Source: Catenulispora sp. MAP5-51 | GTDB lineage: Bacteria; Actinomycetota; Actinomycetes; Streptomycetales; Catenulisporaceae | Assembly (NCBI RefSeq): GCF_041261205.1 | Contig: NZ_JBGCCH010000021.1 | Coordinates: forward strand, 62,001 to 126,000 | DNA length: 64,000 nt | Direction: 5' to 3' | Shown: piece after piece, positions 1 through 64,000 of the stretch | Numbering within the stretch: position 1 is the first letter of the stretch | How the letters are laid out: each line of letters begins with the position of its first letter | The notes under the pieces: generated by a model | What the model saw: only the letters and a program-made list of their open reading frames with translations | The model's database searches: none | Told to the model about the DNA's origin: nothing | Translations under genes and position numbers: made by a program

Positions 1-1620
1 CCCGGGCCGGGCCCGGGCCGGATCGGCGAAGGTGACCCGCAGCAGCCACAGGGCCTCGGGGATCGTCGTGCACTGCTCGGCGACCGCGTCGTACACCGCC
101 CACTGCTCGGCCCGGCCGCTGTGGACACAGGTCATCAGCAAGGCGGACATGGCCTCGCGCACGGTGGCCACGGCCGTGTCGTAGGGCGTGGGCAGCGCGG
201 CGAAGGCCGCGGTGAGCAGACGATGGGCGGTGTCGATGTCCCCGTAGCTGTTGAGCAGGTACACCGCGGTGGCCACCGCCTCGGCCGGCGACCGGGCTCC
301 CGGCGCGGCCCGGTGCGCGCGGGCCAGCAGCTGCGGGACGTCGCGGACCTGGCCGGTGAGGTTCGCGCCGACGTACGCGGTCTTGGCCAGCCTTCGCGCC
401 CGGTCAGTGCCCTGCGGGCTCAGGTCCGCCGCCCGCCGCAGTGCCGCGACGGCGTTCGGCCCGTCCCCGCGCCGGGCGCTGAGTTCGGCCACCTCCTCCA
501 ACAGCGACGCGATCGACTCGTCCGGCTCGACGGCGGCCTGCGCCAGATGCCACGCCCGGTGTCCGGGCTCGTCGTGCCAGGCGGCCGCGAGCGCTCGATG
601 CACCCCGCGCCGCTGGTCGCTGGTGGACAGCGCCACGACCGCCGAGCGCATCAGCGGATGGCCGAACGCCACGCGCCCGGCCGCGTCGTCGACCCGGACC
701 AGCCGGGCCCGCTCGGCCGGCGCCAGGTGCTTCAGATCGCACTTCCCGGCCACCGCGCCGGCTATCACGCGCAGGTCGCCGCTGCCCTCCAACGCGGCCA
801 CGAGCAGCAGGTGCCGCGTCGGCGCCGGCAGGCCCTCGATGCGCGAGGCGAACGTGGACTGGAGGCGTTCGGTGAGCGGCAGGTATTCCGGCAGGGGCCC
901 GGGCTCGATGCGCTGCGTGTCGCTGAGCGCGGCCGGGAGTTCCAGCAGTGCCAGCGGGTTGCCTTCGGCTGTGGCCATCAGGCGCTGTCGTACTTGGGGA
1001 GACAACGCGGGGAAGGCGCGCGTGAGGAGTTCCTCCGCTGCTGTCTCGGTCAGCGGACCGACCGGGTACGGTTCGAGCCCGCTGAAGCTGCCGGACAGAG
1101 CGCCTTCTCCGGTCCGCGCCGCGCACAGCATCGCCGCGCCGGTTCCGGGCAGAGCGCGGGCGACCTGGGCCAGGATCGTGCCGCTGACGTGATCCAGCCA
1201 CTGGGCATCGTCGAGAACCAGCGAAGTGGCCTTGGCCGCGGACAGTTCCGCGAGGATCTCCACGACCGCCGCGGCGACGGTCTCCTCACTCGGCGTCCGG
1301 CCGTCGGCGGGGTCCAGGACCGCTGCCAGCACCGGCTTTTCGGCAGCCGCGCTCCGGCTCTCCGGCGAGGATCCGAGCAGTTGCCGCAGGGCGCCGTGAC
1401 GCACCGGGGCCCGGTACTGCACGGTGCCCATCGACAACACCCTGATACCGGCGGTGGCGGCCCGGTGGCTGGCCGCAGCGAGCAGCGCCGTCTTGCCGAC
1501 CCCCGCCTCGCCGAGGATCACCAGGGACCCGCCGCCGTTCGGGATGTCCGCCAGGAAGTCGTCCAGCCGGGCCAGATCCCGTTCGCGGCCGACCAGGGCG
1601 CCGTCCACTTCGATCACCAT
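1..1620 (-). CDS. AAA/LuxR-type large ATP-binding regulator, N-terminal 540 residues (runs off window)
   Basis: The open frame starts at an ATG whose first base is 1620 and stays open to the window edge, so the C-terminus is missing. Residues about 8-60 hold a P-loop (GEAGVGKT) and residues about 125-135 a Walker B stretch (LVLDDAQW), followed by leucine-rich helical repeats of the type found in AAA domain plus TPR/MalT-like regulators. Proteins of this build (LAL family) normally continue to 850-950 residues and end in a LuxR helix-turn-helix. That C-terminal DNA-binding domain is not in view, so the regulator call is inference from the N-terminal half. It lies 117 bp downstream of the Tat hydrolase gene on the same strand, with a hairpin between. 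Confidence 0.8.
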   Translation of the reverse strand, partial: MVIEVDGALVGRERDLARLDDFLADIPNGGGSLVILGEAGVGKTALLAAASHRAATAGIRVLSMGTVQYRAPVRHGALRQLLGSSPESRSAAAEKPVLAAVLDPADGRTPSEETVAAAVVEILAELSAAKATSLVLDDAQWLDHVSGTILAQVARALPGTGAAMLCAARTGEGALSGSFSGLEPYPVGPLTETAAEELLTRAFPALSPQVRQRLMATAEGNPLALLELPAALSDTQRIEPGPLPEYLPLTERLQSTFASRIEGLPAPTRHLLLVAALEGSGDLRVIAGAVAGKCDLKHLAPAERARLVRVDDAAGRVAFGHPLMRSAVVALSTSDQRRGVHRALAAAWHDEPGHRAWHLAQAAVEPDESIASLLEEVAELSARRGDGPNAVAALRRAADLSPQGTDRARRLAKTAYVGANLTGQVRDVPQLLARAHRAAPGARSPAEAVATAVYLLNSYGDIDTAHRLLTAAFAALPTPYDTAVATVREAMSALLMTCVHSGRAEQWAVYDAVAEQCTTIPEALWLLRVTFADPARARPG

Positions 1621-1699
1621 GGACTCAGTGAAGCCGTGGCCTGGTGCGGTCACAAGGAAAAGCAGAGTGAAAAAGTATTACGCGGTCACGGCAGCGCAC

Positions 1700-1719
1700 C
1701 GGCCCGCGATGACGGGCCG
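1700..1719 (-). terminator. Hairpin after the Tat hydrolase gene
   Basis: CGGCCCG and CGGGCCG form a perfect 7-bp stem around a 6-base loop just past the hydrolase stop. There is no T-tract. A terminator role is inferred from position. Confidence 0.45.
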
Positions 1720-1737
1720 ATGGGCTGCTCGCAGGTG

Positions 1738-2580
1738 TCAGCTGACGGCTTCGGCGGCGTCCTTGATGAGGTCGGCGACGACCCTCGGGTGGCTGAGCAT
1801 CGCGACGTGCGACGAGGTCGGCACCTCGACGACCTTGCGCGCGTTGGCACGGCTGTACATCCAGCGCTCGCACGCCGGCGGGATCGCCTTGTCCTGGCCG
1901 GCGACCAGGCCCCAGACCGGGATCGTCTTCCAGGCCGCGGCCGTGGTCGGGAAGGTGAAGGAATCGGCGTCGAACGGCCGCTGCGTGGCCTGCAGGACCT
2001 GGAAGGCGGCGGTGGGGATGTCGGCGGCGAACGCGGCCTGGCCGTCCTTGGACAGGTACAGGTCGGTCCCGGTGGTCCCGTCGGCCTTCGTGTACGGGAC
2101 CGGCACGCTCACCGGCAGCACCTCGCTGCCGGGGAACTTGTTGATGAGATCGCCCTGCGTCTCACCGACGTCGGGCACGAACGCCGAGATGTAAACCAGC
2201 GCCTTGACATTGTCCTTTCCGGCCGCGGCGTTCGTGATGACCGTCCCGCCCATGGAATGCGCCACCAGCACCACCGGGCCGCTGATCGAGTCCAGCAGGC
2301 TGGCGATGTAGGGGGCGTCGGTCGGGATGCCCCGCAGCGGGTTCGACCCGCAGATCACGGTGTAGCCCCGGTGCTGCAATTCACCGATGGTGGCGTTCCA
2401 GCAGGACGAGTCGGCGTACCCGCCGTGCACCAAGACGATCGTGGGCTTCACCTTCGACTTCTCCTCACCTCTCGGGGCCGCCGCGGCGGCTGTTCCTTCC
2501 ACTCCGGCGGCCAGTGCCGCCGCCCCCGCCACCGCCGCACCGGCGGCCAGCACCGTACGGCGCGAAACCTCTGTGTTCAT
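1738..2580 (-). CDS. Tat-exported alpha/beta hydrolase
   Basis: A 280-residue protein. The N-terminus reads SRRTVLAAG followed by an alanine-rich hydrophobic stretch, a twin-arginine signal; the mature part starts near residue 35. The fold shows VLVHGGYADSSCW (oxyanion loop), the nucleophile elbow AHSMGG, an aspartate in GLVAGQDKAIP and a terminal SSHVAMLSHP holding the catalytic histidine. The C-terminal motif is the one seen in the AB_hydrolase_6 group, also present in the cytoplasmic gene at 3808. The ATG at 2580 is preferred because AGGAG lies just upstream; an in-frame ATG four codons earlier overlaps that ribosome site. It is divergent from the hydrolase at 2826. The substrate is unknown. 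Confidence 0.85.
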   Translation of the reverse strand: MNTEVSRRTVLAAGAAVAGAAALAAGVEGTAAAAAPRGEEKSKVKPTIVLVHGGYADSSCWNATIGELQHRGYTVICGSNPLRGIPTDAPYIASLLDSISGPVVLVAHSMGGTVITNAAAGKDNVKALVYISAFVPDVGETQGDLINKFPGSEVLPVSVPVPYTKADGTTGTDLYLSKDGQAAFAADIPTAAFQVLQATQRPFDADSFTFPTTAAAWKTIPVWGLVAGQDKAIPPACERWMYSRANARKVVEVPTSSHVAMLSHPRVVADLIKDAAEAVS

Positions 2581-2734
2581 CGCACTCCTCATGCATGGAG
2601 ACAGGGAGGGAAGAGCGACCGAAAGGCTCGTCGGTGCATCGCCACACCCTGATTGGCGTGCCTTGGACACTACGAGGAGGGCTCCAGCTGCGGCTTCCGT
2701 AATGTGACCTAGATCTGGACTTCGTGGGGGTCGA

Positions 2735-2806
2735 CTCTCACAACGAGAGCCGGCACTTGACGATTGCATGCGAGTGTTCTATCTTCGTGAGTGCCAGCTC
2801 TCACGA
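2735..2806 (+). promoter_or_regulatory. Promoter and inverted-repeat operators ahead of hydrolase 2826
   Basis: A strong sigma-70-like promoter reads TTGACG (2757-2762), a 17-bp spacer and TATCTT (2780-2785). Two symmetric elements flank it: CTCTC-N5-GAGAG at 2735-2749 upstream and TCGTGAG-N8-CTCACGA at 2785-2806 over the start of transcription. The placement is that expected for a repressor with two sites. The regulator is not obvious among the neighbours. Confidence 0.6.
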
Positions 2807-2825
2807 ATGCATCGAAGGACACCCC

Positions 2826-3656
2826 ATGAGCACCCCGACGACGACCGCCTCCGCCCCTGCCTCCCGCACCGTCACCATCGCGACCGGCATGCCGATAACC
2901 CTCACCGAGTTCGGCGCGAACACGGAGGGCGCCGGCGTCCTCTACCTGCACGGCGGCGCCGGCCCGCGCACGATGCTCGGCCTGGCCGGCGCACTGGCCG
3001 AGCACGTGTACGGCATCGTCCCGACCCACCCCGGCTTCGACGGCACGCCGCGCCCCGAGCGCTTCGACACCATGGCCGACCTCGCCGACGCCTACCTGGA
3101 CCTGCTGGACGAGCTCGACCTGCGCGGCGTCATGGTGATCGGCAACTCCGTCGGCGGCTGGATCGCCTCCGAGATGGCCCTGCGCGACAACCACCACAGG
3201 ATCGGCGCCATCGTCCTGATCAACGCCACCGGCATCAAGGCCGTGGGGAGCGAGCAGGTCACGGACGTCCGGGGCATGGCCCCCGCCCGGCTGAGCGAGC
3301 TGGCGTTCGCGAATGCCGCCTTCCGTCCCGACTTCGCCTCGTTCACCGACGAGCAGCGCGCCGCGGCCGCCGCCAACCAGCAGACCCTGGCCGTCTACTC
3401 GGGCGAGGCGTTCACCCACGACCCCAAGCTGCGCCGCCGCCTACACCGCATCACCGTTCCGGCGCTCGTCGTCTGGGGCGAGACCGACGGCGTCTCGCCG
3501 CTGGACTATGGCCGGGACTACGCCGCGGCACTCGGGAACGGCCACTTCGCCCCGATCGCCGACGCCGGCCACTTCCCGCAGATCGAGCAGATCGGCGCGA
3601 CGCTCGGCGCGATCGGGAACTTCGTCGACACCGTGGTCAAGCCCGAGGGCGACTGA
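2826..3656 (+). CDS. Alpha/beta hydrolase
   Basis: A 276-residue cytoplasmic hydrolase. HGGAGP forms the oxyanion region (about residue 41), GNSVGG is the nucleophile elbow (serine near residue 104), GETDGVSP supplies the acid and AGHFPQIEQ the histidine near the end. Length and motif order fit the AB_hydrolase_1 family. The ATG at 2826 follows GAAGGAC at a suitable distance. It has its own promoter upstream and is followed after 151 bp by a second hydrolase on the same strand. No substrate can be assigned. Confidence 0.85.
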   Translation: MSTPTTTASAPASRTVTIATGMPITLTEFGANTEGAGVLYLHGGAGPRTMLGLAGALAEHVYGIVPTHPGFDGTPRPERFDTMADLADAYLDLLDELDLRGVMVIGNSVGGWIASEMALRDNHHRIGAIVLINATGIKAVGSEQVTDVRGMAPARLSELAFANAAFRPDFASFTDEQRAAAAANQQTLAVYSGEAFTHDPKLRRRLHRITVPALVVWGETDGVSPLDYGRDYAAALGNGHFAPIADAGHFPQIEQIGATLGAIGNFVDTVVKPEGD

Positions 3657-3807
3657 CGGGCGTTCGAGGCTCGCGGGCGGACCTCGCCCGAACGGGTGAG
3701 GGGTCGCACAACCTGTGCGAGCGACACCTGTCGTCACCACACAGACTGGGGCATTGGCGGTCCGATCCAACGGAAAGCCAACCAGGGTATCGATCAAGGA
3801 GGAAACA

Positions 3808-4491
3808 ATGGCCGGCAAAGCCAGCATCGTGTTTGCTCACGGTCTGTGGGCCGACGGCTCGTGCTTCGCCAAGCTCATCCCGACGCTCCAGGCCGAGGGC
3901 CACGAGGTCTTCGCCTCGCAGCACGGGCTTGATTCGCTCGAAGGCGACGTCGCGTGCGTCACCCGCGCCATCAACCGCGTGCCCGGCCAGGTCGTGCTGG
4001 TGGGTCACTCCTACGGCGGCACGCTGATCACCAAGGCGGGCACGCACGACCGCGTCGGCGCCCTGGTGTACATCTGCGCCCTCGCCCCCGACGAGGACGA
4101 GACCTCGCAGCAGCAACAGGACAAGTTCGGGCCCACGCCGATCTTCCAGCACATCGAGGTCGCCGATAACCGCGTCTGGCTCAAGGAGTCGGGCATCGGC
4201 TACTTCTGCGGCGACCTGCCGCCGGAGGAGCAGAAGCTCGTGTTGGCGACCGGCGCCGTGCCGATCGCGGACATCTTCGACCAGCAGGTACCGGGCACCG
4301 CGTGGCGCACGAAGCCGAGCTGGTACATCGTCGGCGACCAGGACCAGACCGTGAACCCGGAGCTGGAGCGCGCCGCCGCCGAACGGATGAAGGCCAAGAC
4401 CGTCAGCCTCGACAGCAGCCACGTCGCGATGCTGTCGCAGCCCAAGGCCGTGCTGGACGTCATCCGCGACGCCGCGAGCTCGCTGGGATGA
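3808..4491 (+). CDS. Alpha/beta hydrolase (AB_hydrolase_6 type)
   Basis: A 227-residue protein starting MAGKASIVFAHG directly after an excellent AAGGAGG site at 3796-3803. The nucleophile elbow is GHSYGG (about residue 70), GDQDQTVNP gives the acid, and SSHVAMLSQPKAV gives the histidine. It closely resembles the Tat hydrolase at 1738 in its C-terminal motif but has no signal peptide. A perfect 12-bp hairpin follows the stop, so the transcript probably ends before the TetR gene. Function beyond hydrolase is not visible. Confidence 0.85.
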   Translation: MAGKASIVFAHGLWADGSCFAKLIPTLQAEGHEVFASQHGLDSLEGDVACVTRAINRVPGQVVLVGHSYGGTLITKAGTHDRVGALVYICALAPDEDETSQQQQDKFGPTPIFQHIEVADNRVWLKESGIGYFCGDLPPEEQKLVLATGAVPIADIFDQQVPGTAWRTKPSWYIVGDQDQTVNPELERAAAERMKAKTVSLDSSHVAMLSQPKAVLDVIRDAASSLG

Positions 4492-4498
4492 GTCCTTG

Positions 4499-4536
4499 AC
4501 AGCCGCCACCTTGTCCTCGGGCAGGGTGGCGGCTGT
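4499..4536 (+). terminator. 12-bp perfect stem terminator
   Basis: ACAGCCGCCACC (4499-4510) pairs perfectly with GGTGGCGGCTGT (4525-4536) across a 14-base loop, 8 bp after the hydrolase stop. Confidence 0.75.
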
Positions 4537-4600
4537 TCGCTGCGATGCTTGATCTCTGCGCCGCTTGACGTGAATTCAATCGACTGTTGGAATACTTTTC

Positions 4601-5233
4601 ATGACAGCGGAGCGGACGGACCTGCGCCGAGAAGCCGGTCAGCGGACACGCGAGGGCCTGCTTTCGGCGGCGCTGGAGCTCATCGCCCAGAAGGGCCTGG
4701 AAGGCGTGACGCTGCGCGAGATCACGGACCGGGCGGGAGCCAACGTCGCCGCGGTGAGTTACCACTTCGGGTCGCTGCGCAAGCTGCTCGATGCCGCGAT
4801 CGAGCACGCGTTGGAGCGTTACCTCGACGCGCAGATCGACGCGGTCGCCTCACTCGGCGAGTCCTCGACGGTGGAGCAACTGGCCTCGGCGTTCGCCAGG
4901 CCCATGGTGCGCGCGCTGGCGTCGGGCGGTCGCGAGCTCGCCGTCATGCGCACCGTCGCCCGGGTCGGGATCGACCCGCCCGCGGGCTGGGACCGGCTGA
5001 CCGGGAAGTTCGAGCGGTCGCGCCACGACGCCGTCCGGGTGCTGACGGCGAACGTCCCGGGCGTGGGGGAGTCGGAGCTGGCCTTCCGGACGCGGTGCGC
5101 GGCCGGGCTGCTGAACTGGCTGGCGCTGGCCCCGATCGGCGCGGAGCTGGCCGCCGTGCCCGTCGAGCAGGTCGAGGCCTTGCTGATCCCGGTCGTCGCC
5201 GGAGCCTTCCGGGGGTCGTCGGCGGGCGGGTGA
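4601..5233 (+). CDS. TetR-family transcriptional repressor
   Basis: A 210-residue protein. The N-terminal helix-turn-helix (residues about 15-60) contains LIAQKGLEGVTLREI followed by VAAVSYHFGSLRKLL, the classical TetR_N signature. The C-terminal 140 residues form the variable ligand domain. The gene sits 112 bp upstream of the SnoaL-like gene in the same direction, and two copies of a TCAAAYGAGCGYTTGA palindrome lie between them, so it very likely represses that promoter. TTGACG at 4565-4570 may be part of its own promoter. The ligand is unknown. Confidence 0.9.
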   Translation: MTAERTDLRREAGQRTREGLLSAALELIAQKGLEGVTLREITDRAGANVAAVSYHFGSLRKLLDAAIEHALERYLDAQIDAVASLGESSTVEQLASAFARPMVRALASGGRELAVMRTVARVGIDPPAGWDRLTGKFERSRHDAVRVLTANVPGVGESELAFRTRCAAGLLNWLALAPIGAELAAVPVEQVEALLIPVVAGAFRGSSAGG

Positions 5234-5263
5234 CCGGCGCGGACGCCGTCCCGGCCCAGCTAT

Positions 5264-5321
5264 TCAAACGAGCGCTTGACGAAGTGCCGAGTGCTGCGGA
5301 TAATTTCAAATGAGCGTTTGA
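5264..5321 (+). promoter_or_regulatory. Double TetR operator overlapping a sigma-70-type promoter
   Basis: TCAAACGAGCGCTTGA (5264-5279) and TCAAATGAGCGTTTGA (5306-5321) are near-identical palindromes 42 bp apart, four helical turns. Between and within them lie TTGACG (5276-5281) and GATAAT (5299-5304) with a 17-bp spacer. A repressor bound to both would cover both promoter hexamers. Confidence 0.8.
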
Positions 5322-5345
5322 TTGAATTCATGGAAGGGGCGTCAG

Positions 5346-5867
5346 ATGACCACCGACACCGCCACCCACACAGACACCGCCGCCATCACCGAAGCTGAAG
5401 CTGAAGCCGTGGTCCGTGCCGCGTACCGGGCAGCCGAAGGCGACGTCCTGGACGTTCAGGGCTTCGCGGACCTGTTCGCCGAGGACGGCGTGTTCAACAA
5501 CGTGAACGCCGGCGAGACCTACCGCGGCGAGCACCTGGGCGACCTGGTCGGCTTCATGGGCGCCCTGGCCTCCGACATCCACCGCGAGCTGCACAGGTTC
5601 CACGTGGTGAACAAGAACCTCGTCGTCGTGGAGCTCAGGATCCAGGGCACTGTCACCGGGCCGTTCCCGACCCCGGCCGGGGTCATCCCGCCCAGCGGCC
5701 AGAAGCTCGACATCCCGACCGCCGACTTCTGGTACCTCGACGACGCGGGCAAGGTCAAGACGTTCAACTGCTACGTCGGCGTCAACATCATGCTGGCTCA
5801 GCTGGGTGTGCAGCCGGACTTCGCCGGCGCCGTCGGGGCTTCGGCCTCAGCCGGCCCGGCGGACTGA
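5346..5867 (+). CDS. SnoaL/NTF2-like protein
   Basis: A 173-residue protein beginning about 15 residues before the fold. The pattern VVRAAYRAAEGDVLDVQGF, LFAEDGVFNNV and a terminal FNCYVGVNIMLAQLG is that of small cone-shaped SnoaL/NTF2 proteins that act as polyketide cyclases, epoxide hydrolases or binding proteins. GGAAGGGG precedes the ATG. It lies directly downstream of the twin TetR operators, so it is probably induced by the TetR ligand. The actual reaction cannot be read from the sequence. Confidence 0.8.
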   Translation: MTTDTATHTDTAAITEAEAEAVVRAAYRAAEGDVLDVQGFADLFAEDGVFNNVNAGETYRGEHLGDLVGFMGALASDIHRELHRFHVVNKNLVVVELRIQGTVTGPFPTPAGVIPPSGQKLDIPTADFWYLDDAGKVKTFNCYVGVNIMLAQLGVQPDFAGAVGASASAGPAD

Positions 5868-5876
5868 CCGCCCCGG

Positions 5877-6224
5877 CTACTGGCGATGCCGGCGGCGTCG
5901 CAGGCCCCTGGCCTGGCCGGCGTGCCGCGAGAACCCCAACGCGCTGCGTGCGTCGTCCAGGCAGGTCCAGCGGGGGTCCATCGGCTGGCTCTCGGCGAGG
6001 CCGACCACCTGTTTCAGGCTCGCCTGGATGCGCCATCGGTTCCCGCAGCGGCAGGCCACGTCGACCCGGGCCCCGACCGCGGCGATCAGCCAATCGGTGA
6101 CCCGATGGCAGCGCGGGCACTCGATCAGCCCCTGGACCTCGCGGCCGTCGCCGGACGGCGCGGATCTGACATGCGCCCGGTCGGTCACTCGCAACAGCGT
6201 CGTCGACTCCCACCGGACGGACAC
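5877..6224 (-). CDS. Hypothetical protein with CxxC...CxC zinc-ribbon-like motif
   Basis: About 115 residues. A CPRCH pair and a later CRCGNRW pair, about 22 residues apart, suggest a metal-binding ribbon; the remainder is polar and ends in an arginine-rich tail. The GTG at 6224 is chosen because GGGAGG lies six bases upstream; an in-frame GTG at 6245 is possible but has no such site. The gene is divergent from the reductase at 6431 and converges on the SnoaL gene with only 9 bp between stops. The family is not recognised. Confidence 0.6.
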   Translation of the reverse strand: MSVRWESTTLLRVTDRAHVRSAPSGDGREVQGLIECPRCHRVTDWLIAAVGARVDVACRCGNRWRIQASLKQVVGLAESQPMDPRWTCLDDARSALGFSRHAGQARGLRRRRHRQ

Positions 6225-6256
6225 GATGCCTCCCTGGTCGGCCACACCCGCACGTG

Positions 6257-6315
6257 TCGAGAACGTCTCGACGTTCGCACAGCGGCGGGCCGTTGTCCAC
6301 CATACGGTCGTGGAC
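6257..6315. promoter_or_regulatory. Inverted repeats in the divergent 6225-6430 region
   Basis: TCGAGA-ACG-TCTCGA (6257-6271) and GTCCAC-N9-GTGGAC (6295-6315) are perfect inverted repeats between divergent genes. The rest of the spacer (6355-6410) carries degenerate CACAGCAG repeats. An operator role is inference. Confidence 0.4.
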
Positions 6316-6430
6316 CGTTCGCGACAGCGTCACAGTCGCCGAGATGAGCCGCACAGCAAGCGCACAGCAGTCGCCGACAGCGGAATCACAGCAGAACCAC
6401 AGCAGAATCAGAGAACTGAGAGGAACCGAA

Positions 6431-7072
6431 ATGACAACCGCCATCATCGGCGTGGGCAACATCGGAAGCGCGCTGGCCAGGCATCTGGTGGCCGGCGGGG
6501 AACCGGTCGTGCTGGCCGCCAAGGACACTCAGCACGCGCGGGAGCTCGCGGACGAGCTCGGCCCGCTGGCCGGGTCCGCCTCGGCGGAGGAGGCCATCGC
6601 CGACGCCGACACGGTCGTCCTCGCGGTCTGGATCGACACCGCCAGGGAGCTGATCCCGCAATACGCGGACCTGCTCAAGGACAAGGTCGTCATCGACCCC
6701 TCCAACCCGATCGGCTTCGACGACCAGGGCCAGATCATCCGGAGCCTGCCGGCCGACCAGTCGGCCGGATCGATCGCCGCCGCCCTGCTCCCGCCGGGAG
6801 CGCACTACGTCAAGGCGTTCGGCACGCTCGCCGCCGACGCGCTGGCCGCCGCGGCCAACCGCGAGCCCAAGAAGGCGGCGCTGTTCTACGCCACCGATGA
6901 CGCGACCGCCGCGGCGACCGCCGAGCGGCTGATCACGCTCGCCGGCTTCGACCCGGTCAAGGCCGGCGGTCTGGCCGCGGCCGGACGCATTGAGGCGCCC
7001 GGCGGCGACCTCCACCAGTTCGGCCTCGACGGTGAAGTGGTCGACCTCGACCGGGCGCGCGCCGCGGTGTGA
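6431..7072 (+). CDS. NADP-dependent oxidoreductase of the F420/NpdG-like family
   Basis: A 213-residue protein. It opens directly with a Rossmann loop, IIGVGNIGSALARHL, and has VVLAVW and VIDPSNPIGFD at the ends of later strands, as in the NADP oxidoreductase coenzyme F420-dependent family (about 210-220 residues). The length matches the family with no extra domain. AGAGGAACC precedes the ATG. It is a single-gene unit between divergent and convergent neighbours. Whether the partner is F420 or another hydride acceptor cannot be told. Confidence 0.8.
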   Translation: MTTAIIGVGNIGSALARHLVAGGEPVVLAAKDTQHARELADELGPLAGSASAEEAIADADTVVLAVWIDTARELIPQYADLLKDKVVIDPSNPIGFDDQGQIIRSLPADQSAGSIAAALLPPGAHYVKAFGTLAADALAAAANREPKKAALFYATDDATAAATAERLITLAGFDPVKAGGLAAAGRIEAPGGDLHQFGLDGEVVDLDRARAAV

Positions 7073-7171
7073 GGCGGCCCGCCGTCAGCGAACCCGGGCT
7101 TGTGGATCGGGTGCGCTTCAGGCGGGCCGGTCGGGTGCGGCCGGGTGCGGTCAAGTCCGGTCGGGATGAAC

Positions 7172-8107
7172 TCAGGGGGCGACGATGACTGTCTTTCCCT
7201 GCAACCGCCCTGCAGCGGCGTCCTCATGCACGGCGGCCATGTCGGTCACCGGGCGGCGCTCGGCGACGTGCAGCTGGAGCTTGCCGGCGTCCAGCTTGGC
7301 GACGAGCTCGGCCAGCTGTGCTCCGTCGCTTCGGACCCACAGGCTCGCGCTGCGTACTCCGCGAGCGTCATCCTCGGGAATCGGGCCGGCCGTGCTCGCG
7401 GCGACCCCGCCGTCGGCCACGTAGTCCGTCAGCTGTGCGAGCTCCTCCGGGGAGACGCGCACGTGGTTCACCACGACCTGGAACGGGCCGTTCACGGCGG
7501 CCGGGCCCTCGGCGAGGGCGAGGGGGCCGACGACCTTTTTCGCGCCATAACCGCGGAGGCGCTCTGCGTGCTGCGGTACGTCCACTGCGGTCACGTGCGC
7601 TCCCGTGTCGACGGCGAGCTGGACCACGAGGCTGCCCACCGCGCCTCCCGCTCCGTTGACCAGGACGGTCTGACCCGGCTTCAGCTCGGCCAGCTCGAAC
7701 ACCGCCTGCCAGGCCGCCAGACCGGTCAGCGGCAGCGCCGCGGCGTCGGCCAGGTCGGTGGTCTTGGGCGCCGGGGCCAGGGACTCGGCCGAGACGAGCA
7801 CGTACTCGGCGGCGCCGCCGGCGGAGTCCAGCGGCAGCATGGCCACGACCCGGTCGCCGACTTCCAGGTCCCTCACGTCCGCGCCGAGTTCGGCGACGGT
7901 GCCGGCCAGGTCGATGCCGGGCACGTAGGGGAGCGCGATCGGGATCATCTGGGCCAGGACGCCGGCGCGGATGTGGTCGTCGACCGGGTTGAACGAAGTG
8001 GCCGCCACCTTCACCAGCACCTGCCCGGGGCCGGGCGTCGGGCGCTCGACGTCCTCGTAGCGCAGGACCTCGTGGCCGCCGAACTCGTGGAAACGTATTG
8101 CCTTCAT
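7172..8107 (-). CDS. Zinc-less quinone oxidoreductase / NADP-dependent MDR dehydrogenase
   Basis: A 311-residue medium-chain dehydrogenase. The GroES-like half ends with VPGIDLAGTVAELG; the Rossmann half has VNGAGGAVGSLVVQLA. The structural-zinc cysteines are absent, as in quinone oxidoreductases. It lies 18 bp downstream of the dioxygenase gene, so the two are almost certainly one transcript under the MarR site at 9055-9104. It is a paralogue of the enzyme at 57944, sharing MKA[IV]RFHE at the N-terminus and the same C-terminal pattern. Confidence 0.87.
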   Translation of the reverse strand: MKAIRFHEFGGHEVLRYEDVERPTPGPGQVLVKVAATSFNPVDDHIRAGVLAQMIPIALPYVPGIDLAGTVAELGADVRDLEVGDRVVAMLPLDSAGGAAEYVLVSAESLAPAPKTTDLADAAALPLTGLAAWQAVFELAELKPGQTVLVNGAGGAVGSLVVQLAVDTGAHVTAVDVPQHAERLRGYGAKKVVGPLALAEGPAAVNGPFQVVVNHVRVSPEELAQLTDYVADGGVAASTAGPIPEDDARGVRSASLWVRSDGAQLAELVAKLDAGKLQLHVAERRPVTDMAAVHEDAAAGRLQGKTVIVAP

Positions 8108-8125
8108 GGGTTTTCCTCCAGGGGT

Positions 8126-9004
8126 TCAGGTCAGCTGTACTGACCGGGTCGAGTTGCCCATGACCATGCGGTCGATGGCGCTGACGGCGCTGCCGGGGTC
8201 GTCGGCGGCGCCGACGGTGAGCAGCAGCGGGACGAAGTGCTCGGCCGTGGGGTGGGCGATCGCGGCACCGGGTGCCTTGGCGCGGTAGTCGGTGAGGACG
8301 TCGACGTCGCCCCGGGTGAGGGCATCCACGGCCCATTCGTCGAAGGCCGCGGTGTGGGCCGCGAGTTCCGGGCGCCGGAAGACGGCGAAGCTGTGCGTCA
8401 TGAATCCCGAGCCGAGGACCAGGATTCCTTCGGCGCGCAGGGGACGCAGGCGCGTTCCGAGTTCGAGCAGGGCACGGGGATTCAGGCTCGGCATCGAGAG
8501 CTGGACGACCGGGATGTCCGCCGCGGGGTACATGGCCATGAGCGGGATGAACGCGCCGTGGTCCAGGCCGCGGTCGGTGAACTCGTGCACCGGGGTGCGG
8601 CCCAGCAGGCCCGTGAGGCGCCGAGCCAGGTCGGTGGCGTCGGGGGTCGCGTAGGGGAGCGTCTTGTAGCGGGGGTGGAAGCCGCTGAAGTCGTAGTAGA
8701 GCGGGGTGCCCGCCGCGGTTCCCGAGATCGCCGCCGACGCCTGTTCCCAGTGCGCTGAGACGACGACGATCGCTCGCGGCTTGGGCATCGACTGGGCCCA
8801 GGCGAACAGCTCGCCGATCCACTGCGGATCGTCGAGCGTGAACGGGGCGCCGTGGCTGACGAAGAGGCTGGGCAGCGGTCCGTCGGAGGGACTCCACGGA
8901 CGCTGCTCGCGGGCCTGCGGCAGTACGCGGGCGAGGTGGTCGTCGTACGCCCCGGCCGCTACGTGCGGGTTCAGAGGCGACATCGGGCTGTCCGCGGCGG
9001 TCAT
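8126..9004 (-). CDS. DODA-type extradiol aromatic-ring-opening dioxygenase (LigB/YgiD family)
   Basis: A 292-residue protein with the class III extradiol pattern: SLFVSHGAP (metal histidine), VVVSAHWE and GLDHGAFIPL, then GSGFMTH. Members are non-haem iron or zinc enzymes that open catechol-like rings. GAAGGAG precedes the ATG at 9004. It is the first gene of a two-gene operon with the quinone oxidoreductase and diverges from a MarR gene, an arrangement typical of a phenolic or quinone detoxification switch (inference). Confidence 0.87.
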   Translation of the reverse strand: MTAADSPMSPLNPHVAAGAYDDHLARVLPQAREQRPWSPSDGPLPSLFVSHGAPFTLDDPQWIGELFAWAQSMPKPRAIVVVSAHWEQASAAISGTAAGTPLYYDFSGFHPRYKTLPYATPDATDLARRLTGLLGRTPVHEFTDRGLDHGAFIPLMAMYPAADIPVVQLSMPSLNPRALLELGTRLRPLRAEGILVLGSGFMTHSFAVFRRPELAAHTAAFDEWAVDALTRGDVDVLTDYRAKAPGAAIAHPTAEHFVPLLLTVGAADDPGSAVSAIDRMVMGNSTRSVQLT

Positions 9005-9054
9005 CGCTATCGGCTCCTTCGCCGTCGTCGGGTGCCTGGCCGAACCGGTTTCTC

Positions 9055-9104
9055 ACTTGCCCAGGCAAGTCAAAACGTATCCCTCGGGAGTTGCCTTGGC
9101 AAGT
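9055..9104. promoter_or_regulatory. Twin MarR operators between dioxygenase and MarR genes
   Basis: ACTTGCC-CA-GGCAAGT (9055-9070) is a perfect palindrome; AGTTGCC-TT-GGCAAGT (9089-9104) differs at one base. Centres are 34 bp apart. A half-site, GGGCAAGT, lies just before the MarR start. Both divergent promoters should be covered. Confidence 0.75.
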
Positions 9105-9138
9105 CATCTGGGTTGACCGGGCAAGTATGATGGGCGGC

Positions 9139-9612
9139 ATGGACCATCCCACGCCCTGGCTCGACGACGACCAGCAGGCCCTGTGGCAGGACCTGCTCAC
9201 GGTGATCATCGCCCTGCCGGCGGCCCTCGACCGCCAGCTGCAACGGGACGCCGGGATCTCCAACTTCGAGTACGGCGTCCTGGCCCGGCTCTCCATGGCC
9301 GACGAGGTCACGATGCGGCTCAGCGACCTGGCTCGGGACTGTGACAGCACCCTGCCCCGCCTGTCGAAGCTGATGGACCGCTTCGAGGCCCGGGACTGGG
9401 TCGTACGCCGGCCCGACCCCGCCAACGGCCGATACACCCTGGCCACCCTGACCGACGCCGGGCGACAGAAGCTCGTCGAGAGCGCCCCGGAACACGTCGC
9501 GCAGGTCAAGCGGCTGGTGTTCGATCCACTCAGTGCCGCCCAGCGCCGCCAGCTCGGCGCGGCGGTCTCCCGCGTCGCCGCCACCGTGCGCCGGGAGCTT
9601 GAAGGGGCGTGA
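9139..9612 (+). CDS. MarR-family transcriptional regulator
   Basis: A 157-residue winged-helix protein. The core reads ISNFEYGVLARLSMA, LSDLARDCDSTLPRLSKLMDRFEARDWVVRRPDPANGRYTLATLT, the standard MarR helix-turn-helix and wing. ATG codons at 9127 and 9130 are in frame; the one at 9139 gives the usual length. Its divergent partner operon encodes a ring-opening dioxygenase and a quinone oxidoreductase, and the palindromes between them point to autoregulation plus control of that operon. Confidence 0.88.
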   Translation: MDHPTPWLDDDQQALWQDLLTVIIALPAALDRQLQRDAGISNFEYGVLARLSMADEVTMRLSDLARDCDSTLPRLSKLMDRFEARDWVVRRPDPANGRYTLATLTDAGRQKLVESAPEHVAQVKRLVFDPLSAAQRRQLGAAVSRVAATVRRELEGA

Positions 9613-9672
9613 GCCTCGTCCTGCGGTGCAAGCCCTCGCGATCAGCGCGGTACGCTTCGCGGCCCCGTCACG

Positions 9673-10455
9673 CTAGACCCGCTGGGTGAGGAGAACGTAG
9701 GTCTCGTGGTGGGAGTGGACGGTGCCACCAAGCTCCTCGATCCTCAAACGGAGTGCCGATAGCAACGCCATGAGGCGTTCCGTCCCGAGCTGTTGGTGAT
9801 CGCTGACGGTTGCCGCAAGACCGACCCATTCATCGGCGTCGAAGCTGCGCTCCCACCGGTGACTCCTCAATTCCACCGGCGAGAATGAGGCGCTTCGTGC
9901 GAAGAGGTCGGCGCCGGAGGCGTGCACTCGCGGCACACTGCGTGCCGAGTGCCAGACCTGTGTGACTTCCGGCGCGTATCTGCGGTAAATCGGGTCGAAG
10001 GCGGCGCTGAGGGCCTCGTCCAACACCGTCGAAGTCCAGAACCGCGCGATGGTCCCGCCCGCGTTCAGCAGCTCGGCGGCCTTGGCGACCCCGCGTGCGG
10101 GGTCGATCCAGTGCCATGCGTCACCGCAGGTGATGAGGTCGAACTCGCGCCCCGCCGCGTCCCAGGACTCGAAGGCGGCGACCTGCACCTCGACACCGTG
10201 GCCGCGGGCGACCTGGGCCATGCGCTCGTCCACCTCGACGCCGAGAACGGACAGACCGCGCTCGGCGAGTGCCGCAGCGGCCTTGCCGGTGCCGCATCCG
10301 ACATCGAGAACCTTCGCCGGCTGCAAGGCGGCCAGGTCGTCGATCAGCTCGCTGGGGTACCTCGGACGGTACCGGTCATACCGCTCGGCCACGGACCCGA
10401 ATGATCCGGCCCGCTCGTGATCAAGATGGAGTTCCTGGCGTGGCGCATCCGGCAT
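9673..10455 (-). CDS. Class I SAM-dependent methyltransferase
   Basis: A 260-residue protein. VLDVGCGTGKAAAALAERG is motif I, GVEVDERM motif II and DLITCGDAWHWIDPARG the motif IV region; the opening segment FGSVAERYDRYRPRYP is typical of the Methyltransf_11 group acting on small molecules. It stands alone between convergent MarR and the stressosome operon, 27 bp after the end of which direction it shares. The substrate is unknown. Confidence 0.88.
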   Translation of the reverse strand: MPDAPRQELHLDHERAGSFGSVAERYDRYRPRYPSELIDDLAALQPAKVLDVGCGTGKAAAALAERGLSVLGVEVDERMAQVARGHGVEVQVAAFESWDAAGREFDLITCGDAWHWIDPARGVAKAAELLNAGGTIARFWTSTVLDEALSAAFDPIYRRYAPEVTQVWHSARSVPRVHASGADLFARSASFSPVELRSHRWERSFDADEWVGLAATVSDHQQLGTERLMALLSALRLRIEELGGTVHSHHETYVLLTQRV

Positions 10456-10482
10456 GACATAAGAGTACCGAGCTCGTTCAGC

Positions 10483-12135
10483 TCACTCTGAACGGCTGGA
10501 CGACGACGGTTCGATGTCCGCGACCAGCAGCGCGATGTCGTCGTCCTTGTCGCGGCCGAAGGTCTCGAGGAGCATGTCGCAGAGCTCTTCGATCCCCTCC
10601 GGCCCCCGCGTTGTCGCGGCGCGGAACGCGTCTAGGTTTTCGTACAGGTCGGTGGTGCGGCTCTCGACCAGCCCGTCGGTGCACAGGACCAGGCGCGTCG
10701 GACCATCCAGCTCCACCGGGGTCGTGGTGAAGCTGGCGCCGCCGATGCCCAGCAGCTGCCCGTGTTCGGTGACGAAGGCGGCGGTCCGTTCGGCGGCGTC
10801 GGCATCGCCTGTGCCACCGCTGATCAGCAGTGGCGGCACGTGTCCGGCGTTCGCGACGCGCAGCCGCCGCCGGTCCGGCTCGACCAGCACCAGGCACATG
10901 GTGACCGTGGCCACCGGGCGGTTCCGGCTGAGCAGCGTGTCCAGGAGCTCCAGCACCTTCTCCGGCGGGTGCCCCTCGATGGCGTAGGCGCGCAGGGCGT
11001 GGCGGATCTCGCCCATCAGCAGCGCCGCCTCCAGCGAGTGCCCGACGACGTCGCCGATCGCCAGCAGCAGGCCGTCGTCGGTGGCCAGGGCTTCGTAGAA
11101 GTCGCCGCCGATCTCGGTGTGGGAGCCGGCCGGGACGTAGCGCACGGCCAGTTCGACGCCGTCGGTCCGGACCAGGCGGGCCGGCAGGAACGAGCGCTGG
11201 AGCTCCAGCGCCAAGGCGTGTTCCTCGGCGTAGTTCCGCAGCGACTCCAGCGACAGGGAGCAGGCCTGCGCGATCTGCAGCAACAGCCGCCGGTCGTCCT
11301 CGGAGGGCCGGCCTTCGGTGGCGATCGCGACGCAGACCGGCGGGCGTCCGCCGTGCGCCCGGACCGCGGCGACCAGGACGTCCCCGGAGATGTTCGGCGC
11401 CGACACCAGGCCTCGCCACTTGGCAGGCGGCATCAGCATCTCGCGGGCGCCCGTCGAGGCACCGAGGACGGTGTCGGCGATCCGTTCCAGCAGCTCGGCG
11501 TCTATGGGCTCGGAGACCACCGGCGAGTCCGCGTCCACCTGGAACGTGCGCACCGGCTGCCCGGACAGACTCAGATAGACGCTGGCCGCCTCCGCCCCCG
11601 ACACGCTCAACGTGCCCTGGACCGCGGCGGCGGCGAAGTGCGTGAACTCGGTGGCGCCGTGCAGCCGCAGCGTGGCCTCGTTGAGCAGCAGCAACCGCTC
11701 GGCCAGGGTCTGCGCCGCGCGGCGGGCCCGGGTGTAGCGCAGCACCGCCGTGATCGTGGCGAGCAGCTCGTCGGGGTCCACGGGCTTGGTCAGGTAGGCG
11801 TCGGCGCCGCCGTGCAGGCCCTGGGCGCGGTCGCTCACCGAGACGGCCGAGGCCGAGACGTGCACCACCGGCATGTCGGCCGTCTCCTTGGTGCCCTTGA
11901 TGGTCTGGCAGAGCTCGAAGCCGGTCATGTCGGGCAGCACCACGTCCAGGACCGCGACCTCCGGCAGCGGCCCGTCGCCGGCCAGCAGCTCCAGCGCCTC
12001 GGCGCCGTCGGAGGCCTCCAGCACCTCGTGGCCGGCCCGGCGCAGCCACTGGACGAACAGGTACCGGCCGACCGCGTTGTCGTCGACGACCAGGAGCCGG
12101 CCCGGGGAGTCGTCGGGGACCGCGGTGATGCTCAC
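10483..12135 (-). CDS. Response regulator fused to PP2C/SpoIIE phosphatase
   Basis: A 550-residue protein. A receiver domain (residues about 12-135) has LLVVDDNA, the phospho-acceptor aspartate in VAVLDVVLPDMTG and the lysine in AYLTKPVDP. A GAF-like segment (about 165-300) precedes a SpoIIE/PP2C domain (about 320-540) with GGDFYEA, GDVVGHSLEAAL and DDDIALLV. The family dephosphorylates STAS anti-sigma antagonists under control of the receiver. Its GTG start overlaps the kinase stop by four bases (GTGA), so translation is coupled to the histidine kinase, its likely partner. It is the last gene of the stressosome operon. Confidence 0.9.
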   Translation of the reverse strand: MSITAVPDDSPGRLLVVDDNAVGRYLFVQWLRRAGHEVLEASDGAEALELLAGDGPLPEVAVLDVVLPDMTGFELCQTIKGTKETADMPVVHVSASAVSVSDRAQGLHGGADAYLTKPVDPDELLATITAVLRYTRARRAAQTLAERLLLLNEATLRLHGATEFTHFAAAAVQGTLSVSGAEAASVYLSLSGQPVRTFQVDADSPVVSEPIDAELLERIADTVLGASTGAREMLMPPAKWRGLVSAPNISGDVLVAAVRAHGGRPPVCVAIATEGRPSEDDRRLLLQIAQACSLSLESLRNYAEEHALALELQRSFLPARLVRTDGVELAVRYVPAGSHTEIGGDFYEALATDDGLLLAIGDVVGHSLEAALLMGEIRHALRAYAIEGHPPEKVLELLDTLLSRNRPVATVTMCLVLVEPDRRRLRVANAGHVPPLLISGGTGDADAAERTAAFVTEHGQLLGIGGASFTTTPVELDGPTRLVLCTDGLVESRTTDLYENLDAFRAATTRGPEGIEELCDMLLETFGRDKDDDIALLVADIEPSSSSRSE

Positions 12136-13469
12136 GCCGGGCCCTCCTCGAGCGCTCGGCGCAGGGCGTCGGCATCGACGGAGTCCTTGCTCAGCACCGC
12201 GCGGGCATGGCCCAGGCGCGCGCGATCCACCTGGGCCGCCGGGCAGCCGGTCACCACGACGACCGGGACGGCCGCGAGCCGCGCGTCCCCGGCCAGCACG
12301 CGGACCGTCTCGTAACCGTCCACGCCGGGCATGTCCAGGTCGACGACGATCGCCGAGGGCTGCTCGCGCGCGACGAACTCCAGCAGCTCCAGGCCGCCCG
12401 GCAGTTGTACGACCTGCTCGGCGACGGCCTCCAGCGCCGGACGGAACAGCGCGGCGAACGCGGGATCGTCGTCGGCGGCGGCGATCAGCGGCAGCCGGGC
12501 AGCCGGCTCGGCGATCATCGAACCCTGTGATACAAGCGGCGGCGGTGATCCCGGCGATACCTGCGATCCCGGCGACGCCTGCGAGCCCTGCGAGCCCTGC
12601 GACCCCTCCGCCATAGCCGCGGCCGGCAGCGCCGCGACCACCGTGGTCCCCACCCCGACCGTGCTGGTCAGCTCGATGCTGCCGCCGAGAAGCGTCACCA
12701 GGCTGCGTGCGTAAGGAAGCCCGAGCCCGGTGCCCGCCTTGCCTCGCTGATGCGTGCCGCGAACCTGGTGGAACTCCTCGAAGACTTTCGTCAGCTCGGC
12801 CGGCGGGATGCCGACGCCGGTGTCCTCGACCACGAACTCGATCATGCCCTGGGCCGGCCGGACGCTCAGCCGCACGTGTCCGTTCTCGGTGAACTTCAGG
12901 CTGTTGCCGATCAGGTTGCGCAGGACCCGGGTCAGCATGGTCTCGTCGGTGACCAGGGCCGGCAGCCCGTCCGGCGCCGTGAACACCAGCTCCACCCGCG
13001 GATCCGGCGCGGCGGGCCGCACCACGGCCTCGATCCGGGCCAGCAGCAGGGCCACGTCAACCGGAGCGAGCTGCGGGGTGAGCTGCCCGGCCTCGGCCTT
13101 GGCCACGTCGAGCAGATCGTCGACCAGGGCCAGCAGGGTCTGCCCGGACGCGGCGATCAGCGCGACCTGCTCGCGCTGCTGCCCGCCGAGCTCCGACGGG
13201 TCCGATTCAGCCAGCAGCCGGCTCAGCCCGATGACCGAGTTCAGGGGGCTGCGAAGCTCATGGCTGACATTGGCCCAGAAGCGCGTCTTGGACTCGCTGG
13301 CCTCCCGGAGCTGGCGGCTCTTGTCCTCCAACTCCGCGTGCAGCGCGACGACACCGGAGTTGGTCTGCTCCAGCTCCTGCGAGATCTCCTCGTACAGCGC
13401 CAGCATGCTGGCGTGGTCCCGTTCCAGCTCTTCGTTGCGCAGCCGCAGTTCCTCGCACCGGTCGCTCAT
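12132..13469 (-). CDS. Histidine kinase with C-terminal receiver
   Basis: A 445-residue soluble kinase. A coiled coil (residues 1-55) is followed by HisKA with the phospho-histidine in NVSHELRSPLNSVIG, then HATPase with NLIGNSLKFTENG, VEDTGVGIPP and KAGTGLGLPYARSL. A linker of repeated GSQ/SPG units (about 300-325) leads to a receiver-like domain whose aspartate is in IVVDLDMPGVDGYETV; the usual acidic pair is present in AAADDDPAF, but the conserved lysine position reads VLSKDSVD. Overlaps of four bases with both neighbours (ATGA upstream, GTGA downstream). It probably phosphorylates the response-regulator phosphatase encoded next. Confidence 0.9.
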   Translation of the reverse strand: MSDRCEELRLRNEELERDHASMLALYEEISQELEQTNSGVVALHAELEDKSRQLREASESKTRFWANVSHELRSPLNSVIGLSRLLAESDPSELGGQQREQVALIAASGQTLLALVDDLLDVAKAEAGQLTPQLAPVDVALLLARIEAVVRPAAPDPRVELVFTAPDGLPALVTDETMLTRVLRNLIGNSLKFTENGHVRLSVRPAQGMIEFVVEDTGVGIPPAELTKVFEEFHQVRGTHQRGKAGTGLGLPYARSLVTLLGGSIELTSTVGVGTTVVAALPAAAMAEGSQGSQGSQASPGSQVSPGSPPPLVSQGSMIAEPAARLPLIAAADDDPAFAALFRPALEAVAEQVVQLPGGLELLEFVAREQPSAIVVDLDMPGVDGYETVRVLAGDARLAAVPVVVVTGCPAAQVDRARLGHARAVLSKDSVDADALRRALEEGPA

Positions 13470-14557
13470 GATCCGGCTCCCGCTGTCGCAGGGTCCTTGA
13501 TCACCACGACGCTCGCGTCGTCCCGCCGCACCCCGGCCTCGCGCAGCAGGTGCGCGGCGATGATCGTGCTGGAGGCGGCGGACAGGCTGGGCATCGTCGC
13601 CGGGCTCCACCGCTCGGTGAGCCCGTCGGAGTGGAACACCACGCTCGCGCCCGCCGGCAGCTCCGCCTCCTGCCCGCGCAGCCGCGGCAGGTGGTGGCCG
13701 ACTATCCCGGGCGAGGACAGCAGCGTCGAGCGCGCCTGGCCGGACACGACGAACGCGCTGACGTTGCCGATGCCGCAGAAGGCGATCCGGCGGCGCTGCC
13801 AGTCGATAGCGGCCACCGCGACCGCGCCGCCGCGCGTGCCGGTCAGGGCGCGGTGCAGCTCGGCGATGATGTCCTTGGGGTCTTCGGCGGTGGTGCGGTG
13901 GAAGGCGGCCAGCGCCTGCTCGCTGGCTCGCGCGGCCAGCGGGCCGTGGCCGAGCCCGTCGCACAGCATCGCCAGCAGCGGCGTGCCGGGGTCGACGGCC
14001 TCGGACGGCACGGCCGTGGCGGGAGGCTCGGCGGACCGGACCGCCCAGGCGTCCCCGCACACCTGCTCCCCGCTCAGCGGCCGGGTCAGCCCGGCGACGA
14101 ACGGTTCGGGCAGCGGCCGGCGGGCCACAGCCGTCCCGGTGCGGTCCCGGAACCGGGCCACCAGCACCGTCCCGCGGTTCATCAGCGAGTGCACGTCGAA
14201 GGAGTCCGCCATGCGCTCCAGGACGCCCAGTCCCAGTCCCGGGGTCCCGGCGGTGGAGACCCCGGCGCGGCGCGCGTGATCGAGGTCGGCGATGCCCGGG
14301 CCGTGGTCGATGGCCAGCAGTTCCACCGCCATGCCGGCCCCGGTGTCGACCAGCCGCAGCAGCAGCGCCCCGTCGTCGGCGTGGGCGGCGAGGTTGGCCG
14401 CGGCCTCGGTGACCGCCAGCTCGATCTGGCCGACCCGCTCGGCCGGCATGCCGACCCGGCCGGCCAGCTGCGCTGCGACCCGGCGCGCGCGGGCGGCCAG
14501 GGAGACCTCCTGGCGCAGCCACACCCCGTCCGGGGTCTCGACGGTCAGCGGGTCCAT
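13466..14557 (-). CDS. Anti-sigma ATPase fused to RsbX/SpoIIE-type phosphatase
   Basis: A 363-residue protein. The first 140 residues form an HATPase_c_2 module with a complete N-box (ELAVTEAAANLAAHA) and GLGLGVLERMAD. The remainder is a compact PP2C/RsbX-like phosphatase with DGLGHGPLAARAS and a terminal RDDASVVVIKD. In stressosome operons RsbX resets RsbR and RsbS; here it is joined to an ATPase. Start is the ATG at 14557, inside the rsbT-like gene by 13 bp; the stop overlaps the kinase start (ATGA). Confidence 0.88.
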   Translation of the reverse strand: MDPLTVETPDGVWLRQEVSLAARARRVAAQLAGRVGMPAERVGQIELAVTEAAANLAAHADDGALLLRLVDTGAGMAVELLAIDHGPGIADLDHARRAGVSTAGTPGLGLGVLERMADSFDVHSLMNRGTVLVARFRDRTGTAVARRPLPEPFVAGLTRPLSGEQVCGDAWAVRSAEPPATAVPSEAVDPGTPLLAMLCDGLGHGPLAARASEQALAAFHRTTAEDPKDIIAELHRALTGTRGGAVAVAAIDWQRRRIAFCGIGNVSAFVVSGQARSTLLSSPGIVGHHLPRLRGQEAELPAGASVVFHSDGLTERWSPATMPSLSAASSTIIAAHLLREAGVRRDDASVVVIKDPATAGAGS

Positions 14558-14973
14558 TTGACCACCGTCACCGTGGTGCCCCGGCCGGCGGCGGTGTCCA
14601 GCTCGAACTCGTCCATCAGCCGGCGCGCCCCGGACAGGCCCAGGCCCATGCCGGTGCCGGAGGACCAGCCGTCGCGCAGCGCCAGGTCGGTGTCGGGGAT
14701 GCCGGGCCCCTGGTCGGTGAAGGCCAGCCGGACGCCGTGCGCCCCGGGCCGGCCCACGACCTCGCCGTCCATCCGGCCGCCCCGGCCGTGGACCAGGGTG
14801 TTGCGGGCCAGCTCGGAGGCGGCCGTGACCAGCTTGGTCTGCTCCACCAGCGACAGTCCGCACTCCACGGCCAGCGCCCGCGCCAGCTGCCGGGCCCGGA
14901 CCACGTCGTCGGAGGTGGCGATGGGCTGCGTCCGGACGGTCTCGGCCGCCACGCGCCGCTGCGCGATCGTCAC
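14545..14973 (-). CDS. rsbT: RsbT-like switch kinase
   Basis: A 142-residue HATPase protein. It has the RsbT order: VVRARQLARALAVECGLS, the N-box in ASELARNTLVHG, DQGPGIPD and SGTGMGLGLSGARRLMDEF. RsbT phosphorylates RsbS and RsbR in the stressosome and is then released to activate a phosphatase or cyclase. The GTG start overlaps the RsbS stop by four bases. It ends inside the next gene by 13 bp. Confidence 0.9.
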   Translation of the reverse strand: MTIAQRRVAAETVRTQPIATSDDVVRARQLARALAVECGLSLVEQTKLVTAASELARNTLVHGRGGRMDGEVVGRPGAHGVRLAFTDQGPGIPDTDLALRDGWSSGTGMGLGLSGARRLMDEFELDTAAGRGTTVTVVKWTR

Positions 14974-15347
14974 TGTCCTGCCGTTCGCGCGGCGGAGCGT
15001 TCCGCGAGGATCGCCAGGCCCTGTTCCAGGTTCAGCGCGGTGCGCACGCCGCCCAGGGACAGGCCCAGCTCGACCAGGGTGATGGCGACCGCCGGGCGCA
15101 TGCCGACCACGACGGTCTCGGCGTCCAGCAGCCTGCTGATGGAGGCGATGGTGGCCAGCATCCGGCCGACGAAGGAGTCGACGATCTCCGCGGCGGTGAT
15201 GTCGATGACCACGCCGCGGGCCCCGTGCCGGACCACCTGTTCGGCGAGGTCGTCCTGCAGAGTGAGCACGGTCTGGTCGTCCAGGTCGACCTGGATGGAG
15301 ACCAGCAGGTTCTCGCCGATGCGCAGGATCGGCAGCCGCTCGCTCAT
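14970..15347 (-). CDS. rsbS: RsbS-like STAS scaffold protein
   Basis: A 125-residue single STAS domain. The phosphorylatable serine is in AAEIVDSFVGRMLATI, the RsbS form rather than the DSSG form of RsbV. It begins RLPILRIGENLLVSIQVDL, as RsbS does. Start and stop overlap both neighbours by four bases. In the stressosome it forms the core with RsbR. Confidence 0.9.
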   Translation of the reverse strand: MSERLPILRIGENLLVSIQVDLDDQTVLTLQDDLAEQVVRHGARGVVIDITAAEIVDSFVGRMLATIASISRLLDAETVVVGMRPAVAITLVELGLSLGGVRTALNLEQGLAILAERSAARTAGQ

Positions 15348-16213
15348 GCCACCGCCGCTCCGGCCTCGCGCGCGGCCACGGGGTCGGGGAGCCCGCGCAG
15401 CGAGTGCCGCAGGGCGTCGGCCAGGGTGGCCTTGGTGACGATGTCGCCGAACTCGATGCCCAGGGCGACGATGGTCTGCGCGATCTGCGGCCGGATCCCG
15501 GACACGACGCACTCCGCGCCCATCAGCCGCGCCGCCACGACGGTCTTCAGCAGGTGCTGGGCGACCTCGGTGTCGACCGCCGGGACCCCGGTGATGTCGA
15601 TGATCGCCCGGGCGGACCCGGTGTCGATCAGGGCCTGCAGCAGCTTCTCCATGACCACCTGGGTCCGGGCCGAGTCCAGCGTGCCCACCAGCGGGACGCC
15701 GATCACCCCGTCCCAGAGCTTGACCACCGGCGTGGACAGCTCCAGCAGTTCCTCGGCCTGCGAGCTGATGATCTGCTCCCGGGTCGCCGAGTAGCTGTCC
15801 ACCGTGAACATGCCGAGGGTGTCGGTGAGCCGGGACAGCGCCAGATAGGCCGCCATATCCGCGGTCGAGCCCTCGTCCAGCCGCCGCTCCAGCCCCGCCT
15901 TCAGCGCGAACACGCTGATCGCGGTCTCCGCCGGGGTGAAACCCTGCCGGGCCCGGGTCCGGGACAGCTCCACCAGCAGCGCGCGGACCTCGGTCCAGGC
16001 CTCGGCATCGGTGTCCGTCCCGCCGGAGCGCACGGCCTCGACGATGGTGCCGTAGAGCTCGTGGAACTCGCGATCCAGTTCGGCCCGGCTGACCCGGGCG
16101 GCGAGCGTGCGCGACACCACGTCGATCCAGCCCGCCGTCAACTCCTCGCGCCGGTCTGTCAACAGTCCGAGCAGGTGATTCTCCGGATCCTGGAGCACTG
16201 GATCTTTGGGCAC
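15344..16213 (-). CDS. rsbR: RsbR-like stressosome sensor
   Basis: A 289-residue protein. The N-terminal half (about 1-150) is an all-helical globin-like sensor (RsbRD/RsbR_N type: HLLGLLTDRREELTAGWIDVV). The C-terminal STAS domain (about 165-280) has the RsbR threonine pattern ITGVPAVDTEVAQHLL and LMGAECVVSGIRP. The GTG at 16213 is chosen because GAGAG lies upstream; earlier in-frame starts extend into a poorly conserved arginine-rich stretch. It is the first gene of the six-gene operon. GTTTGACC upstream (about 16297) could be part of a stress promoter but the -10 is weak. Confidence 0.87.
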   Translation of the reverse strand: MPKDPVLQDPENHLLGLLTDRREELTAGWIDVVSRTLAARVSRAELDREFHELYGTIVEAVRSGGTDTDAEAWTEVRALLVELSRTRARQGFTPAETAISVFALKAGLERRLDEGSTADMAAYLALSRLTDTLGMFTVDSYSATREQIISSQAEELLELSTPVVKLWDGVIGVPLVGTLDSARTQVVMEKLLQALIDTGSARAIIDITGVPAVDTEVAQHLLKTVVAARLMGAECVVSGIRPQIAQTIVALGIEFGDIVTKATLADALRHSLRGLPDPVAAREAGAAVA

Positions 16214-16374
16214 TGGGCTCTCACTCTCTTCCGGCGCATGCCGCGGCGCACGCCGATCTGACGCGCGGGTTCGCTTATGGACGGTTTCGACGCGGTCAAA
16301 CGTCGTTGTTCCGAACGCGTGACGCGCATCACATGATTCGGTGTATCGACGTCGGCCGGGGTACAAGCAATGGC

Positions 16375-16773
16375 ATGGTCAAGCCCGCACGAACCATCGC
16401 CAAGCAGGCCGCCAAGCGGGTGCCCTCACCCCTGATCCGCTGGCCTTTGCGCATCGGCATCGAGGTGTTGCTGCCGGTCGCCGGCGCCGCCGCGCTCGCC
16501 GCCGTGCATCGGGCCAGGTGGCACTACGGCGGATGGCGGGGTCCGGCCGGGACGGTCGTGGTGGAGGTGAACCGGGACCTGCGGTTCCTCGCGCCGGAGT
16601 CGGGGGAGCCGGCCGCGCCGCTCACGGTCCTCGCCGAGCGGGCGGACATCACGCTGGCCGGCGTCCCGGGCCGGGCGGTGACCTGGCTGCGGGCCGTCCC
16701 GAAGCGTCCCGGCGACGACATCCGCCGCGATGTCGACCTGGCGAAGCAGAGACTGGAAACCGCCACTTCGTGA
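16375..16773 (+). CDS. Hypothetical protein with a single hydrophobic segment
   Basis: About 132 residues: a basic N-terminus (MVKPARTIAKQAAKR), a hydrophobic stretch near residues 25-45 that could be one membrane helix, and a beta-rich polar remainder with alternating valines. An upstream in-frame ATG exists at 16306 but the segment between is not protein-like. The ribosome site is weak. It is divergent from the stressosome operon and 87 bp ahead of htpG. The family is not recognised. Confidence 0.55.
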   Translation: MVKPARTIAKQAAKRVPSPLIRWPLRIGIEVLLPVAGAAALAAVHRARWHYGGWRGPAGTVVVEVNRDLRFLAPESGEPAAPLTVLAERADITLAGVPGRAVTWLRAVPKRPGDDIRRDVDLAKQRLETATS

Positions 16774-16860
16774 CGTTCCCGGACCCGGATCGGCCAGACT
16801 GGTCTTCTGCGCCGTCTAGTGCACCGTCCAGCCGTCATCCGTGCGAAGGAGAACCCGCAA

Positions 16861-18765
16861 GTGGGTAGCAGTGCCCAGACCCTGGAGTTCCAGGCCGAGA
16901 CCCGCCAGCTGCTGCAGCTGGTCATCCACTCGATCTATTCGAACAAGGACATCTTCCTGCGCGAGCTGATCTCGAACGCCTCCGACGCGTTGGACAAGCT
17001 CCGCCTGGAATCCCTGGTCGACTCCGCCCTGGAGGCCGACGCCTCCGACCTGCACATCGACTTGGAGATCGACCGGGACGCGCGCACCCTGACCGTGCGC
17101 GACAACGGCATCGGCATGTCCCGGCAGGAGGTGGTGGAGCTGATCGGCACCATCGCCAAGTCCGGCACCGCGAGCCTGCTGGAGAAGATCAAGGCCGCCA
17201 AGGACGCCGAGGCGGCGCAGAGCCTGATCGGCCAGTTCGGCGTCGGCTTCTACTCGGCCTTCATGGTCTCCGACAAGGTCACGCTGCGCACCCGCCGCGC
17301 CGGCACCTCCGAGGGCACGCTGTGGGAGTCCGACGGCCAGGGCACCTACGACATCTCCGCCGTCGAGGACCTGCCGGTCGGCACCACGGTCACGCTGCAC
17401 CTGAAGGACGCCGACAGCGAGGACGGCCTCGCGGACTACCTGGCCGAGTGGAAGATCCGCTCGATCGTGAAGCAGTACTCGGACTTCATCCGCTGGCCCA
17501 TCCGGATGGCGGTGGAGCGCGCCGAGTCCGAGGGCGTGTCGGTCAGCGAGACGCAGACGCTGAACTCGATGAAGGCGCTGTGGTCCAAGGCCCGCAGCGA
17601 GGTCACCGAGGCCGAGTACCACGAGTTCTACCAGCAGATCAGCCACGACTGGGCCGACCCGGCCGAGATCATCCACATGCGCTCGGAGGGCACGTTCGCC
17701 TACGACGCGCTGCTGTTCATCCCCTCCCAGGCGCCCTTCGACCTGTTCTCGCACCAGACCAAGCGCGGGGTGCAGCTGTACGTCAAGCGCGTCTTCATCA
17801 TGGACGACTGCGAAGCGCTGATGCCGAACTACCTGCGCTTCGTCAAGGGCGTCGTGGACGCGCACGACCTGTCGCTGAACATCTCCCGCGAGATCCTGCA
17901 GCACGACCGCCACATCCGCGGCGTGCGCCGCCGCCTGGTCAAGAAGGTCCTGGGCACCATCAAGGACATGCAGGCCGCCAACGCCGAGGGCTACGCCAAG
18001 CTCTGGGACCAGTTCGGCAGGGTCCTGAAGGAAGGCCTGATCGAGGACACCGACAACACCGAGGTGCTGCTGGAACTCATCTCGGCTGAGTCCACCCATG
18101 ACCCGCAGGCGACCACCACGCTGCGCGAGTACGTGGCGCGCATGAAGGACGGCCAGGACGCGGTCTACTACCTCACCGGCGCCACCCGCGCCGCGGTGGA
18201 GAACTCCCCGCACATGGAGGCCTTCGCCGCCAAGGGCTACGAGGTCCTGATCCTCACCGACCCGGTCGACGAGGTCTGGGTCGACCAGGTCACCGAGTTC
18301 GACGGCCACCGCTTCCAGTCCATCGCCAAGGGCCAGGTCGACCTCGACACCGACGAGGAAGGCACCGAGGAGCGGACCAAGCGCGAAGCCGACTTCGCCA
18401 CCCTGCTGCCCTGGCTGGCCCAGACCCTGGCCGAGCACGTCAAGGCGGCCCGCCTGTCCTCCCGCCTGACCACCTCGGCGGCCTGCGTGGTCGGCGACGC
18501 GAACGACATCACCCCGATGCTGGAGAAGATGTACCGCGCGATGAACCAGCAGATCCCGCCGGTCAAGCGCATCCTGGAGATCAACCCCGACCACCCCCTG
18601 ATCACCGGCCTGCGCGAAGCCCACACCGCGAACCCCGACGACCCGGCCCTGCCCGACCTCGCCGAGATCGTCCTGGGCACCGCCCTGCTCGCCGAGGGCG
18701 GCGACCTGCCCGACCCGGCGCGGTTCGCGCGGCAGATCGCGGACCGGCTGGCGCGGAGTCTGTGA
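16861..18765 (+). CDS. htpG: Molecular chaperone HtpG (Hsp90)
   Basis: A 634-residue protein, the usual length. The N-terminal ATPase has IYSNKDIFLRELISNASDALDKLR, DNGIGMSRQE, GTIAKSGT and GQFGVGFYSAFMV. The middle domain has LYVKRVFIMDD, RFVKGVVDAHDLSLNISRE (with the catalytic arginine) and the C-terminal dimerisation segment ends near RILEINPDHPLI. The GTG at 16861 follows GAAGGAG. A 15-bp perfect hairpin follows the stop. Cytoplasmic heat-shock chaperone; its place beside the stressosome suits a stress island. Confidence 0.97.
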   Translation: MGSSAQTLEFQAETRQLLQLVIHSIYSNKDIFLRELISNASDALDKLRLESLVDSALEADASDLHIDLEIDRDARTLTVRDNGIGMSRQEVVELIGTIAKSGTASLLEKIKAAKDAEAAQSLIGQFGVGFYSAFMVSDKVTLRTRRAGTSEGTLWESDGQGTYDISAVEDLPVGTTVTLHLKDADSEDGLADYLAEWKIRSIVKQYSDFIRWPIRMAVERAESEGVSVSETQTLNSMKALWSKARSEVTEAEYHEFYQQISHDWADPAEIIHMRSEGTFAYDALLFIPSQAPFDLFSHQTKRGVQLYVKRVFIMDDCEALMPNYLRFVKGVVDAHDLSLNISREILQHDRHIRGVRRRLVKKVLGTIKDMQAANAEGYAKLWDQFGRVLKEGLIEDTDNTEVLLELISAESTHDPQATTTLREYVARMKDGQDAVYYLTGATRAAVENSPHMEAFAAKGYEVLILTDPVDEVWVDQVTEFDGHRFQSIAKGQVDLDTDEEGTEERTKREADFATLLPWLAQTLAEHVKAARLSSRLTTSAACVVGDANDITPMLEKMYRAMNQQIPPVKRILEINPDHPLITGLREAHTANPDDPALPDLAEIVLGTALLAEGGDLPDPARFARQIADRLARSL

Positions 18766-18770
18766 GCGGC

Positions 18771-18805
18771 GGGGCGCGGCCGGCCGGTGTGGCCGGCCGC
18801 GCCCC
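18771..18805 (+). terminator. 15-bp GC hairpin after htpG
   Basis: GGGGCGCGGCCGGCC (18771-18785) pairs perfectly with 18791-18805 around a 5-base loop, 5 bp after the htpG stop. No T-tract. Confidence 0.75.
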
Positions 18806-18809
18806 ACGC

Positions 18810-18847
18810 CTGGGCAGCATCGAAAGGTCTGGGTAGCATCGAAGGAT
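18810..18847 (+). repeat. Two 19-bp tandem repeats before the histidine phosphatase
   Basis: CTGGGCAGCATCGAAAGGT and CTGGGTAGCATCGAAGGAT are adjacent and differ at three positions. The second copy runs into the ATG at 18846. Confidence 0.6.
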
Positions 18848-19676
18848 GCTGATCCTGGTCCGCCACGCGATGCCGGACCTCGATCCGCAGACGCCCCCGC
18901 ACGAGTGGCCGTTGGGGGAGGACGGCCGTTCGGCGGCGGGAGCGTTGGCCGGCGTTCTCCCGGCCGGCGCGCTGCTGGTGGCCAGCACCGAGCCGAAGGC
19001 CTGGCAGACCCTGGAGCCGGCCGGCCCGGTCGACCGTGACCTGCGGTTCGCCGAGATCCGGCGCATCGAGCCCTGGGAGGGCGACTACCGCCGGCTTCGC
19101 CGCGAGTATGTCGAGGGCGTAGACCATCCCGACTGGGAACCTCGGGCCCAGGTCGCCGAGCGCTTCGACACCGCCGTCGCCGAGCACCTCGGCATCGCGG
19201 GCGAACGGCCGCTGGTCGTCGCTTCCCACGGCATGGCGATGACCGTGTGGCTGACGGCCCGCATCGGCCTGCCGGACCCCGGCGCTTTCTGGGCCGGGCT
19301 CCGTTTTCCCGACGCCCGCTGCGTGGACCTCACCGCCGGGACCGTCAACGCTCTGACAGTCGCGCAGCAGCGCGGTCGCCTCCAGCCGGTCGTCGCCGGC
19401 GATGTCGGCGAGGACCGCGCGGACTCCGAGCACCCGCTCGTCGCGGCTGGCGGGATCGGTGACGGCGCCGTTGCGGACCACGTTGTCGATCACGATGACG
19501 CTGCCGGGGCGGGTCAGTGCCAGGGATGCCTTGAGGTAGGCGGGGTTGCTGGGCTTGTCGGCGTCGATGAACACGAAGTCGTAGGGCGCGGTGCCGTCGG
19601 CGATGAGGGTGTCGACGAAGTAGGCGTCGACATCGCGCCAGGACTTCTCGGACTCATACATGGCGGCTCTCCCTAG
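18846..19676 (+). CDS. Histidine phosphatase (phosphoglycerate-mutase-like) with a foreign C-terminal tail
   Basis: The first ~170 residues are a histidine phosphatase: LILVRHAMPD (phospho-histidine), LLVASTEPKAW, ELRFAEI-like segment and VVASHGMAMTVWL with the second histidine. The family ends at about LTAGTVN, near 19350. Here the frame does not stop but runs on for ~105 residues that are the antisense of a methyltransferase fragment, to a stop at 19676. The original stop was evidently lost in a deletion that joined two convergent genes. The catalytic core is intact, so activity is possible. Confidence 0.75.
   Translation: MLILVRHAMPDLDPQTPPHEWPLGEDGRSAAGALAGVLPAGALLVASTEPKAWQTLEPAGPVDRDLRFAEIRRIEPWEGDYRRLRREYVEGVDHPDWEPRAQVAERFDTAVAEHLGIAGERPLVVASHGMAMTVWLTARIGLPDPGAFWAGLRFPDARCVDLTAGTVNALTVAQQRGRLQPVVAGDVGEDRADSEHPLVAAGGIGDGAVADHVVDHDDAAGAGQCQGCLEVGGVAGLVGVDEHEVVGRGAVGDEGVDEVGVDIAPGLLGLIHGGSP
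19365..19661 (-). pseudogene. Decayed O-methyltransferase (CCoAOMT family), internally deleted and 3'-truncated
   Basis: From an ATG at 19661 (preceded by GGGAG) the frame reads SWRDVDAYFVDTLI, the family's N-terminus, and passes directly to YDFVFIDADKPSNPAYL, DNVVRNGAVTDPASRD and LEATAL. The AdoMet-binding segment of about 100 residues that should lie between the first two blocks is missing, and the terminal QTVG.KGWDG block is replaced by the antisense of the phosphatase. It lacks cofactor-binding residues, so it cannot be an active methyltransferase. Confidence 0.8.
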
Positions 19677-19701
19677 TGAGGATTCAGGGTATGCCACCCC
19701 C

Positions 19702-19726
19702 GTTTGACTCCTGTGAAGCTGGCTAT
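19702..19726 (+). promoter_or_regulatory. SigB/SigF-type promoter
   Basis: GTTT (19702-19705), 15 bp, GGCTAT (19721-19726). It points at the small membrane-type frame starting at 19817. Confidence 0.5.
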
Positions 19727-19816
19727 CAGGTGCCGGCCGTCCCGGGATCCCTTCCGGGTGGCCGACCGCATCTGTAGTCGTCAGAGGCGGACGCGGAGCG
19801 GGGAGGAGCCGGTCGG

Positions 19817-20422
19817 ATGTCAGAACCCTTCCACCCTCGCGAGGACGTGCCGCCCGCAGGCGGGTCCTGGGTGCGGATGGGATTCGGGTTCGGTATCGGG
19901 CTCCTCCTCGCTTATGGCCTCCGCCAACCCGGGCGCGGGCCTCAGGCCAGGTCGGCCTCGGGCTCGGCGACGGGTCCGATCTCGGTGAACAGGGTCCTGA
20001 TTCCGGCCAGGTCCAGGACGCGCTGGACGGGCACGGAGGGCGCGGCCAGGGCGATGTCGCGGCCGTTCGCGTCGGCCCGCTGCATGGCGTGGACCAGGAC
20101 GCGCAGCCCCATGGAGTCCAGGAAGGTGATGCCGGAGCAGTCGATGACCAGGTCGCAGCTGGCGTCCCAGGACTGGTCGAGGTCGTCGTGGAACCGGGTG
20201 TGGGCGGCGAGGTCGACGTCGCCGGCGACGGTGAGGACCAGGCGGTCCGCGATGCGTGTCGCGGTACTAGAGAACTCCATGGCCGGCTCCTTGTCGTGGT
20301 CCCCGGTGCGGCGTCGTGCCGGCGCCGGTGGCGGCTCCAGCTTTCGGCATCGCCGACGCCTCTGTCAACTGATACATGAATTATGTCTCCTGTTTTTGAC
20401 TTCGTGGGTAAGGTTGTCGTGA
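19817..20422 (+). CDS. Possible small membrane protein, long frame antisense to a STAS gene
   Basis: The ATG at 19817 has a strong GGGGAGGAG site and a stress-type promoter ~90 bp upstream. Only the first ~40 residues look like protein: a polar start, then RMGFGFGIGLLLAYGLRQPGR, one glycine-rich membrane helix. Beyond about 19942 the frame is simply the antisense of the STAS gene. Either a short membrane protein has lost its stop or this is a fortuitous frame. The true 3' end is uncertain. Confidence 0.35.
   Translation: MSEPFHPREDVPPAGGSWVRMGFGFGIGLLLAYGLRQPGRGPQARSASGSATGPISVNRVLIPARSRTRWTGTEGAARAMSRPFASARCMAWTRTRSPMESRKVMPEQSMTRSQLASQDWSRSSWNRVWAARSTSPATVRTRRSAMRVAVLENSMAGSLSWSPVRRRAGAGGGSSFRHRRRLCQLIHELCLLFLTSWVRLS
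19942..20280 (-). CDS. STAS-domain anti-sigma factor antagonist (RsbV-like)
   Basis: A 112-residue single STAS domain: VLTVAGDVDLAAH at the second strand and ITFLDSMGLRVLVHAM with the phosphorylatable serine. Such proteins bind anti-sigma ATPases when unphosphorylated and free the sigma factor. It is divergent from the anti-sigma/sigma pair at 20450-21742, its most obvious partner. A 28-bp element in the divergent region is repeated at the other STAS locus (38138-38165). Confidence 0.9.
   Translation of the reverse strand: MEFSSTATRIADRLVLTVAGDVDLAAHTRFHDDLDQSWDASCDLVIDCSGITFLDSMGLRVLVHAMQRADANGRDIALAAPSVPVQRVLDLAGIRTLFTEIGPVAEPEADLA
20362..20389. promoter_or_regulatory. Shared STAS-locus element, copy 1
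   Basis: CTGTCAA, six bases, then CATGAATTATGTCTC. The same arrangement (CTGTCAA, N6, CATGAAATATGTTTC) lies at 38138-38165 in the same orientation relative to a STAS gene. Read on the minus strand, toward the STAS gene, it contains TTGACAG. ACAT-N5-ATGT within it is an inverted repeat. Confidence 0.55.
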
Positions 20423-20449
20423 TGATCGAGCCAGCGTCGGGGAGCAGCA

Positions 20450-20947
20450 ATGGAATCTGAAGAACATTCCGATCGGACGTCGGCCGAGGCCGGAAGCGGC
20501 ATCGCTGTCGAGCCCGGGGCCCAGCCCGGCCCGGAGACGGTGGTGATCCAGGTGCCGGCCGATGCCGACTACCTGCCGGTCATCCGCTCCGCCAGCGCGC
20601 ACGTGGCCACCAAGCTCGGTTGCACGCTGGCGGAGGTGGCCGACCTGCGGTTGGCGGTGGACGAGGCCTGCGGCCTGCTGCTGCGGCACACGGTCCGCGA
20701 CAGCGACGGCGACGGCGACGAGCACGGCGCCGACGGCGTCGCGGCCGGGGATCTGGTGTGCCGTTTCATCCTGGACGGCCCGGCGCTGCGTGTGGTCCTG
20801 AGCCGCCGGGCGCGGAACGCGGCGCCTCCGCAAAGCGACGAGTTCGGGTGGACGATCCTGTCGGCTCTGGTGGACGACATCCTGTGGCGGGTCGACGGTC
20901 CCACGGTGCACGTCGAGATTTTGAAGCGCCGCGCGGCCGGGAGGTGA
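20450..20947 (+). CDS. RsbW-like anti-sigma factor ATPase
   Basis: A 165-residue protein. After a 30-residue acidic tail it has VPADADYLPVIRSASAHVATKLG, the ATPase helix ADLRLAVDEACGLLL and a terminal DEFGWTILSALVDDILWRVDG. The asparagine of the N-box, which binds magnesium-ATP in true RsbW, is absent (DEACGLLL). The stop abuts the sigma gene, the usual anti-sigma/sigma operon. A paralogue with the same substitution is at 42999-43475. Confidence 0.87.
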   Translation: MESEEHSDRTSAEAGSGIAVEPGAQPGPETVVIQVPADADYLPVIRSASAHVATKLGCTLAEVADLRLAVDEACGLLLRHTVRDSDGDGDEHGADGVAAGDLVCRFILDGPALRVVLSRRARNAAPPQSDEFGWTILSALVDDILWRVDGPTVHVEILKRRAAGR

Positions 20948-21742
20948 GTGGTGAACTCCCCTGCCGTATCGGAGGACTACGCCCGGGAGAGGGCCGCGGC
21001 GCGGGCCGCGCTGGTGCGCCTGCGCAAGATGCCGCCGGACGATCCGGAATATGGGGGCCTGCGCGAGTGGGTCATCGGGGAGTACATGTCGTATGCCCGG
21101 TATATAGCGGGCAGGTTCCGGCAGCGCGGTGAGGCGCAGTCGGATCTGGAGCAGGTGGCCTATCTCGGTCTGGTGAAGGCGGTCGACAACTTCGATCCCG
21201 ATTTCGGTGCGGCGTTCCTGACCTACGCCACGCCGATGATCGCCGGCGAGGTCAGGCGCCATTTCCGGGACACCACCTGGGACGTGCACGTGCCGCGCCG
21301 GGTCCAGGAGAACGCCTTGGCCGTGCGGGCCGCCGAGCGCGAGCTCAACCAGGAGCTGGGATACGCGCCGTCGGCGGCACAGATCGCCGAGCGGCTGGAG
21401 CTGTCCGCCGACGAGGTGGCCGAGGCCTACGAAGCCAGTGCCGCGCATCACACCGCCTCGCTGGACGTGCCGGTGGCGATGTCCGACGGTGACGGTGCCA
21501 GCCTGGGCGAGCTGATCGGGGACGAGGATCCCGGCTTCGAGCTGGTGGTGGACCGGGAGGCGCTCAAGCCGCTGCTGGCCGAGCTGTCGACCCGGGACAA
21601 GAAGATCCTGCTGATGAGGTTCTTCCGGAACATGTCCCAGACCCAGATCGGCGAGGAGCTCGGCGTGTCCCAGATGCAGGTCTCCCGGCTGCTGTCGCAG
21701 ATCCTCGGCCGCCTGCACGAGCAGGTCGAGGCCGGGCACTGA
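20948..21742 (+). CDS. RNA polymerase sigma factor, SigB/SigF/SigG group
   Basis: A 264-residue group 3 sigma factor. Region 2 contains EQVAYLGLVKAVDNFDPDFG and FLTYATPMIAGEVRRHFRDT; region 3 VPRRVQENALAVRAAERELNQELG; region 4 RFFRNMSQTQIGEELGVSQMQVSRLLSQIL. GTG codons at 20948 and 20951 are both possible; the first abuts the anti-sigma stop. It should recognise GTTT-N14/15-GGGNAN promoters of the kind found throughout this window. A paralogue lies at 42182-43015. Confidence 0.92.
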   Translation: MVNSPAVSEDYARERAAARAALVRLRKMPPDDPEYGGLREWVIGEYMSYARYIAGRFRQRGEAQSDLEQVAYLGLVKAVDNFDPDFGAAFLTYATPMIAGEVRRHFRDTTWDVHVPRRVQENALAVRAAERELNQELGYAPSAAQIAERLELSADEVAEAYEASAAHHTASLDVPVAMSDGDGASLGELIGDEDPGFELVVDREALKPLLAELSTRDKKILLMRFFRNMSQTQIGEELGVSQMQVSRLLSQILGRLHEQVEAGH

Positions 21743-21754
21743 CCATCGCCGACC

Positions 21755-21773
21755 ACCGCCGACGCCCGGCGGT
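21755..21773 (+). terminator. Hairpin after sigma operon 1
   Basis: ACCGCCG (21755-21761) and CGGCGGT (21767-21773) form a perfect 7-bp stem with a 5-base loop, 12 bp after the stop. Confidence 0.5.
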
Positions 21774-21812
21774 CCGTTCAGCGCTGCTGATGCGGACACC
21801 GGGCAGCGGCGG

Positions 21813-22268
21813 TCACAGCCTTTCGGCCAATGTCTGCCGCACGCGGCTCGCGGTGCTCCGGCTCCACACCCTGAGCTCACGGACCAGTTCGGCGCCGGCC
21901 GCCTCGTGAGCCTCCCACGCGCGGCCGCAGCCGGTGTCGGCGGTTCTCAGATCGGTCTGGGCTTGGGCGAGCGCGGCATGATCGCCGGACCGCCAGGCGG
22001 CTTGGACCCGGCCCGCGGCCCGTTCCCGCGTGCGGACGCAGGCGCCGAGGACGGCCTCGGCCTGGCTCTCGGCGACCAGGAGCCGTCCGATCCAGGCGTC
22101 GCTCACGGCCTGCTCGGCGGTGCGGACGGCTTCGCGGTCCGAGGTCGGTTCGGAGTCGGAGTCAGAGCTGGAGTCGGAGTCAGAGCTGGAGTTGGAGTCG
22201 GATTCGAGTTCGGCTTCGGATTCAGATTCAGGTTCGGGGTCCGGCCCGAAGGTGTTCCACGCGTCCAC
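21813..22268 (-). CDS. Hypothetical protein with Ser/Asp/Glu repeat region
   Basis: About 151 residues. Residues 8-45 are almost only S, D and E, encoded by 18-bp tandem units (GGAGTCGGAGTCAGAGCT and variants, 22145-22240). The C-terminal 100 residues are helical with regularly spaced alanine, arginine and leucine, suggesting a coiled coil. The GTG at 22268 is ten bases from AGGAG; a GTG at 22277 is too close to it. A SigB-type promoter stands 37 bp upstream. No family recognised; the acidic part may be a flexible linker. Confidence 0.6.
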   Translation of the reverse strand: MDAWNTFGPDPEPESESEAELESDSNSSSDSDSSSDSDSEPTSDREAVRTAEQAVSDAWIGRLLVAESQAEAVLGACVRTRERAAGRVQAAWRSGDHAALAQAQTDLRTADTGCGRAWEAHEAAGAELVRELRVWSRSTASRVRQTLAERL

Positions 22269-22304
22269 TGACAGCACACTCCTCTCGCTGGCGCAGCCGT
22301 CCTG

Positions 22305-22329
22305 CTGCCCGGGCGTGTGCGAGGTAAAC
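22305..22329 (-). promoter_or_regulatory. SigB/SigF-type promoter
   Basis: On the minus strand: GTTT (22329-22326), 15 bp, GGGCAG (22310-22305), ahead of the Ser/Asp-rich gene. The spacer is strikingly like that of the promoter at 43617-43641 (GTTTACC, then GCCCGGGCAGCAG). Confidence 0.65.
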
Positions 22330-22349
22330 GGTGGTAGCGGTAGTCGCGG

Positions 22350-22712
22350 CTACGGAGCGATCGCCGAGCAGTCGAGGCCGCCGGTCGTGGTGGTAGTGGC
22401 CCCGGTGCTGTCGGTGACGGTCAGGCTGAGCGCCGACTGCCGTTTCACGGTGCACAGGCCGAGCGCGACCTGGCCGTTGGCCCCGTGCGTGATGGCCGCG
22501 TTGGTGATCGGCGTCCAGGCGAACGTGTAGGGCGCCGTGCCGCCCGACACGGTGGCGGCGCACACGAAGTGGCCGCCACCACTGCTGGAGCAGTCAGCGG
22601 TGGCGCTCAGGCCGGCGGCGTGGGCCGGCGAGGCGACGCCGAGCGCCGCGGCGGACAGGAGCGCGGCGAGCGGTACGGCGGCACGCCGCGCTGACCGGGG
22701 TGTAGCGGACAT
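22350..22712 (-). CDS. Small secreted protein
   Basis: A 120-residue protein with a Sec signal (RRAAVPLAALLSAAALG, cleavage after AHA near residue 32). The mature part is Ser/Thr/Gly-rich with three cysteines plus one near the end, and has the pattern VSGGTAPYTFAWTPI typical of Ig-like or PKD-like extracellular modules. It follows no obvious operon. A short inverted repeat (GGGCTCT-N11-AGAGCCC, 22741-22765) lies in its leader region. Function unknown. Confidence 0.65.
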   Translation of the reverse strand: MSATPRSARRAAVPLAALLSAAALGVASPAHAAGLSATADCSSSGGGHFVCAATVSGGTAPYTFAWTPITNAAITHGANGQVALGLCTVKRQSALSLTVTDSTGATTTTTGGLDCSAIAP

Positions 22713-22826
22713 GGTGGTGGCCTCCCGAGTCCGTGGCTCGGGGCTCTCAGTGAGACTCAGAGCCCTTACTTACTGAGATGGTGCATCCGGCGCACCCCGG
22801 CCGCAAGCCTGGGTTCTCACGCTGGA

Positions 22827-22918
22827 CCCGCCTGCCGCACCTGCCTGGCGGACCCGCTTGCCGCGCCCGCCTGCCGCGCCCGCCTGCCGGACCCGCTTGC
22901 CGCACCCTGCCTGCCGCA
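22827..22918. repeat. 13-bp tandem repeat array
   Basis: Seven copies of a ~13-bp unit (consensus CCCGCYTGCCGNN) lie between the small secreted protein and the 3' end of the glycosidase gene. No coding frame through it looks real. Confidence 0.7.
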
Positions 22919-22943
22919 CCCGCCACGGGATTGCGCACCCGCC

Positions 22944-24623
22944 TCAGGAATGCGCGGCCGGCACCGTGATCGCGTCGATGTCCGGAGCCGCCGCGTCCCC
23001 GTTGCTGAAGGAGATCGTGTTCGTCCCGGCGGCCAATTGCAGCGTGACCGTCTGGTTCCCCGGCGTCGTGAACGCACCGGTCGTCCCGAAGGTCACCGTC
23101 TGCGGAGCCCCGCCGTTGACGCTGATCGCGGCCTGCCGACTCGCGGAGCCGTCGGTGAAGGCCACCGTCACCGGGTAGGCGCCCGCGCCGCCGGCCGCCG
23201 TGACGCCGGTGAACGTCAGCGTGCCGGTGCCGCCGGACTGCTTGCCGAGATGGCCCACCCGCTCGCCTCCGGAGCACGCGGCGCACGCGATCACGCTCGC
23301 CGTCCCGGACAAGGTGTTCGCCGTGGACTCGGCCTCGTACGTCGTCGGCGTGCCGCCGCCGGTCGAGCCGCCCGGCAGGAGCAGGAACGGGTCGGCCGCG
23401 GTGCCGGCCAGCAGGTACCAGGACGTCGCCCCGGTGTGGAGTGCCGCGTAGTAGTAGTCGGAGTCGCAGTCGGACAGCTTGTCGTGCGAGGCCGCGACGA
23501 TGCCCAGGCCGTTGTTGTGCACGGCGGTGGTCTGGGCCAGCTGGATCGAGTTCAAGTAGCCCTGAGCTTTGGCCGCGTCGCCACCGCCGTTCCGGACGGC
23601 GAGCGCGTCGGCCAGGTGCGCCGTGCCCTCGAACCAGACCTTGGACCGGTCGCAGGCCGCGAAGCTGACACCGGTGAACGCGCCGTCGGTGACCGCCAGG
23701 TTCGCCACGTCCCAGTCGATCGACGCGGCGTGGGCGGAGTCCTTGAACGCCAGGTACGACCAGGTGTTGACGTCCTCGGGCAGGAAGCCCTTGTTCAGGC
23801 TGGTGCCGTCCGGATTGGTGCCGACCCAGAACTTCTTGTCCGCGCTGTCCCACATGACGGTGACGAAGGACTGCGCGTGTCCGGCATCCGTGCTCCAGGT
23901 GCCGTCGCCGGTCTCGGTCGCCAGCATGGTGAAGAACGCGAAGATGTCGATATTGTGCTCCGTCGACTTCCATGTCAGCTTGCCGCTGGAGTCGTACCCG
24001 CCGGTGTAGCCGCCGGGACCGTTGGTGGCGTAGGCGTTCTTCTGGATCCAGGCCGCCACGCTCGTCGCGCCGGTGAGGTAGGACTTCACCCCGGTCCGGG
24101 CGTACAACTGCACCAGCGCCTGGCCCACCCAGGCCATGTTGCCCACGTCGCTGGTGTCGTCGGTCGCGTCGACCTTGCTCGGCGAGGTGAGCGGTTTCGG
24201 GGCGTAGGCGGCGCGGATCCGGCCGTCCTTGGCGGCGTCGTTGGCCTGCACGTAGAGCAGCGCGTTGCCGATCACCTCGGCACGCGCCACGTCATCGGCG
24301 CTCCCGCGGGCCAGGAGCGCGTCGACCACGAGGGCGTCGTCGTAGGTCACCGAGTCGGTGAACGAGCCCATCGCGGAGTCGGCGATGAAGCTCTGCACGA
24401 GGCGGGTCGTGCTGCCGGTGGCGTACTTGTCCATCATCTGGTCGAGGAACGTGTAGCCGTTCGCCGTGCTGGTCGGCGTGATCGAGACCGGGGCGGCCGC
24501 GCGGACCCCGGTCGCGCCGGCGCCGGCCGCCACCGCGGTGATCCCGACGGCTGCCGCCGTCACCATGGCCGCGGACATCCACAGCCTGCTGATTCCGTGT
24601 CGCAATGTCGTCACGGCGGTCAT
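22944..24623 (-). CDS. Secreted alpha/alpha-barrel glycoside hydrolase with C-terminal CBM35
   Basis: A 559-residue protein with an N-terminal signal (hydrophobic AAMVTAAAVGITAVAAGAG). Residues about 50-415 look like an alpha/alpha toroid glycosidase: repeated helical hairpins with SVTYDDALVVDALL, GNMAWVGQALVQLYARTG, KSTEHNIDIFAFF and NTWSYLAFKDS. The exact GH family cannot be fixed by eye. After a Gly/Thr linker, residues about 430-555 form a CBM35-like beta-sandwich (TYEAEST, GTLTFTGV, DIDAITVP). It diverges from a GntR/UTRA repressor with two operator-like palindromes between, so it is probably a carbohydrate-induced exoenzyme. Confidence 0.75.
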   Translation of the reverse strand: MTAVTTLRHGISRLWMSAAMVTAAAVGITAVAAGAGATGVRAAAPVSITPTSTANGYTFLDQMMDKYATGSTTRLVQSFIADSAMGSFTDSVTYDDALVVDALLARGSADDVARAEVIGNALLYVQANDAAKDGRIRAAYAPKPLTSPSKVDATDDTSDVGNMAWVGQALVQLYARTGVKSYLTGATSVAAWIQKNAYATNGPGGYTGGYDSSGKLTWKSTEHNIDIFAFFTMLATETGDGTWSTDAGHAQSFVTVMWDSADKKFWVGTNPDGTSLNKGFLPEDVNTWSYLAFKDSAHAASIDWDVANLAVTDGAFTGVSFAACDRSKVWFEGTAHLADALAVRNGGGDAAKAQGYLNSIQLAQTTAVHNNGLGIVAASHDKLSDCDSDYYYAALHTGATSWYLLAGTAADPFLLLPGGSTGGGTPTTYEAESTANTLSGTASVIACAACSGGERVGHLGKQSGGTGTLTFTGVTAAGGAGAYPVTVAFTDGSASRQAAISVNGGAPQTVTFGTTGAFTTPGNQTVTLQLAAGTNTISFSNGDAAAPDIDAITVPAAHS

Positions 24624-24630
24624 TCTTGAG

Positions 24631-24679
24631 CTGACGAAAGGTCAAGTCAAGAGTCTTAACCAGACTGACGTTTGGTCAG
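24631..24679. promoter_or_regulatory. Twin GntR operators
   Basis: CTGACG-AAA-GGTCAA (24631-24645) and CTGACG-TTT-GGTCAG (24665-24679) share 11 of 15 bases and have centres 34 bp apart; the second contains the perfect inverted repeat CTGAC-N5-GTCAG. They lie between the divergent glycosidase and GntR genes. Confidence 0.7.
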
Positions 24680-24731
24680 CTATCACGGCTGCCCATGGCG
24701 CCACGCCGCCGCGAAGCCTTACCCTTTGTCA

Positions 24732-25454
24732 ATGCGATCGGCGGTCAAACGCACCCAAGCCCGTGAGGCGATCCTGGCGATGGTGGCCGCCATGGGCGCC
24801 GGCGAGACGCTGCCCTCCGAACACGAGCTCTGCCAGACCCTCGGCGTCTCCCGCCCCACCCTGCGCGCCGCCGTCGACGAACTCGTCGAGGAGCAACTGC
24901 TGGTCCGCAGGCCCGGACGCGGCACCTTCACCGGCCCCTCGAAGGTCGCCCAACCGCTGGCCCCGACCGCCGGCGTCGCCAACTCCTTCCGCGTTCCCCT
25001 GTCCGAAGGCGTCTGGGAAAGCAGAACCCTGATCTTTGAGCGCGCCACCGCCGGCGCCCGTCTGGCCCGCGCGCTCAGCGTCTCCCCGAGCGAGCCGATC
25101 GTGAAGGTGGAACGGCTGCGAATAGTCAACGGCGCACCGCTGGCCGTCGAGCGCATCCACGTCCCGGAACGCCACGTCCCGGCCATCACCGGCGACGACT
25201 TCCAATCAGGGTCCTTCTATCAGCTCCTGCACTCCCGCTACGGCATCACGATGGCGCGCGCCGCGCAGTCGATCGAGGCGACCGTCACCGACGAGCGGGA
25301 ATCCGAACTGCTCGAAGTGCCGCCTTACAGCCCGGCGCTGCTGTTCGACGTGACCACTCGGGACACGCGCGACCGGATCATCGAGTACACGCGCGCGGTC
25401 TATCGGGGCGACCGGTATCGGATCGACTCAGATCTCGTGTTCGCCACGGGCTGA
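24732..25454 (+). CDS. GntR/HutC-family repressor with UTRA domain
   Basis: A 240-residue protein. The winged helix (residues about 10-70) contains LPSEHELCQTLGVSRPTLRAAVDELVEEQLLVRRPGRGTF. The UTRA effector domain follows, with SEPIVKVERLRIVNGAPLAVERIHVP and a terminal YTRAVYRGDRYRI. The ATG at 24732 has no clear ribosome site and may be near-leaderless. HutC-type regulators respond to sugars or amino sugars; the divergent secreted glycosidase is the likely target. Confidence 0.9.
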   Translation: MRSAVKRTQAREAILAMVAAMGAGETLPSEHELCQTLGVSRPTLRAAVDELVEEQLLVRRPGRGTFTGPSKVAQPLAPTAGVANSFRVPLSEGVWESRTLIFERATAGARLARALSVSPSEPIVKVERLRIVNGAPLAVERIHVPERHVPAITGDDFQSGSFYQLLHSRYGITMARAAQSIEATVTDERESELLEVPPYSPALLFDVTTRDTRDRIIEYTRAVYRGDRYRIDSDLVFATG

Positions 25455-25577
25455 GGCGGCACTCCCGGACCTCGATGGGCCCCGCACCGGCCATGCATCG
25501 GCGTTGTTCGGGCATTGAAGGGGACTTCGGCCCTATACGCCCCCTGTGTCGGGCGCCGAGCGGGACACCATGGCGCC

Positions 25578-26822
25578 ATGACAGTCACTCTCGCCATCGC
25601 CGGTGCCGGCAGTCGTGGCCGCAGCCACGCTCGGCACGCCCAAGCCTCCGGAGCCCGGATCGTCGCCGTGGCCGAGCCGCGTGCCGAGGTGCGCGCCGCG
25701 TTCGCCGCCGAGTTCGCCGTCCCCGCGGACAACGTCTTCCAGACCTGGGAGGAGTTGGCGCGCGCGGGCCGTGTGGCCGACGCGGTGGTCATCGCCACCC
25801 AGGACGCGATGCACGCCGGGCCGGCCGTCGCCTTCGCGGGCCTGGGCTACGCCATCTTGCTGGAGAAGCCCATGGCGCCGACCGAGGCCGACAGCCGTCG
25901 GATCGCCGAGGCCGCCGAGGCCGCCGGGATCCTGCTCGCCGTCTGCCACGTGCTGCGCTACACGCCCTACACCCGTGTCCTCAAAGCCCTGATCGACTCC
26001 GGTCGCATCGGCGACATCGCCGCCATCCAGCACCTGGAGCCGGTCGGCTGGTGGCACCAGGCGCATTCCTTCGTGCGCGGCAACTGGTCCACCGAGGCCG
26101 ACTCCTCGCCGATGCTGTTGGCCAAGTCCTGTCATGACATCGACTGGCTGATGCACATCATGGGGGAGCGGCCCAGCCGTATCTCCTCGTTCGGCTCGCT
26201 GCTCCACTTCCGTCCGGAGAACAAGCCCGCGCAGGCCGCCGACCGCTGCCTGGACTGCGCGGTGGAGTCGACGTGCCCTTACTCGGCCCGCCGGATCTAC
26301 CTGAACTTCCTGGCCAAGCAGCCCGACAAGTGGCCGATCACCGTCCTGACCCAGGACTCCAGCGAGGCCGGGGTCATCGGCGCGCTTCGCGAGGGCCCCT
26401 ACGGCCGCTGCGTCTACAACGGCGACAACGACGTCGTCGACCACCAGGTGGTCGACCTGGAGTTTGCCGGCGGCGCGACGGCCTCGTTCACCATGAGCGC
26501 CTTCACGCGCCTGGAACACCGCAAGACCCGCATCTTCGGTACCAGGGGCCTGATCGAGGGCGACGGGGTCCGGCTGCGGATCACCGACTTCCTCACCGAC
26601 ACCGACGAGGAGATCGACACCGGCAGCAGCGCCGCCGAGGCCGCCGGCGACCACGGCGGCGGCGACCCGGCCCTGGTGGCCGCGTTCCTGGAGGCGGTGC
26701 GCACCGGCGACCGCTCGCACGTGCTCACCGACGCAGCCTCGTCGCTGGACTCGCACCTGGTGGTGTGGGCCGCCGAGGAGGCCCGGCGCAGCGGGACGGT
26801 CGTCAGTCTCGACCGCGTGTGA
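25578..26822 (+). CDS. Gfo/Idh/MocA-family oxidoreductase
   Basis: A 414-residue protein. The N-terminal Rossmann domain has LAIAGAGSRGRSHARHA, VVIATQDAMH and the family lysine in LLEKPMAPT. The C-terminal sheet domain has SPMLLAKSCHDIDWLMHIMG with the catalytic-type H-D-x-x-D arrangement. A CLDCAVESTCPYSARR insert places it in the cysteine-containing subgroup. Such enzymes oxidise or epimerise sugars and inositols with NAD(P). It follows the GntR gene by 123 bp in the same direction and could serve the same sugar pathway (inference). Its last 20 bp overlap the convergent gene. Confidence 0.88.
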   Translation: MTVTLAIAGAGSRGRSHARHAQASGARIVAVAEPRAEVRAAFAAEFAVPADNVFQTWEELARAGRVADAVVIATQDAMHAGPAVAFAGLGYAILLEKPMAPTEADSRRIAEAAEAAGILLAVCHVLRYTPYTRVLKALIDSGRIGDIAAIQHLEPVGWWHQAHSFVRGNWSTEADSSPMLLAKSCHDIDWLMHIMGERPSRISSFGSLLHFRPENKPAQAADRCLDCAVESTCPYSARRIYLNFLAKQPDKWPITVLTQDSSEAGVIGALREGPYGRCVYNGDNDVVDHQVVDLEFAGGATASFTMSAFTRLEHRKTRIFGTRGLIEGDGVRLRITDFLTDTDEEIDTGSSAAEAAGDHGGGDPALVAAFLEAVRTGDRSHVLTDAASSLDSHLVVWAAEEARRSGTVVSLDRV

Positions 26823-26976
26823 CGCTCGCCGACAACGCCGCGGCGGCTAGTGCGCAGACCGCGACCACGGCCAGCACGACGTTGCCCACCGCCATCGCCA
26901 CCCCGACCCAACCGGTGGTGAGGAGGGCGGCGGCGAAAGTGATCCATGGTGCGCGGCCTGAACTGTTCGCATTCAT
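26803..26976 (-). CDS. Small two-helix membrane protein
   Basis: A 57-residue protein with two hydrophobic helices (WITFAAALLTTGWVGVAMAV and VVLAVVAVCALAAAALSA) separated by a short turn and ending in a basic tail. The ATG at 26976 follows GGAGC. A near-perfect SigB-type promoter stands 57 bp upstream, so it is probably a stress-induced membrane peptide. It overlaps the end of the oxidoreductase gene by 20 bp. Confidence 0.65.
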   Translation of the reverse strand: MNANSSGRAPWITFAAALLTTGWVGVAMAVGNVVLAVVAVCALAAAALSASVTRGRD

Positions 26977-27032
26977 GATGCGCTCCGATCCGGGCATCGG
27001 GCCGGGAGCCCCGGCCCGTTGGTGCGCACCGG

Positions 27033-27057
27033 ATGCCCGTGGATCGTGCGGTCAAAC
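27033..27057 (-). promoter_or_regulatory. SigB/SigF-type promoter
   Basis: Minus strand: GTTT (27057-27054), 15 bp, GGGCAT (27038-27033). The closest match to the consensus in the window. Drives the small membrane protein at 26976. Confidence 0.7.
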
Positions 27058-27060
27058 CGG

Positions 27061-27100
27061 CCTGGCCCACCCTGGCCCACGCTGGCCCACCCCGGCCCAC
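27061..27100. repeat. Four 10-bp tandem repeats
   Basis: Four exact-length units of CCTGGCCCAC with single changes in the third (GCTGGCCCAC) and fourth (CCCGGCCCAC), immediately upstream of the SigB-type promoter at 27033-27057. Confidence 0.8.
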
Positions 27101-27262
27101 ACGCCAGGCATGGCCGAGGACCGCTGACGCGATGTCGCGCATGATCAAGTCGCTGTAGGATTGACCGGCACGGCGATCACGACATCGCGTAGCGAACGAC
27201 GCTCGGCGCGCCGGGGAGCGGTCATGGGAATCCGTCAGAACATCGTCAGGCAGGAGAGCCTG

Positions 27263-27631
27263 ATGGTGAACTACACCGTGGTGAACGACTGGACGGTCGT
27301 CGAAGTCGACGGCGGGATGGACATCCATACCGCGCCCATGGTCCGTGACGCGGTCATGGGCCTCATGGACGAGGGGCATGAGCACTTCGTCCTGGACCTC
27401 GGCTTCGTCACCTTCATGGACTCAACGGGCCTGGGCGCGATCATCGCGGTCACGAAACGCATCAGCGAGGAGAGCGGGTCGCTGCGTATCGCGTCGGCCT
27501 CCAACCGGATCCTCCGCGTTTTCGAGGTCACCGGCCTGCGCGCGAACTACGACTTCCGTCCTTCGGCGGAGGAGGCGATCAATTCGGCCCCGGTCCGCGG
27601 CAGCGCCGCGCCGTGGCCCTACGCCGGCTGA
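27263..27631 (+). CDS. STAS-domain anti-sigma factor antagonist (BldG/RsbV-like)
   Basis: A 122-residue STAS protein: VVEVDGGMDIHTAP, then FVLDLGFVTFMDSTGLGAIIAV with the phosphorylatable serine, and LRIASASNRILRVFEVTGL. This is the DST/SG form closest to BldG and RsbV. CAGGAGAG precedes the ATG at 27263. The next gene begins within 40 bp of its stop. It may feed into either of the two anti-sigma ATPases in the window. Confidence 0.92.
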   Translation: MVNYTVVNDWTVVEVDGGMDIHTAPMVRDAVMGLMDEGHEHFVLDLGFVTFMDSTGLGAIIAVTKRISEESGSLRIASASNRILRVFEVTGLRANYDFRPSAEEAINSAPVRGSAAPWPYAG

Positions 27632-27666
27632 AGCCTGTCGCGCCTGTTCAGGGCTTCGCGCAGGGC

Positions 27667-28197
27667 ATGGTGACCCGGGGTTTCGCCACCGCGAACTCGG
27701 GCACCCGATCGCGCGTGGACGATCGCCCGGAACAGCACGGGTCGCCGGCCCGTGACGAGACGGAAGAGGAGCGAGCCGACCGGAACATGGTGGAGCTCCT
27801 TCAGGAGCTGCGCGTCCTCCAGACCGGCGTCCAGATTATTTTCGCGTTCCTGCTCGGCATTCCGTTCACGGTGCGCTTCACGCAGCTTTCGGGGACGCAG
27901 CAGGACATCTACATCGCCGCACTTCTGATGTCAGTCGTGTCCGTCGCGGTTCTCGCGGCGCCGGTCGCGCTCCATCGGGGACTTTTCCGTCGCGGGATGA
28001 AGGAGCGGATCGTCGTTCTTTCGACCCACTGTGCGCGCCTGGGTTTGTTCTTCATCTCGGTGGCCTTGGATTGTGCCGTCTTCCTGGTGGTCGACGTGGT
28101 GCTGGGCCGGGCCACCGCCTGCGTCCTCACCGGATTCGTCGCGCTCACTTTTCTGGGCTTGTGGTTCGTCTTTCCGTGGGCGCTGCGCAGATTCTGA
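27667..28197 (+). CDS. DUF6328-type four-helix membrane protein
   Basis: About 176 residues. After a polar N-terminus rich in D, E and R come four membrane helices: LQTGVQIIFAFLLGIPF, IYIAALLMSVVSVAVLAAPVAL, LGLFFISVALDCAVFLVVDVVLG and ACVLTGFVALTFLGLWFVFPW, with a histidine-containing loop (VALHRGLFRRGMKE). This is the layout of DUF6328 proteins. The start at 27667 is a choice; a GTG at 27715 is also possible. It is probably co-transcribed with the STAS gene. Confidence 0.8.
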   Translation: MVTRGFATANSGTRSRVDDRPEQHGSPARDETEEERADRNMVELLQELRVLQTGVQIIFAFLLGIPFTVRFTQLSGTQQDIYIAALLMSVVSVAVLAAPVALHRGLFRRGMKERIVVLSTHCARLGLFFISVALDCAVFLVVDVVLGRATACVLTGFVALTFLGLWFVFPWALRRF

Positions 28198-28300
28198 TTG
28201 CCGACCGGCGCTTGTTGTTTCAAACACGCGCAAACGGTCACAAGTGGCGTGAGGCCGACGGTTGCTGTCGGCAATGAAACTCTTGTCGAGAGGAAACGCC

Positions 28301-28486
28301 ATGGGCATCATTCTTTTGTTCCTGTTGCTCGCCCTCGTATTGGGCGGCCTGGGATTCGCCGTCCACATTCTGTGGTGGATCGCGCTCGCGGTCCTGGTGG
28401 TGTGGGTCATCGGATTCCTGGTCGGCGGCACCGCTCATGCGGGTGTCGGCAGCGGGGGCAGGCGTCGCTGGTACGGGCGATGGTAG
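28301..28486 (+). CDS. Small hydrophobic stress-type membrane protein
   Basis: A 61-residue protein with two membrane helices (IILLFLLLALVLGGLGF and ILWWIALAVLVVWVIGFLVGG) and a short basic tail. This is the widespread actinobacterial hydrophobic protein often under SigB-type control. GAGAGGAAA precedes the ATG. A weak stress-type promoter, GTTT (28217-28220), 15 bp, GGTCAC, lies upstream, and a strong terminator follows. Confidence 0.75.
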   Translation: MGIILLFLLLALVLGGLGFAVHILWWIALAVLVVWVIGFLVGGTAHAGVGSGGRRRWYGRW

Positions 28487-28503
28487 GGCGGCTTGACCGA
28501 TTC

Positions 28504-28535
28504 GCAGGTGCCTCGCCGAGCGGCGGGGCACCTGC
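28504..28535 (+). terminator. Strong intrinsic terminator
   Basis: GCAGGTGCC (28504-28512) pairs with GGCACCTGC (28527-28535); the interior CGCCG/CGGCG extends the stem, and TTT follows. Confidence 0.8.
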
Positions 28536-28759
28536 TTTCAGGTGTTCCGGGCTGGTTCAACGCCTCCGCCCCCGGTGACCCCGATCCGGGCAGGCAATTC
28601 CGGCGGATCCGGGGAGCTCGCCGGGGCGGCGGGGCTTGATCCATCCCTGTTTGAAGCCGCCGGTTCCGGCCACGTTGAGGCCCCGCCCGCCAGTGGCCGA
28701 CGCGTCGGTGTCAGCTGCGGTGGGCGGTGGACGGTGGATAGAAGGGAGAAGCCACGCCT

Positions 28760-29473
28760 GTGAGCATCATCGAAGAATCCGTAGAAGCCCCTGTCCCGAC
28801 CGACGCCCATCGGCGTGTCCCGCACCCCGCAGTGCCGAACAGCCGTGCCGGCAGACTGACGTCGCCGCGAGCCTTCCCGGTAGCGCGGGCGACGAAGGGG
28901 CGCGGCGCGGATTTCGTGGTGGTGGCCAACCGGCTGCCGGTCGATCTGGAGCTGCTGGAGGACGGGACGCAGCGGTGGCATCCCAGTCCCGGCGGCCTGG
29001 TCAGCGCGCTGGAGCCGTTTCTGCGCAGTCGCAAGGGCGCGTGGGTCGGCTGGTCGGGTCAGGCCGATCTGGATGTGGCCTCGTTCGAGGACGAGGGCCT
29101 GTCGATGCATCCGGTCCGCTTGTCCGCCGCAGACATCCGGGACTACTACGAGGGTTTCTCTAACGCGACGCTCTGGCCGCTGTACCACGATGTCGTGGTC
29201 AAGCCGGTGTTCGAGCGGGCTTGGTGGGACAGCTACGTCGAGGTCAACCGGCGGTTCGCCGACGCCGCGGCTGCTGCGGCAGGCCCCGGGGCCACTGTGT
29301 GGGTGCAGGACTACCAGCTCCAGCTGGTTCCGGCAATGCTGCGCGAGAAGCGTCCGGACCTGCGGATCGGCTTCTTCCTGCACATACCGTTTCCGCTGTT
29401 CCCGGATCGCGACTGTCTCTTCCGGCGGGAACCCGACAACGCCGATTCCCCTATGTCAGCCTTTTGGCGTTGA
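28760..29473 (+). pseudogene. otsA: Trehalose-6-phosphate synthase, N-terminal half only
   Basis: The frame starts at a GTG after GAAGGGAGAA and carries the GT20 N-terminus: [29 protein letters not shown] and [11 protein letters not shown]...[12 protein letters not shown]. Normal OtsA is about 470-490 residues and continues past HIPFP with the acceptor and UDP-glucose domains. Here homology stops at about residue 216 and ~22 unrelated residues lead to a stop at 29473. The nucleotide-sugar half is missing, so the protein cannot synthesise trehalose-6-phosphate. Confidence 0.87.
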
Positions 29474-29582
29474 TCCATTGACGCAGCCCGCTGCTTCGAC
29501 CCGGCCTGGCCAACCGCCCCTGTGTTAGCTTGACCCGAGTCCGAGCGGGTACCCCCCGCGAACACCCCGGGGGGGCATCGCC

Positions 29583-31790
29583 ATGGAGCCGTTAGCTGAT
29601 ACCGACCCGCGCTCGATCGGCGGTTTCGCCGTCGAGGCGCGTCTGGGGTCCGGTGGCATGGGCGCCGTCTACCTGGGGCGGTCGGCCAGCGGCCGGCTGG
29701 TCGCGATCAAGGTCGTGCACGAGGCGCTGGCCGCCGATCGCGAGTTCCAGGAGCGGTTCGCGCGCGAGGTCGCGGCGATGCGCACGGTCGGCGGGTTCTG
29801 GAGCGCGGCCGTCGTGGACGCCGACCCGCGGGCCCGGCCGCCGTGGCTGGCCACCGAGTTCATCGCCGGGCCGTCGCTGGCCGAGGCCGTGGGCCGGGAC
29901 GGCCCGCTGAACCCGGTGGCCCTGCGCACGCTCGTCTCCGGCCTGGCCGAGGCCCTGGCGGCGATCCACCGGGCCGGGCTGGTGCACCGCGACCTGAAGC
30001 CGTCCAACGTGCTGCTCGCCGCCGACGGCCCGCGGGTCATCGACTTCGGCATCGCCCGGGCCTTCGAGGCGACCTCGCTGACCGCGACGAGCCATGTCGT
30101 CGGCACCCCCGGCTACATGGCGCCGGAGCAGCTGACGCAAGGCACGCTTTCCGCTGCCAGCGACGTGTTCTGCCTCGCGGTCACAATCGCCTACGCCGCG
30201 ACCGGGCGGCCGCCGTTCGGCCTCGGCGGGATGGTCGAGCTCTCGTTCCGCGTGGTCAACGGCGAGCCGGACCTGGCCGGAGTGCCCGACTGGCTGCTGC
30301 CGCTGCTCACCGCCTGCCTGGCCAAGGACCCGGCCGCGCGCCCCACGCCGCATGGGATCCTCCAGTGGCTGCGGGGCGACGGGGGCCAGACGGTGGTCCT
30401 GCCGTCGGTGGCCGGCCCGGGAGCCGCCCCGACGGTGGCTGCGAACGCGGCGGCGCCGATCGGCGTCTGGAATCCGCCCACTCCGGCAGCGGGTTCGGCG
30501 GGCCCGACCCAGCCGTCGAAGCCGGGGCCGGGGGCCTGGAGCGCGGGCGGCGGACCGATCCAGTCGCCGTCGCGGGGCCGTGTCAAGGTCCGGGCGACCC
30601 TGGCCGCCGGCGGCGCGGTCGTCGTGGCCGCGGGCCTGGCCGCGGCTTTCATGGTCATGCCGTCGAGCCACAAGAGCGCCTTGAGCGGCGGTGCCAGTGG
30701 CGGCCCCACCGGCGGCCAGACGACGCAGGACCCCGACGTCGTCGTCCGGACCGGCGCCGACATCACCCTGGCGGGCAACGTCGCGGAGGCCGGCGGTATG
30801 GACGCGCTGGTCGACGTCGCGAAGAAGGAAGGCACGCTCAACCTCATCGCCATCCCGCGGGACTGGGCGAACTACGGCGCCATCATGGACGGCTTCACGG
30901 CGAAGTACGGCATCAAGATCACCGATGCCGACCCCGAAGGCTCCTCGCAGGACGAGATCAACGCGCTGACGGCCCAGCGGGGCGCGGCCAGCGCCCCCGA
31001 CGTCGTCGACATCGGCCTGCTCCCCGCCATCGACGCCCGGCTCCACAACCTGTTCACGGAATACCAGGTCGCCAACTGGAACGCGATCCCGGACTCGCTG
31101 AAGGACCCGCAAGGCGACTACTACGGCGACTTCGGCGGCTACATCTCGATCGGATACGACGCCAAGAAGGTCGCGCACCCGCCGACCAGCCTGAAGGCGA
31201 TGGACGACGTGCAGTACCGGCAAATGATCTCGCTCAACGGCGACCCGAACACCTCGACCGCGGCCTTGGACGGCTTCGTGGCCGCGGGGCTCGCCAACGG
31301 CGGCAGCCTGAGCTACACCAAACCCGGCATCGACTTCTTCCGCCAGCTCAAGGCCGACGGCGTGTTCGTCCCCTCGGCCACCGCCGTCCCCGGCAACCAG
31401 GCCGGCCGGACCCCGATCACGATCGACATGGACTACAACCAGGCCGCGATCGCCGCGGGTCCCCAGGGCGCCGACTGGAAGACCATCATTCCGAGCGACG
31501 CACTGGTGGGGGAGTTCTCCTACCAGGCCATCAGCGCCACCGCCACGCACCCCGCCGCCGCACGGCTGTGGGAGGAATACCTGTACTCGACGGAGGGACA
31601 GAACCTGTTCCTCAAGGGCAAGGTCCGGCCGGTCGAGTTCCTCGATCCCGCGACCGCCAAAGGCGCCGACCCGGCGGCGCTCGCGGCGCTGCCCACTGCC
31701 ACCAAGGTGCCGATGGTGATGTCGGAGTCGCAGATCGCCGACGCCAAGTCCGAGGTGAAGTTCAACTGGCAGGATGTCACCGGGGGCTGA
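29583..31790 (+). CDS. Transmembrane Ser/Thr protein kinase with extracellular solute-binding domain
   Basis: A 735-residue protein. Residues about 12-270 are a complete Hanks-type kinase: glycine loop LGSGGMGAVYLG, lysine 43 in VAIKVV, HRDLKPSN (135-142), DFG (154-156) and GYMAPEQ. A Pro/Gly/Ala linker leads to one membrane helix (about 340-360). Residues about 390-735 form a full bacterial solute-binding protein of the iron/polyamine (PotD/AfuA-like) type: AKKEGTLNLIAIPRDWANYG, DVVDIGLLPA, TEYQVANWNAIP, GYISIGYDAKKV, and LWEEYLYSTEGQNLFLKGKVRPVEF. Kinase inside, binding protein outside: a ligand-sensing receptor kinase. No transporter permease or ATPase gene is adjacent. It begins 110 bp after the broken otsA. 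Confidence 0.9.
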   Translation: MEPLADTDPRSIGGFAVEARLGSGGMGAVYLGRSASGRLVAIKVVHEALAADREFQERFAREVAAMRTVGGFWSAAVVDADPRARPPWLATEFIAGPSLAEAVGRDGPLNPVALRTLVSGLAEALAAIHRAGLVHRDLKPSNVLLAADGPRVIDFGIARAFEATSLTATSHVVGTPGYMAPEQLTQGTLSAASDVFCLAVTIAYAATGRPPFGLGGMVELSFRVVNGEPDLAGVPDWLLPLLTACLAKDPAARPTPHGILQWLRGDGGQTVVLPSVAGPGAAPTVAANAAAPIGVWNPPTPAAGSAGPTQPSKPGPGAWSAGGGPIQSPSRGRVKVRATLAAGGAVVVAAGLAAAFMVMPSSHKSALSGGASGGPTGGQTTQDPDVVVRTGADITLAGNVAEAGGMDALVDVAKKEGTLNLIAIPRDWANYGAIMDGFTAKYGIKITDADPEGSSQDEINALTAQRGAASAPDVVDIGLLPAIDARLHNLFTEYQVANWNAIPDSLKDPQGDYYGDFGGYISIGYDAKKVAHPPTSLKAMDDVQYRQMISLNGDPNTSTAALDGFVAAGLANGGSLSYTKPGIDFFRQLKADGVFVPSATAVPGNQAGRTPITIDMDYNQAAIAAGPQGADWKTIIPSDALVGEFSYQAISATATHPAAARLWEEYLYSTEGQNLFLKGKVRPVEFLDPATAKGADPAALAALPTATKVPMVMSESQIADAKSEVKFNWQDVTGG

Positions 31791-32048
31791 TCCGGTCAGC
31801 ACAAGCACTCCCGAACCCGGCTATATCAGTACCCTGATCAATAGCGCCATCGGTCCAGCTTCCGGCCCGCCGCGAGCATGCGGCCGCGGGGACGCGACGT
31901 CCGATGGCCGCCGGACGTCGCCTTCGAAATGGCGAAAGCTTGTGCAGGTGAAGAAGTCTGACTGCACTGAGCCCACGACCATGACCATGACCATGACCGC
32001 GCCGCACGAGAACGTGGGCCAAAAACCCCGGCGGCTGCGCTGCCGGTG

Positions 32049-33305
32049 ATGACGAGAGCGAAGACACTGATGGCACGGACCGGGGCGGTCACCGCTCCCG
32101 ACACGGACAGCATCGGCCGGGTCCCGGCCGCCGAGGAGGCGGAGAAGCCCCATCCGGGGCTGTTCATCCTCGGCACCACCTTGGCCGTCGGCGCCGTACT
32201 CGCTCTGTTGAGTACGACGATCGTCGCGGTCGGCATGGACCGGCTGTCCGCGGTGTTCTCGACGTCGATCTCGGCTGTGCAGTGGGTCAGCACCGGCTAC
32301 CTGTTGGCGCTGGCCGTCACCATCCCGGTGGCCGGCTGGGCGATGGAGCGGTTCGGCGCCAAAGCGATGTGGCAGTCGGCTTTGGCGGTCTACGTCGCGG
32401 GCTGCGTGATGTCCGCTCTGGCGCCCTCGATCGGCGTGCTGATCGGCTCCCGGGTGGTCCAGGGCGTCGGTGCGGCGATGTTCGAACCGATCATGCTGAC
32501 TCTGCTGGCCACGGCGGCCGGCCCGAAGCGGGCGACCACGGTGATGAGCCTGGTCCAGATCCCGATCACCCTGGCCCCGGTCTTCGGGCCGATGGTCGGC
32601 GGCCTGCTCGTCGACCACCTGAGCTGGCATTGGCTGTTCTGGTTCAACGTGCCGATCGGTGTGGTCTGCGCCGTCATGGCACACAAGGTGCTGCCGGCCG
32701 ACCCGCCGCGCTCCCAGCGTGCGGCCTCCAAGCTGGACGCGACCGGCCTGGCACTGCTGCCGCTGGGCCTGGCCGCGCTGCTGCTGGGCTTCTCGCAGAT
32801 CGCTGACAGCGGCGGCGTCGGCTCGGTCGGCGTCTGGCTGCCGCTCGTGCTGGGTGCGGTCCTGGTGGCCGGGTACGTGGTGCACGCGCTGCGCACCAGC
32901 ATTGTCCCGCTGATCGACGTCCGGCTGTTCCTCACCGGGCGGTTCTCGGCCTCGGTGCTGGGCGCCTTCCTGTTCGGCGCCTCGGTGTACGGCTCCACTT
33001 TCGTGCTGCCGCTCTTCTTCCAGCAGGGCCGGGGCTTCAGCGCCTGGGACGCGGGCCTGCTTCTGGCCCCGCAGGGCGTCGGCACGGTGCTGATCCTGCC
33101 GGCGGTGGGCAGGCTCACCGCCCGGTTCGGTCCGCGCGTGCTGGTGGTCTCCGGCATGGCTGTCGCGGTGCTCGGCACCATCGCCTATACCCAGGTGGAC
33201 CCGCACAATGGCGATTCCAGTCCGCCGATCGACACCCATCCCGGCGGCTACCCCGGCGGCGGTGAGTACCGCACCGTGCGGGAGACCGACGATCGCGAAC
33301 GCTGA
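32049..33305 (+). CDS. MFS transporter (DHA2/EmrB type), truncated after TM11
   Basis: 418 residues. The first ~385 are a 14-helix drug:proton antiporter: VQWVSTGYLLALAVTIPVAGW (motif after TM1), GSRVVQGVGAAMFEP and LAPVFGPMVGGLLVDHLSWHWLFWFN (motif C region). Eleven helices can be counted to GMAVAVLGTIAYTQVD. The last three are replaced by a ~33-residue hydrophilic tail rich in P, G, D and R. The family is usually ~470-500 residues. Loss of TM12-14 makes transport doubtful. GTG 32046 and ATG 32070 are alternative starts. Confidence 0.8.
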   Translation: MTRAKTLMARTGAVTAPDTDSIGRVPAAEEAEKPHPGLFILGTTLAVGAVLALLSTTIVAVGMDRLSAVFSTSISAVQWVSTGYLLALAVTIPVAGWAMERFGAKAMWQSALAVYVAGCVMSALAPSIGVLIGSRVVQGVGAAMFEPIMLTLLATAAGPKRATTVMSLVQIPITLAPVFGPMVGGLLVDHLSWHWLFWFNVPIGVVCAVMAHKVLPADPPRSQRAASKLDATGLALLPLGLAALLLGFSQIADSGGVGSVGVWLPLVLGAVLVAGYVVHALRTSIVPLIDVRLFLTGRFSASVLGAFLFGASVYGSTFVLPLFFQQGRGFSAWDAGLLLAPQGVGTVLILPAVGRLTARFGPRVLVVSGMAVAVLGTIAYTQVDPHNGDSSPPIDTHPGGYPGGGEYRTVRETDDRER

Positions 33306-33442
33306 GAGCGGCGGGCCGTCGCACCGCAGTCGCACTGGCATACACGCTCGCAAACCGGTTATCGGTGAGACGGGGAAATCGTCGTACCCGGTTTGTCCCG
33401 AAATGTGGTTTGGTGGAGGTCGAACAAAGGGGCAGGTGGACC

Positions 33443-36400
33443 ATGCGAACCGCGGATCCCAGCCGCGAGCGCTTCGGCGCCGAGTTGGCGGCGGCGATCG
33501 ACCACGGCGGCCAGATGGGCAAGCAGTTCGCCGGGTACGACTGGGCCGGCCACAGCCTCGGCGAGCCCTCCGCCTGGCCGCCGCAGTGGCGCACGGCTGT
33601 CGCCACGGCCCTCACCTCGAAGTTCCCGATCGTGGTCTGGCTGGGGCCGCAGCTCCACCTGGTCTACAACGACGCCTACGTCCCCATGCTCGGAGAGAAG
33701 CATCCGGCCGCGTTGGGGGAGACCGGGGAAGCGGTGTGGTGGGACATCTGGCCCACCGTCGGCCCGATGCTCGCCGGGGTGATGGACACCGGTGAGGCCA
33801 CATGGTCGGCCGACCTGATGCTCGCGCTCGTCGCCGACGGCCGTCCCTGGGAGCGGTACTTCACCTTCGGCTACAACCCGATCATGGGTCAGACCGGGGA
33901 GCCGTGCGGGGTCTTCTGCGCGGTGACCGAGACCACCGAGCGGGTCCTGAGCGAACGCCGCATGCGCCTGTTGTCCGACATGGACGGGCAGCTGCTTCCT
34001 ACTCGGACGGCCCAGCAGGTGGTCGACGCCGCCGGCCGCGTATGCGACGGAAACCACCCGGACGTGCCCTTCCTGGCCGTCTACACCGACACTGGCGAGG
34101 GTGACGGCGACGCTCGGCTGACCGGGGCCACCGAGTCGGTCCGCGACCTGCTCCCGCCAGCCGTGCACACGCTGCTGCCCGAGCACGGCCTGCCGCCGGG
34201 CGCGGTCCACGAACTCGACGTGGGCCACGGCCCCCGCTCGCCGAGGGCCCATGCCTCCACCGCGCTGCTGATCCCTCTGCCCGGGCAGAACACCGAGGAC
34301 TACCTTCTGCTCGGCTTGAACCCGCACCGTCCGCTCGACTCCCAGTATCGGGAGTTCTGCCGCCTGCTGTCCGACCAGATCGCCGCCGCCCTGACCGCGG
34401 CCCGCTCGTTCGAGGGCGAACACGAGCGGGCGAACGCGCTGGCGCAGCTGGACGCGGCCAAGACCGTCTTCCTCACCAACACCAGCCACGAGTTCCGCAC
34501 CCCGCTCACCCTGGTCCTCGGCCCGCTGGAAGACACCCTGGCCACCGAGACCGACCCGGAGCGGCGCGAGACGCTGGAGACCGCGCTGCGCAACGCCGCC
34601 CGGCTGGAGCGCCTGGTCGACTCGCTGCTGCAGTTCGCACGCACCGAAGCCGGGCGTGCCCGGCCCCAGCCCGTCGCCCTGGATCTGGGGGCCTTGACGG
34701 CTCAGATCGCCTCCTCGTTCACCGAACTGTGTGCCCGCGCGGGTCTGGAGCTGGTGATCGACTGCGCCCCGACCCCGGCCGAGGTCGATCCGGAGATGTG
34801 GGAGACGATCGTCCTGAACCTGCTGTCGAACGCGGTGAAGTTCACCCCGGCCGGCCGGATCGGTGTTCGTGCCCGCCGCCGTCCGGACGGCGGGGTCGAG
34901 GTCACCGTGGCCGACACCGGCGTCGGCATCGCCCCCCACGACCAGAAGCACTTGTTCGAGCGCTTCTACCGGGCCGACAACTCCCGGACGCGCAGCGTCG
35001 AGGGCAGCGGGATCGGCCTGTCGCTGGTCCGCAGCCTCGTCGAACTCCACGGCGGGACCATCGGCGTCGACAGCACCCTCGACGAGGGCACGAGCGTCCG
35101 CATCGAGCTTCCGGCCGCGGCCGATCAGGACCTGGCCATCCCGTCCCACCCGGTGCCCGTCCTGCCCGCCAGGCACACGGACGCCTTCCTGGCCGAGGCG
35201 TCGAGCTGGATCGACGTCGCGCCCGGCCGGCGGCCGCGCGATGCGGGGGAGCGCCGGGAGCTCCGGGACCGGCCGACGGTGCTGATCGCCGACGACAACG
35301 CCGACATGCGCCGCCACCTGGAACGCATCTGCGCCGCGCACTGGAACGTCGAGACGGTGGGCGACGGCCGGGCCGCGCTGGCCCGGTTGCGCGCGCGCCG
35401 CCCCGACGTGCTGGTCACCGACGTCATGATGCCCGCCCTGGACGGGCTCGGCCTGGTCGCGGCGATCCGCGACGATCCCAAGCTCAGGAACCTGCCGGTG
35501 ATCATCCTGTCGGCCCGGGCCGGGATGGAGGAAGCCGGTACCGGCCTGGCCGCCGGAGCCGACGACTACCTGCCCAAACCCTTCCGGAGCACAGACCTCG
35601 TCAACCGGATCGCCGCCCGGCTGCACGCCGCCGGCCGCGAGCGCGACCGGCACCGGCGCCAACAGGCCCGGACCCGGCGTGCCGCGCTGCTGGGTGATCT
35701 CTCGGCCGCCGTCTCGGCCGCCGCCTCCACTCGCGACATCCTCACCGCCCTGCTGACCTCGCCCGCGGCGCTGGGGGCGACCACCGCGTGTCTGGGCATC
35801 CTGGACACGCAGCGCGCCGCCCTGCGCCTCACCCACGCCGAAGCGGACGGCGCGGACTCGGACGGCGAGGACACGGTCGAGCTCAGCGGGGGCGGACTGC
35901 TGGCGCGCGTCGCCCGCACCGGCGAATCGATCGTCGTCGAGGACACGGAGTCGGATCCTCGGTTCCCCACAGCCCTCGAGGGCCCCGACTTTGGTCCCGA
36001 CCGCGACCGTTCCCATGACAGCGACAGCGGCCCCGGCCCCGACCCCGGCCTGCTCCGCGCCCGCGCCGCGATCCTGCACCCGGTGCGCGACACCCGCGGC
36101 ATCGTCGTCGGTGTCCTGGCGCTGTCCTGGCCGGACCCGCGCGCCTTCACCGTCGAGGACCGCGACTTGGCGCTCGCCGCCGCGGCGGCCATCGGCCGCG
36201 CCCTGGAGCGCACCGACATCGCCGAACGCGAGCACCTCATCGCCATCGGCATGCAGGAACACCATCTCGACCTCGACCGGCGCTCCGGCGCCGCGGTCCT
36301 GGCCGCCCGGTACGAACCGGCGGCCGAGCTCATGCATGTCGGAGGCGACTGGTACCTCGCGGCCTCACCGCCCCGGGGGGACCAGGTCGCGGTGAGCGTC

Positions 36401-37387
36401 GGCGACGCCGTCGGCCACGGCCTGGCCTCGGCCACCGTGATGAGCCGGCTGCGCTCGGCGGCCGCGGCGGCCACCCTCACCGATCCCGACCCCCGACAGG
36501 TCATGCACCAGCTGGACAGCTACGCCGCGAGCATGCCCGACGCCACCTGCACCACGGTCTCCTACGCCCTGCTCGACGCGCGCACCGGCACTCTCGACTA
36601 CGCCTGCGCCGGGCATCCGTACCCGCTGCTGGTGACTGAGGACGGCACCACGCGCTACCTGACCGACGGACGCCGCCCGCCTCTGGCCGTCGGCGCCACC
36701 GGCTCTGTGCGACCCGGTCGTGACCACCTGCCGCCCGGCGCGCTGCTCCTGCTCTACACCGACGGCCTGATCGAGCGGCGCGGCGAGGACCTGGAGGCCG
36801 GTTTCGACCGCCTCGCCGAGGCCGCGGCAACCGCCGCCCGGCTGCCGGCCGAGCAGGCCTGCGGCTATCTGCTCAGTGCCCTCGCCCCGCCCGACGGCTT
36901 CCACGACGACGTGGCGGTCCTCGCCCTGCGCCCGGTCGGCACCACCTCCACCAGCCTGGTCGCCACCCATCCCGCCGACCCGGCCACGCTGCCGGGACTG
37001 CGGGACCGGATCAGATCCTGGCTCGAATCCCAGGAACTGGATCCCGCGACCGCCCACAACATCCTGGTGTGCACGGGCGAAGCCCTGGCCAGCGCGGTGG
37101 AGCACGGCGCGCACGCGAAGCCCAGACAGCACATCAGCCTGGAGATGTTCGCCGACGCTGACCTCATTCGCACCACGGTCACCGAACCGGGCCACTGGAC
37201 CAGCCAGACCCAACCGGATCAGGACGTTCCCGCAGCGAGTCTGACTCTCATTCGCGGGCTGTCAGACCACGCTCGCATCGATCGCGGCCCGCGCGGCACC
37301 TGCTACACCATGCACCACTGCCGCACCCCCGTCACCGAGCCGCAAGCCGCGTCGGCCACCGCCTCGCCGCATCGGCAAACGGGCTGA
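33443..37387 (+). CDS. Hybrid sensor: PAS-GAF-histidine kinase-receiver-GAF-SpoIIE-ATPase
   Basis: A 1314-residue cytoplasmic protein combining a two-component kinase with a partner-switching output. Order: PAS-like (about 45-170, IVVWLGPQLHLVYNDAY), GAF (about 190-325), HisKA with H349 in NTSHEFRTPLTLVLGP, HATPase (about 450-575, NLLSNAVKFTPAG and GSGIGLSLVRSLV), receiver (about 612-730, LIADDNADMR, D660 in VLVTDVMMP, YLPKPF), a second GAF (about 760-935), SpoIIE/PP2C (about 950-1145, GGDWYLA, GDAVGHGLASA, FHDDVAVL) and a C-terminal HATPase_c_2 (about 1165-1275). The last ATPase has GEALASAVEHG, a serine where the N-box asparagine should be. ATG at 33443 follows AAAGGGG. It could set the phosphorylation of STAS proteins here. 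Confidence 0.92.
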   Translation: MRTADPSRERFGAELAAAIDHGGQMGKQFAGYDWAGHSLGEPSAWPPQWRTAVATALTSKFPIVVWLGPQLHLVYNDAYVPMLGEKHPAALGETGEAVWWDIWPTVGPMLAGVMDTGEATWSADLMLALVADGRPWERYFTFGYNPIMGQTGEPCGVFCAVTETTERVLSERRMRLLSDMDGQLLPTRTAQQVVDAAGRVCDGNHPDVPFLAVYTDTGEGDGDARLTGATESVRDLLPPAVHTLLPEHGLPPGAVHELDVGHGPRSPRAHASTALLIPLPGQNTEDYLLLGLNPHRPLDSQYREFCRLLSDQIAAALTAARSFEGEHERANALAQLDAAKTVFLTNTSHEFRTPLTLVLGPLEDTLATETDPERRETLETALRNAARLERLVDSLLQFARTEAGRARPQPVALDLGALTAQIASSFTELCARAGLELVIDCAPTPAEVDPEMWETIVLNLLSNAVKFTPAGRIGVRARRRPDGGVEVTVADTGVGIAPHDQKHLFERFYRADNSRTRSVEGSGIGLSLVRSLVELHGGTIGVDSTLDEGTSVRIELPAAADQDLAIPSHPVPVLPARHTDAFLAEASSWIDVAPGRRPRDAGERRELRDRPTVLIADDNADMRRHLERICAAHWNVETVGDGRAALARLRARRPDVLVTDVMMPALDGLGLVAAIRDDPKLRNLPVIILSARAGMEEAGTGLAAGADDYLPKPFRSTDLVNRIAARLHAAGRERDRHRRQQARTRRAALLGDLSAAVSAAASTRDILTALLTSPAALGATTACLGILDTQRAALRLTHAEADGADSDGEDTVELSGGGLLARVARTGESIVVEDTESDPRFPTALEGPDFGPDRDRSHDSDSGPGPDPGLLRARAAILHPVRDTRGIVVGVLALSWPDPRAFTVEDRDLALAAAAAIGRALERTDIAEREHLIAIGMQEHHLDLDRRSGAAVLAARYEPAAELMHVGGDWYLAASPPRGDQVAVSVGDAVGHGLASATVMSRLRSAAAAATLTDPDPRQVMHQLDSYAASMPDATCTTVSYALLDARTGTLDYACAGHPYPLLVTEDGTTRYLTDGRRPPLAVGATGSVRPGRDHLPPGALLLLYTDGLIERRGEDLEAGFDRLAEAAATAARLPAEQACGYLLSALAPPDGFHDDVAVLALRPVGTTSTSLVATHPADPATLPGLRDRIRSWLESQELDPATAHNILVCTGEALASAVEHGAHAKPRQHISLEMFADADLIRTTVTEPGHWTSQTQPDQDVPAASLTLIRGLSDHARIDRGPRGTCYTMHHCRTPVTEPQAASATASPHRQTG

Positions 37388-37408
37388 CCAGCGGCGAGGA
37401 CTCGGCCC

Positions 37409-37433
37409 GTTTGCGTCCCGGAGTCCCGGGCAC
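37409..37433 (+). promoter_or_regulatory. SigB/SigF-type promoter
   Basis: GTTT (37409-37412), 15 bp, GGGCAC (37428-37433), 37 bp before the small membrane gene at 37471. Confidence 0.65.
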
Positions 37434-37470
37434 GATGATCGATTCAATTGGCCGGCGAAGGGAGCGGGTC

Positions 37471-37644
37471 ATGCCCACGGATGGCCCGAACAACGTTTCC
37501 CCGTTGCTGCTGCCCGGGGTGATCCTCGGCGGTGTGCTGCTGTTGATCGGCGGGATCACCACCGGAAGCGTCTCGACCGTCATTCTCGCGCTGGTCGTGA
37601 CCGCTGTTCTGACGTGGACCATCGCGAGGCGGAACCGTACGTGA
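37471..37644 (+). CDS. Small two-helix membrane protein
   Basis: 57 residues: a polar nine-residue start, LLLPGVILGGVLLLIGGI, a short turn, VILALVVTAVLTWTIA and a basic end. GAAGGGAGCGGG precedes the ATG. Its SigB-type promoter and its make-up class it with the stress-type membrane peptides at 26803 and 28301. Its stop overlaps the first of three 23-bp repeats. Confidence 0.7.
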   Translation: MPTDGPNNVSPLLLPGVILGGVLLLIGGITTGSVSTVILALVVTAVLTWTIARRNRT

Positions 37645-37711
37645 CGCGGGGCCGCGGTGCCGTCGGACGCGGGGCCGCGGTGCCGTCGGACGCGGCGCCG
37701 CGGTGCCGTCG
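37643..37711. repeat. Three 23-bp tandem repeats
   Basis: Three contiguous copies starting GACGCGGGGCCGCGGTGC; the third has one C for G. They fill the gap between two convergent genes and may serve as a terminator region. Confidence 0.8.
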
Positions 37712-37718
37712 GGCGCGC

Positions 37719-38066
37719 CTAAGCCGCCGGATCCTCTTGCGCTCGCCCCGACGGCTCGACCTCGGTGAGCTCGAACAGGTCCGTGGCGACGGCCAGCGCC
37801 AGCACGCGGACCACCGGCTTCGACGGGGCGGCCAGGGCGAAGGAGTGGCCGGCGTCCAGGACGGCCTGCCGGAGCTCGACCAGGACCCGAAGGCCCATCG
37901 AGTCCATGAAGGTCACCTCGGAGCACTCCAGGACCACATCGGTGCCCTGGCGGGCCCAGGCTTCGGCCTGGGCCTGGAACCGGGGGTGGGCTGCCAGATC
38001 GAGGTCTCCGGCGACGCTGGCGACCAGACGACGCTCCGCCTGTCGCGTTGAGCAGGTGAATCCCAT
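37719..38066 (-). CDS. STAS-domain anti-sigma factor antagonist
   Basis: A 115-residue STAS protein: VASVAGDLDLAAHPRF, VVLECSEVTFMDSMGLRVLVEL with the phosphorylatable serine, and FALAAPSKPVVRVLAL. It is closest in pattern to the STAS protein at 19942 (both FxDSMGLRVLV), and both genes share a 28-bp element in their divergent upstream regions. Divergent from the winged-helix gene at 38198. Confidence 0.9.
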   Translation of the reverse strand: MGFTCSTRQAERRLVASVAGDLDLAAHPRFQAQAEAWARQGTDVVLECSEVTFMDSMGLRVLVELRQAVLDAGHSFALAAPSKPVVRVLALAVATDLFELTEVEPSGRAQEDPAA

Positions 38067-38076
38067 TTGTACCCTC

Positions 38077-38100
38077 CCTACCGTCCTACCGTCCTACCGT
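38077..38100. repeat. Three 8-bp tandem repeats
   Basis: CCTACCGT three times without gaps, with a further TACCGTCC at 38105, in the leader region of the STAS gene. Confidence 0.7.
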
Positions 38101-38137
38101 CGTGTACCGTCCTCCACCCTGGCTTCCCGGCGGTGAC

Positions 38138-38165
38138 CTGTCAAGAATTGCATGAAATATGTTTC
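38138..38165. promoter_or_regulatory. Shared STAS-locus element, copy 2
   Basis: CTGTCAA, N6, CATGAAATATGTTTC. Twenty of the 22 fixed positions are identical to the element at 20362-20389. It lies between a STAS gene and a divergent gene, as does copy 1. Confidence 0.55.
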
Positions 38166-38197
38166 GCTATCGGGCTGCGGCGAGTAGGGTCGGCGCC

Positions 38198-38569
38198 ATG
38201 GCTCGGCACGGCAAAGAAGGGTCCTGGACCCTGCTCACCTCCCACGGCCATGTCCTGGTGGAGATCGCACGCAACCCCGAGGCCATGATCAGGGAGCTCG
38301 CCGCCGCGTCCGGGATCACCGAACGGGCGACCATCCTGATCGTTTCGGACCTGGTCGACGCCGGCTATGTGACGCGCGAGCGCGTAGGCCGGCGCAACCA
38401 CTATGAGCTGCACCTGGACGCCGGATTCCGGCACGCCTCGCAGGACGGTCTGCGGATCGGGCCGTTCTTGGATCTGCTCACCGAGGGCCGGCTGTCGCAA
38501 AAGGATGTGCTGTACCTGATCGACGAGCCGTTGACCCTGCCGACGGCACAGGGTGCCGGGGAGCCGTAG
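38198..38569 (+). CDS. Winged-helix DNA-binding protein (MarR-like)
   Basis: A 123-residue protein. The first 75 residues form a winged helix: SWTLLTSHGHVLVEIARNPEAMIRELAAASGITERATILIVSDLV, then AGYVTRERVGRRNHYELH as the wing. The C-terminal 45 residues are helical. Small single-domain regulators of this kind are common in actinomycetes beside stress genes. It is 9 bp upstream of the carbonic anhydrase gene and likely in one transcript with it. Confidence 0.8.
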   Translation: MARHGKEGSWTLLTSHGHVLVEIARNPEAMIRELAAASGITERATILIVSDLVDAGYVTRERVGRRNHYELHLDAGFRHASQDGLRIGPFLDLLTEGRLSQKDVLYLIDEPLTLPTAQGAGEP

Positions 38570-38578
38570 CCTGACCGC

Positions 38579-39223
38579 ATGACGCATGCCTCCGAACTCA
38601 CGCCGGACGAGGCGTTCGCGATGCTCATGGCCGGCAACCGGCGCTTCGTCGACGGCACGCCCGAGCACCCGAACCAGGACGCCGAGCGCCGCGCCGAGCT
38701 GGCCCCGGGGCAGGCGCCGTTCGCGGTGCTGTTCGGCTGCTCCGACTCCCGGCTGGCCGCCGAGATCATCTTCGACCGGGGTCTGGGCGACCTGTTCGTG
38801 GTCCGCACCGCCGGCCACGTCTTCGGCCCGGAGGTGCTGGGCAGCATCGAGTACGGAGTGTCCGTGCTGCGCTGTCCGCTCGTGGTGGTGCTCGGCCACG
38901 ACTCCTGCGGCGCGGTCGCGGCGGCCCGTCAGGCGGTGGAGGAAGGCGTCCCGGCCCCGGGGTACGTGCGCGATGTCATCGAGAAGGTCACCCCGTCGGT
39001 GCTGGCGGCCCGGGCTGCCGGCCACACCGAGGACCGCGACTACATCGCTGAGCAGATACGGCACACCGTGCACCTGTTGTTGGAACGCTCGCGGGTCTTG
39101 TCCGACGCCGTGGCAGACGGTTCCGTCTCCGTCGCGGGCATGGCCTACCGGCTCGTCGACGGCACCGCCGAACTGATCACGCTCAACGGAACCGATCACG
39201 ACGACAGCACATCTGCGCGATAG
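38579..39223 (+). CDS. Beta-class carbonic anhydrase
   Basis: A 214-residue enzyme. Zinc ligands are in FGCSDSR (cysteine, with the Asp-Arg dyad) and VVVLGHDSCGAV (histidine and cysteine). It opens with the family helix LTPDEAFAMLMAGNRRFV and has NTAGH-like VRTAGHVFGPEVLGSIEYGV. It interconverts carbon dioxide and bicarbonate in the cytoplasm. Probably an operon with the winged-helix gene 9 bp upstream. Confidence 0.95.
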   Translation: MTHASELTPDEAFAMLMAGNRRFVDGTPEHPNQDAERRAELAPGQAPFAVLFGCSDSRLAAEIIFDRGLGDLFVVRTAGHVFGPEVLGSIEYGVSVLRCPLVVVLGHDSCGAVAAARQAVEEGVPAPGYVRDVIEKVTPSVLAARAAGHTEDRDYIAEQIRHTVHLLLERSRVLSDAVADGSVSVAGMAYRLVDGTAELITLNGTDHDDSTSAR

Positions 39224-39358
39224 CTGTTTGAGTCGCCGGAAAACGGTAACCGGCTTATCACCCCCCACGGGGGCCACACCGAAGCCACCGAGCGGGACAC
39301 CCGACGCGCTTCGAAAGCTGTCAGAGTTCCGTCGGGCCGACAATGGCGAGGTGAGAGT

Positions 39359-40336
39359 GTGAGCGGGACTGCTCTTGCTGTTCGGGCTCCCGCACCAACG
39401 GATCCGTTTCGGCATGAGGCTTTCCTGTACTCCGGCAGTGAGCACTTCCTGGCCGGAGTGTCCGCGTTCGTGCGCAGTGCGTTGGCGGCGCAGGAAGCGA
39501 TCCTGGTCGCGGTCGTCGAGCCGCAGGCCGTACTGCTGCGCGAAGCGCTGGGCGCCGACGCCGACCGCGTCGGGTTCCTCGACATGGAGCACCTCGGCCG
39601 CAACCCGGCGCGGATCATCCCGGCCTGGCAGGACTGGGTCGACAAGAACGCCTCGTCGGCGCGGGGATTCCGGGGGATCAGCGAAGCGGTCTGGCCCGGC
39701 CGCACGCCGAGCGAACTGGCCGAGTGCTGGCAACACGAACGCCTCCTGAACACCGCCTTCGACGGCGGTCCCGGCTGGTGGCTGCTGTGTCCCTACGACA
39801 TCGGCGCCCTGCCCGCGCCGTCCGTCGACACCGCGAACGGCTGCCACCCCAGCGTCGTCGACCGCGACATCCGAAGGCCCGGCGCCGGCTATCCGTCCGC
39901 CGGATTCGTCCACCCCGCCCTGTCCGACGAAGCGTTGGACGAGCCCTCGGTCCCGGTGTGGGAACTCGGCTTCGACATGGCAGACCTGGGCCGGCTCCGC
40001 GACGTGGTCACCGAGTTCGCCAAGACGCTGGAGGGCGACCGCAGAGCGGACGACGCGGCCCTGGTCGTCAGCGAACTGGCGGCGAACAGCATCAAGTACG
40101 GCGGGGGAGCCGGCGTGCTCCGGCTGTGGCACGAGGAGCAGGATCTGATCTGTGAAGTGCGGGACCGAGGCCTGATCACCGACCCGCTGGCCGGGCAGCG
40201 CCGCCCCACCGGTCTGGGCGGCAAGGCCGGGCTGTGGATCTCGAACCGGGTGTGCGACCTGCTGCAGATCCGCTCGGCGGCGGGAGCGGGCACCGTCGTG
40301 CGCGCACGCTTCGGGGGATCCGCCGACACGGCGTGA
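39359..40336 (+). CDS. MEDS-domain sensor fused to anti-sigma-type ATPase
   Basis: A 325-residue protein. Residues about 15-180 are a MEDS domain (FRHEAFLYSGSEHFLAGVSAFV, LYR-like WWLLCPYD), usually linked to methanogen/methylotroph DcmR-type sensing. Residues about 205-320 are HATPase_c_2 with an intact N-box (LVVSELAANSIKYGGG) and GLGGKAGLWISNRVCDLLQI. The pair occurs in actinobacterial partner-switching kinases. The GTG at 39359 follows GAGGTGAGAG. A possible stress promoter, GTTT (39226-39229), 15 bp, GGTAAC, lies upstream. Confidence 0.88.
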   Translation: MSGTALAVRAPAPTDPFRHEAFLYSGSEHFLAGVSAFVRSALAAQEAILVAVVEPQAVLLREALGADADRVGFLDMEHLGRNPARIIPAWQDWVDKNASSARGFRGISEAVWPGRTPSELAECWQHERLLNTAFDGGPGWWLLCPYDIGALPAPSVDTANGCHPSVVDRDIRRPGAGYPSAGFVHPALSDEALDEPSVPVWELGFDMADLGRLRDVVTEFAKTLEGDRRADDAALVVSELAANSIKYGGGAGVLRLWHEEQDLICEVRDRGLITDPLAGQRRPTGLGGKAGLWISNRVCDLLQIRSAAGAGTVVRARFGGSADTA

Positions 40337-40469
40337 TGGTGCCGGCGTGAGGGCGCCGAAGTCACGATCGGATCACGGATCCGGCGCGAGGTAATCCTCG
40401 TCGGCCGCGATGGCATCAATCAGGGTGACCGCGATTGTCGCGATCTGTATCAGCGGGGGAGACCGGGCC

Positions 40470-41747
40470 ATGGCGGCTCTTTCAAAACGCACTGTCATCA
40501 TCGCCACGGCCGTCGTCGTGGCTGCCACGGCCGGCACCGCTGTGGCGGTGAGCGCGAGCGGCTCGGGCGGGACCCACAAGGCGGACGCCGCGTCCGACGC
40601 CACGTCCACCGGCGCGTCACCCACCGCCCCGGGCGCCCCGGCCACGTCTGGGACGGAATCCGCGGGGGCGGTTGCGGCCACCACCGATGCGTCCGCGTCC
40701 CCGACACCCACCGCGGCGACTCCGACATCCGGCGCGGCCGGCGCGGCCGGAGCCCTCGGTGCCTTCGCCGACGACGGCACCTCGCCGCTGACCGAGTTCC
40801 CGAGCCTGGTGAAGTTCAGCCAGGCCCTGGGCGGCGCCACCCACATCGTCACCACCATCGACCCCCGCTACCAGCGCGCCGCCGCGAGCGCCGTCTCGGC
40901 GAAGCCGCTGTCCGGGATGGTCGTCCTCCAAGCGGACACGGGCAAGATCCTGGCCATGGCCAGCAACGGTCCGGCCGACCTCGCCTACCACGCGGCGCGC
41001 GCCCCGGGCTCGACGTTCAAGGTGGTCACCGCCGAAGCCCTGCTGCGCGGCGGGATGACACCGGATTCCCCCGCACCCTGTCCGTCGAAGGACAAGACCT
41101 ACCCGATCACCAACGACGAGACCAGCACCGTCAATCTCCAGGCGACACTCCGCTGGGGCTTCGTCAACTCCTGCAACACCTCCTTCACCGGCCTGTTCGA
41201 CAAGGCCGCCAAGACCCCGGTGTCCCAGGAGTCGACGAACTACTTCGGGCTGAACCAGCCATGGGACCTGGGCCTGGGCGCGACGCTCTACGGCGTCGAC
41301 AGCGGAGCCACGGCCAACGTCCCACCCGCCACGGGCCAGGACTTCGCCGCAGAGCTCTTCGGCCAGGGCCAGATCACCATGTCCCCGCTGAACATGGCCT
41401 CGGTCGTCGCGACAGTGGACGCCGGGCAGTTCCACCAGCCGTACCTCGTCTCCGGCACCACACCCACCGCGCACGCGCAGCCGCTGAGCCGCACCGTCGA
41501 CACCGACCTGAAGAGCATGATGCGCGAAGTCGTCACCGAGGGGACGGCGTACAAGTCGCTGTCGGCCGTGTCCCCACCGGTCAGCGCGAAGACCGGCACC
41601 GCACAGGCCTCCGACGGCGAGGACAGCTGGATGATCGCCTTCCAGGGCGACGTCGCGGTGGCATGCCTCGTCGAGGACGGCGGCTTCGGCGACGCGGCGG
41701 CGGGGCCGGAGATCGCGGCGATGCTGAACGCGGCGAACGGGCATTAG
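40470..41747 (+). CDS. Penicillin-binding protein transpeptidase (class B-like, short)
   Basis: A 425-residue protein: one N-terminal membrane helix (VIIATAVVVAATAGTAVAV), a Thr/Ser/Pro/Ala-rich linker (about 35-115), then a transpeptidase domain. Active-site motifs are APGSTFKVV (SxxK), NSCNTS (SxN) and AKTGTAQ (KTG). The usual N-terminal dimerisation domain of PbpA/FtsI is absent, so this is a small penicillin-binding or D,D-transpeptidase protein acting outside the membrane. GGGGGAGA precedes the ATG at 40470. Confidence 0.88.
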   Translation: MAALSKRTVIIATAVVVAATAGTAVAVSASGSGGTHKADAASDATSTGASPTAPGAPATSGTESAGAVAATTDASASPTPTAATPTSGAAGAAGALGAFADDGTSPLTEFPSLVKFSQALGGATHIVTTIDPRYQRAAASAVSAKPLSGMVVLQADTGKILAMASNGPADLAYHAARAPGSTFKVVTAEALLRGGMTPDSPAPCPSKDKTYPITNDETSTVNLQATLRWGFVNSCNTSFTGLFDKAAKTPVSQESTNYFGLNQPWDLGLGATLYGVDSGATANVPPATGQDFAAELFGQGQITMSPLNMASVVATVDAGQFHQPYLVSGTTPTAHAQPLSRTVDTDLKSMMREVVTEGTAYKSLSAVSPPVSAKTGTAQASDGEDSWMIAFQGDVAVACLVEDGGFGDAAAGPEIAAMLNAANGH

Positions 41748-41941
41748 GTGCGACTTGCGCCCACTTATCTGAACCTTGCCTTGGCGCGCCGCCATGATGT
41801 CGATGGTCGGCCGGTCGTCTTCCGAGGTGGCTCCGGCGCTCTTCCCGGCGGGAGCGCCGCCGGCCAGCCGGGCCGCGAGCAGCTGCTTGCCGATCTCAGT
41901 GCCCTTACGGCTGTCGGCCTGCGCCTTGGTGAACAGCTCGA

Positions 41942-42153
41942 CTATTTCGGTGTCGTTGTCCCGACCAGGTCTTTCTCCCGGTCGGTATGGACGCCCTCGT
42001 CCGGTGCGATCAACCGTCCGGAGCGTTCCGTGCCTACCTGGCCGTCCTGCAGGTCCTCAGCGTCTTCGGCGCGCTCCGGGCCTGCCTCGGTACCTCCTCC
42101 GCGGTGTCATAGTTCTCCGGATCGATGGCGCTGTCGGGTTCGTTGTCGCTCAT
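41942..42153 (-). pseudogene. DUF5709-like remnant with frameshift and deletions
   Basis: From the ATG at 42153 the frame reads MSDNEPDSAIDPENYDTAEE, then must shift near 42085 to continue ERAEDAEDLQDGQVGTERSG and RLIAPDEGVHTDREKDLVG before a TAG at 41942. GRLxAPDEGxHxDxEKDL is the DUF5709 signature. The middle of the family and its last ~20 residues are missing. A stress-type promoter remnant (GTTT, 15 bp, GGTCAC at 42187-42163) lies upstream. Between 41748 and 41941 a minus-strand frame (ELFTKAQADSRKGTEIGKQL) looks protein-like but is not recognised. Confidence 0.65.
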
Positions 42154-42181
42154 CCGCGCCGTGTGACCGGCGGTCGGCGGA

Positions 42182-43015
42182 TCAAACCCGCTGGCCGTGG
42201 AGGCCCGGCCCCGGGCCGTCCGCTTCGAGCCGCTGCCGCAGCCGGCCCAGGATCTGGGCCAGGAGCCGGGACACCTGCATCTGCGAGACGCCGAGTTCGG
42301 CGCCGATCTCCGACTGGGACATGTTCCGGAAGAAGCGCATCAGCAGGATCCGCTTCTCCCTGGCGGTCAGCCGTTCCAGGAGCGGCTTGAGCGCCTCGCG
42401 GTCGACGACCCGGTCGATACCGGGGTCCTCGTGTCCCATCAGCTCGCCCAGCGTGGCGCTGTCGCCCTCGGGGTGGAGCACGGGCATGTCCAGCGAGGTC
42501 GTGTTGTACGCGGCGACCGCTTCGTAGGCCTCGACGATCTCCTCCAGCGGCAGATCGAGGAAGCGGGCGACGTCCTCGGCTCTGGGCACCGTGCCGAGCT
42601 GGTGCGTGAGCTCCTGTTGGGCCCTGCGCACCGCGGCCGACAACTCCTGCATTCGGCGCGGCACGTGCAGGTCCCACGTCGTGTCCCGGAAGTGGCGCTT
42701 GATCTCGCCGGCGATGATCGGGGTGGCGTATGTCAGGAAGGTGGTCCCGTAGTCGGGATCGAAGTTGTCGACCGCCTTGACCAGCCCGAGGTAGGCGACC
42801 TGCTCCAGATCCTGTGGCGGCTCGCCGCGCTGCCGGAAACGGCGCGCTACGTAGCGCGCGTAGGACATGTACTCGCCGATGACGTACTCGCGCAACGCGT
42901 CGTATTCGGGTTCGTCGTTGCGCAGTCTGCGCAGACGGAACAACGCTTCGCGCGCTTCAGAACGTTCGCGCAGGCGCGCGGCTTCGCTTTCGCATTCCTC
43001 AGCGAGAGTCTCCAT
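42182..43015 (-). CDS. RNA polymerase sigma factor, SigB/SigF/SigG group (paralogue 2)
   Basis: A 277-residue group 3 sigma factor, closely similar to the one at 20948: EQVAYLGLVKAVDNFDPDYG, FLTYATPIIAGEIKRHFRDT, VPRRMQELSAAVRRAQQELT and region 4 RFFRNMSQSEIGAELGVSQM. The ATG at 43015 follows GGGAGG and lies 17 bp inside the anti-sigma gene, so translation is coupled. The operon has its own SigB-type promoter, implying autoregulation. Confidence 0.92.
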   Translation of the reverse strand: METLAEECESEAARLRERSEAREALFRLRRLRNDEPEYDALREYVIGEYMSYARYVARRFRQRGEPPQDLEQVAYLGLVKAVDNFDPDYGTTFLTYATPIIAGEIKRHFRDTTWDLHVPRRMQELSAAVRRAQQELTHQLGTVPRAEDVARFLDLPLEEIVEAYEAVAAYNTTSLDMPVLHPEGDSATLGELMGHEDPGIDRVVDREALKPLLERLTAREKRILLMRFFRNMSQSEIGAELGVSQMQVSRLLAQILGRLRQRLEADGPGPGLHGQRV

Positions 43016-43475
43016 CACGCCTCCCGCCGACGCGGTGCTTCCGGATGTCGACGCGTACGACCGAGTCCTGAACACACCAGGAGAAGTCGTCGACCAGCGC
43101 GGTGAGGATGGCCCATCCGAAATCGTCGCCGTCCGGTGCGACGGAGGCGTCGGCAGCGATGCTTAGGGCGATGTGCATGCCGGTCTCAGCGATGGTGACA
43201 GTCGCCGACAGATCGTCGTGCTTCGTGCCCCGGCGGAGAGCGACGCAGTTGCGCAGGAGGAACCCGCTCGCCTCGTCGACGGCCAACTTCAGGTCGGCGA
43301 TCTCCTCGAACGTGCAGCCCAGCAACGGTGCGACCTGTCCGCAGGCCGCCCGGAGGATGGGGACGTACTCGGCGCGGGCGGGCACCTGGAGGGCGACGGT
43401 GGCGGCCTGCGCGGTTGTCGCTTCGTCGCTAGTCGCGGCGTGGCGCGCACCATTCCTGCCGTCCGGCGAGCTCAT
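42999..43475 (-). CDS. RsbW-like anti-sigma factor ATPase (paralogue 2)
   Basis: A 158-residue protein matching the one at 20450: VPARAEYVPILRAACGQVAPLLG, ADLKLAVDEASGFLLRNC and DDFGWAILTALVDDFSW. The N-box asparagine is again missing (DEASGFLL). It overlaps the sigma gene by 17 bp. Whether it still hydrolyses ATP and phosphorylates STAS partners is doubtful on sequence alone. Confidence 0.87.
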   Translation of the reverse strand: MSSPDGRNGARHAATSDEATTAQAATVALQVPARAEYVPILRAACGQVAPLLGCTFEEIADLKLAVDEASGFLLRNCVALRRGTKHDDLSATVTIAETGMHIALSIAADASVAPDGDDFGWAILTALVDDFSWCVQDSVVRVDIRKHRVGGRRDGDSR

Positions 43476-43616
43476 TGGAGATCGGCGTTCGACCGTGGGG
43501 GTTGTTCCCGTTCGTGGGTGGTGGTTCTGCTGTGGGCGGCGAGTCCAGGGTTGTCAACCAGCATCATGTGACATCGCTCCTCTGCGCCTATTCGCACATT
43601 GCTCGGAGCCGATCTG

Positions 43617-43641
43617 CTGCCCGGGCCGATGCGGGGTAAAC
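43617..43641 (-). promoter_or_regulatory. SigB/SigF-type promoter of sigma operon 2
   Basis: Minus strand: GTTT (43641-43638), 15 bp, GGGCAG (43622-43617), ~140 bp before the anti-sigma start. Spacer and downstream bases resemble the promoter at 22305-22329. Confidence 0.7.
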
Positions 43642-43689
43642 GGTGAAAATCCTCCCGTTCCCCCACGTGGACCAGCGGCGACGGCCCCG

Positions 43690-43714
43690 GTTTGGCCGCG
43701 GGAGCCCCGGGCAC
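43690..43714 (+). promoter_or_regulatory. SigB/SigF-type promoter
   Basis: GTTT (43690-43693), 15 bp, GGGCAC (43709-43714), 29 bp before the gene at 43744. Back to back with the promoter at 43617-43641. Confidence 0.7.
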
Positions 43715-43743
43715 ACGGACGATCTCACGAGAGGAGACCACCC

Positions 43744-44073
43744 ATGCCGCGCGGCCAGTGGAGCGACAAGCGTGAACGCCAGTACGAGCACATCAAGGAA
43801 GGTCTGAAGGACCGCGGCAGGTCCGAGGACACCGCCGAGGAGATCGCGGCACGGACCGTCAACAAGGAACGGGCCCGGCACGGCGAGGCCAAGGAGTCGA
43901 GCCGCCTGTCGAAGGAGGACATCTCCTCCGGGCGGCGCGGCGGAAAACGCTCGCACACGGGGTCGGGCGGCCGCACCTACGACCAGCTCTACGAGGAAGC
44001 CAAGCACAAGAACATCAAGGGCCGCTCGAAGATGAACAAGAGCGAGCTGCTCAAGGCCGTCGGCGGACGCTGA
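43744..44073 (+). CDS. Plasmid-stabilisation-like protein with Rho-N/SAP-type C-terminus
   Basis: A 109-residue, highly charged protein. The N-terminal half reads QWSDKRERQYEHIKEGLKDRGRSEDTAEEIAARTVNKERA, the form of proteins annotated as plasmid stabilisation protein; the C-terminus YDQLYEEAKHKNIKGRSKMN followed by KSELLKAV is a Rho N-terminal-like helix pair that may bind nucleic acid. GAGAGGAG precedes the ATG. Driven by a SigB-type promoter, so likely a stress protein rather than a plasmid function. Confidence 0.8.
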   Translation: MPRGQWSDKRERQYEHIKEGLKDRGRSEDTAEEIAARTVNKERARHGEAKESSRLSKEDISSGRRGGKRSHTGSGGRTYDQLYEEAKHKNIKGRSKMNKSELLKAVGGR

Positions 44074-44103
44074 GGCCGCCGGAGCTCGTCCGCACGGATC
44101 GTC

Positions 44104-44136
44104 CGACGCACGGAGGCACGTCCCCTCCGTGCGTCG
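44104..44136. terminator. 13-bp bidirectional hairpin
   Basis: CGACGCACGGAGG (44104-44116) pairs perfectly with CCTCCGTGCGTCG (44124-44136) around a 7-base loop, between two convergent genes. Confidence 0.75.
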
Positions 44137-44183
44137 AATGGTGCAGGTGATGAGGATGATCGATCAGTGAACGCGCGCCGGCT

Positions 44184-45197
44184 TCAGGCCACGGGGTCCT
44201 TCACCCGAAGACTCTCGTGCATCGCGCTCACGCCCACCTGCCAACTGTCGAGCAGCCGGGCCGCCAGCGCTGCCTCTGTGAACCCGGAGGCGGCCAGCCC
44301 GAATGCGACGTCTGATTCGAGATCGGGCTCTTCCCGCAGCAGCGCGTCGAGTACGCCACGGCGTACCAGTTGCTCGTGGACCGCGTCGGCCTCGACGTGC
44401 TCGCTGTAGAAGAGATATCCGGCCTCGGCGACCTCGTGCCGCCGGAAGGCTTCGACGAGGCGGCGGGACGAGGGTGAAGAACCGATCTCGGCGCGGGCGA
44501 ACTGTCCGAGCAGGGCGCCGCGATGAGCGCGGTGCAGACCGAACATCGACATCAGGTTCACCACAGCCATCGCCTCCCACGGCGCGGCGTCCACCTGCGC
44601 GCCGTATTCGGCGTCGAGGTCCCAGGCGGCCATCATGTCGGCGAACAGCCGGGAGTGGACCCGTTCGGGGCGCCCGCCGCCGTACTCGTCGTACTGCAAA
44701 GCGACCAGGACAGCCTGAGCCTCGCCGTGCGTGCGCGGGATCGCCCAGGTCTGGGGGTCGGCCTCCTTCAGGTGGTAGAGCGAGCGTGCGGCGAGATACT
44801 CCTGGATCTGCCACCGCTGACCCTTGTCCTGAAGGTAGCCCGAAGCGCTGCCCTCCCCATCGGAAGGCGCCAGCAGCAAGCCGATCTGTTCCGCGGAGCT
44901 CGGCACGCTGCCGAGTTCGTCGTGCAGCCGCTCCACGAACGCCCGCTCCAACGACGCACGCAGCGTCAGCAGGCCCGGGTCCCATTCCCAACCGTCGTCG
45001 ACACCACGGAAACCCCGATAGTGCAGCTCGTAACACACGTACAGAGCGAGCTGAGCATCCTCGGAGCAGGCGTCGAGGTACGGCCGGGCAGCGAAGTCAC
45101 GCACCTGGCCCGGCTCCGCGCGCAGCGACGCCGTCAGCGCCTCCGACATCGGACCACGAGGCTCCGGCAACGGCGGCCGCGCAGAAGCGATGCCCAT
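44184..45197 (-). CDS. Iron-containing redox enzyme family protein (haem-oxygenase-like fold)
   Basis: A 337-residue helical protein. CYELHYRGFRGVDDGWEWDP, EYLAARSLYHLKEADPQTWAIPR and HRAHRGALLGQFARAEIGSSP, and FYSEHVEADAVHEQLVR carry the spaced E and H residues of HDO-type di-iron oxidases/oxygenases in the haem-oxygenase-like superfamily. AAGGAG at the proper distance supports the ATG at 45197. It is the third gene after a HemK2-like methyltransferase and a CDGSH protein, separated from the latter by three tandem micro-ORFs. The substrate is not evident. Confidence 0.82.
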   Translation of the reverse strand: MGIASARPPLPEPRGPMSEALTASLRAEPGQVRDFAARPYLDACSEDAQLALYVCYELHYRGFRGVDDGWEWDPGLLTLRASLERAFVERLHDELGSVPSSAEQIGLLLAPSDGEGSASGYLQDKGQRWQIQEYLAARSLYHLKEADPQTWAIPRTHGEAQAVLVALQYDEYGGGRPERVHSRLFADMMAAWDLDAEYGAQVDAAPWEAMAVVNLMSMFGLHRAHRGALLGQFARAEIGSSPSSRRLVEAFRRHEVAEAGYLFYSEHVEADAVHEQLVRRGVLDALLREEPDLESDVAFGLAASGFTEAALAARLLDSWQVGVSAMHESLRVKDPVA

Positions 45198-45210
45198 CGT
45201 AATTCTCCTT

Positions 45211-45252
45211 CATCAGAACTGCTTCATCAGAACTGCTTCATCAGAACTGCTT
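45211..45252 (-). repeat. Three 14-bp repeats forming tandem MKQF micro-ORFs
   Basis: On the minus strand the unit AAGCAGTTCTGATG is repeated three times. Each copy spells ATG AAG CAG TTC TGA, a four-codon ORF (MKQF), whose TGA overlaps the next ATG (TGATG). The first ATG overlaps the stop of the CDGSH gene (ATGA), and the last ATG leads into the ribosome site of the gene at 45197. It could be a translational relay or a simple repeat expansion. Confidence 0.6.
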
Positions 45253-45470
45253 CATTCGCGGCGCTCGCCGTCCGCCGAACGCACATGACGCCGATGGCTG
45301 GTGTCGCAGAACGGATAGCGCTCGCTTAGCCGGCACGTGCACACCGCGACCGTCGGCCGCTCGCTGTGCACGACCTTCCCGTCGGGCAACCGGATCGTCA
45401 CCGGTCCGCGAACCAGAATCGGCCCGCGCCCCTGCGGAAGGGTGATATCAGCCCGCTCATTCCCGGACAC
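45252..45470 (-). CDS. CDGSH iron-sulfur domain protein
   Basis: A 72-residue protein from the GTG at 45470. The C-terminal CTCRLSERYPFCDTSH is a complete three-Cys-one-His CDGSH motif (C-x-C-x-x-S-x3-P-x-C-D-x-x-H) that binds a 2Fe-2S cluster; the preceding GPILVRGPVTIRLPDGKVV is the usual beta lead-in. The start lies 14 bp inside the methyltransferase gene. It may pass electrons to or mature the di-iron-type enzyme encoded downstream (inference from operon position). Confidence 0.87.
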   Translation of the reverse strand: MSGNERADITLPQGRGPILVRGPVTIRLPDGKVVHSERPTVAVCTCRLSERYPFCDTSHRRHVRSADGERRE

Positions 45471-46098
45471 CGCGCACCACCACCAGATCCTCCTCGCGCG
45501 CACCGGCCCGGATGAGGCCGTGTTCTTCGAGCCACGCCGCACGGGCGCGCATCACCGGCCCGAACCGGCCCCGAGAACGTGCCGTGACCTCGGTACGCAG
45601 GCCCGAACTGCTCAGCATCCCGCAGGTCTTCGCCACATCGGCGACCGAGGACTGCACCATCAACAACACCCCGCCGGGCCGCAGCATCTGCCGGCTCTGG
45701 GCACACAGCTGATCCAGGATCTCGCGCCCCGACGGACCGGCATCCCAGGCGCGCGACGGGTTGTCCATCGTGGAATGGCTGGGGATATAGGGCGGATTGG
45801 AAACGATGAAGTCAAAGCGGCGGCCGTGCACAGGAGCGAAGACATCCCCGTAGCGCACCCGGATCCGGCGCCCGCGCAGCGCCCCGTTGACGAACGCGGT
45901 GGCCAGCGCCCTGCGGGAGACGTCGACAGCGGTGACGACGCCACCGCGGACCGCGGCGGCGACCGCCAGCGCTCCGGTGCCGGTCCCGACGTCCAGGACC
46001 TGCGAGCCGGCGGAGACTCGTTCCCTGGCCAGGCTGGCCAGGAGGATCTCGGTATCGGTGCGTACCGAATAGACACCGGGTAAGCGGATGGACATCAT
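45457..46098 (-). CDS. HemK2/PrmC-type methyltransferase
   Basis: A 213-residue class I methyltransferase. VLDVGTGTGALAVAAAVRGG is motif I and FDFIVSNPPYIPS contains the NPPY motif of enzymes that methylate amide nitrogen of glutamine or adenine. The short length and opening RLPGVYSVRTDTEILLASL fit the HemK2/MTQ2 group rather than full PrmC, which has an extra N-terminal domain. AAGGAG precedes tandem ATGs. First gene of a three-gene operon with a stress-type promoter. Confidence 0.87.
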   Translation of the reverse strand: MMSIRLPGVYSVRTDTEILLASLARERVSAGSQVLDVGTGTGALAVAAAVRGGVVTAVDVSRRALATAFVNGALRGRRIRVRYGDVFAPVHGRRFDFIVSNPPYIPSHSTMDNPSRAWDAGPSGREILDQLCAQSRQMLRPGGVLLMVQSSVADVAKTCGMLSSSGLRTEVTARSRGRFGPVMRARAAWLEEHGLIRAGAREEDLVVVRGVRE

Positions 46099-46134
46099 CG
46101 TGGCTGCTCCTTGGCTCGATCCGTATCCGTCGCA

Positions 46135-46158
46135 TAGCCCGATCCGTACGGGTCAAAC
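46135..46158 (-). promoter_or_regulatory. SigB/SigF-type promoter
   Basis: Minus strand: GTTT (46158-46155), 14 bp, GGGCTA (46140-46135), 37 bp ahead of the methyltransferase start. Confidence 0.6.
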
Positions 46159-46231
46159 CAGGTTGTCGGCCATCACACTGTCCGTGCGGCGAGCGCCAGC
46201 GCATGCGGCATGGCGCCTCCGATCGCGTGCT

Positions 46232-46277
46232 GGCGGGAAGGGCACTCAACTGGCAGAGCTGGTGTGCCCTTCCCGCC
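46232..46277. other. 14-bp perfect stem-loop in a divergent intergenic region
   Basis: GGCGGGAAGGGCAC (46232-46245) pairs perfectly with GTGCCCTTCCCGCC (46264-46277), leaving an 18-base loop. The 354-bp region 46099-46452 holds this hairpin, two opposing SigB-type promoters and degenerate ~10-bp repeats (GAAGCACTGG and variants, 46409-46450); no gene is evident in it. Confidence 0.6.
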
Positions 46278-46365
46278 TGGCCGGAGCGCCACCCCGGTGG
46301 GGCTGCCGACCGGGAGGCGTGTGCTCTGAATCGGGATTCCTAAACAACCCGTGGTGGCCCCCACC

Positions 46366-46390
46366 GTTTGCCTCGACGCGGAGCGGGCAG
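46366..46390 (+). promoter_or_regulatory. SigB/SigF-type promoter
   Basis: GTTT (46366-46369), 15 bp, GGGCAG (46385-46390), 62 bp before the CBS gene. Confidence 0.65.
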
Positions 46391-46452
46391 ACCTGGCGAC
46401 CTGTCGACACTGGGAAGCACTGGGAAGCACCGAGAAGTACCAAGGAGCACCG

Positions 46453-46872
46453 ATGAGCGTCGGGACGGTACGAGACGTCATGACCACGGCACTGGCCCTG
46501 GTCGGCCCGGAGAGTAGCGTGGGGGAGGTGGCGCGGCTCATGAGGGAGCAGGACATCGGCACGGTCCTGGTCGCCGACGACCTCGGCACCACAGGTCTGG
46601 TCACCGACCGGGATCTGGCGGTGCGGATCCTGGCCGAGGGCCTCGGCCCGGACACCCCGGTGCGCTCGGCGATGACCTCGCAGCCGGTGTGCCTGCATCC
46701 GGACGACCCCGTGGAGGCGGCCTCGGAGACGATGCGCGTGAACGCGATACGCCGTATCCCGGTGGTGCAGGACGGACGCGTGGTCGGCGTCGTGTCCCTG
46801 GGCGACCTGGCGCGGGTTCACGCCCCGCGCTCGGTGCTCGGGGAGATCAGCGCGGCGGAGCCGAACCACTGA
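46453..46872 (+). CDS. CBS-domain-pair protein
   Basis: A 139-residue protein made of two CBS domains: VRDVMTTALALVGPESSVGEVARLM with GLVTDRDLAVRILAEG, and VRSAMTSQPVCLHPDDPVEAA with RRIPVVQDGRVVGVVSLGDLAR. Bateman modules bind adenosine nucleotides. CAAGGAG precedes the ATG. It is under a SigB-type promoter and next to a PRC-barrel gene, a combination common among stress-induced proteins of actinobacteria. Confidence 0.92.
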   Translation: MSVGTVRDVMTTALALVGPESSVGEVARLMREQDIGTVLVADDLGTTGLVTDRDLAVRILAEGLGPDTPVRSAMTSQPVCLHPDDPVEAASETMRVNAIRRIPVVQDGRVVGVVSLGDLARVHAPRSVLGEISAAEPNH

Positions 46873-46905
46873 GGCGGGTGCTCGGTGCTTGGGGCGCGCT
46901 GAACT

Positions 46906-46929
46906 GTTTGTCTGTCAGGGCTCGGGACA
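46906..46929 (+). promoter_or_regulatory. SigB/SigF-type promoter
   Basis: GTTT (46906-46909), 14 bp, GGGACA (46924-46929), 38 bp before the PRC-barrel gene. Confidence 0.6.
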
Positions 46930-46967
46930 TATGCGGGGTCTGACAGCGAGTGAGAGGTGGTTGGGAG

Positions 46968-47633
46968 ATGACCGACGATCGCGCATACGTGATCGGCAGC
47001 CGCGTCCGATGCGACGGGACCGAGTGCGGCCAGGTGGAGTACGTGGTCGTCGACCCGGTGGCCGACAAGCTCACCCACCTCGTGGTGCGGCCCGACGACG
47101 GCGACGGCCAGGCCCGCCTGGTCCCGGTGCACATCGCCGCGCCCGGGCCCGAGGGCGTGGACCTGAACTGCACGCGTGCACGGTTCGAAGAGTTCGAACC
47201 GGCGGTGCAGAGCTACTTCCTGCCCGGCGCGGAGCCGCAAGGACCCGCTGGAAACGAGGGGGTGCTGTCGTGGCCGTATTTCGGCGTCGCGCCGACCCCG
47301 GCCCTGCTGGGTGTGGCGCCCGGCATGGACTATCCCGAACGGGAACCCGAGACCGTGACCATGGAACGCGTTCCGCTCGGCGAGGTCAGCGTCCGCCGAG
47401 GCGAGCGCGTCCATGCCGCCGACGGAGAGATCGGCCGGGTCCGCGGACTGGTCGTCGCGCCGCCGGACAGCGAGGTGAGCCACGTCCTGCTGGACGAGGG
47501 GCACCTGTGGGGTCGCAAGCGGGTCGCCATCCCGATCAAGGACGTGACCGGCATCGACCAGGACGGCGTGGCGGTCCGGCTGACCAAGGACGAGATCAAG
47601 GATCTGCCGCCGGTGGACGTCGACGACAAGTGA
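46968..47633 (+). CDS. PRC-barrel domain protein
   Basis: A 221-residue protein with two PRC-barrel-like halves: YVIGSRVRCDGTECGQVEYVVVDPVADKLTHLVV at the N-terminus and VRRGERVHAADGEIGRVRGLVVAPPDSEVSHVLLDEGHLWGRKRVAIP at the C-terminus. The centre is acidic and proline-rich. GGGAG precedes the ATG at 46968. Such proteins often accompany stress or photosynthesis-reaction-centre-like H-subunit folds but have no known enzymatic role. Own stress-type promoter upstream. Confidence 0.88.
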   Translation: MTDDRAYVIGSRVRCDGTECGQVEYVVVDPVADKLTHLVVRPDDGDGQARLVPVHIAAPGPEGVDLNCTRARFEEFEPAVQSYFLPGAEPQGPAGNEGVLSWPYFGVAPTPALLGVAPGMDYPEREPETVTMERVPLGEVSVRRGERVHAADGEIGRVRGLVVAPPDSEVSHVLLDEGHLWGRKRVAIPIKDVTGIDQDGVAVRLTKDEIKDLPPVDVDDK

Positions 47634-47678
47634 ACGTCGGCGACAGGTGAACGCAGGCGTCGCCGGCGATGGCGACGG

Positions 47679-48179
47679 CTAAGAGCGGACCACTGCCGTG
47701 TCCGCGTACAGCCGGGTTCCGCTGAGACGGCCGCCGACGGCCTCGAACAGCCAGAGGTTGTGGAACACCACGGGCACACCGGTCGCCTTGGGCACCGCGG
47801 TGTTGGTCAGCCGGACCGCGAAGCGGCCGTCGGCCTCGATGACCTGGTCGACCCGGCTGCTGAACGAGGCCCATACCTCCGTCCCTCCGGGGGTCTTGGC
47901 GAAGAAGTCCTCGAAGGCCTCGGGCCCGGTGTAGCCGCCGCCGTAAGGCAGTGACTCGGGCAGCGACATGACGAAGTCCTCGCGCAGCATCGGCAGGATG
48001 CGACTGCTGTCGCGGTGCGCGAACAGTTCGGTGATGGCGTAGGCCATCTCGCCGTTCGTGTACGTCGCCCGCGAGCCGGGGTCCGCGGCGGCGGCGTCGA
48101 GGGCCTCGAGTGCGACCACGTCGGTACCGATGACACCGCCGGCGAAGGAGAAGTTCTCCGGGGGAGTGAGCGTCATCAT
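47679..48179 (-). CDS. NTF2/SnoaL-like protein at a deletion junction
   Basis: About 166 residues from the ATG at 48179. ATYTNGEMAYAITELFAHRDSSRILPMLREDF and TPGGTEVWASFSSRVDQVIEADG fit a nuclear-transport-factor-2 fold. No ribosome site or promoter is seen: immediately upstream (48183 on) lies the 3' half of a STAS gene on the other strand. The original upstream region has therefore probably been lost, and the first residues may not be native. Confidence 0.65.
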   Translation of the reverse strand: MMTLTPPENFSFAGGVIGTDVVALEALDAAAADPGSRATYTNGEMAYAITELFAHRDSSRILPMLREDFVMSLPESLPYGGGYTGPEAFEDFFAKTPGGTEVWASFSSRVDQVIEADGRFAVRLTNTAVPKATGVPVVFHNLWLFEAVGGRLSGTRLYADTAVVRS

Positions 48180-48182
48180 CAC

Positions 48183-48344
48183 GAAGACTCGGTGGGCCTG
48201 CACACCCTGGTGCGGCTGTCCGAGCAAGCCGCTGACATCGGCGCACAGTTCCGCCTCGGCGAGGTCTCCACGGCCGTGCGCAGGGTCGTTGATCTGACGG
48301 GAATGGAAGGCCTGCTCACCGATTCACGCGACGGATCCGGATAG
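48183..48344 (+). pseudogene. STAS-domain remnant, C-terminal 53 residues
   Basis: The frame reads EDSVGLHTLVRLSEQAADIG, AQFRLGEVSTAVRRVVDLTG and MEGLL before a TAG at 48344. This is the second half of a STAS domain starting at the phosphorylatable serine (FLDSxGL in intact copies). The first half is absent; the sequence upstream is the antisense of the NTF2-like gene. Confidence 0.75.
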
Positions 48345-48366
48345 CGTTCACGCTGGCGGCGGTCCG

Positions 48367-49044
48367 TCACCCTTCGACGAGCCCGAGTTCCACCGCGAGC
48401 CGCACCAGATCGGCCTTGTTGCCGAGCTTGCGCTTCAGGCGGATCCGTTTCACGTGCGTGTCCACCGTCGACTCCTTGATGGCCAGGTGGCGCGCGACCT
48501 GGCGGTGGGTGAGTCCGGCGGCGATGCCGGCCAGGACTTCCTCCTCGCGGTCGGTCAGCGCCGCCGCCGGCTCGCCGGTGAGGCCCCGGTCCGGGTCCGT
48601 ACGGATGACTGCGGCCAGGTCGCGGGACAGGTAGAAGCCTCCGTGCGCCACGACACGGACCGCTTCCAGGAAGTCCTCGGGTTCGGCGTGCTTGGTGAGG
48701 TAGCCCTTCGCCCCGCGGCGCAGGGCGGCCAGGACGTCGCGTTCCTGGCCGGACACCGACATCATCAGGACCGCGACGTGCGGCGACCAGGCCTCGACGG
48801 CCGGCCCGGTGGTGCGGTCCCGGGCATCCGGTGTCCCCGAAGCCGCCGGCCGGGCGACCAACGACCCGATCACCAGCCCGCACTCGCCGAGCGCGAGCTC
48901 CGGCCCCACCAGCCGGCCGTCGACGACCAGCGGCCCCCGCCCGGCGCCGAGTGCTTCAGCGAGGTCTGCGACAGTGGCGTCCGGACGGCCGACCGCGGCA
49001 GTGAAGTCGCGCTCGGTCCGACCGTCGTCGAACACGAACTCCAT
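48367..49044 (-). CDS. Chimeric protein: FtsK/EssC-like N-terminus joined to a headless LuxR response regulator
   Basis: A 225-residue frame. Residues 1-~75 (TERDFTAAVGRPDATVADLAEALG, PLVVDGRLVGPELALGECGLVIGSLV) resemble the ubiquitin-like N-terminus of FtsK/SpoIIIE or EssC-type ATPases. From about residue 88 it becomes the second half of a NarL-type regulator: VAVLMMSVSGQERDVLAALRRGAKGYLTKHAEPEDFLEAV, then the LuxR helix-turn-helix LTDREEEVLAGIAAGLTHRQVARHLAIKESTVDTHVKRI. The receiver's phospho-aspartate half is missing. DNA binding may survive; phosphorylation cannot. Probably produced by an in-frame deletion. Confidence 0.75.
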   Translation of the reverse strand: MEFVFDDGRTERDFTAAVGRPDATVADLAEALGAGRGPLVVDGRLVGPELALGECGLVIGSLVARPAASGTPDARDRTTGPAVEAWSPHVAVLMMSVSGQERDVLAALRRGAKGYLTKHAEPEDFLEAVRVVAHGGFYLSRDLAAVIRTDPDRGLTGEPAAALTDREEEVLAGIAAGLTHRQVARHLAIKESTVDTHVKRIRLKRKLGNKADLVRLAVELGLVEG

Positions 49045-49116
49045 ACCGCAATGGTTCCAGCGGCGGGCCGGGACGCGCCGTCCCCGTTTTGTGGGACGAC
49101 GAGCGTAGGACAGCGG

Positions 49117-50376
49117 TCACCCGGACAACGACTTCAGCATCGCCAAGATCTGCGACCAGGCGTCGGCCTGGCCTTCCGCGTTCGCCTCACGCGTGCCGCC
49201 GAGGTTGATCCGCTGGCCGGTGATCGGATGCGTCATAGTTGTCATGGCGGGGATCGTGGCGCCTTCGTCGACACCGTGGCCGGCCTCTTGATAGACGCTC
49301 GCCTTGTGAGGGAACGTATTGTGCGCTGCATCGAGTTCCGCGGATATGTTGTCGGCAGCTATCCACGCCTGCGGCCACAGGCCGTCGTCCCCTCCGGCGA
49401 AGGCGAGCACCGGCCCTGAAATGTGGTCCACCGGGATCGACACGTTGCTCGGGAGCGGCGTGCCATGGAGCGTCCAAGCGGTTGAGGCGCCGCTGGGAAA
49501 GCTTGGATTGGTTTGCGCGCTCGGCGAGACGACGATCGCGCCGTGGAAGACTTCCGGGAAGTACTGCGCGGCCAGCAGGGCTGCCTCACTGCCTCGTGAA
49601 CCACCATCGATGAGGACGTGTGCGGGATCGACCCCGGTTTCGCCGGCCAAGTCCCGTCCTGCCTGCTCGAAGTACTCCAGGGGGATGTTCGCCAAGGTCG
49701 CGGGCAGGCCGGGAGCGTCGAAATAGGCGACTGACAGGGCTGGATATCCAGTGGAGGCCAGGATCGACGCCGTGGCGTCCTGCGACTCCCCGCCCTCGGA
49801 GCCGCCGACGAAGACTATTGCGGGACGTGGATGAGCACTGGAGTTCCCCGCAGGGAGATACAGCTTTCCGAGCACCTTGTTCTGCGCGAGGGAGAAAGCC
49901 TGCTCCGTGACGCCGGGCGCCTCGATCACGCGTGTCAGAACGGTCGTGGAGGCCACTGATCCGGCCCCAGTGGCGGTCAGAGTCACTGTGTAATCTGCCC
50001 CATGTACGGTGAAACCGGTGGATGCAGACCCGGCCGGCGGATTCGCCGACCAGAGCAGGCCCGATCCGTCGACGCCGGTGTAGGTGCCGCCGCTGGAGGC
50101 CTCTTTGGCGAGGTCGACCTTGCCGGACTTGTCGGCCGTGTACAGGCCGGTGCCCGTCCAGGTCTGACCCTTGGCGTCGGTCGCCGTTGACGTCACCGTA
50201 GTGCGTTCGCCAGGCTCCAGGCCCGACAGTCTCACGTCCACCGGTTCGAACGCCGGCTCCTCCGGATGGTCGACGGTGAAAGCGATGGGCTGCGGCTTCG
50301 CGCCGCCACCACCGCAAGCCGCAACCAGAATCGCCGCGGTAGCCGCGGCTGCCAAAACACTGATTCCCCGAATCAT
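49117..50376 (-). CDS. Lipoprotein hydrolase of the acyl-CoA thioester hydrolase/BAAT family
   Basis: A 419-residue protein. The N-terminal lipobox is LVAACGGG (cysteine near residue 22). Residues about 45-165 are an Ig-like N-terminal domain (Bile_Hydr_Trans: EPAFEPVDVRLSGLEPGERTTV). The alpha/beta hydrolase domain (about 190-415) has the elbow DGGSRGSEAALLA, GGDDGLWPQA as acid and AGHGVDEG as histidine. Family members cleave acyl thioesters, but here a surface lipoprotein suggests another substrate. GGGGGC lies before GTG-ATG; ATG 50376 is used. Confidence 0.85.
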   Translation of the reverse strand: MIRGISVLAAAATAAILVAACGGGGAKPQPIAFTVDHPEEPAFEPVDVRLSGLEPGERTTVTSTATDAKGQTWTGTGLYTADKSGKVDLAKEASSGGTYTGVDGSGLLWSANPPAGSASTGFTVHGADYTVTLTATGAGSVASTTVLTRVIEAPGVTEQAFSLAQNKVLGKLYLPAGNSSAHPRPAIVFVGGSEGGESQDATASILASTGYPALSVAYFDAPGLPATLANIPLEYFEQAGRDLAGETGVDPAHVLIDGGSRGSEAALLAAQYFPEVFHGAIVVSPSAQTNPSFPSGASTAWTLHGTPLPSNVSIPVDHISGPVLAFAGGDDGLWPQAWIAADNISAELDAAHNTFPHKASVYQEAGHGVDEGATIPAMTTMTHPITGQRINLGGTREANAEGQADAWSQILAMLKSLSG

Positions 50377-50543
50377 CACGCCCCCTGTCGACCAGTATGG
50401 CGCGATTTCACCGTGTAGGCCGCACAACCGAAGACGCGGCGCGGCACCGTTTGGCGCGCGCCGAGGTGGTTATGCGCGCCTGGCAAGCAGCGGCAACGTG
50501 GTCGACCTCCACTGACAGCCTCGGCGCTCTACGCGGGGATGGG

Positions 50544-51332
50544 TCACGCTAAATCATGGGCTTCAGGGCTGAGCATCATCCGGACGCAGATTTGGAGCCC
50601 CGGGTCACCCCGATAATCGACTGCACGCATCCACGGGAGCGAACCCATCAGCTTGCCTGTCGCGTCTGTTGCGCACTGATCCAGGACGATGCGCAACGAG
50701 TCTGGGATGGGCGCATCGGTCAGGCACATCCACCCCAGCGCAGCGCTCACTCGCATCTCGGGCGAAGCAGCGGGATCAGACCAGATGAGCCGGGTCCATA
50801 CCTCGCCGTCCGCGTCGCCGTGTTCCCGGGCCAACTGCGCGGAGGCGAAGACCAGGCCTGCCCGCACAGCTGGGTCCTTCTCAACGTTCATACGTACAGA
50901 CAACGCGTCCTTGATGTCGGCCGTCCGGCCCAGCGCGACGACCGCCGTGTAGGCGGCCGCGGATCGTACCTGCGGGTCCGAGTCGGCGAGTAGCTCTATG
51001 ACAAGGTCGGCATCTGCGGTGATCGCTTCGCGGGCGGCCTGGATCGACCAGTGTCCCGGGTAGCCGCTCGGCTCGATGACCCATTCGTCGTCGTCATAGG
51101 CGACACGGAGCAGTTCTTCACGCGTGCATAGGCCAGGACCGGTTGTCTGGCGGCCGATTTCTGCCGCGAGGACCAGGATGTCGGCACGGAAGTGGGTCCG
51201 AGGATCGGCCCCGATACGCAACAGGAACGGTACGGCCAGCGCACATGCCGACCGCGCGCTGTTGGCCAACTCTCCTTGCAGGCAGCGGAGTGCGTGACGT
51301 GCGATCTCGCCTCTCCACCGCGGCAGCATCAA
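50544..51332 (-). CDS. HEAT-repeat protein, possibly 5'-truncated
   Basis: 262 residues of helical repeats: ARHALRCLQGELANSARSACALAVPFLLRI, ADLVIELLADSDPQVRSAAAYTAVVALG and DPAVRAGLVFASAQLARE. Actinobacterial relatives usually carry ~30 more residues before the first repeat; here the frame begins at an ATG pair with no evident ribosome site, so the N-terminus may be incomplete. These proteins are thought to be protein-interaction scaffolds. The gene is divergent from the iron-permease-like gene at 51500. Confidence 0.65.
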   Translation of the reverse strand: MMLPRWRGEIARHALRCLQGELANSARSACALAVPFLLRIGADPRTHFRADILVLAAEIGRQTTGPGLCTREELLRVAYDDDEWVIEPSGYPGHWSIQAAREAITADADLVIELLADSDPQVRSAAAYTAVVALGRTADIKDALSVRMNVEKDPAVRAGLVFASAQLAREHGDADGEVWTRLIWSDPAASPEMRVSAALGWMCLTDAPIPDSLRIVLDQCATDATGKLMGSLPWMRAVDYRGDPGLQICVRMMLSPEAHDLA

Positions 51333-51419
51333 CCACGGCTGACGCGATCAGCGCCCGTTGTGTCGACACCATATCGGCGGTACTCCGGCCTGGTGTTCGG
51401 CTCCGCCCTTCTGCGGTCC

Positions 51420-51444
51420 GTTTGCTGCGTGTGGTCTTGGGTAC
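51420..51444 (+). promoter_or_regulatory. SigB/SigF-type promoter
   Basis: GTTT (51420-51423), 15 bp, GGGTAC (51439-51444), 55 bp before the gene at 51500. Textbook SigB form. Confidence 0.7.
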
Positions 51445-51499
51445 CCGAGCCCGGCGTCGACGTGGCGCGAGCTTCACTCAATGGCTCTGGAGGGCACGC

Positions 51500-51922
51500 A
51501 TGTCGACCAAGACGCGGGACGCCAAGAAGCCGCACATGCCCACAGACGTCACCCCGGACCTGTCCCTGTTCGACCGGTTCGCCACCGGCGCGGCGCGGTT
51601 CAGCTCGCGAGCCTGGTTCTTCGCGTTCTGCGTGCTGCTGGTGATCGTGTGGGCGCCGACGTACTTCGTCATCGGGACGGTCGACACCTGGCAGCTGATC
51701 ATCAACACGGTCACGACGATCGTCACCTTCCTGCTGGTCGCGCTCCTGCAGAACACTGAGACCCGGGCGGACGAGGCGACCCAGGACAAGCTGAACGCCC
51801 TGGCGCAGGGACTGGGCGAACTGATGACGCACATCGCCGACATCCACGACCGCGGCGAGCTGCGCGATGCCGTGGCAGAACTCCGCGCGGCCGTGGGGCT
51901 TGAGGACACCGAGAGCGCCTGA
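51500..51922 (+). CDS. Low-affinity iron permease family protein
   Basis: A 140-residue protein. LFDRFATGAARFSSRAWFFAF, two membrane helices (FAFCVLLVIVWAPTYFVIG and IINTVTTIVTFLLVALLQNT) and the following ETRADEATQDKLNALAQG are the hallmark of the low-affinity iron permease family in bacteria, which has half the size of yeast Fet4. GGAGGG precedes the ATG. Driven by a SigB-type promoter; iron transport itself is unproven for the bacterial members. Confidence 0.87.
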   Translation: MSTKTRDAKKPHMPTDVTPDLSLFDRFATGAARFSSRAWFFAFCVLLVIVWAPTYFVIGTVDTWQLIINTVTTIVTFLLVALLQNTETRADEATQDKLNALAQGLGELMTHIADIHDRGELRDAVAELRAAVGLEDTESA

Positions 51923-51932
51923 CGCCACGCCG

Positions 51933-51953
51933 GCCGTCGCGGCACGCGACGGC
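51933..51953 (+). terminator. 8-bp perfect hairpin
   Basis: GCCGTCGC (51933-51940) pairs with GCGACGGC (51946-51953) around a 5-base loop, 11 bp after the stop. The rest of the 305-bp stretch 51923-52227 shows no convincing gene on either strand. Confidence 0.6.
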
Positions 51954-52227
51954 ACGCGACGCTCAGGGCGTAGCGAGCTCGGGCAGCGTGGGCGTTCCCT
52001 GGCCGACGAGGTCGTGCGGCGGATCGGCGAGATCACCGACGCCGTCGGGCGACCCGCAGGAGGCCCGTCGAGCGCACCGCCGTTGCCCAGGTCTCGGCGA
52101 GTCGGCAGATTGTCCCGATGGGACACGGGCACGCGTCGGGTCTGCGAAGCCGACAGAGATGCGTCCGTGCGGGGTCGGGCGGCACGGTCGCGTCTGGTGC
52201 CCGGAGACGATCGGGGCAAACGTCACA

Positions 52228-53019
52228 TCACGCGATCCGCAGCTGGGGCCGTTGGGGCTGTTCAGGCTGTTCGTGCTCCGGCTGCTGCTCGGTCTCGGGC
52301 ACGTACTCGCTGATCGTCCCGTCCGCCGCGGGCAGCCAGATTTCGGCTTCGCGTCGGTGTCCGTGTGTGGCTCGGCCGGTGACGGCGATGGTGACGCGGC
52401 GCCCGCCGAGGTTGCCGGTGCCGTCGCCGAGCCCTTCCCACTGTGGATCCCGCGCTGTCACTGCCAGATGGGCCGATTCCCAGGGGCTGGTGACGATGAG
52501 AACGCATCCGCGCTGCCTGTCGGTGGGGCGGACGCGGCTGGTGATCTGCCGCAGCTGGGTGGCGTTGGGCCGGCGCGGCGCGTGCAGCAGTACGAGGTCC
52601 ACCGCGTTGGCGAGCACGGCGGTGGCGTCGGGCCACCGGTCTCCCGGCTCGTCGAGCAGCAGCATCTTGGACAGGTCGGCACCGAGCCCGGAGACGGCGG
52701 CGATGCCCAGGTTCGGGAAGCCGATCACGCCGGCCCAGGCGCCGCCGGCGGTGGCTCCGGCGATGAGCGCGAGGGTGGTGTAGGAGAGGGCTGTGCCGCC
52801 GGAGGCCGTGACCCCCGTCCGGGGCAGCGCGGCGACGATGGTGCCGCGGGGGAGGACGCCGCCGGGAACCAGTGGGCGCAGGAGCGGGTGGACGGGAATG
52901 TCGCCGCCGTCGGCCGGCCCACGCCGCCGCGCTTCGGGCGCGGTGCCGTTGTCGACCAGGTGCCGGCGCAGGCGGGCCAGTGCGTCGGCGCGGTCCTGCC
53001 GGGGTAACGGGGCGGCCAT
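52228..53019 (-). CDS. ImuA-like (SulA/RecA-related) protein of the mutagenesis cassette type
   Basis: A 263-residue protein with HPLLRPLVPGGVLPRGTIVAA, SYTTLALIAGATAGGAWAGVIGFPNLGIAAVSGLGADL and LDEPGDRWPDATAVLANAVDLVLLHAPRR. This is the RecA-like fold of actinobacterial ImuA' proteins, with the P-loop replaced by TGVTASGGTA. ImuA' normally precedes imuB and dnaE2; neither follows here. Its ATG lies 10 bp after the stop of the small gene upstream on the same strand. Confidence 0.75.
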   Translation of the reverse strand: MAAPLPRQDRADALARLRRHLVDNGTAPEARRRGPADGGDIPVHPLLRPLVPGGVLPRGTIVAALPRTGVTASGGTALSYTTLALIAGATAGGAWAGVIGFPNLGIAAVSGLGADLSKMLLLDEPGDRWPDATAVLANAVDLVLLHAPRRPNATQLRQITSRVRPTDRQRGCVLIVTSPWESAHLAVTARDPQWEGLGDGTGNLGGRRVTIAVTGRATHGHRREAEIWLPAADGTISEYVPETEQQPEHEQPEQPQRPQLRIA

Positions 53020-53029
53020 GACCCGCAGG

Positions 53030-53284
53030 TCAGGTGGCCGTCGGATACACGATGATCATGGCCGACGCCCCGAGGACGTCGTGGCTCAACCCGTTGCGGG
53101 TGAGGGTGGCGGCGAGTTCCCGGCGCGGGCCCGGGTCCTGGAGCCCCTCGCCGGTCGCGATGACGGTGCCGGCCTCCTCATCGATCGTGACGACGACACC
53201 GAGACGGAGCCCGAAGGCGACTTCGAGGCGGACGGCCTCGTGAGTGATGGCGTCAGCGATCGGCTGGAGGGGTTCGGAGGTCAC
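53030..53284 (-). CDS. Hypothetical protein upstream of the ImuA-like gene
   Basis: 84 residues from a GTG at 53284. ITHEAVRLEVAFGLRLGVVVTIDEEAGTVIATGEGL and a closing HDVLGASAMIIVYPTA give an alpha-beta pattern ending in a beta strand. It is 10 bp from the ImuA-like gene and presumably co-transcribed. No family recognised. Confidence 0.6.
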   Translation of the reverse strand: MTSEPLQPIADAITHEAVRLEVAFGLRLGVVVTIDEEAGTVIATGEGLQDPGPRRELAATLTRNGLSHDVLGASAMIIVYPTAT

Positions 53285-53368
53285 CGATGGAGGCTATTCG
53301 AACATATGTTTTCCCGCAACGACGGCGCGTGTGGTTCACCTGATCGAGTGACTGTTGGTGCTTGGGCC

Positions 53369-53400
53369 CGATAGTTGGCACTTTGACTCGATAGTCGGCA
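53369..53400. promoter_or_regulatory. Direct repeat ahead of the acetyltransferase gene
   Basis: CGATAGTTGGCA (53369-53380) and CGATAGTCGGCA (53389-53400) are 20 bp apart with TTTGAC between them, 78 bp before the GTG at 53478. Possible activator or repressor half-sites. Confidence 0.35.
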
Positions 53401-53477
53401 TCGAGATCGCTGTGACCGGCAACGTTCGCCGAGTCAACCGCTGGATCGAGTCTTTGCCGGCCTTGTAGATTCCCGGC

Positions 53478-53951
53478 GTGAGTGATGACGGCAAGACTCG
53501 GATCCGATTCGCGGAAGAGGCGGATGCCGCGGTGATCGCGCGCATCCACATGACCTCTCGGTCGGCGACCATGTCCTATCTGCCCCCGCAGAAGCGCAGT
53601 CACGAGCAGGTGACCAGGTGGGTCCAGGACGTCCTGCTCAACCAATGTCGCACCTGGGTCGCAGTGCGTGATGCGGAGATCGCCGGCTACGCGGCCCTTG
53701 ACGGCGACATGCTCGAACACCTCTATCTGTACCCTGACATCCGTCGGCAGGGCATCGGCACCCTGCTGCTCGATGAGGTCAGGCGGCACAGCCCTGACGG
53801 GGTGTCCCTGCACGTCTTTCAGCAGAACACCGATGCCCGCGCGTTCTACGAGAGCCAAGGTTTCACCGTCCTCGACACCAACGACGGTGATCGCAACATG
53901 GAGAACCTGCCTGACATGACGCTTCGCTGGACGCCGAAGAGCATTCAGTAA
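53478..53951 (+). CDS. GNAT-family N-acetyltransferase
   Basis: A 157-residue enzyme. RFAEEADAAVIARIHM, AGYAALDGDMLEHLYLYPDIRRQGIGTLLLDEV (acetyl-CoA-binding Q/R-x-x-G-x-G/A) and VFQQNTDARAFYESQGF are standard GNAT motifs in order. The GTG at 53478 gives the normal length. The acceptor is unknown. Confidence 0.88.
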   Translation: MSDDGKTRIRFAEEADAAVIARIHMTSRSATMSYLPPQKRSHEQVTRWVQDVLLNQCRTWVAVRDAEIAGYAALDGDMLEHLYLYPDIRRQGIGTLLLDEVRRHSPDGVSLHVFQQNTDARAFYESQGFTVLDTNDGDRNMENLPDMTLRWTPKSIQ

Positions 53952-54101
53952 TCAGTGCCAACTGAACAGTGAAACTGATGCCAACCAGAGCGACACGATC
54001 ATGGCTGCCGCGCAGGCCACGACGTCGCGGTTCACGAGCCCGATCCGGTCCTGACGGGCAACGTGCGGTGGCGTCGCCCCGACTGGCAGCCAGGGATCAG
54101 A

Positions 54102-55506
54102 TCAGTCGGTGCGCAGCCGGGGATCCTTGGCGCCAAGGACGACCTCGGCCGGCCAGCGATTCCGCAGCACCTTCTTCAGCGTGCGGTGGCTGGTGTCGAC
54201 GACTTCGGGGATACCCACGCTGCCCGGGGTGGTCGGCGACCGTCCTTCCAGTGTCACGGGCGCGCGGAGTAGGTCTTCGCCCCAGGGGCCGATGGCGTTG
54301 CAAAACAAGCCCTGAAACCGGTGGCCGGGCAAAGTGCTGGCGTGGACGTGCTTGACGAACTTCTCCATGACCGGAGCCTCAAGGTAGACCCAGGCCAAGT
54401 AGACGAGGGTGCGTCCGTCTTCAAGCTTGATCGGCAAGCGCACCTTGAGGAAGTTGCCGATGCCATCGACGACCATCATCGCGCCGGTGTCCACTCGCAC
54501 CCGCCGCTCCCGCTCTTCTGTCGAGAGCTCCTCGACGAGGTATGGCATGGGGAGTGCGAATCCCGGGTGCTCGGGGTCGAGTCGACCTCCGCAGTCGCAA
54601 TCGGCGCCGTGGCAGTGGCCGTCCGCTTGCTCGGATTCGGCCGCGCTTAGATCGTTGTCCTCAAGGTTGTCGTTGTCCTCAAGGTTGAGGATGAGCTCGG
54701 TCGCCGACCGATACGCCGGTTCCCCGCCGTCCGGCGACATCGGCAGCAGTAACGCAAAGACGCGCACGGCGGTGAATACCGCCGGCTCCGGCAGGTTCAG
54801 CGCGGCCATCGCCGCCGAGGCAGCCTCGTGCCGTTCGCCGTTGACCCGGATCTCGGATTGCATGGTGCCGGGTGCGCCGCCGTAGAAGAGCTTGACCCCG
54901 TTGAAGTATGGCGACTCGAGATCCGTGGAGAGCGGGCCGGCGAGTTGGTGCAGCACGTTCGCCTCGTGGAGGGCCTTCTGAAGACGCCGGGTCTCAGCGT
55001 CGTCGAGCCCGTAGCCGACCTCGCCAGAGGCGATCATGTGCCAGCCGGGGACGCCGCGAGCGTGGTCGGGCCCGACATGGTCGGCAAAACGTCCGCGCCG
55101 ATCGAGGAGTTCCAGAAGGCACGCACCGCTCGTCTGTACCCAGGCATTAGCCGCATGTCGCGGATCACCCGAGGCCGCGACCGCGCAATCGACGAAACAT
55201 GCCAAACCGTCCTGGAACCCGGCCCCTGGCCTGACGTCCACCTCCGGGAAGGCGACCACATCGTAGTGATGGCCGCCCCCGTGCGGCGGTGCCATGCCCA
55301 GTGCCCAACCCTGCGGGCTTATCAGGGAACTGTCTTTGAGTTCCGCCCTCTCGGTGACGCCGGGTGCGAGCGTCTCGAGGCCCGCTTTCACCAAGGCAAG
55401 AAACTCGAGGTCTGATAAGCGATCCTGAGGGCTGCTCGCCTTCGGCGTGGCACGTCGTATCCAAGACACAGAGCAGACCTTAACGGGTCGGTTCTTAAGA
55501 GCCATG
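54102..55506 (-). CDS. DUF6348-DUF2199 fusion protein
   Basis: About 467 residues. The first ~260 match the DUF6348 pattern (LEFLALVKAGLETLAPGV, GGGHHYDVVAFPEVDVRPG, VGYGLDDAETRRLQKALHEA, PYFNGVKLFYGG). An acidic linker with a perfect internal duplication (NLEDND twice, from an 18-bp tandem repeat) leads to a CHGADCDCGG cysteine cluster and a DUF2199-like half (LPMPYLVEELSTEERERRV, FLKVRLPIKLEDGRTLVYLAWVYLE). DUF2199 proteins begin with a similar CxCC cluster. Function unknown for both. Start uncertain: the first ~25 residues look non-native. Confidence 0.65.
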
Positions 55507-55534
55507 GAATTGCGGATCACTCCACAATGTCAAG

Positions 55535-56281
55535 TCAGCGGTGCTCTTTGTCGGACCGGTCACCGGAGGCAGTCGCGGTGCCCTGGCACGGAAAAAGGCG
55601 ACCGCCGGGGAACTCTCCGTCGGCGACGCGAATCGCCAGCAGGGTGACCCGAGCCGCCGGTTTGGACTCGGCAGGCCGTGACCGATGACCGAAATAGAAG
55701 AGCACCATTGGCGTCGCGGGGTCGGCGGTCGCGTAGGCGATCGTGGTCGGATACGCCGGGTTCGTCGGGCCGAACACCACCGACGCGGGCCCGTGCGTCA
55801 ACAGGACCTCGGAGGCGAGATGAGCGCCGGCCTGCCACTTCGGAATCCGATCGATCAGCGAAGAGTACTCGACATCTGAGAGCTCTCGACTGAGGCGCAA
55901 CCAGCCGCGGCGGAATGCCTCCTCGCCGTTGAGCGACGCCTCGACGGCGACTGCCGCGCCTGGGAAGAGTTCCTGGATCGGCGCGTCGACCGTCCTCTGG
56001 TTCGAGTCGACGATCCAGACGAAACCGTCGTCATCACCGTCGAGGTAGGCGAGCATCTCCAGATACACGCCCAGCGCGCGGTCGCCGTGGAACATGCCCG
56101 GCCGGCGTACAGCTTGATTGAACGTCTCGATCACATGTTCGCGGACCTCCGAGACGCTTCTCGACTGGACCCGGATGGCCGCGGCTGACTGCTCCAAGAC
56201 TGCCTCACAAAGACGGTGACCAGCGTCGCCAACAAGGACGCACGCGCATTCTGCACGCTTCCCCGCAGCTCGGAGCAGCAT
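55535..56281 (-). CDS. Hypothetical protein
   Basis: About 248 residues from the ATG at 56281. VREHVIETFNQAVRRPGMFHGDRALGVYLEMLAYLDGDDDG and LIDRIPKWQAGAHLASEVLLTHGPASVVFG show normal globular composition, and codon use is typical. The frame is open further upstream but that part is arginine-rich antisense of the MarR and XRE genes and is not counted. No family recognised. It lies 28 bp from the DUF6348 gene on the same strand. Confidence 0.55.
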   Translation of the reverse strand: MLLRAAGKRAECACVLVGDAGHRLCEAVLEQSAAAIRVQSRSVSEVREHVIETFNQAVRRPGMFHGDRALGVYLEMLAYLDGDDDGFVWIVDSNQRTVDAPIQELFPGAAVAVEASLNGEEAFRRGWLRLSRELSDVEYSSLIDRIPKWQAGAHLASEVLLTHGPASVVFGPTNPAYPTTIAYATADPATPMVLFYFGHRSRPAESKPAARVTLLAIRVADGEFPGGRLFPCQGTATASGDRSDKEHR

Positions 56282-56332
56282 CAACCGGCCTGGATCTTGC
56301 CGCTCGCCCGATGAACGTGGTTCGTGAGTGCA

Positions 56333-56346
56333 CTTCGAATTCAAAG
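56333..56346. promoter_or_regulatory. MarR operator-like palindrome, site 1
   Basis: CTTCGAATTCAAAG, a palindrome with one mismatch, directly before the MarR start at 56363. Related sites lie at 57865-57878 and 57899-57912. Confidence 0.6.
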
Positions 56347-56362
56347 CAAGTAGGATCACGGG

Positions 56363-56869
56363 GTGGATGATGCGACGCCCGGTCTGAGCTCGGAGCAACT
56401 CGGTGCGTACTTCGCTCTGATGGAGGTCAGCAGCCTTCTTCAGTACGCGGTCGATGAACATCTGCGCGCCGACGGTGATCTCAGCTACGTTCAGTTCGAG
56501 ATCTTGGCGCGCCTGGTGGACGCGCCGGAGGGCAGGCTGCGGATGACCGATCTGGCCGACGGCGTCGTCTACAGCCGTAGCGGTCTGACCTACCAGGCAG
56601 GGCTGTTGGACAAGCGCGGCCTGATCACCCGCTCGCCGTCGCCGGATGACGAGCGCAGCGTCATCGTGACGGTCACCGACGCGGGCCGGGCCCTGGTCCT
56701 TCGCGTGCTTCCTGAGCATGCCGACCAGGTTCGGCGGCTGTTGTTCGATCCGATGTCCGGCGAGGAGCTCACCGCGCTCAGCGCCATCCTCGGACGCGTC
56801 CGCACTCACATGCGCGCTGCGCCGCCGCGCTCTGCCAAACCGCGCGCCGGCCGCGACCGCAGCAGCTGA
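56363..56869 (+). CDS. MarR-family transcriptional regulator
   Basis: A 168-residue protein. LSYVQFEILARLVDAPEGRLRMTDLADGVVYSRSGLTYQAGLLDKRGLITRSPSPDDERSVIVTVT is a standard MarR winged helix. The GTG at 56363 has its own operator-like palindrome 17 bp upstream, and two further copies precede the oxidoreductase gene at 57944, so this regulator probably controls both. It is 16 bp from the XRE gene that follows in the same direction. Confidence 0.9.
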   Translation: MDDATPGLSSEQLGAYFALMEVSSLLQYAVDEHLRADGDLSYVQFEILARLVDAPEGRLRMTDLADGVVYSRSGLTYQAGLLDKRGLITRSPSPDDERSVIVTVTDAGRALVLRVLPEHADQVRRLLFDPMSGEELTALSAILGRVRTHMRAAPPRSAKPRAGRDRSS

Positions 56870-56885
56870 AAAGGCGGATGGGGCG

Positions 56886-57713
56886 ATGGACCGCGTACTG
56901 TTGGCGGATTTTCTTCGGGCCCGCCGCGAGGCGCTGCAGCCGGAGGACGTCGGCCTGCCCCGTGGCGGCACCCGGCGTCGTGCAGGCGGACTGCGCCGGG
57001 AGGAGGTCGCGGTGCTGGCCGGCATGTCGGCCGACTACTACAGCCGGATCGAGCAGCAGCGCGGTCCGATGCCGTCGGAGCAGGTGCTCGCCGCCCTCGC
57101 GCAGGGATTGAAGCTCAGCCCGAGTGAGCGCGAGCACTTGTTCGCGCTCGGCGGGCATTCGGCGCCGCGGCGTGCCCTGCGTGACGAGCGGGTCAGTCCC
57201 GCTATGCAGCGCATCGTCGAGCGGCTGGCGGACACGCCTGCGATCGTGTTCTCGCAGTTCGGCGAGGCGTTGTTGCAGACTCGCGGGGCGGTTGCGTTGT
57301 TCGGCGACTACACCGGCTTCACTGGGATGTCCCGGTACTTGGTCTATCGCTGGTTCACGGATCCTGCGCAGCGTGCCATCTATCCGGCCGAGGACCATGA
57401 CCTTCGCGGCCGGGTCTTCACCGTGGATCTGCGGGCGGTGTACACGGCCGACCCCGCGGGCACGGCCGGCGAGATCGTCGAGGCGCTGCTGGCGGTCAGT
57501 CCCGAGTTCGCCGAGGTGTGGCGTCGGCACGAGGTGGACGTGACCCACCATCACGAGCTCAAGCACTACCTGCATCCGGAGCTGGGCGAACTGGAGATGT
57601 ACAGCTGGCGGCTGGCTGATCCCGACGAGAGCCAGGACTTGCTGGTCTTCATGGCGGAGCCCGGTTCGCCGAGCGAGGAGAAGCTTCAGCGCCTGGGCGA
57701 TCATCCTCGCTGA
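56886..57713 (+). CDS. XRE-family regulator with MmyB-like ligand domain
   Basis: A 275-residue protein. The N-terminus has RREEVAVLAGMSADYYSRIEQQRGPMPSEQVLAALAQGL, the XRE helix-turn-helix. The remainder is the MmyB-like PAS-fold domain (FGDYTGFTGMSRYLVYRWFTDP, VTHHHELKHYLHPELGELEM) found in regulators that commonly sit beside oxidoreductase genes. It follows the MarR gene by 16 bp. Confidence 0.92.
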   Translation: MDRVLLADFLRARREALQPEDVGLPRGGTRRRAGGLRREEVAVLAGMSADYYSRIEQQRGPMPSEQVLAALAQGLKLSPSEREHLFALGGHSAPRRALRDERVSPAMQRIVERLADTPAIVFSQFGEALLQTRGAVALFGDYTGFTGMSRYLVYRWFTDPAQRAIYPAEDHDLRGRVFTVDLRAVYTADPAGTAGEIVEALLAVSPEFAEVWRRHEVDVTHHHELKHYLHPELGELEMYSWRLADPDESQDLLVFMAEPGSPSEEKLQRLGDHPR

Positions 57714-57746
57714 CAGGCCGGTTTGCTTCTCGCCTGAGTTACCGGG

Positions 57747-57775
57747 TTGTCCAGGGACAAGTTGTCCTTGGACAA
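57747..57775. promoter_or_regulatory. Two perfect TTGTCC-N2-GGACAA palindromes
   Basis: TTGTCCAGGGACAA (57747-57760) and TTGTCCTTGGACAA (57762-57775) lie one base apart, after the XRE gene and ~170 bp before the oxidoreductase gene. They probably bind a dimeric regulator; XRE/MmyB is the nearest candidate. Confidence 0.6.
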
Positions 57776-57864
57776 GGTGGACCTTCATCCGGTTCCCGCT
57801 TCGCGCCACCTTTGATCCGTCGGTCAAGCGAGTCAGGCCGCCACTCGCCCCTCTAGCCAGCTTG

Positions 57865-57912
57865 CTTCAGATTCAAAGCATGCTAGGGTCGAGATGTGCT
57901 TCGAAAACGAAG
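57865..57912. promoter_or_regulatory. MarR operator-like palindromes, sites 2 and 3
   Basis: CTTCAGATTCAAAG (57865-57878) and CTTCG-AAAA-CGAAG (57899-57912, extended by TG and CA on the flanks) match site 1 at 56333. They lie 32-79 bp before the oxidoreductase ATG. Confidence 0.6.
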
Positions 57913-57943
57913 CACTTACCTGGAGCAGAGAAGAGAGTTCGCC

Positions 57944-58888
57944 ATGAAGGCAGTGCGTTTCCACGAGTACGGCGACCCGAGCGTCCTGCGCTACGAGGAC
58001 GTCGAGCAGCCCGTCCCCGGCTCTGGCCAGGTGCTGATCCGGGTCGCCGCGACGTCGTTCAACGGGGTCGACGGCAACATCCGCGCGGGGTTCATGCAGG
58101 GGCCGATCCCGGTGACGCTCCCGCACACCCCGGGCATCGACGTGTCCGGAACGATCGCGGCGCTCGGCGAGGGCGTCGACGGATTCGAGGTCGGTCGCCA
58201 GGTCGTCGGGTTCCTGCCGATGGCGGAGGACGGCGCGGCTGCGGAATACGTCCTGGCCCCGGCCGACATCCTCGCCCCGGCGCCGACGAGCGTCGCCCTG
58301 GCCGATGCCGCGGCGCTGCCGACCGTCGGACTCACCGCATGGCAAGCGTTGTTCGACCACGCGAAGCTCATTGCGGGCCAGCGCGTTCTGATCAACGGCG
58401 CGGGCGGGGCGGTCGGCGGCTACGCCGTGCAGCTCGCCAAGAGCGCCGGCGCGCACGTGATCGCCACGGCGAGCCCGCGAAGCCGCGACCGGGTCAAGGC
58501 CGCCGGTGCGGACGAGGTCGTCGACCACACCACCACCGCGGTGGACGCGGCGACAGCTCCGGTCGACGTGGTGCTCAACCTCGCGCCGATCGAACCGGCG
58601 CAGCTGGCGTCGCTGCTCGACCTGATCCAGCCGGGCGGTGTACTGGTGAACACCACTGTGTGGATGCCCGCGCCCAGCGACGAGCAGCGCGGCGTGCGCG
58701 GCATCGACCTGTACGTCCGCAGCGACGCGCAGCAGCTGGCGCACCTCGTGGAGCTGGCCGATCGCGGGGAGCTGCGGATCGAGGTTGCCCGGCGGATCCC
58801 GCTGGCCGAGCTGTCGGCCCTGCACGCCGACGCTGCCGCGGGCAACCTGCCCAGCGGCAAGGTCGTCGTCGTCGCGCCCAACGCCTGA
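57944..58888 (+). CDS. Zinc-less quinone oxidoreductase / NADP-dependent MDR dehydrogenase
   Basis: A 314-residue enzyme with TPGIDVSGTIAALGEG in the GroES-like half and INGAGGAVGGYAVQLAKSAGA in the Rossmann half; no structural zinc cysteines. It is a paralogue of the enzyme at 7172 and, like it, sits next to a MarR gene with palindromic operators. Likely reduces quinones or enones with NADPH. A cupin gene follows after 35 bp in the same operon. Confidence 0.88.
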   Translation: MKAVRFHEYGDPSVLRYEDVEQPVPGSGQVLIRVAATSFNGVDGNIRAGFMQGPIPVTLPHTPGIDVSGTIAALGEGVDGFEVGRQVVGFLPMAEDGAAAEYVLAPADILAPAPTSVALADAAALPTVGLTAWQALFDHAKLIAGQRVLINGAGGAVGGYAVQLAKSAGAHVIATASPRSRDRVKAAGADEVVDHTTTAVDAATAPVDVVLNLAPIEPAQLASLLDLIQPGGVLVNTTVWMPAPSDEQRGVRGIDLYVRSDAQQLAHLVELADRGELRIEVARRIPLAELSALHADAAAGNLPSGKVVVVAPNA

Positions 58889-58923
58889 CTCCTGCCTTAC
58901 CGACGCTTGAAGGAGAGACCACG

Positions 58924-59424
58924 ATGATCCCCGCTGACGACCCGTCCCGTTCGCTGACCGTGGCGAACCCCGACGACCCGAGCACGACGTACATCTCGCT
59001 GGTGGGCAACACGTACGCCATGCTGATCACCGGCGAGCAGACCGCCGGCCGCTACTGCCTGATCGACATGCGGGTCCCCGACGGCGGCGGCCCGCCGCCG
59101 CACCGGCACGACTTCGAGGAGATGTTCACCATCCTGGAAGGCGAGATCGAGTTCACCTTCCGCGGCGAGAAGCACACCGTCCACGCCGGATCCACGATCA
59201 ACGTCCCGGCCAACGCACCCCACAACTTCCGCAACGTCTCCGGCGCCCCGGCCCGCATGCTCTGCATGTGCACCCCCGCCGGCCAGGACGAGTACTTCAT
59301 GCGCATCGGCGACGCCGTCGCCGGCAAGGACGCGCCACCACCGCAGCTGTCGCAGGACGAACTCGCAGCGCGCCGCCGCCTCGCAGCCGAGCTGGCCGAG
59401 ACCTACCGCAGCGAATTCCTGTAG
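58924..59424 (+). CDS. Cupin-domain protein
   Basis: A 166-residue protein. The cupin motifs are PPPHRHDFEEMFTILEGEIEF (two His and one Glu metal ligands) and INVPANAPHNFRNVSG (third His). The C-terminus is helical and basic. Single-domain cupins of this kind serve as small dioxygenases, isomerases or binding proteins. 35 bp after the quinone oxidoreductase gene, so likely part of the same detoxification unit. Confidence 0.88.
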   Translation: MIPADDPSRSLTVANPDDPSTTYISLVGNTYAMLITGEQTAGRYCLIDMRVPDGGGPPPHRHDFEEMFTILEGEIEFTFRGEKHTVHAGSTINVPANAPHNFRNVSGAPARMLCMCTPAGQDEYFMRIGDAVAGKDAPPPQLSQDELAARRRLAAELAETYRSEFL

Positions 59425-59433
59425 CCCGCTCTG

Positions 59434-59580
59434 TCAGACGAGTCCGATCTCGATGGCCAGTACGCCGAGGGCTTCCTTCTCCGGGCCGTAGATCCGGCGG
59501 ATGTTGGCGTAGGCGACGGTGCTCGTGGACAGCGGCAGGCGGCACTGATAGACCAGGTTGATGCGTCCCCGGAAGTCTTT
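59434..59580 (-). other. Orphan C-terminal coding fragment in a gene-poor stretch
   Basis: A minus-strand frame reads INLVYQCRLPLSTSTVAYAN and IRRIYGPEKEALGVLAIEIG before a stop at 59434, with good actinobacterial codon bias, but upstream it meets a stop at once. It looks like the end of a lost gene; the family is not recognised. The rest of 59425-59770 shows only one more possible remnant, a minus-strand end DWIMRTLMSP at 59652. Confidence 0.4.
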
Positions 59581-59770
59581 CGTTGTTCTTCACGCCAACT
59601 CGATGAGTGCCGCGGACGCCCCTTACTCGCGGCCTTGAGCGCGGCCTCACTTCAGGGTGACATCAGTGTCCGCATAATCCAGTCCCCGCCGCCCTCGCCG
59701 CCCCGGGCGGCGGTCAGCACCGTCGGCAGGGCGGCCAGGTCGGCGAATAGGAGTCTTGATATCAGGAACC

Positions 59771-60262
59771 TCACATAGAGTCGTACCCGGCCGGCGGTGC
59801 CTGCCTCTGCGTTCCGACCTCGCCGCGCCAGGCGCCGGTCTCGGATTCGCGGCTCTCGATGAAGTCCTTGAAGCGTTCGGCGTCCGCCTTCACCTGCCGC
59901 GTGTCCAGCCCGATGGCGGCGCCGGCCTTCTCGGCCAGGCCGTCGGGGTCCCAGCCCAGCTGGATCGTGACGCGGGTGTGGGTCTCGTCCATGCGCTCGA
60001 AGCTGACGTTGCCCGCCTGTTGGACGTCGCCGCCCACGCTCTTCCAGCTGATTCGCTCGTCGGGTCGCTGCTCGGTGATCTCGGTCTCGAACTCCCGCTG
60101 CACGCCCCCGACGCTGACGACCCATTGGTTGTGCCGGTTGTCCAGCTGGACCACCTGCTTGACCCCGGCCATGAACAGGGGGAAGGACTCGAACTGGGTC
60201 CACTGGTTGTAGGCCCTGTCGATCGGGACGGCGACTTCGACGGAGGCTTCGACGGTGCTCAC
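59771..60262 (-). CDS. SRPBCC-family protein (polyketide-cyclase/dehydrase-like)
   Basis: A 163-residue START-like protein: VEASVEVAVPIDRAYNQWTQFESFPLFM at the N-terminus, ISWKSVGGDVQQAGNVSFERMDETHTRVTIQLGWDP in the middle and a long C-terminal helix (RQVKADAERFKDFIESR). This is the SRPBCC subgroup frequent in stress regulons. The GTG at 60262 is eight bases from AAGGAG. Its SigB-type promoter lies 71 bp upstream. Confidence 0.88.
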   Translation of the reverse strand: MSTVEASVEVAVPIDRAYNQWTQFESFPLFMAGVKQVVQLDNRHNQWVVSVGGVQREFETEITEQRPDERISWKSVGGDVQQAGNVSFERMDETHTRVTIQLGWDPDGLAEKAGAAIGLDTRQVKADAERFKDFIESRESETGAWRGEVGTQRQAPPAGYDSM

Positions 60263-60332
60263 AGATCTCACTCCTTGCTATGTCGGCCTCGGCGGCTGAT
60301 CGTACGGACCGCCGCGGCATTGAAGCCTCCGC

Positions 60333-60357
60333 GTGCCCGAGGCCGGCAGCCTCAAAC
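60333..60357 (-). promoter_or_regulatory. SigB/SigF-type promoter
   Basis: Minus strand: GTTT (60357-60354), 15 bp, GGGCAC (60338-60333), ahead of the SRPBCC gene. Confidence 0.7.
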
Positions 60358-60457
60358 GGAGCAGGTCCTTTGCCCGTCGCTGTTTGACAGCCCGCGTGCT
60401 TGGCCTGCGACTTCAGGGGTTCAAGTCGGGCGAACGGGGCATGGCAGGACACCGGCG

Positions 60458-61164
60458 TGCCTGACGTTTTCGAACTGGCCCAGCAACTGCGCGTGGATGC
60501 GATCCGCTGCTCCACCGCCGCTGGCTCCGCCCCACTTCGGGCATGTCCGCCGCCGATCTCATAGCCGTGCTGATGGCCAGGCCCCTGACGTACGACTGGG
60601 ACTTGACGGACCATCCCGGCAGCGACCATCTGGGCATCAGCTACCTGCGGCTGACCCGAGGCGCCTACCCGGTCATCTACGCCCCGGGACGAGGAGTTCC
60701 CGGTCGGCGGGTCCAAAATCCTGCGCGGCGGCGGCCCCGACGATGATGCCACCATCTTCGCCGCCGGGGTCACCGTCCACGAGGCGCTCAAAGCCCATGA
60801 AGAGCTCGATCGGCTGGGCGTCCAGGCTCGCGTCGTCGACCTGTACTCGATCAAGCCCTTGGACCGCGACACCGTCCTCCGGGCGGCGCGGACCAAGGCA
60901 GTCGTCATCGCCGAGGACCACCACCCCGAGGGCGGCCTCGGCGAAGCCGTGACGGCGACTCTCGCAGAGCACTGCGACCACGCCCCCATCGCGCATCTGG
61001 CGGTACGCCACATGCCCGATTCCCGCAGTTCCGCGGAACAGCTCGATGCGGCGGGGATTTCCGCACGGCACATCGTCGGTGCCGTCCAGGCGCTTCTGTC
61101 CGATGCGAAGCCGGCCGAGTCCAGCGCATTCACCGCCGGATCAGGAAAATCACAAGCAGGATGA
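60458..61164 (+). pseudogene. tkt: Transketolase pseudogene, internally deleted with two frameshifts
   Basis: From a GTG at 60458: VFELAQQLRVDAIRCSTAAGS (first 25 residues), a frameshift near 60525, MSAADLIAVLMA and YDWD..DHPGSDHL, then a junction to GISYLRLTRGAYPVIYAPG from the distant C-terminal half, a second frameshift near 60695, and then FPVGGSKILRGG, VVDLYSIKPLDRDTVL, EDHHPEGGLGEAV to the stop at 61164. About 400 residues, including the thiamine-diphosphate-binding GDG region, are missing. It cannot encode an enzyme. Confidence 0.87.
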
Positions 61165-61201
61165 TGAGAATCAGGACGACAGTTCCAGCTCCGATATACA
61201 T
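61130..61201 (-). CDS. 23-residue single-helix membrane peptide (DUF6131-like)
   Basis: ATG at 61201, stop at 61130. The peptide starts MYIGAG and is then almost purely V, L and I, ending IRR: one membrane helix with a basic cytoplasmic end. AAGGAAGAAG precedes the start, and a SigB-type promoter lies 53 bp upstream. Very short hydrophobic peptides of exactly this type are conserved in actinomycetes. It overlaps the end of the transketolase remnant in antisense. Confidence 0.7.
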   Translation of the reverse strand: MYIGAGTVVLILIILLVIFLIRR

Positions 61202-61253
61202 GGCTGCTTCTTCCTTACGGTCTCGCGCCGGACCCTCCGGCTGGCGTCCCAGA

Positions 61254-61277
61254 TGGCCCGGCGGCGAAAGTTCAAAC
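61254..61277 (-). promoter_or_regulatory. SigB/SigF-type promoter
   Basis: Minus strand: GTTT (61277-61274), 14 bp, GGGCCA (61259-61254), ahead of the 23-residue membrane peptide. Confidence 0.5.
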
Positions 61278-61397
61278 AAACTTTCCATGTGCTTTCCCGG
61301 AGATTGCCGGGAGTCGGTGCGACATCGGATCCGTTTTCAGCCGTTCTCGGCGTCGTAGATTCCACGACTGGGGAAACGGTGCGCGGCCAGCGCTTCG

Positions 61398-61715
61398 CGG
61401 CTCCATGCCCAGCCCCGTGGCGACCCGCGCCGCCAGGTCGGAGCCGACGTGCGCGAGGTTGCCGACCATGCGCTCGCGCACCTCGGGCGTCTCGACCTTG
61501 CCGAGCTCGAAGCAGAACGCCTCGACGATGTGCCGCCTCTCCCGGTCGGGCATGCTGTTCCAGAACAGGGTGGCCTGGCTGGAGTGGTCGGAGAGGCTGG
61601 GGCTGCGCCGGCGGACGGTGTCGCCGTCCACGCGCTGCTGGTAGTGCTGGAACACCCCGACCTGCCGGTGGTTTGCCCCGGCCTGGTGCGGCTGGTTCGG
61701 GTGTCCAGGTAGGAA
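61398..61715 (-). pseudogene. Catalase (KatE-type) C-terminal fragment
   Basis: About 105 residues in one frame: HYQQRVDGDTVRRRSPSLSD, HSSQATLFWNSMPDRERRHI and VEAFCFELGKVETPEVRERM then VGSDLAARVATGLGMEP. This is the region after the haem domain in monofunctional catalases. The whole N-terminal haem-binding barrel and active site are absent, and the frame passes at both ends into non-homologous sequence. A dead remnant. The following stretch 61716-62051 holds no recognisable gene but becomes AT-rich at 61920-61975, probably the promoter of the gene at 62052. Confidence 0.75.
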
Positions 61716-62051
61716 AAGTTGCGCTGAGGTCAGCTTGATCCGCGACCCAACCTGTCGGAGAAATAGCCAAGCCGCGCACCGGCGGTAATCCGTCCTTTCG
61801 CACCGCGCTTCATGCCCCCGCGCCTGGAAGCGGCAGTACACCTGCGCCTCGGTCGACCAGACGATCTTCGAGTGCTTCGGACGTCGACGTTCAGCCCTCG
61901 ACGAAACCACCCAGACGGCCCATACTAAATCATTCTTAAACTACGCAAAACGCGCAATAATCTTCCCAGATCATGTCCCGAGGATCCGCGTGACTCGGGA
62001 CAACCTCGTCGTCCATCCAGGGCGACCCTGACACCGCAGAGGGCACCCTCG

Positions 62052-62297
62052 ATGAAGGCACGGAAGCAGAAGCTTAAAATCGGCGCCTGCGCCATGGCGG
62101 CGGCCGGTGCGCTGATGGTCGCGGCGCCGGCCGCGCACGCAGACGATTGGCATCGCGTCAGCACCTCCGATACTTGGGTGGGTTGTCAGTCGTATTTCGT
62201 CATCTACTACGGCGGCTGGCCTGTGGATCGGGTCAAGTGCGAACTCGACGGCTCGTGGACCCCGTGGCAGACCTACGGCGGCTACGTCTACTACTGA
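62052..62297 (+). CDS. Small secreted aromatic-rich protein
   Basis: 81 residues. A Sec signal (KIGACAMAAAGALMVAAPAAHA, cleaved before DDW near residue 30) is followed by ~50 residues rich in W, Y and G with two cysteines (VGCQSYF and VKCELDG) that could form one disulfide. The end is GGYVYY. No family recognised; may be a cell-surface or antimicrobial-like peptide, but that is speculation. The 337-bp stretch 62298-62634 after it shows no gene. Confidence 0.65.
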   Translation: MKARKQKLKIGACAMAAAGALMVAAPAAHADDWHRVSTSDTWVGCQSYFVIYYGGWPVDRVKCELDGSWTPWQTYGGYVYY

Positions 62298-62634
62298 TCC
62301 GCGTGGGGCGGCCCATCCACGGCCGCCCCGGCTTATGCCGCGCGACCCCGAGGGGCGCGCCGTACGCAATTCCGGCCGGCGACCAGGAGGCTCGCGATTT
62401 CGTCCTAGCCCGCTCACGGCAAGAACTGCCCGAAGTCGCAACCTCAGCTCGGCAGTCAACCGAGCGGCGCCGAACCCGAGCCCTGAGAGCCCTCGATCCA
62501 CCGAACGTGGCTCGGCTCCGGCTGAAGGGACTTTAGCGATCCCTTGACCCAAACTCTTAGATGACTAAGGGATTCACCCAAACGCCGAGGTCGGGGTACC
62601 CGGGTGCGGCGCGCGCCGTCTCTAATCTGGCGCC

Positions 62635-63930
62635 ATGAAACGTGGACTTCGGAAGGTCGCCGGCTGGTCGCGATGTGTGTCGCATCCGGCGCTGCTGGGG
62701 TTGTGCTCGCTGGCCATGCTGGCTGCGTCGGCCGTGCCGGCCGCTGCTGATGCGGCGAGCTCGCCCTCCTCAACCGTCAAGTACTGGGGCTCGTTCGACG
62801 ACACGTCGGGGATCAGTCCCGCGCAGACCACGCCGTTCCCGGTGTACCTGCCTGGGCCGGTCAAGCAGATCGGGACGTCGAACTCGGCCGCGTACGCGCT
62901 GTTGACCGACGGCAGCGTGTACGCATGGGGCTTGGGGAGCAGCGGGCAGCTCGGTAACGGCGGGACTTCGGACTCGGTGGACACCGCGGTGAAGGTCGAC
63001 TTCCCGCCCGGGGTGAAGATCGCCTCGATCCCGGACGACGTCGATCCGTATGACGAGGGCCTGGCCATCGACACCGACGGCAACGTCTGGGGCTGGGGCA
63101 CCAACTCCTTCGGCGACGCGTTCTGTCTCGGGACTCAGGCCCCGCAGCTCGTGCCGGTCAAGCTCCAGTTCACCGACGTCACCGACGTGGCCGGCGCGGC
63201 CGGGCACGCGATCTACCTGACCCACGGGCACGCGGTCGGGTGCGGTGCCAACCTCTTCGGCGAGCTTGGTGACGGGACCAATACGGCGAGCTCCACCCCG
63301 GTGGCGGTCCAGCTGCCCGCCGGCGCGAAGGTCACCCGGCTGGTCGCGGCCTGGACCAACTCCGGCGCGCTGCTGGCCGACGGCACCTACTACAACTGGG
63401 GCTACAACGTCGAGGGCGAGCTCGGCCAGGGCACGGCCGGCGGGTCCTCCAACGTCCCGCTCAAGGTCACGCTGCCCGGCCGCGTTCGCGAGGTGTTCCA
63501 GGGCGGATCACTGCCGGGCAACGGCCAGACCGTTGCCCTGCTCGACCGCGGCGACCTCTACGCCTGGGGCGATGGAAGCCACTACCAGCTCGGCACCGGA
63601 ACCACGGACAACCAGCCCTCGCCCGTGCGCGTCCCACTGCCTGACGGCCTGCGATTCACGAAGATCGCCGCAAGTGGTGCGACGTCATACGGCATCACCA
63701 GGGGAGGGGACGTCTACGCCTGGGGCGACAACTCGCTCGGGCAGGTGGGGAACGGCACTCAGATCGCCGCGCCCGCACCGGTGTACGTCGTCGGCGGCGC
63801 CCGCGACATTTCCGGGACCAACTTCGACGTGGCCATCAGCCTGCGCCCGGGGTACGCGCGCAACGTGGAACACCCACACCGGACCGCTGTGCCCCGCGGG
63901 GCGGTGATCAGCGACGACAGGCTCCAGTAG
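62635..63930 (+). CDS. Secreted RCC1-repeat beta-propeller protein
   Basis: A 431-residue protein with a Sec signal (LLGLCSLAMLAASAVPAAADA). At least six RCC1 units are visible: VYAWGLGSSGQLGNGG, VWGWGTNSFGD, VGCGANLFGELGDG, YYNWGYNVEGELGQG, LYAWGDGSHYQLGTG and VYAWGDNSLGQVGNG, giving a seven-bladed propeller. Extracellular RCC1 proteins occur in many actinomycetes; the binding partner is unknown. No cell-wall anchor or cargo domain is visible at the C-terminus. Confidence 0.87.
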   Translation: MKRGLRKVAGWSRCVSHPALLGLCSLAMLAASAVPAAADAASSPSSTVKYWGSFDDTSGISPAQTTPFPVYLPGPVKQIGTSNSAAYALLTDGSVYAWGLGSSGQLGNGGTSDSVDTAVKVDFPPGVKIASIPDDVDPYDEGLAIDTDGNVWGWGTNSFGDAFCLGTQAPQLVPVKLQFTDVTDVAGAAGHAIYLTHGHAVGCGANLFGELGDGTNTASSTPVAVQLPAGAKVTRLVAAWTNSGALLADGTYYNWGYNVEGELGQGTAGGSSNVPLKVTLPGRVREVFQGGSLPGNGQTVALLDRGDLYAWGDGSHYQLGTGTTDNQPSPVRVPLPDGLRFTKIAASGATSYGITRGGDVYAWGDNSLGQVGNGTQIAAPAPVYVVGGARDISGTNFDVAISLRPGYARNVEHPHRTAVPRGAVISDDRLQ

Positions 63931-64000
63931 CCAGTCACCGACCGACAATCCGTGGATATCCTTCGACATAGCAGAGGGCTGCGGTGATCCTCGCGGCAGC

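Follow-up and report, generated by a model that had tools for sequence, protein, structure and literature searches.

The window analysed here, a stretch of 64,000 nucleotides from the soil actinobacterium Catenulispora sp. MAP5-51, contains a gene that encodes a Ser/Thr protein kinase and a solute-binding protein (SBP) in one polypeptide (Table 1). Its frame is unbroken, with no internal stops, and third-position GC hardly differs between its two parts (kinase 0.948, SBP 0.942), so that one coding signal runs across both halves. The source assembly consists of 87 contigs, which leaves room for an assembly or gene-finding artefact that joined two separate genes. The unbroken frame argues against such an error, as does a sister kinase that is joined to another SBP in one frame in another genome (see below). 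Moreover, the SBP half shares only 56% identity with the single other copy of this SBP in the genome (at G000:C16) and is therefore not a mis-joined copy of it. We consider an artefact scarcely credible.

Table 1. Features of the kinase-SBP fusion gene, given as positions in the window and residues of the encoded protein.
Feature	Position	Strand	Evidence
Possible ribosome-binding site, G-rich, 7 bases 5' of the start codon	29569..29575	+	Sequence reading, putative
Fusion gene, 735 aa plus stop	29583..31790	+	Frame, Pfam, codon-position GC
Hanks-type Ser/Thr kinase domain, residues 16-261	29628..30365	+	Pfam Pkinase E 1.7e-39, motifs, model
Juxtamembrane linker, residues 262-337, Pro/Gly/Ala-rich, basic RGRVKVR at its end	30366..30593	+	Sequence; pLDDT <50 from residue 267
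Predicted single membrane segment, residues 338-359	30594..30659	+	Kyte-Doolittle 2.07 over 21 residues
Predicted outside stalk, residues 360-405	30660..30797	+	Sequence alignment, model
Solute-binding domain SBP_bac_6, residues 406-735	30798..31787	+	Pfam; model pLDDT 91.5; 5t1p Z 36.2

By its intact catalytic Lys, HRD, DFG and APE-type motifs, the N-terminal half is classed as a Hanks-type kinase. An initial annotation of this DNA had described the kinase motifs as intact and, indeed, within the Pkinase match we find a GSGGMG loop, K43, E62, H135-R136-D137, N142, D154-F155-G156 and P181-E182. The kinase domain is also modelled with high confidence in the full-length protein, residues 159-170 excepted. 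The nearest curated model is that of AfsK of Streptomyces (NF053615), which scores 307.4 bits over residues 1-258, far under its cut-off of 1300, and membership of that family was rejected. AfsK carries PQQ-type repeats, and the window protein has an SBP where AfsK has its sensor region. Membership of the StpK7 family (NF052427) was likewise rejected, with 118.5 bits against a cut-off of 900, a match to residues 8-212 only, and an SBP_bac_6 ectodomain as opposed to the SBP_bac_3 domain of the two StpK7 proteins that we found (L222 and L223). The model for the PASTA kinases PknB/PrkC (NF033483) gave 176.4 bits against a cut-off of 450, from the kinase part only, and this family was rejected as well. 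There is no PASTA match in the protein and its ectodomain is an SBP, in keeping with the earlier proposal of a layout unlike that of PASTA or propeller kinases.

Hydropathy analysis found one strong hydrophobic segment in the whole protein, best at residues 339-359, which agrees with the single membrane helix that had been placed near residues 340-360. The segment is directly preceded by the basic RGRVKVR stretch, and from these two features the kinase is predicted to lie inside and the SBP outside. In the full-length model, all of residues 267-390 have pLDDT <50 and no helix is formed at 338-359, so the predicted membrane segment rests on hydropathy. The alignment behind that model has almost no depth over the linker and the membrane segment, and the model therefore neither confirms nor refutes the segment. 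Eight full-length kinase rows in the same alignment extend their tails into the SBP columns, and some others do so briefly, which may weaken the model; our claims on the SBP domain are thus based on a separate model of that domain.

The ectodomain, as judged from this separate model, is a complete, full-length SBP with a two-lobe fold. Pfam matches residues 488-698 to SBP_bac_6 (E 7.4e-16, 58.8 bits versus a cut-off of 24.6), and AlphaFold modelling of the domain alone with 57 relatives gave a mean pLDDT of 91.5 and a pTM of 0.89; the domain is confident in the full-length model too. Among solved structures, the best match is 5t1p_F of Campylobacter jejuni (Foldseek, VIA-align 2; Z 36.2, rmsd 2.8, 317 aligned), and a profile search of solved sequences agrees with this structural matching (5t1p, E 2.6e-63). 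The ectodomain shares its SBP family and fold with 5t1p and with stand-alone relatives. Further structural matches are MctA (7f6t, Z 27.9), 4r6y (Z 27.4) and AfuA (4r72, Z 26.9), with PotD-like structures weaker (4eqb, Z 25.4). A full-length PotD/AfuA-like fold had been proposed for residues 390-735. The assignment to the SBP superfamily and its completeness both hold, although the nearest relatives are SBP_bac_6 proteins of the 5t1p type rather than PotD. The N-terminus has no lipoprotein or secretion signal of the sort found on SBPs of ABC transporters, and carries a kinase, a linker and one hydrophobic segment instead. Whereas a lipobox-like motif lies upstream in 85 of 95 stand-alone loci, the fused copy is without one, and its stalk (residues 360-405) occupies the place of the signal peptide and spacer of the stand-alone relatives.

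We compared the fused SBP with its stand-alone relatives. The second SBP copy in this genome is the first gene of a complete ABC operon, ahead of genes for two BPD_transp_1 permeases and an ABC_tran/TOBE_2 ATPase. The fused copy, by contrast, is without an ABC operon: no ABC part was found among the 18 neighbouring ORFs scanned, which are not an exhaustive set. The earlier statement that no permease lies nearby thus stands for ABC components but not for transporters at large, as the gene directly downstream on the same strand (32046-33305) encodes an MFS transporter (Pfam MFS_1, E 4e-43), a possible partner or output of the fusion. After the MFS gene, positions 33365-37387 encode a large hybrid histidine kinase/SpoIIE phosphatase of 1340 aa with PAS, HisKA, HATPase, receiver, GAF and SpoIIE phosphatase domains and a second HATPase. 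The presence of a parent-type transporter elsewhere in the genome goes beyond the initial annotation, as does the sister kinase with an OpuAC ectodomain described below.

SBP matches were present in 35 of the 60 genomes searched, ten of which are Catenulispora (the window genome included). Eight of the nine other Catenulispora genomes, a set that includes the metagenome-assembled genomes (MAGs) Bin6.9 (G005) and Bin1.32 (G003), have the SBP, and none was found in G007, which is 77% complete. At the SBP loci of these eight genomes (L090-L097) there is no kinase, and the kinase fusion of SBP_bac_6 was seen in one of the ten Catenulispora genomes. A maximum-likelihood tree of 58 SBPs groups the fused copy with nine Catenulispora stand-alone SBPs (100/99) and places it as their sister (93/92). 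On an end branch of 1.02, against at most 0.07 for the nine, the placing of this long branch is less sure by the tree tool's own warning. Within the nine, eight share 85-96% identity with the remaining one, and the fused copy shares only 54-57% with each. An origin of the fused SBP outside the genus is not supported, given the 100/99 grouping. From its tree position and these identities, the fused sensor would seem to have arisen by duplication of the binding protein that serves the transporter and to have diverged far more rapidly.

The fused SBP departs from the stand-alone SBPs at 16 of 97 positions that are conserved in at least 90% of 57 proteins (the raw count was 17 of 98, including one at the very start that is an alignment artefact and was removed). 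Left-out stand-alone SBPs change a median of two such positions, and the count in three distant ones (23, 20 and 19) reaches or exceeds that of the fused copy. The changes include W616M, Y517F and P655T, at each of which the original residue is present in 57 of 57 stand-alone SBPs, and Y646S; D617 and Y618 of the DWDY motif are retained. FbpA-like ferric-binding proteins use tandem tyrosines as iron ligands, and we take the tyrosine run of the ferric-binding protein 7li0 to be the residues that hold iron. An HMMER alignment, which is sequence-based and not structure-based, pairs the YYY run of 7li0 with D617, Y618 and N619, one Tyr out of three. The Trp column lies directly before this run, and the W616 change is therefore likely at the ligand cleft, which makes a change of the ligand site in the fused SBP likely.

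Candidate ligands put forward in the initial annotation were iron, a polyamine or an organophosphate. The nature of the ligand was approached through curated models, none of which reached its cut-off for a specific ligand on the window protein. Assignment as a 2-aminoethylphosphonate SBP was rejected, NF011620 scoring 30.9 bits and TIGR03227 20.9 bits against cut-offs of 310 and 395.3. For the ATPase beside the stand-alone SBP, the best model is PhnT2 (2-aminoethylphosphonate; 399.1 bits, under the cut-off of 457.7), followed by polyamine (334.4 bits) and ferric (312.8 bits) models. A model tally of 84 neighbour ORFs from 14 operon regions was filled by ABC ATPase models and was uninformative on the ligand.

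One reading of these data is that the fused SBP retains its parent's ligand, so that the receptor would report the nutrient taken up by the ABC transporter and couple uptake to phosphorylation. This would fit the sister position of the fused SBP in the tree of stand-alone Catenulispora SBPs and the 81 of 97 conserved positions that it keeps, D617 and Y618 included, yet it sits poorly with the loss of W616 and Y517, both otherwise invariant, with the change at Y646, and with the probable location of the Trp column at the ligand cleft. We regard a retained ligand as rather unlikely. The fact that conserved positions are changed across the domain may also suggest an ectodomain that binds no small molecule and instead docks either another protein or the permease that belongs to the stand-alone SBP, in which case the kinase would track transporter activity. 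A precedent for protein contact exists in GlnH-GlnX-PknG, where an SBP acts on a Ser/Thr kinase (PMC6069109). Against docking stand the full length of the domain, its confident model and the retention of most conserved positions, which make it improbable. Freed from feeding a permease and with a site that seems changed, the SBP probably senses a compound related, but not identical, to the cargo of the parent transporter. A direct ligand receptor with shifted specificity is the most likely prediction.

A long branch, however, can also mean loss of function, and the surroundings of the gene show a rearrangement. Upstream of it, positions 28760-29473 hold a truncated GT20 gene of the trehalose-phosphate synthase type, which covers Pfam positions 2-176 of 473 only. 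A stretch of 500 bases is 88% identical to G000:C1:182112-182611, where it lies in a 513-aa frame (L322 3099-4640), and to the left of the truncated gene two stretches match G008:C16 in kept order. The GT20 match stops at 29396, 186 bases short of the kinase start; a rearrangement thus took place here. The fusion could thus be a young, decaying or non-functional gene, produced by chance near a rearrangement scar and bound to be lost, and its occurrence in one of ten Catenulispora genomes and the fast branch of its SBP would agree with this. A decaying gene would not be expected to show an intact frame, a strong coding signal in both halves and complete kinase motifs, nor to keep 84% of its conserved positions at an overall identity of 54-57%, which argues against decay. 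We judge this alternative to be very improbable.

To place the kinase half, we searched its own genome, the ten genomes of the genus and 293 genomes of the order, and ran a pattern scan. The nearest kinase among these, L252 (466-2397), is from the MAG Catenulispora sp. Bin6.9 (G005:C522); we found no name for it in print. It is the best match to the window kinase half among the ten Catenulispora genomes, and the two kinases are 69% identical over 265 columns. When the L252 kinase was searched against the 293 genomes of the order, the window gene was its best other match (374.8 bits, the next being 330.3). In a tree of 49 kinases the pair forms a 100/99 clade, far from StpK7. The pattern scan, which used exact peptide patterns and kept the best 80, did not return L252 and can miss relatives.

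L252 resembles the window protein in its kinase and in a hydrophobic segment (residues 297-320) ahead of an SBP, but its ectodomain is OpuAC (residues 378-640, Pfam E 3.8e-50) and not SBP_bac_6. Alignment of the two SBPs scored 50, whereas 200 shuffles reached up to 60, so they are not alignable above shuffled scores. Among 148 genomes of the class, 101 contain OpuAC relatives of L252. Many of these sit in frames of 300-400 residues, the length to be expected of a stand-alone SBP, and two are in the window genome, the best 58% identical. The MAG that contains L252 is split into about 980 contigs, and the gene begins 466 bases away from the end of its contig. It may thus be a contaminant, although its kinase groups with that of the window. 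As the nearest kinase found bears OpuAC, one kinase lineage carries two different transporter-type ectodomains.

How widespread are such fusions? None of 98 other loci with the ectodomain's SBP family had a kinase match (E <=1e-5). These loci were drawn from a set of 80, two of which are the window gene, and 20 chosen for long open frames; at least three genes occur twice among them (L002/L119, L009/L094 and L010/L092), and they are part of the matches listed, with SBP matches in 177 of 391 and 112 of 394 genomes. On the kinase side, sensor regions vary widely in the near group of the window kinase. The C-terminal parts of 94 of 100 near kinases included 10 Laminin_G_3, 6 PQQ_2 and 3 WD40 among the 25 commonest families, and a further Pfam tally covered 49 long C-terminal parts chosen by length and repeat motifs. 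Ten long C-terminal parts of kinases from the window genome gave PQQ, PASTA, WD40, ricin-type or no Pfam matches, and no SBP. As the tallies show the 25 commonest families and hide single cases, we ran three SBP profiles over 146 kinases, comprising 42 kinases from the window genome (out of 46 matches there), 94 near ones from the order and the pattern scan and 10 from the genus. The profiles represented SBP_bac_6 (our SBP alignment), OpuAC (L252 and up to 30 relatives) and SBP_bac_3 (two StpK7 proteins), and they matched three proteins: the window gene, L252 and L072 (6841-7854; Streptomyces triticirhizae, NZ_RFFJ01000004.1). The last is an AfsK-like kinase whose C-terminal part is of the SBP_bac_3 type (E 3.1e-12); judged by match, its kinase is nearer to the window kinase than StpK7 is.

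Fusions of a kinase with an SBP are not themselves new. The initial annotation took the layout to be unusual, yet MSMEG_1200 (StpK7) of Mycobacterium smegmatis has been described as a single kinase-SBP polypeptide together with a further 260 in InterPro (PMC6069109), and these 260 may include SBP_bac_6 or OpuAC cases. StpK7 shares with the window protein a Hanks-type kinase and an SBP in one chain, but its SBP is SBP_bac_3 and the two kinases are widely separated in the tree. It is reported to phosphorylate MSMEG_1198, which regulates a BREX-like island, and to determine susceptibility to phage TM4, and the account of it that we reviewed names no stimulus (PMC13355554). Two of the 148 genomes from the class score above the cut-off of the StpK7 model (G393, L222; G437, L223), both with SBP_bac_3. 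The same two genomes hold stretches like the SBP half of StpK7 without a kinase (profile positions 292-600 and 279-600, in frames of 314 and 330), which may by analogy parallel the proposed capture of an SBP. A survey confined to siderophore clusters lists Pkinase with SBP_bac_3 in 5 of 55 genes in its Table 1, and no kinase with SBP_bac_6 (27 genes) or OpuAC (148) in that table (PMC13293324). Among open-licence papers in PMC, we found none that describes a Ser/Thr kinase joined to SBP_bac_6 or OpuAC. An SBP also exerts transmembrane control over a Ser/Thr kinase in GlnH-GlnX-PknG (PMC6069109, PMC9769921), but through three separate proteins, and PknG has neither a membrane helix nor an outside domain (PMC6069109). 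The class of kinase-SBP fusions is therefore already known; what is new is the SBP_bac_6 ectodomain, its stand-alone sister in the same genome and the exchange of ectodomains within a kinase clade.

Taken together, we think it likely that the fusion is a single-pass receptor Ser/Thr kinase with a duplicated and re-tuned ABC-transporter SBP as its outside sensor. Direct transmembrane sensing, as suggested in the initial annotation, would be the natural reading of an intact kinase, a hydropathy-predicted membrane segment and a complete SBP. A small molecule outside the cell would close the two-lobed SBP, closure would alter how far apart two membrane-bound receptor molecules lie or how they pair, and the kinase domains inside would then phosphorylate each other and their targets. 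For this scheme we infer membrane topology, ligand binding, closure-driven dimerisation, kinase activity and targets. More tentatively, one Catenulispora kinase lineage may serve as a receptor chassis that repeatedly takes ABC-transporter SBPs (SBP_bac_6 here, OpuAC in its sister) as exchangeable outside domains, with the captured sensor then freed from its permease and evolving fast towards a new ligand; we would put this at somewhat less than an even chance.

If true, such a chassis would represent a natural conversion of a transporter into a receptor, with the stand-alone sister and the converted copy side by side in one genome. The activating signal of bacterial Ser/Thr kinases has been called an outstanding question (PMC6069109). 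Here, the sensor is of a type that binds small molecules, and the unfused sister SBP in the same genome provides an internal control. The sister kinase, moreover, bears another SBP. Through ligand screens and domain swaps, the stimulus of a bacterial receptor kinase could thus be found directly, and the fusion could show how a transport protein becomes a sensor.
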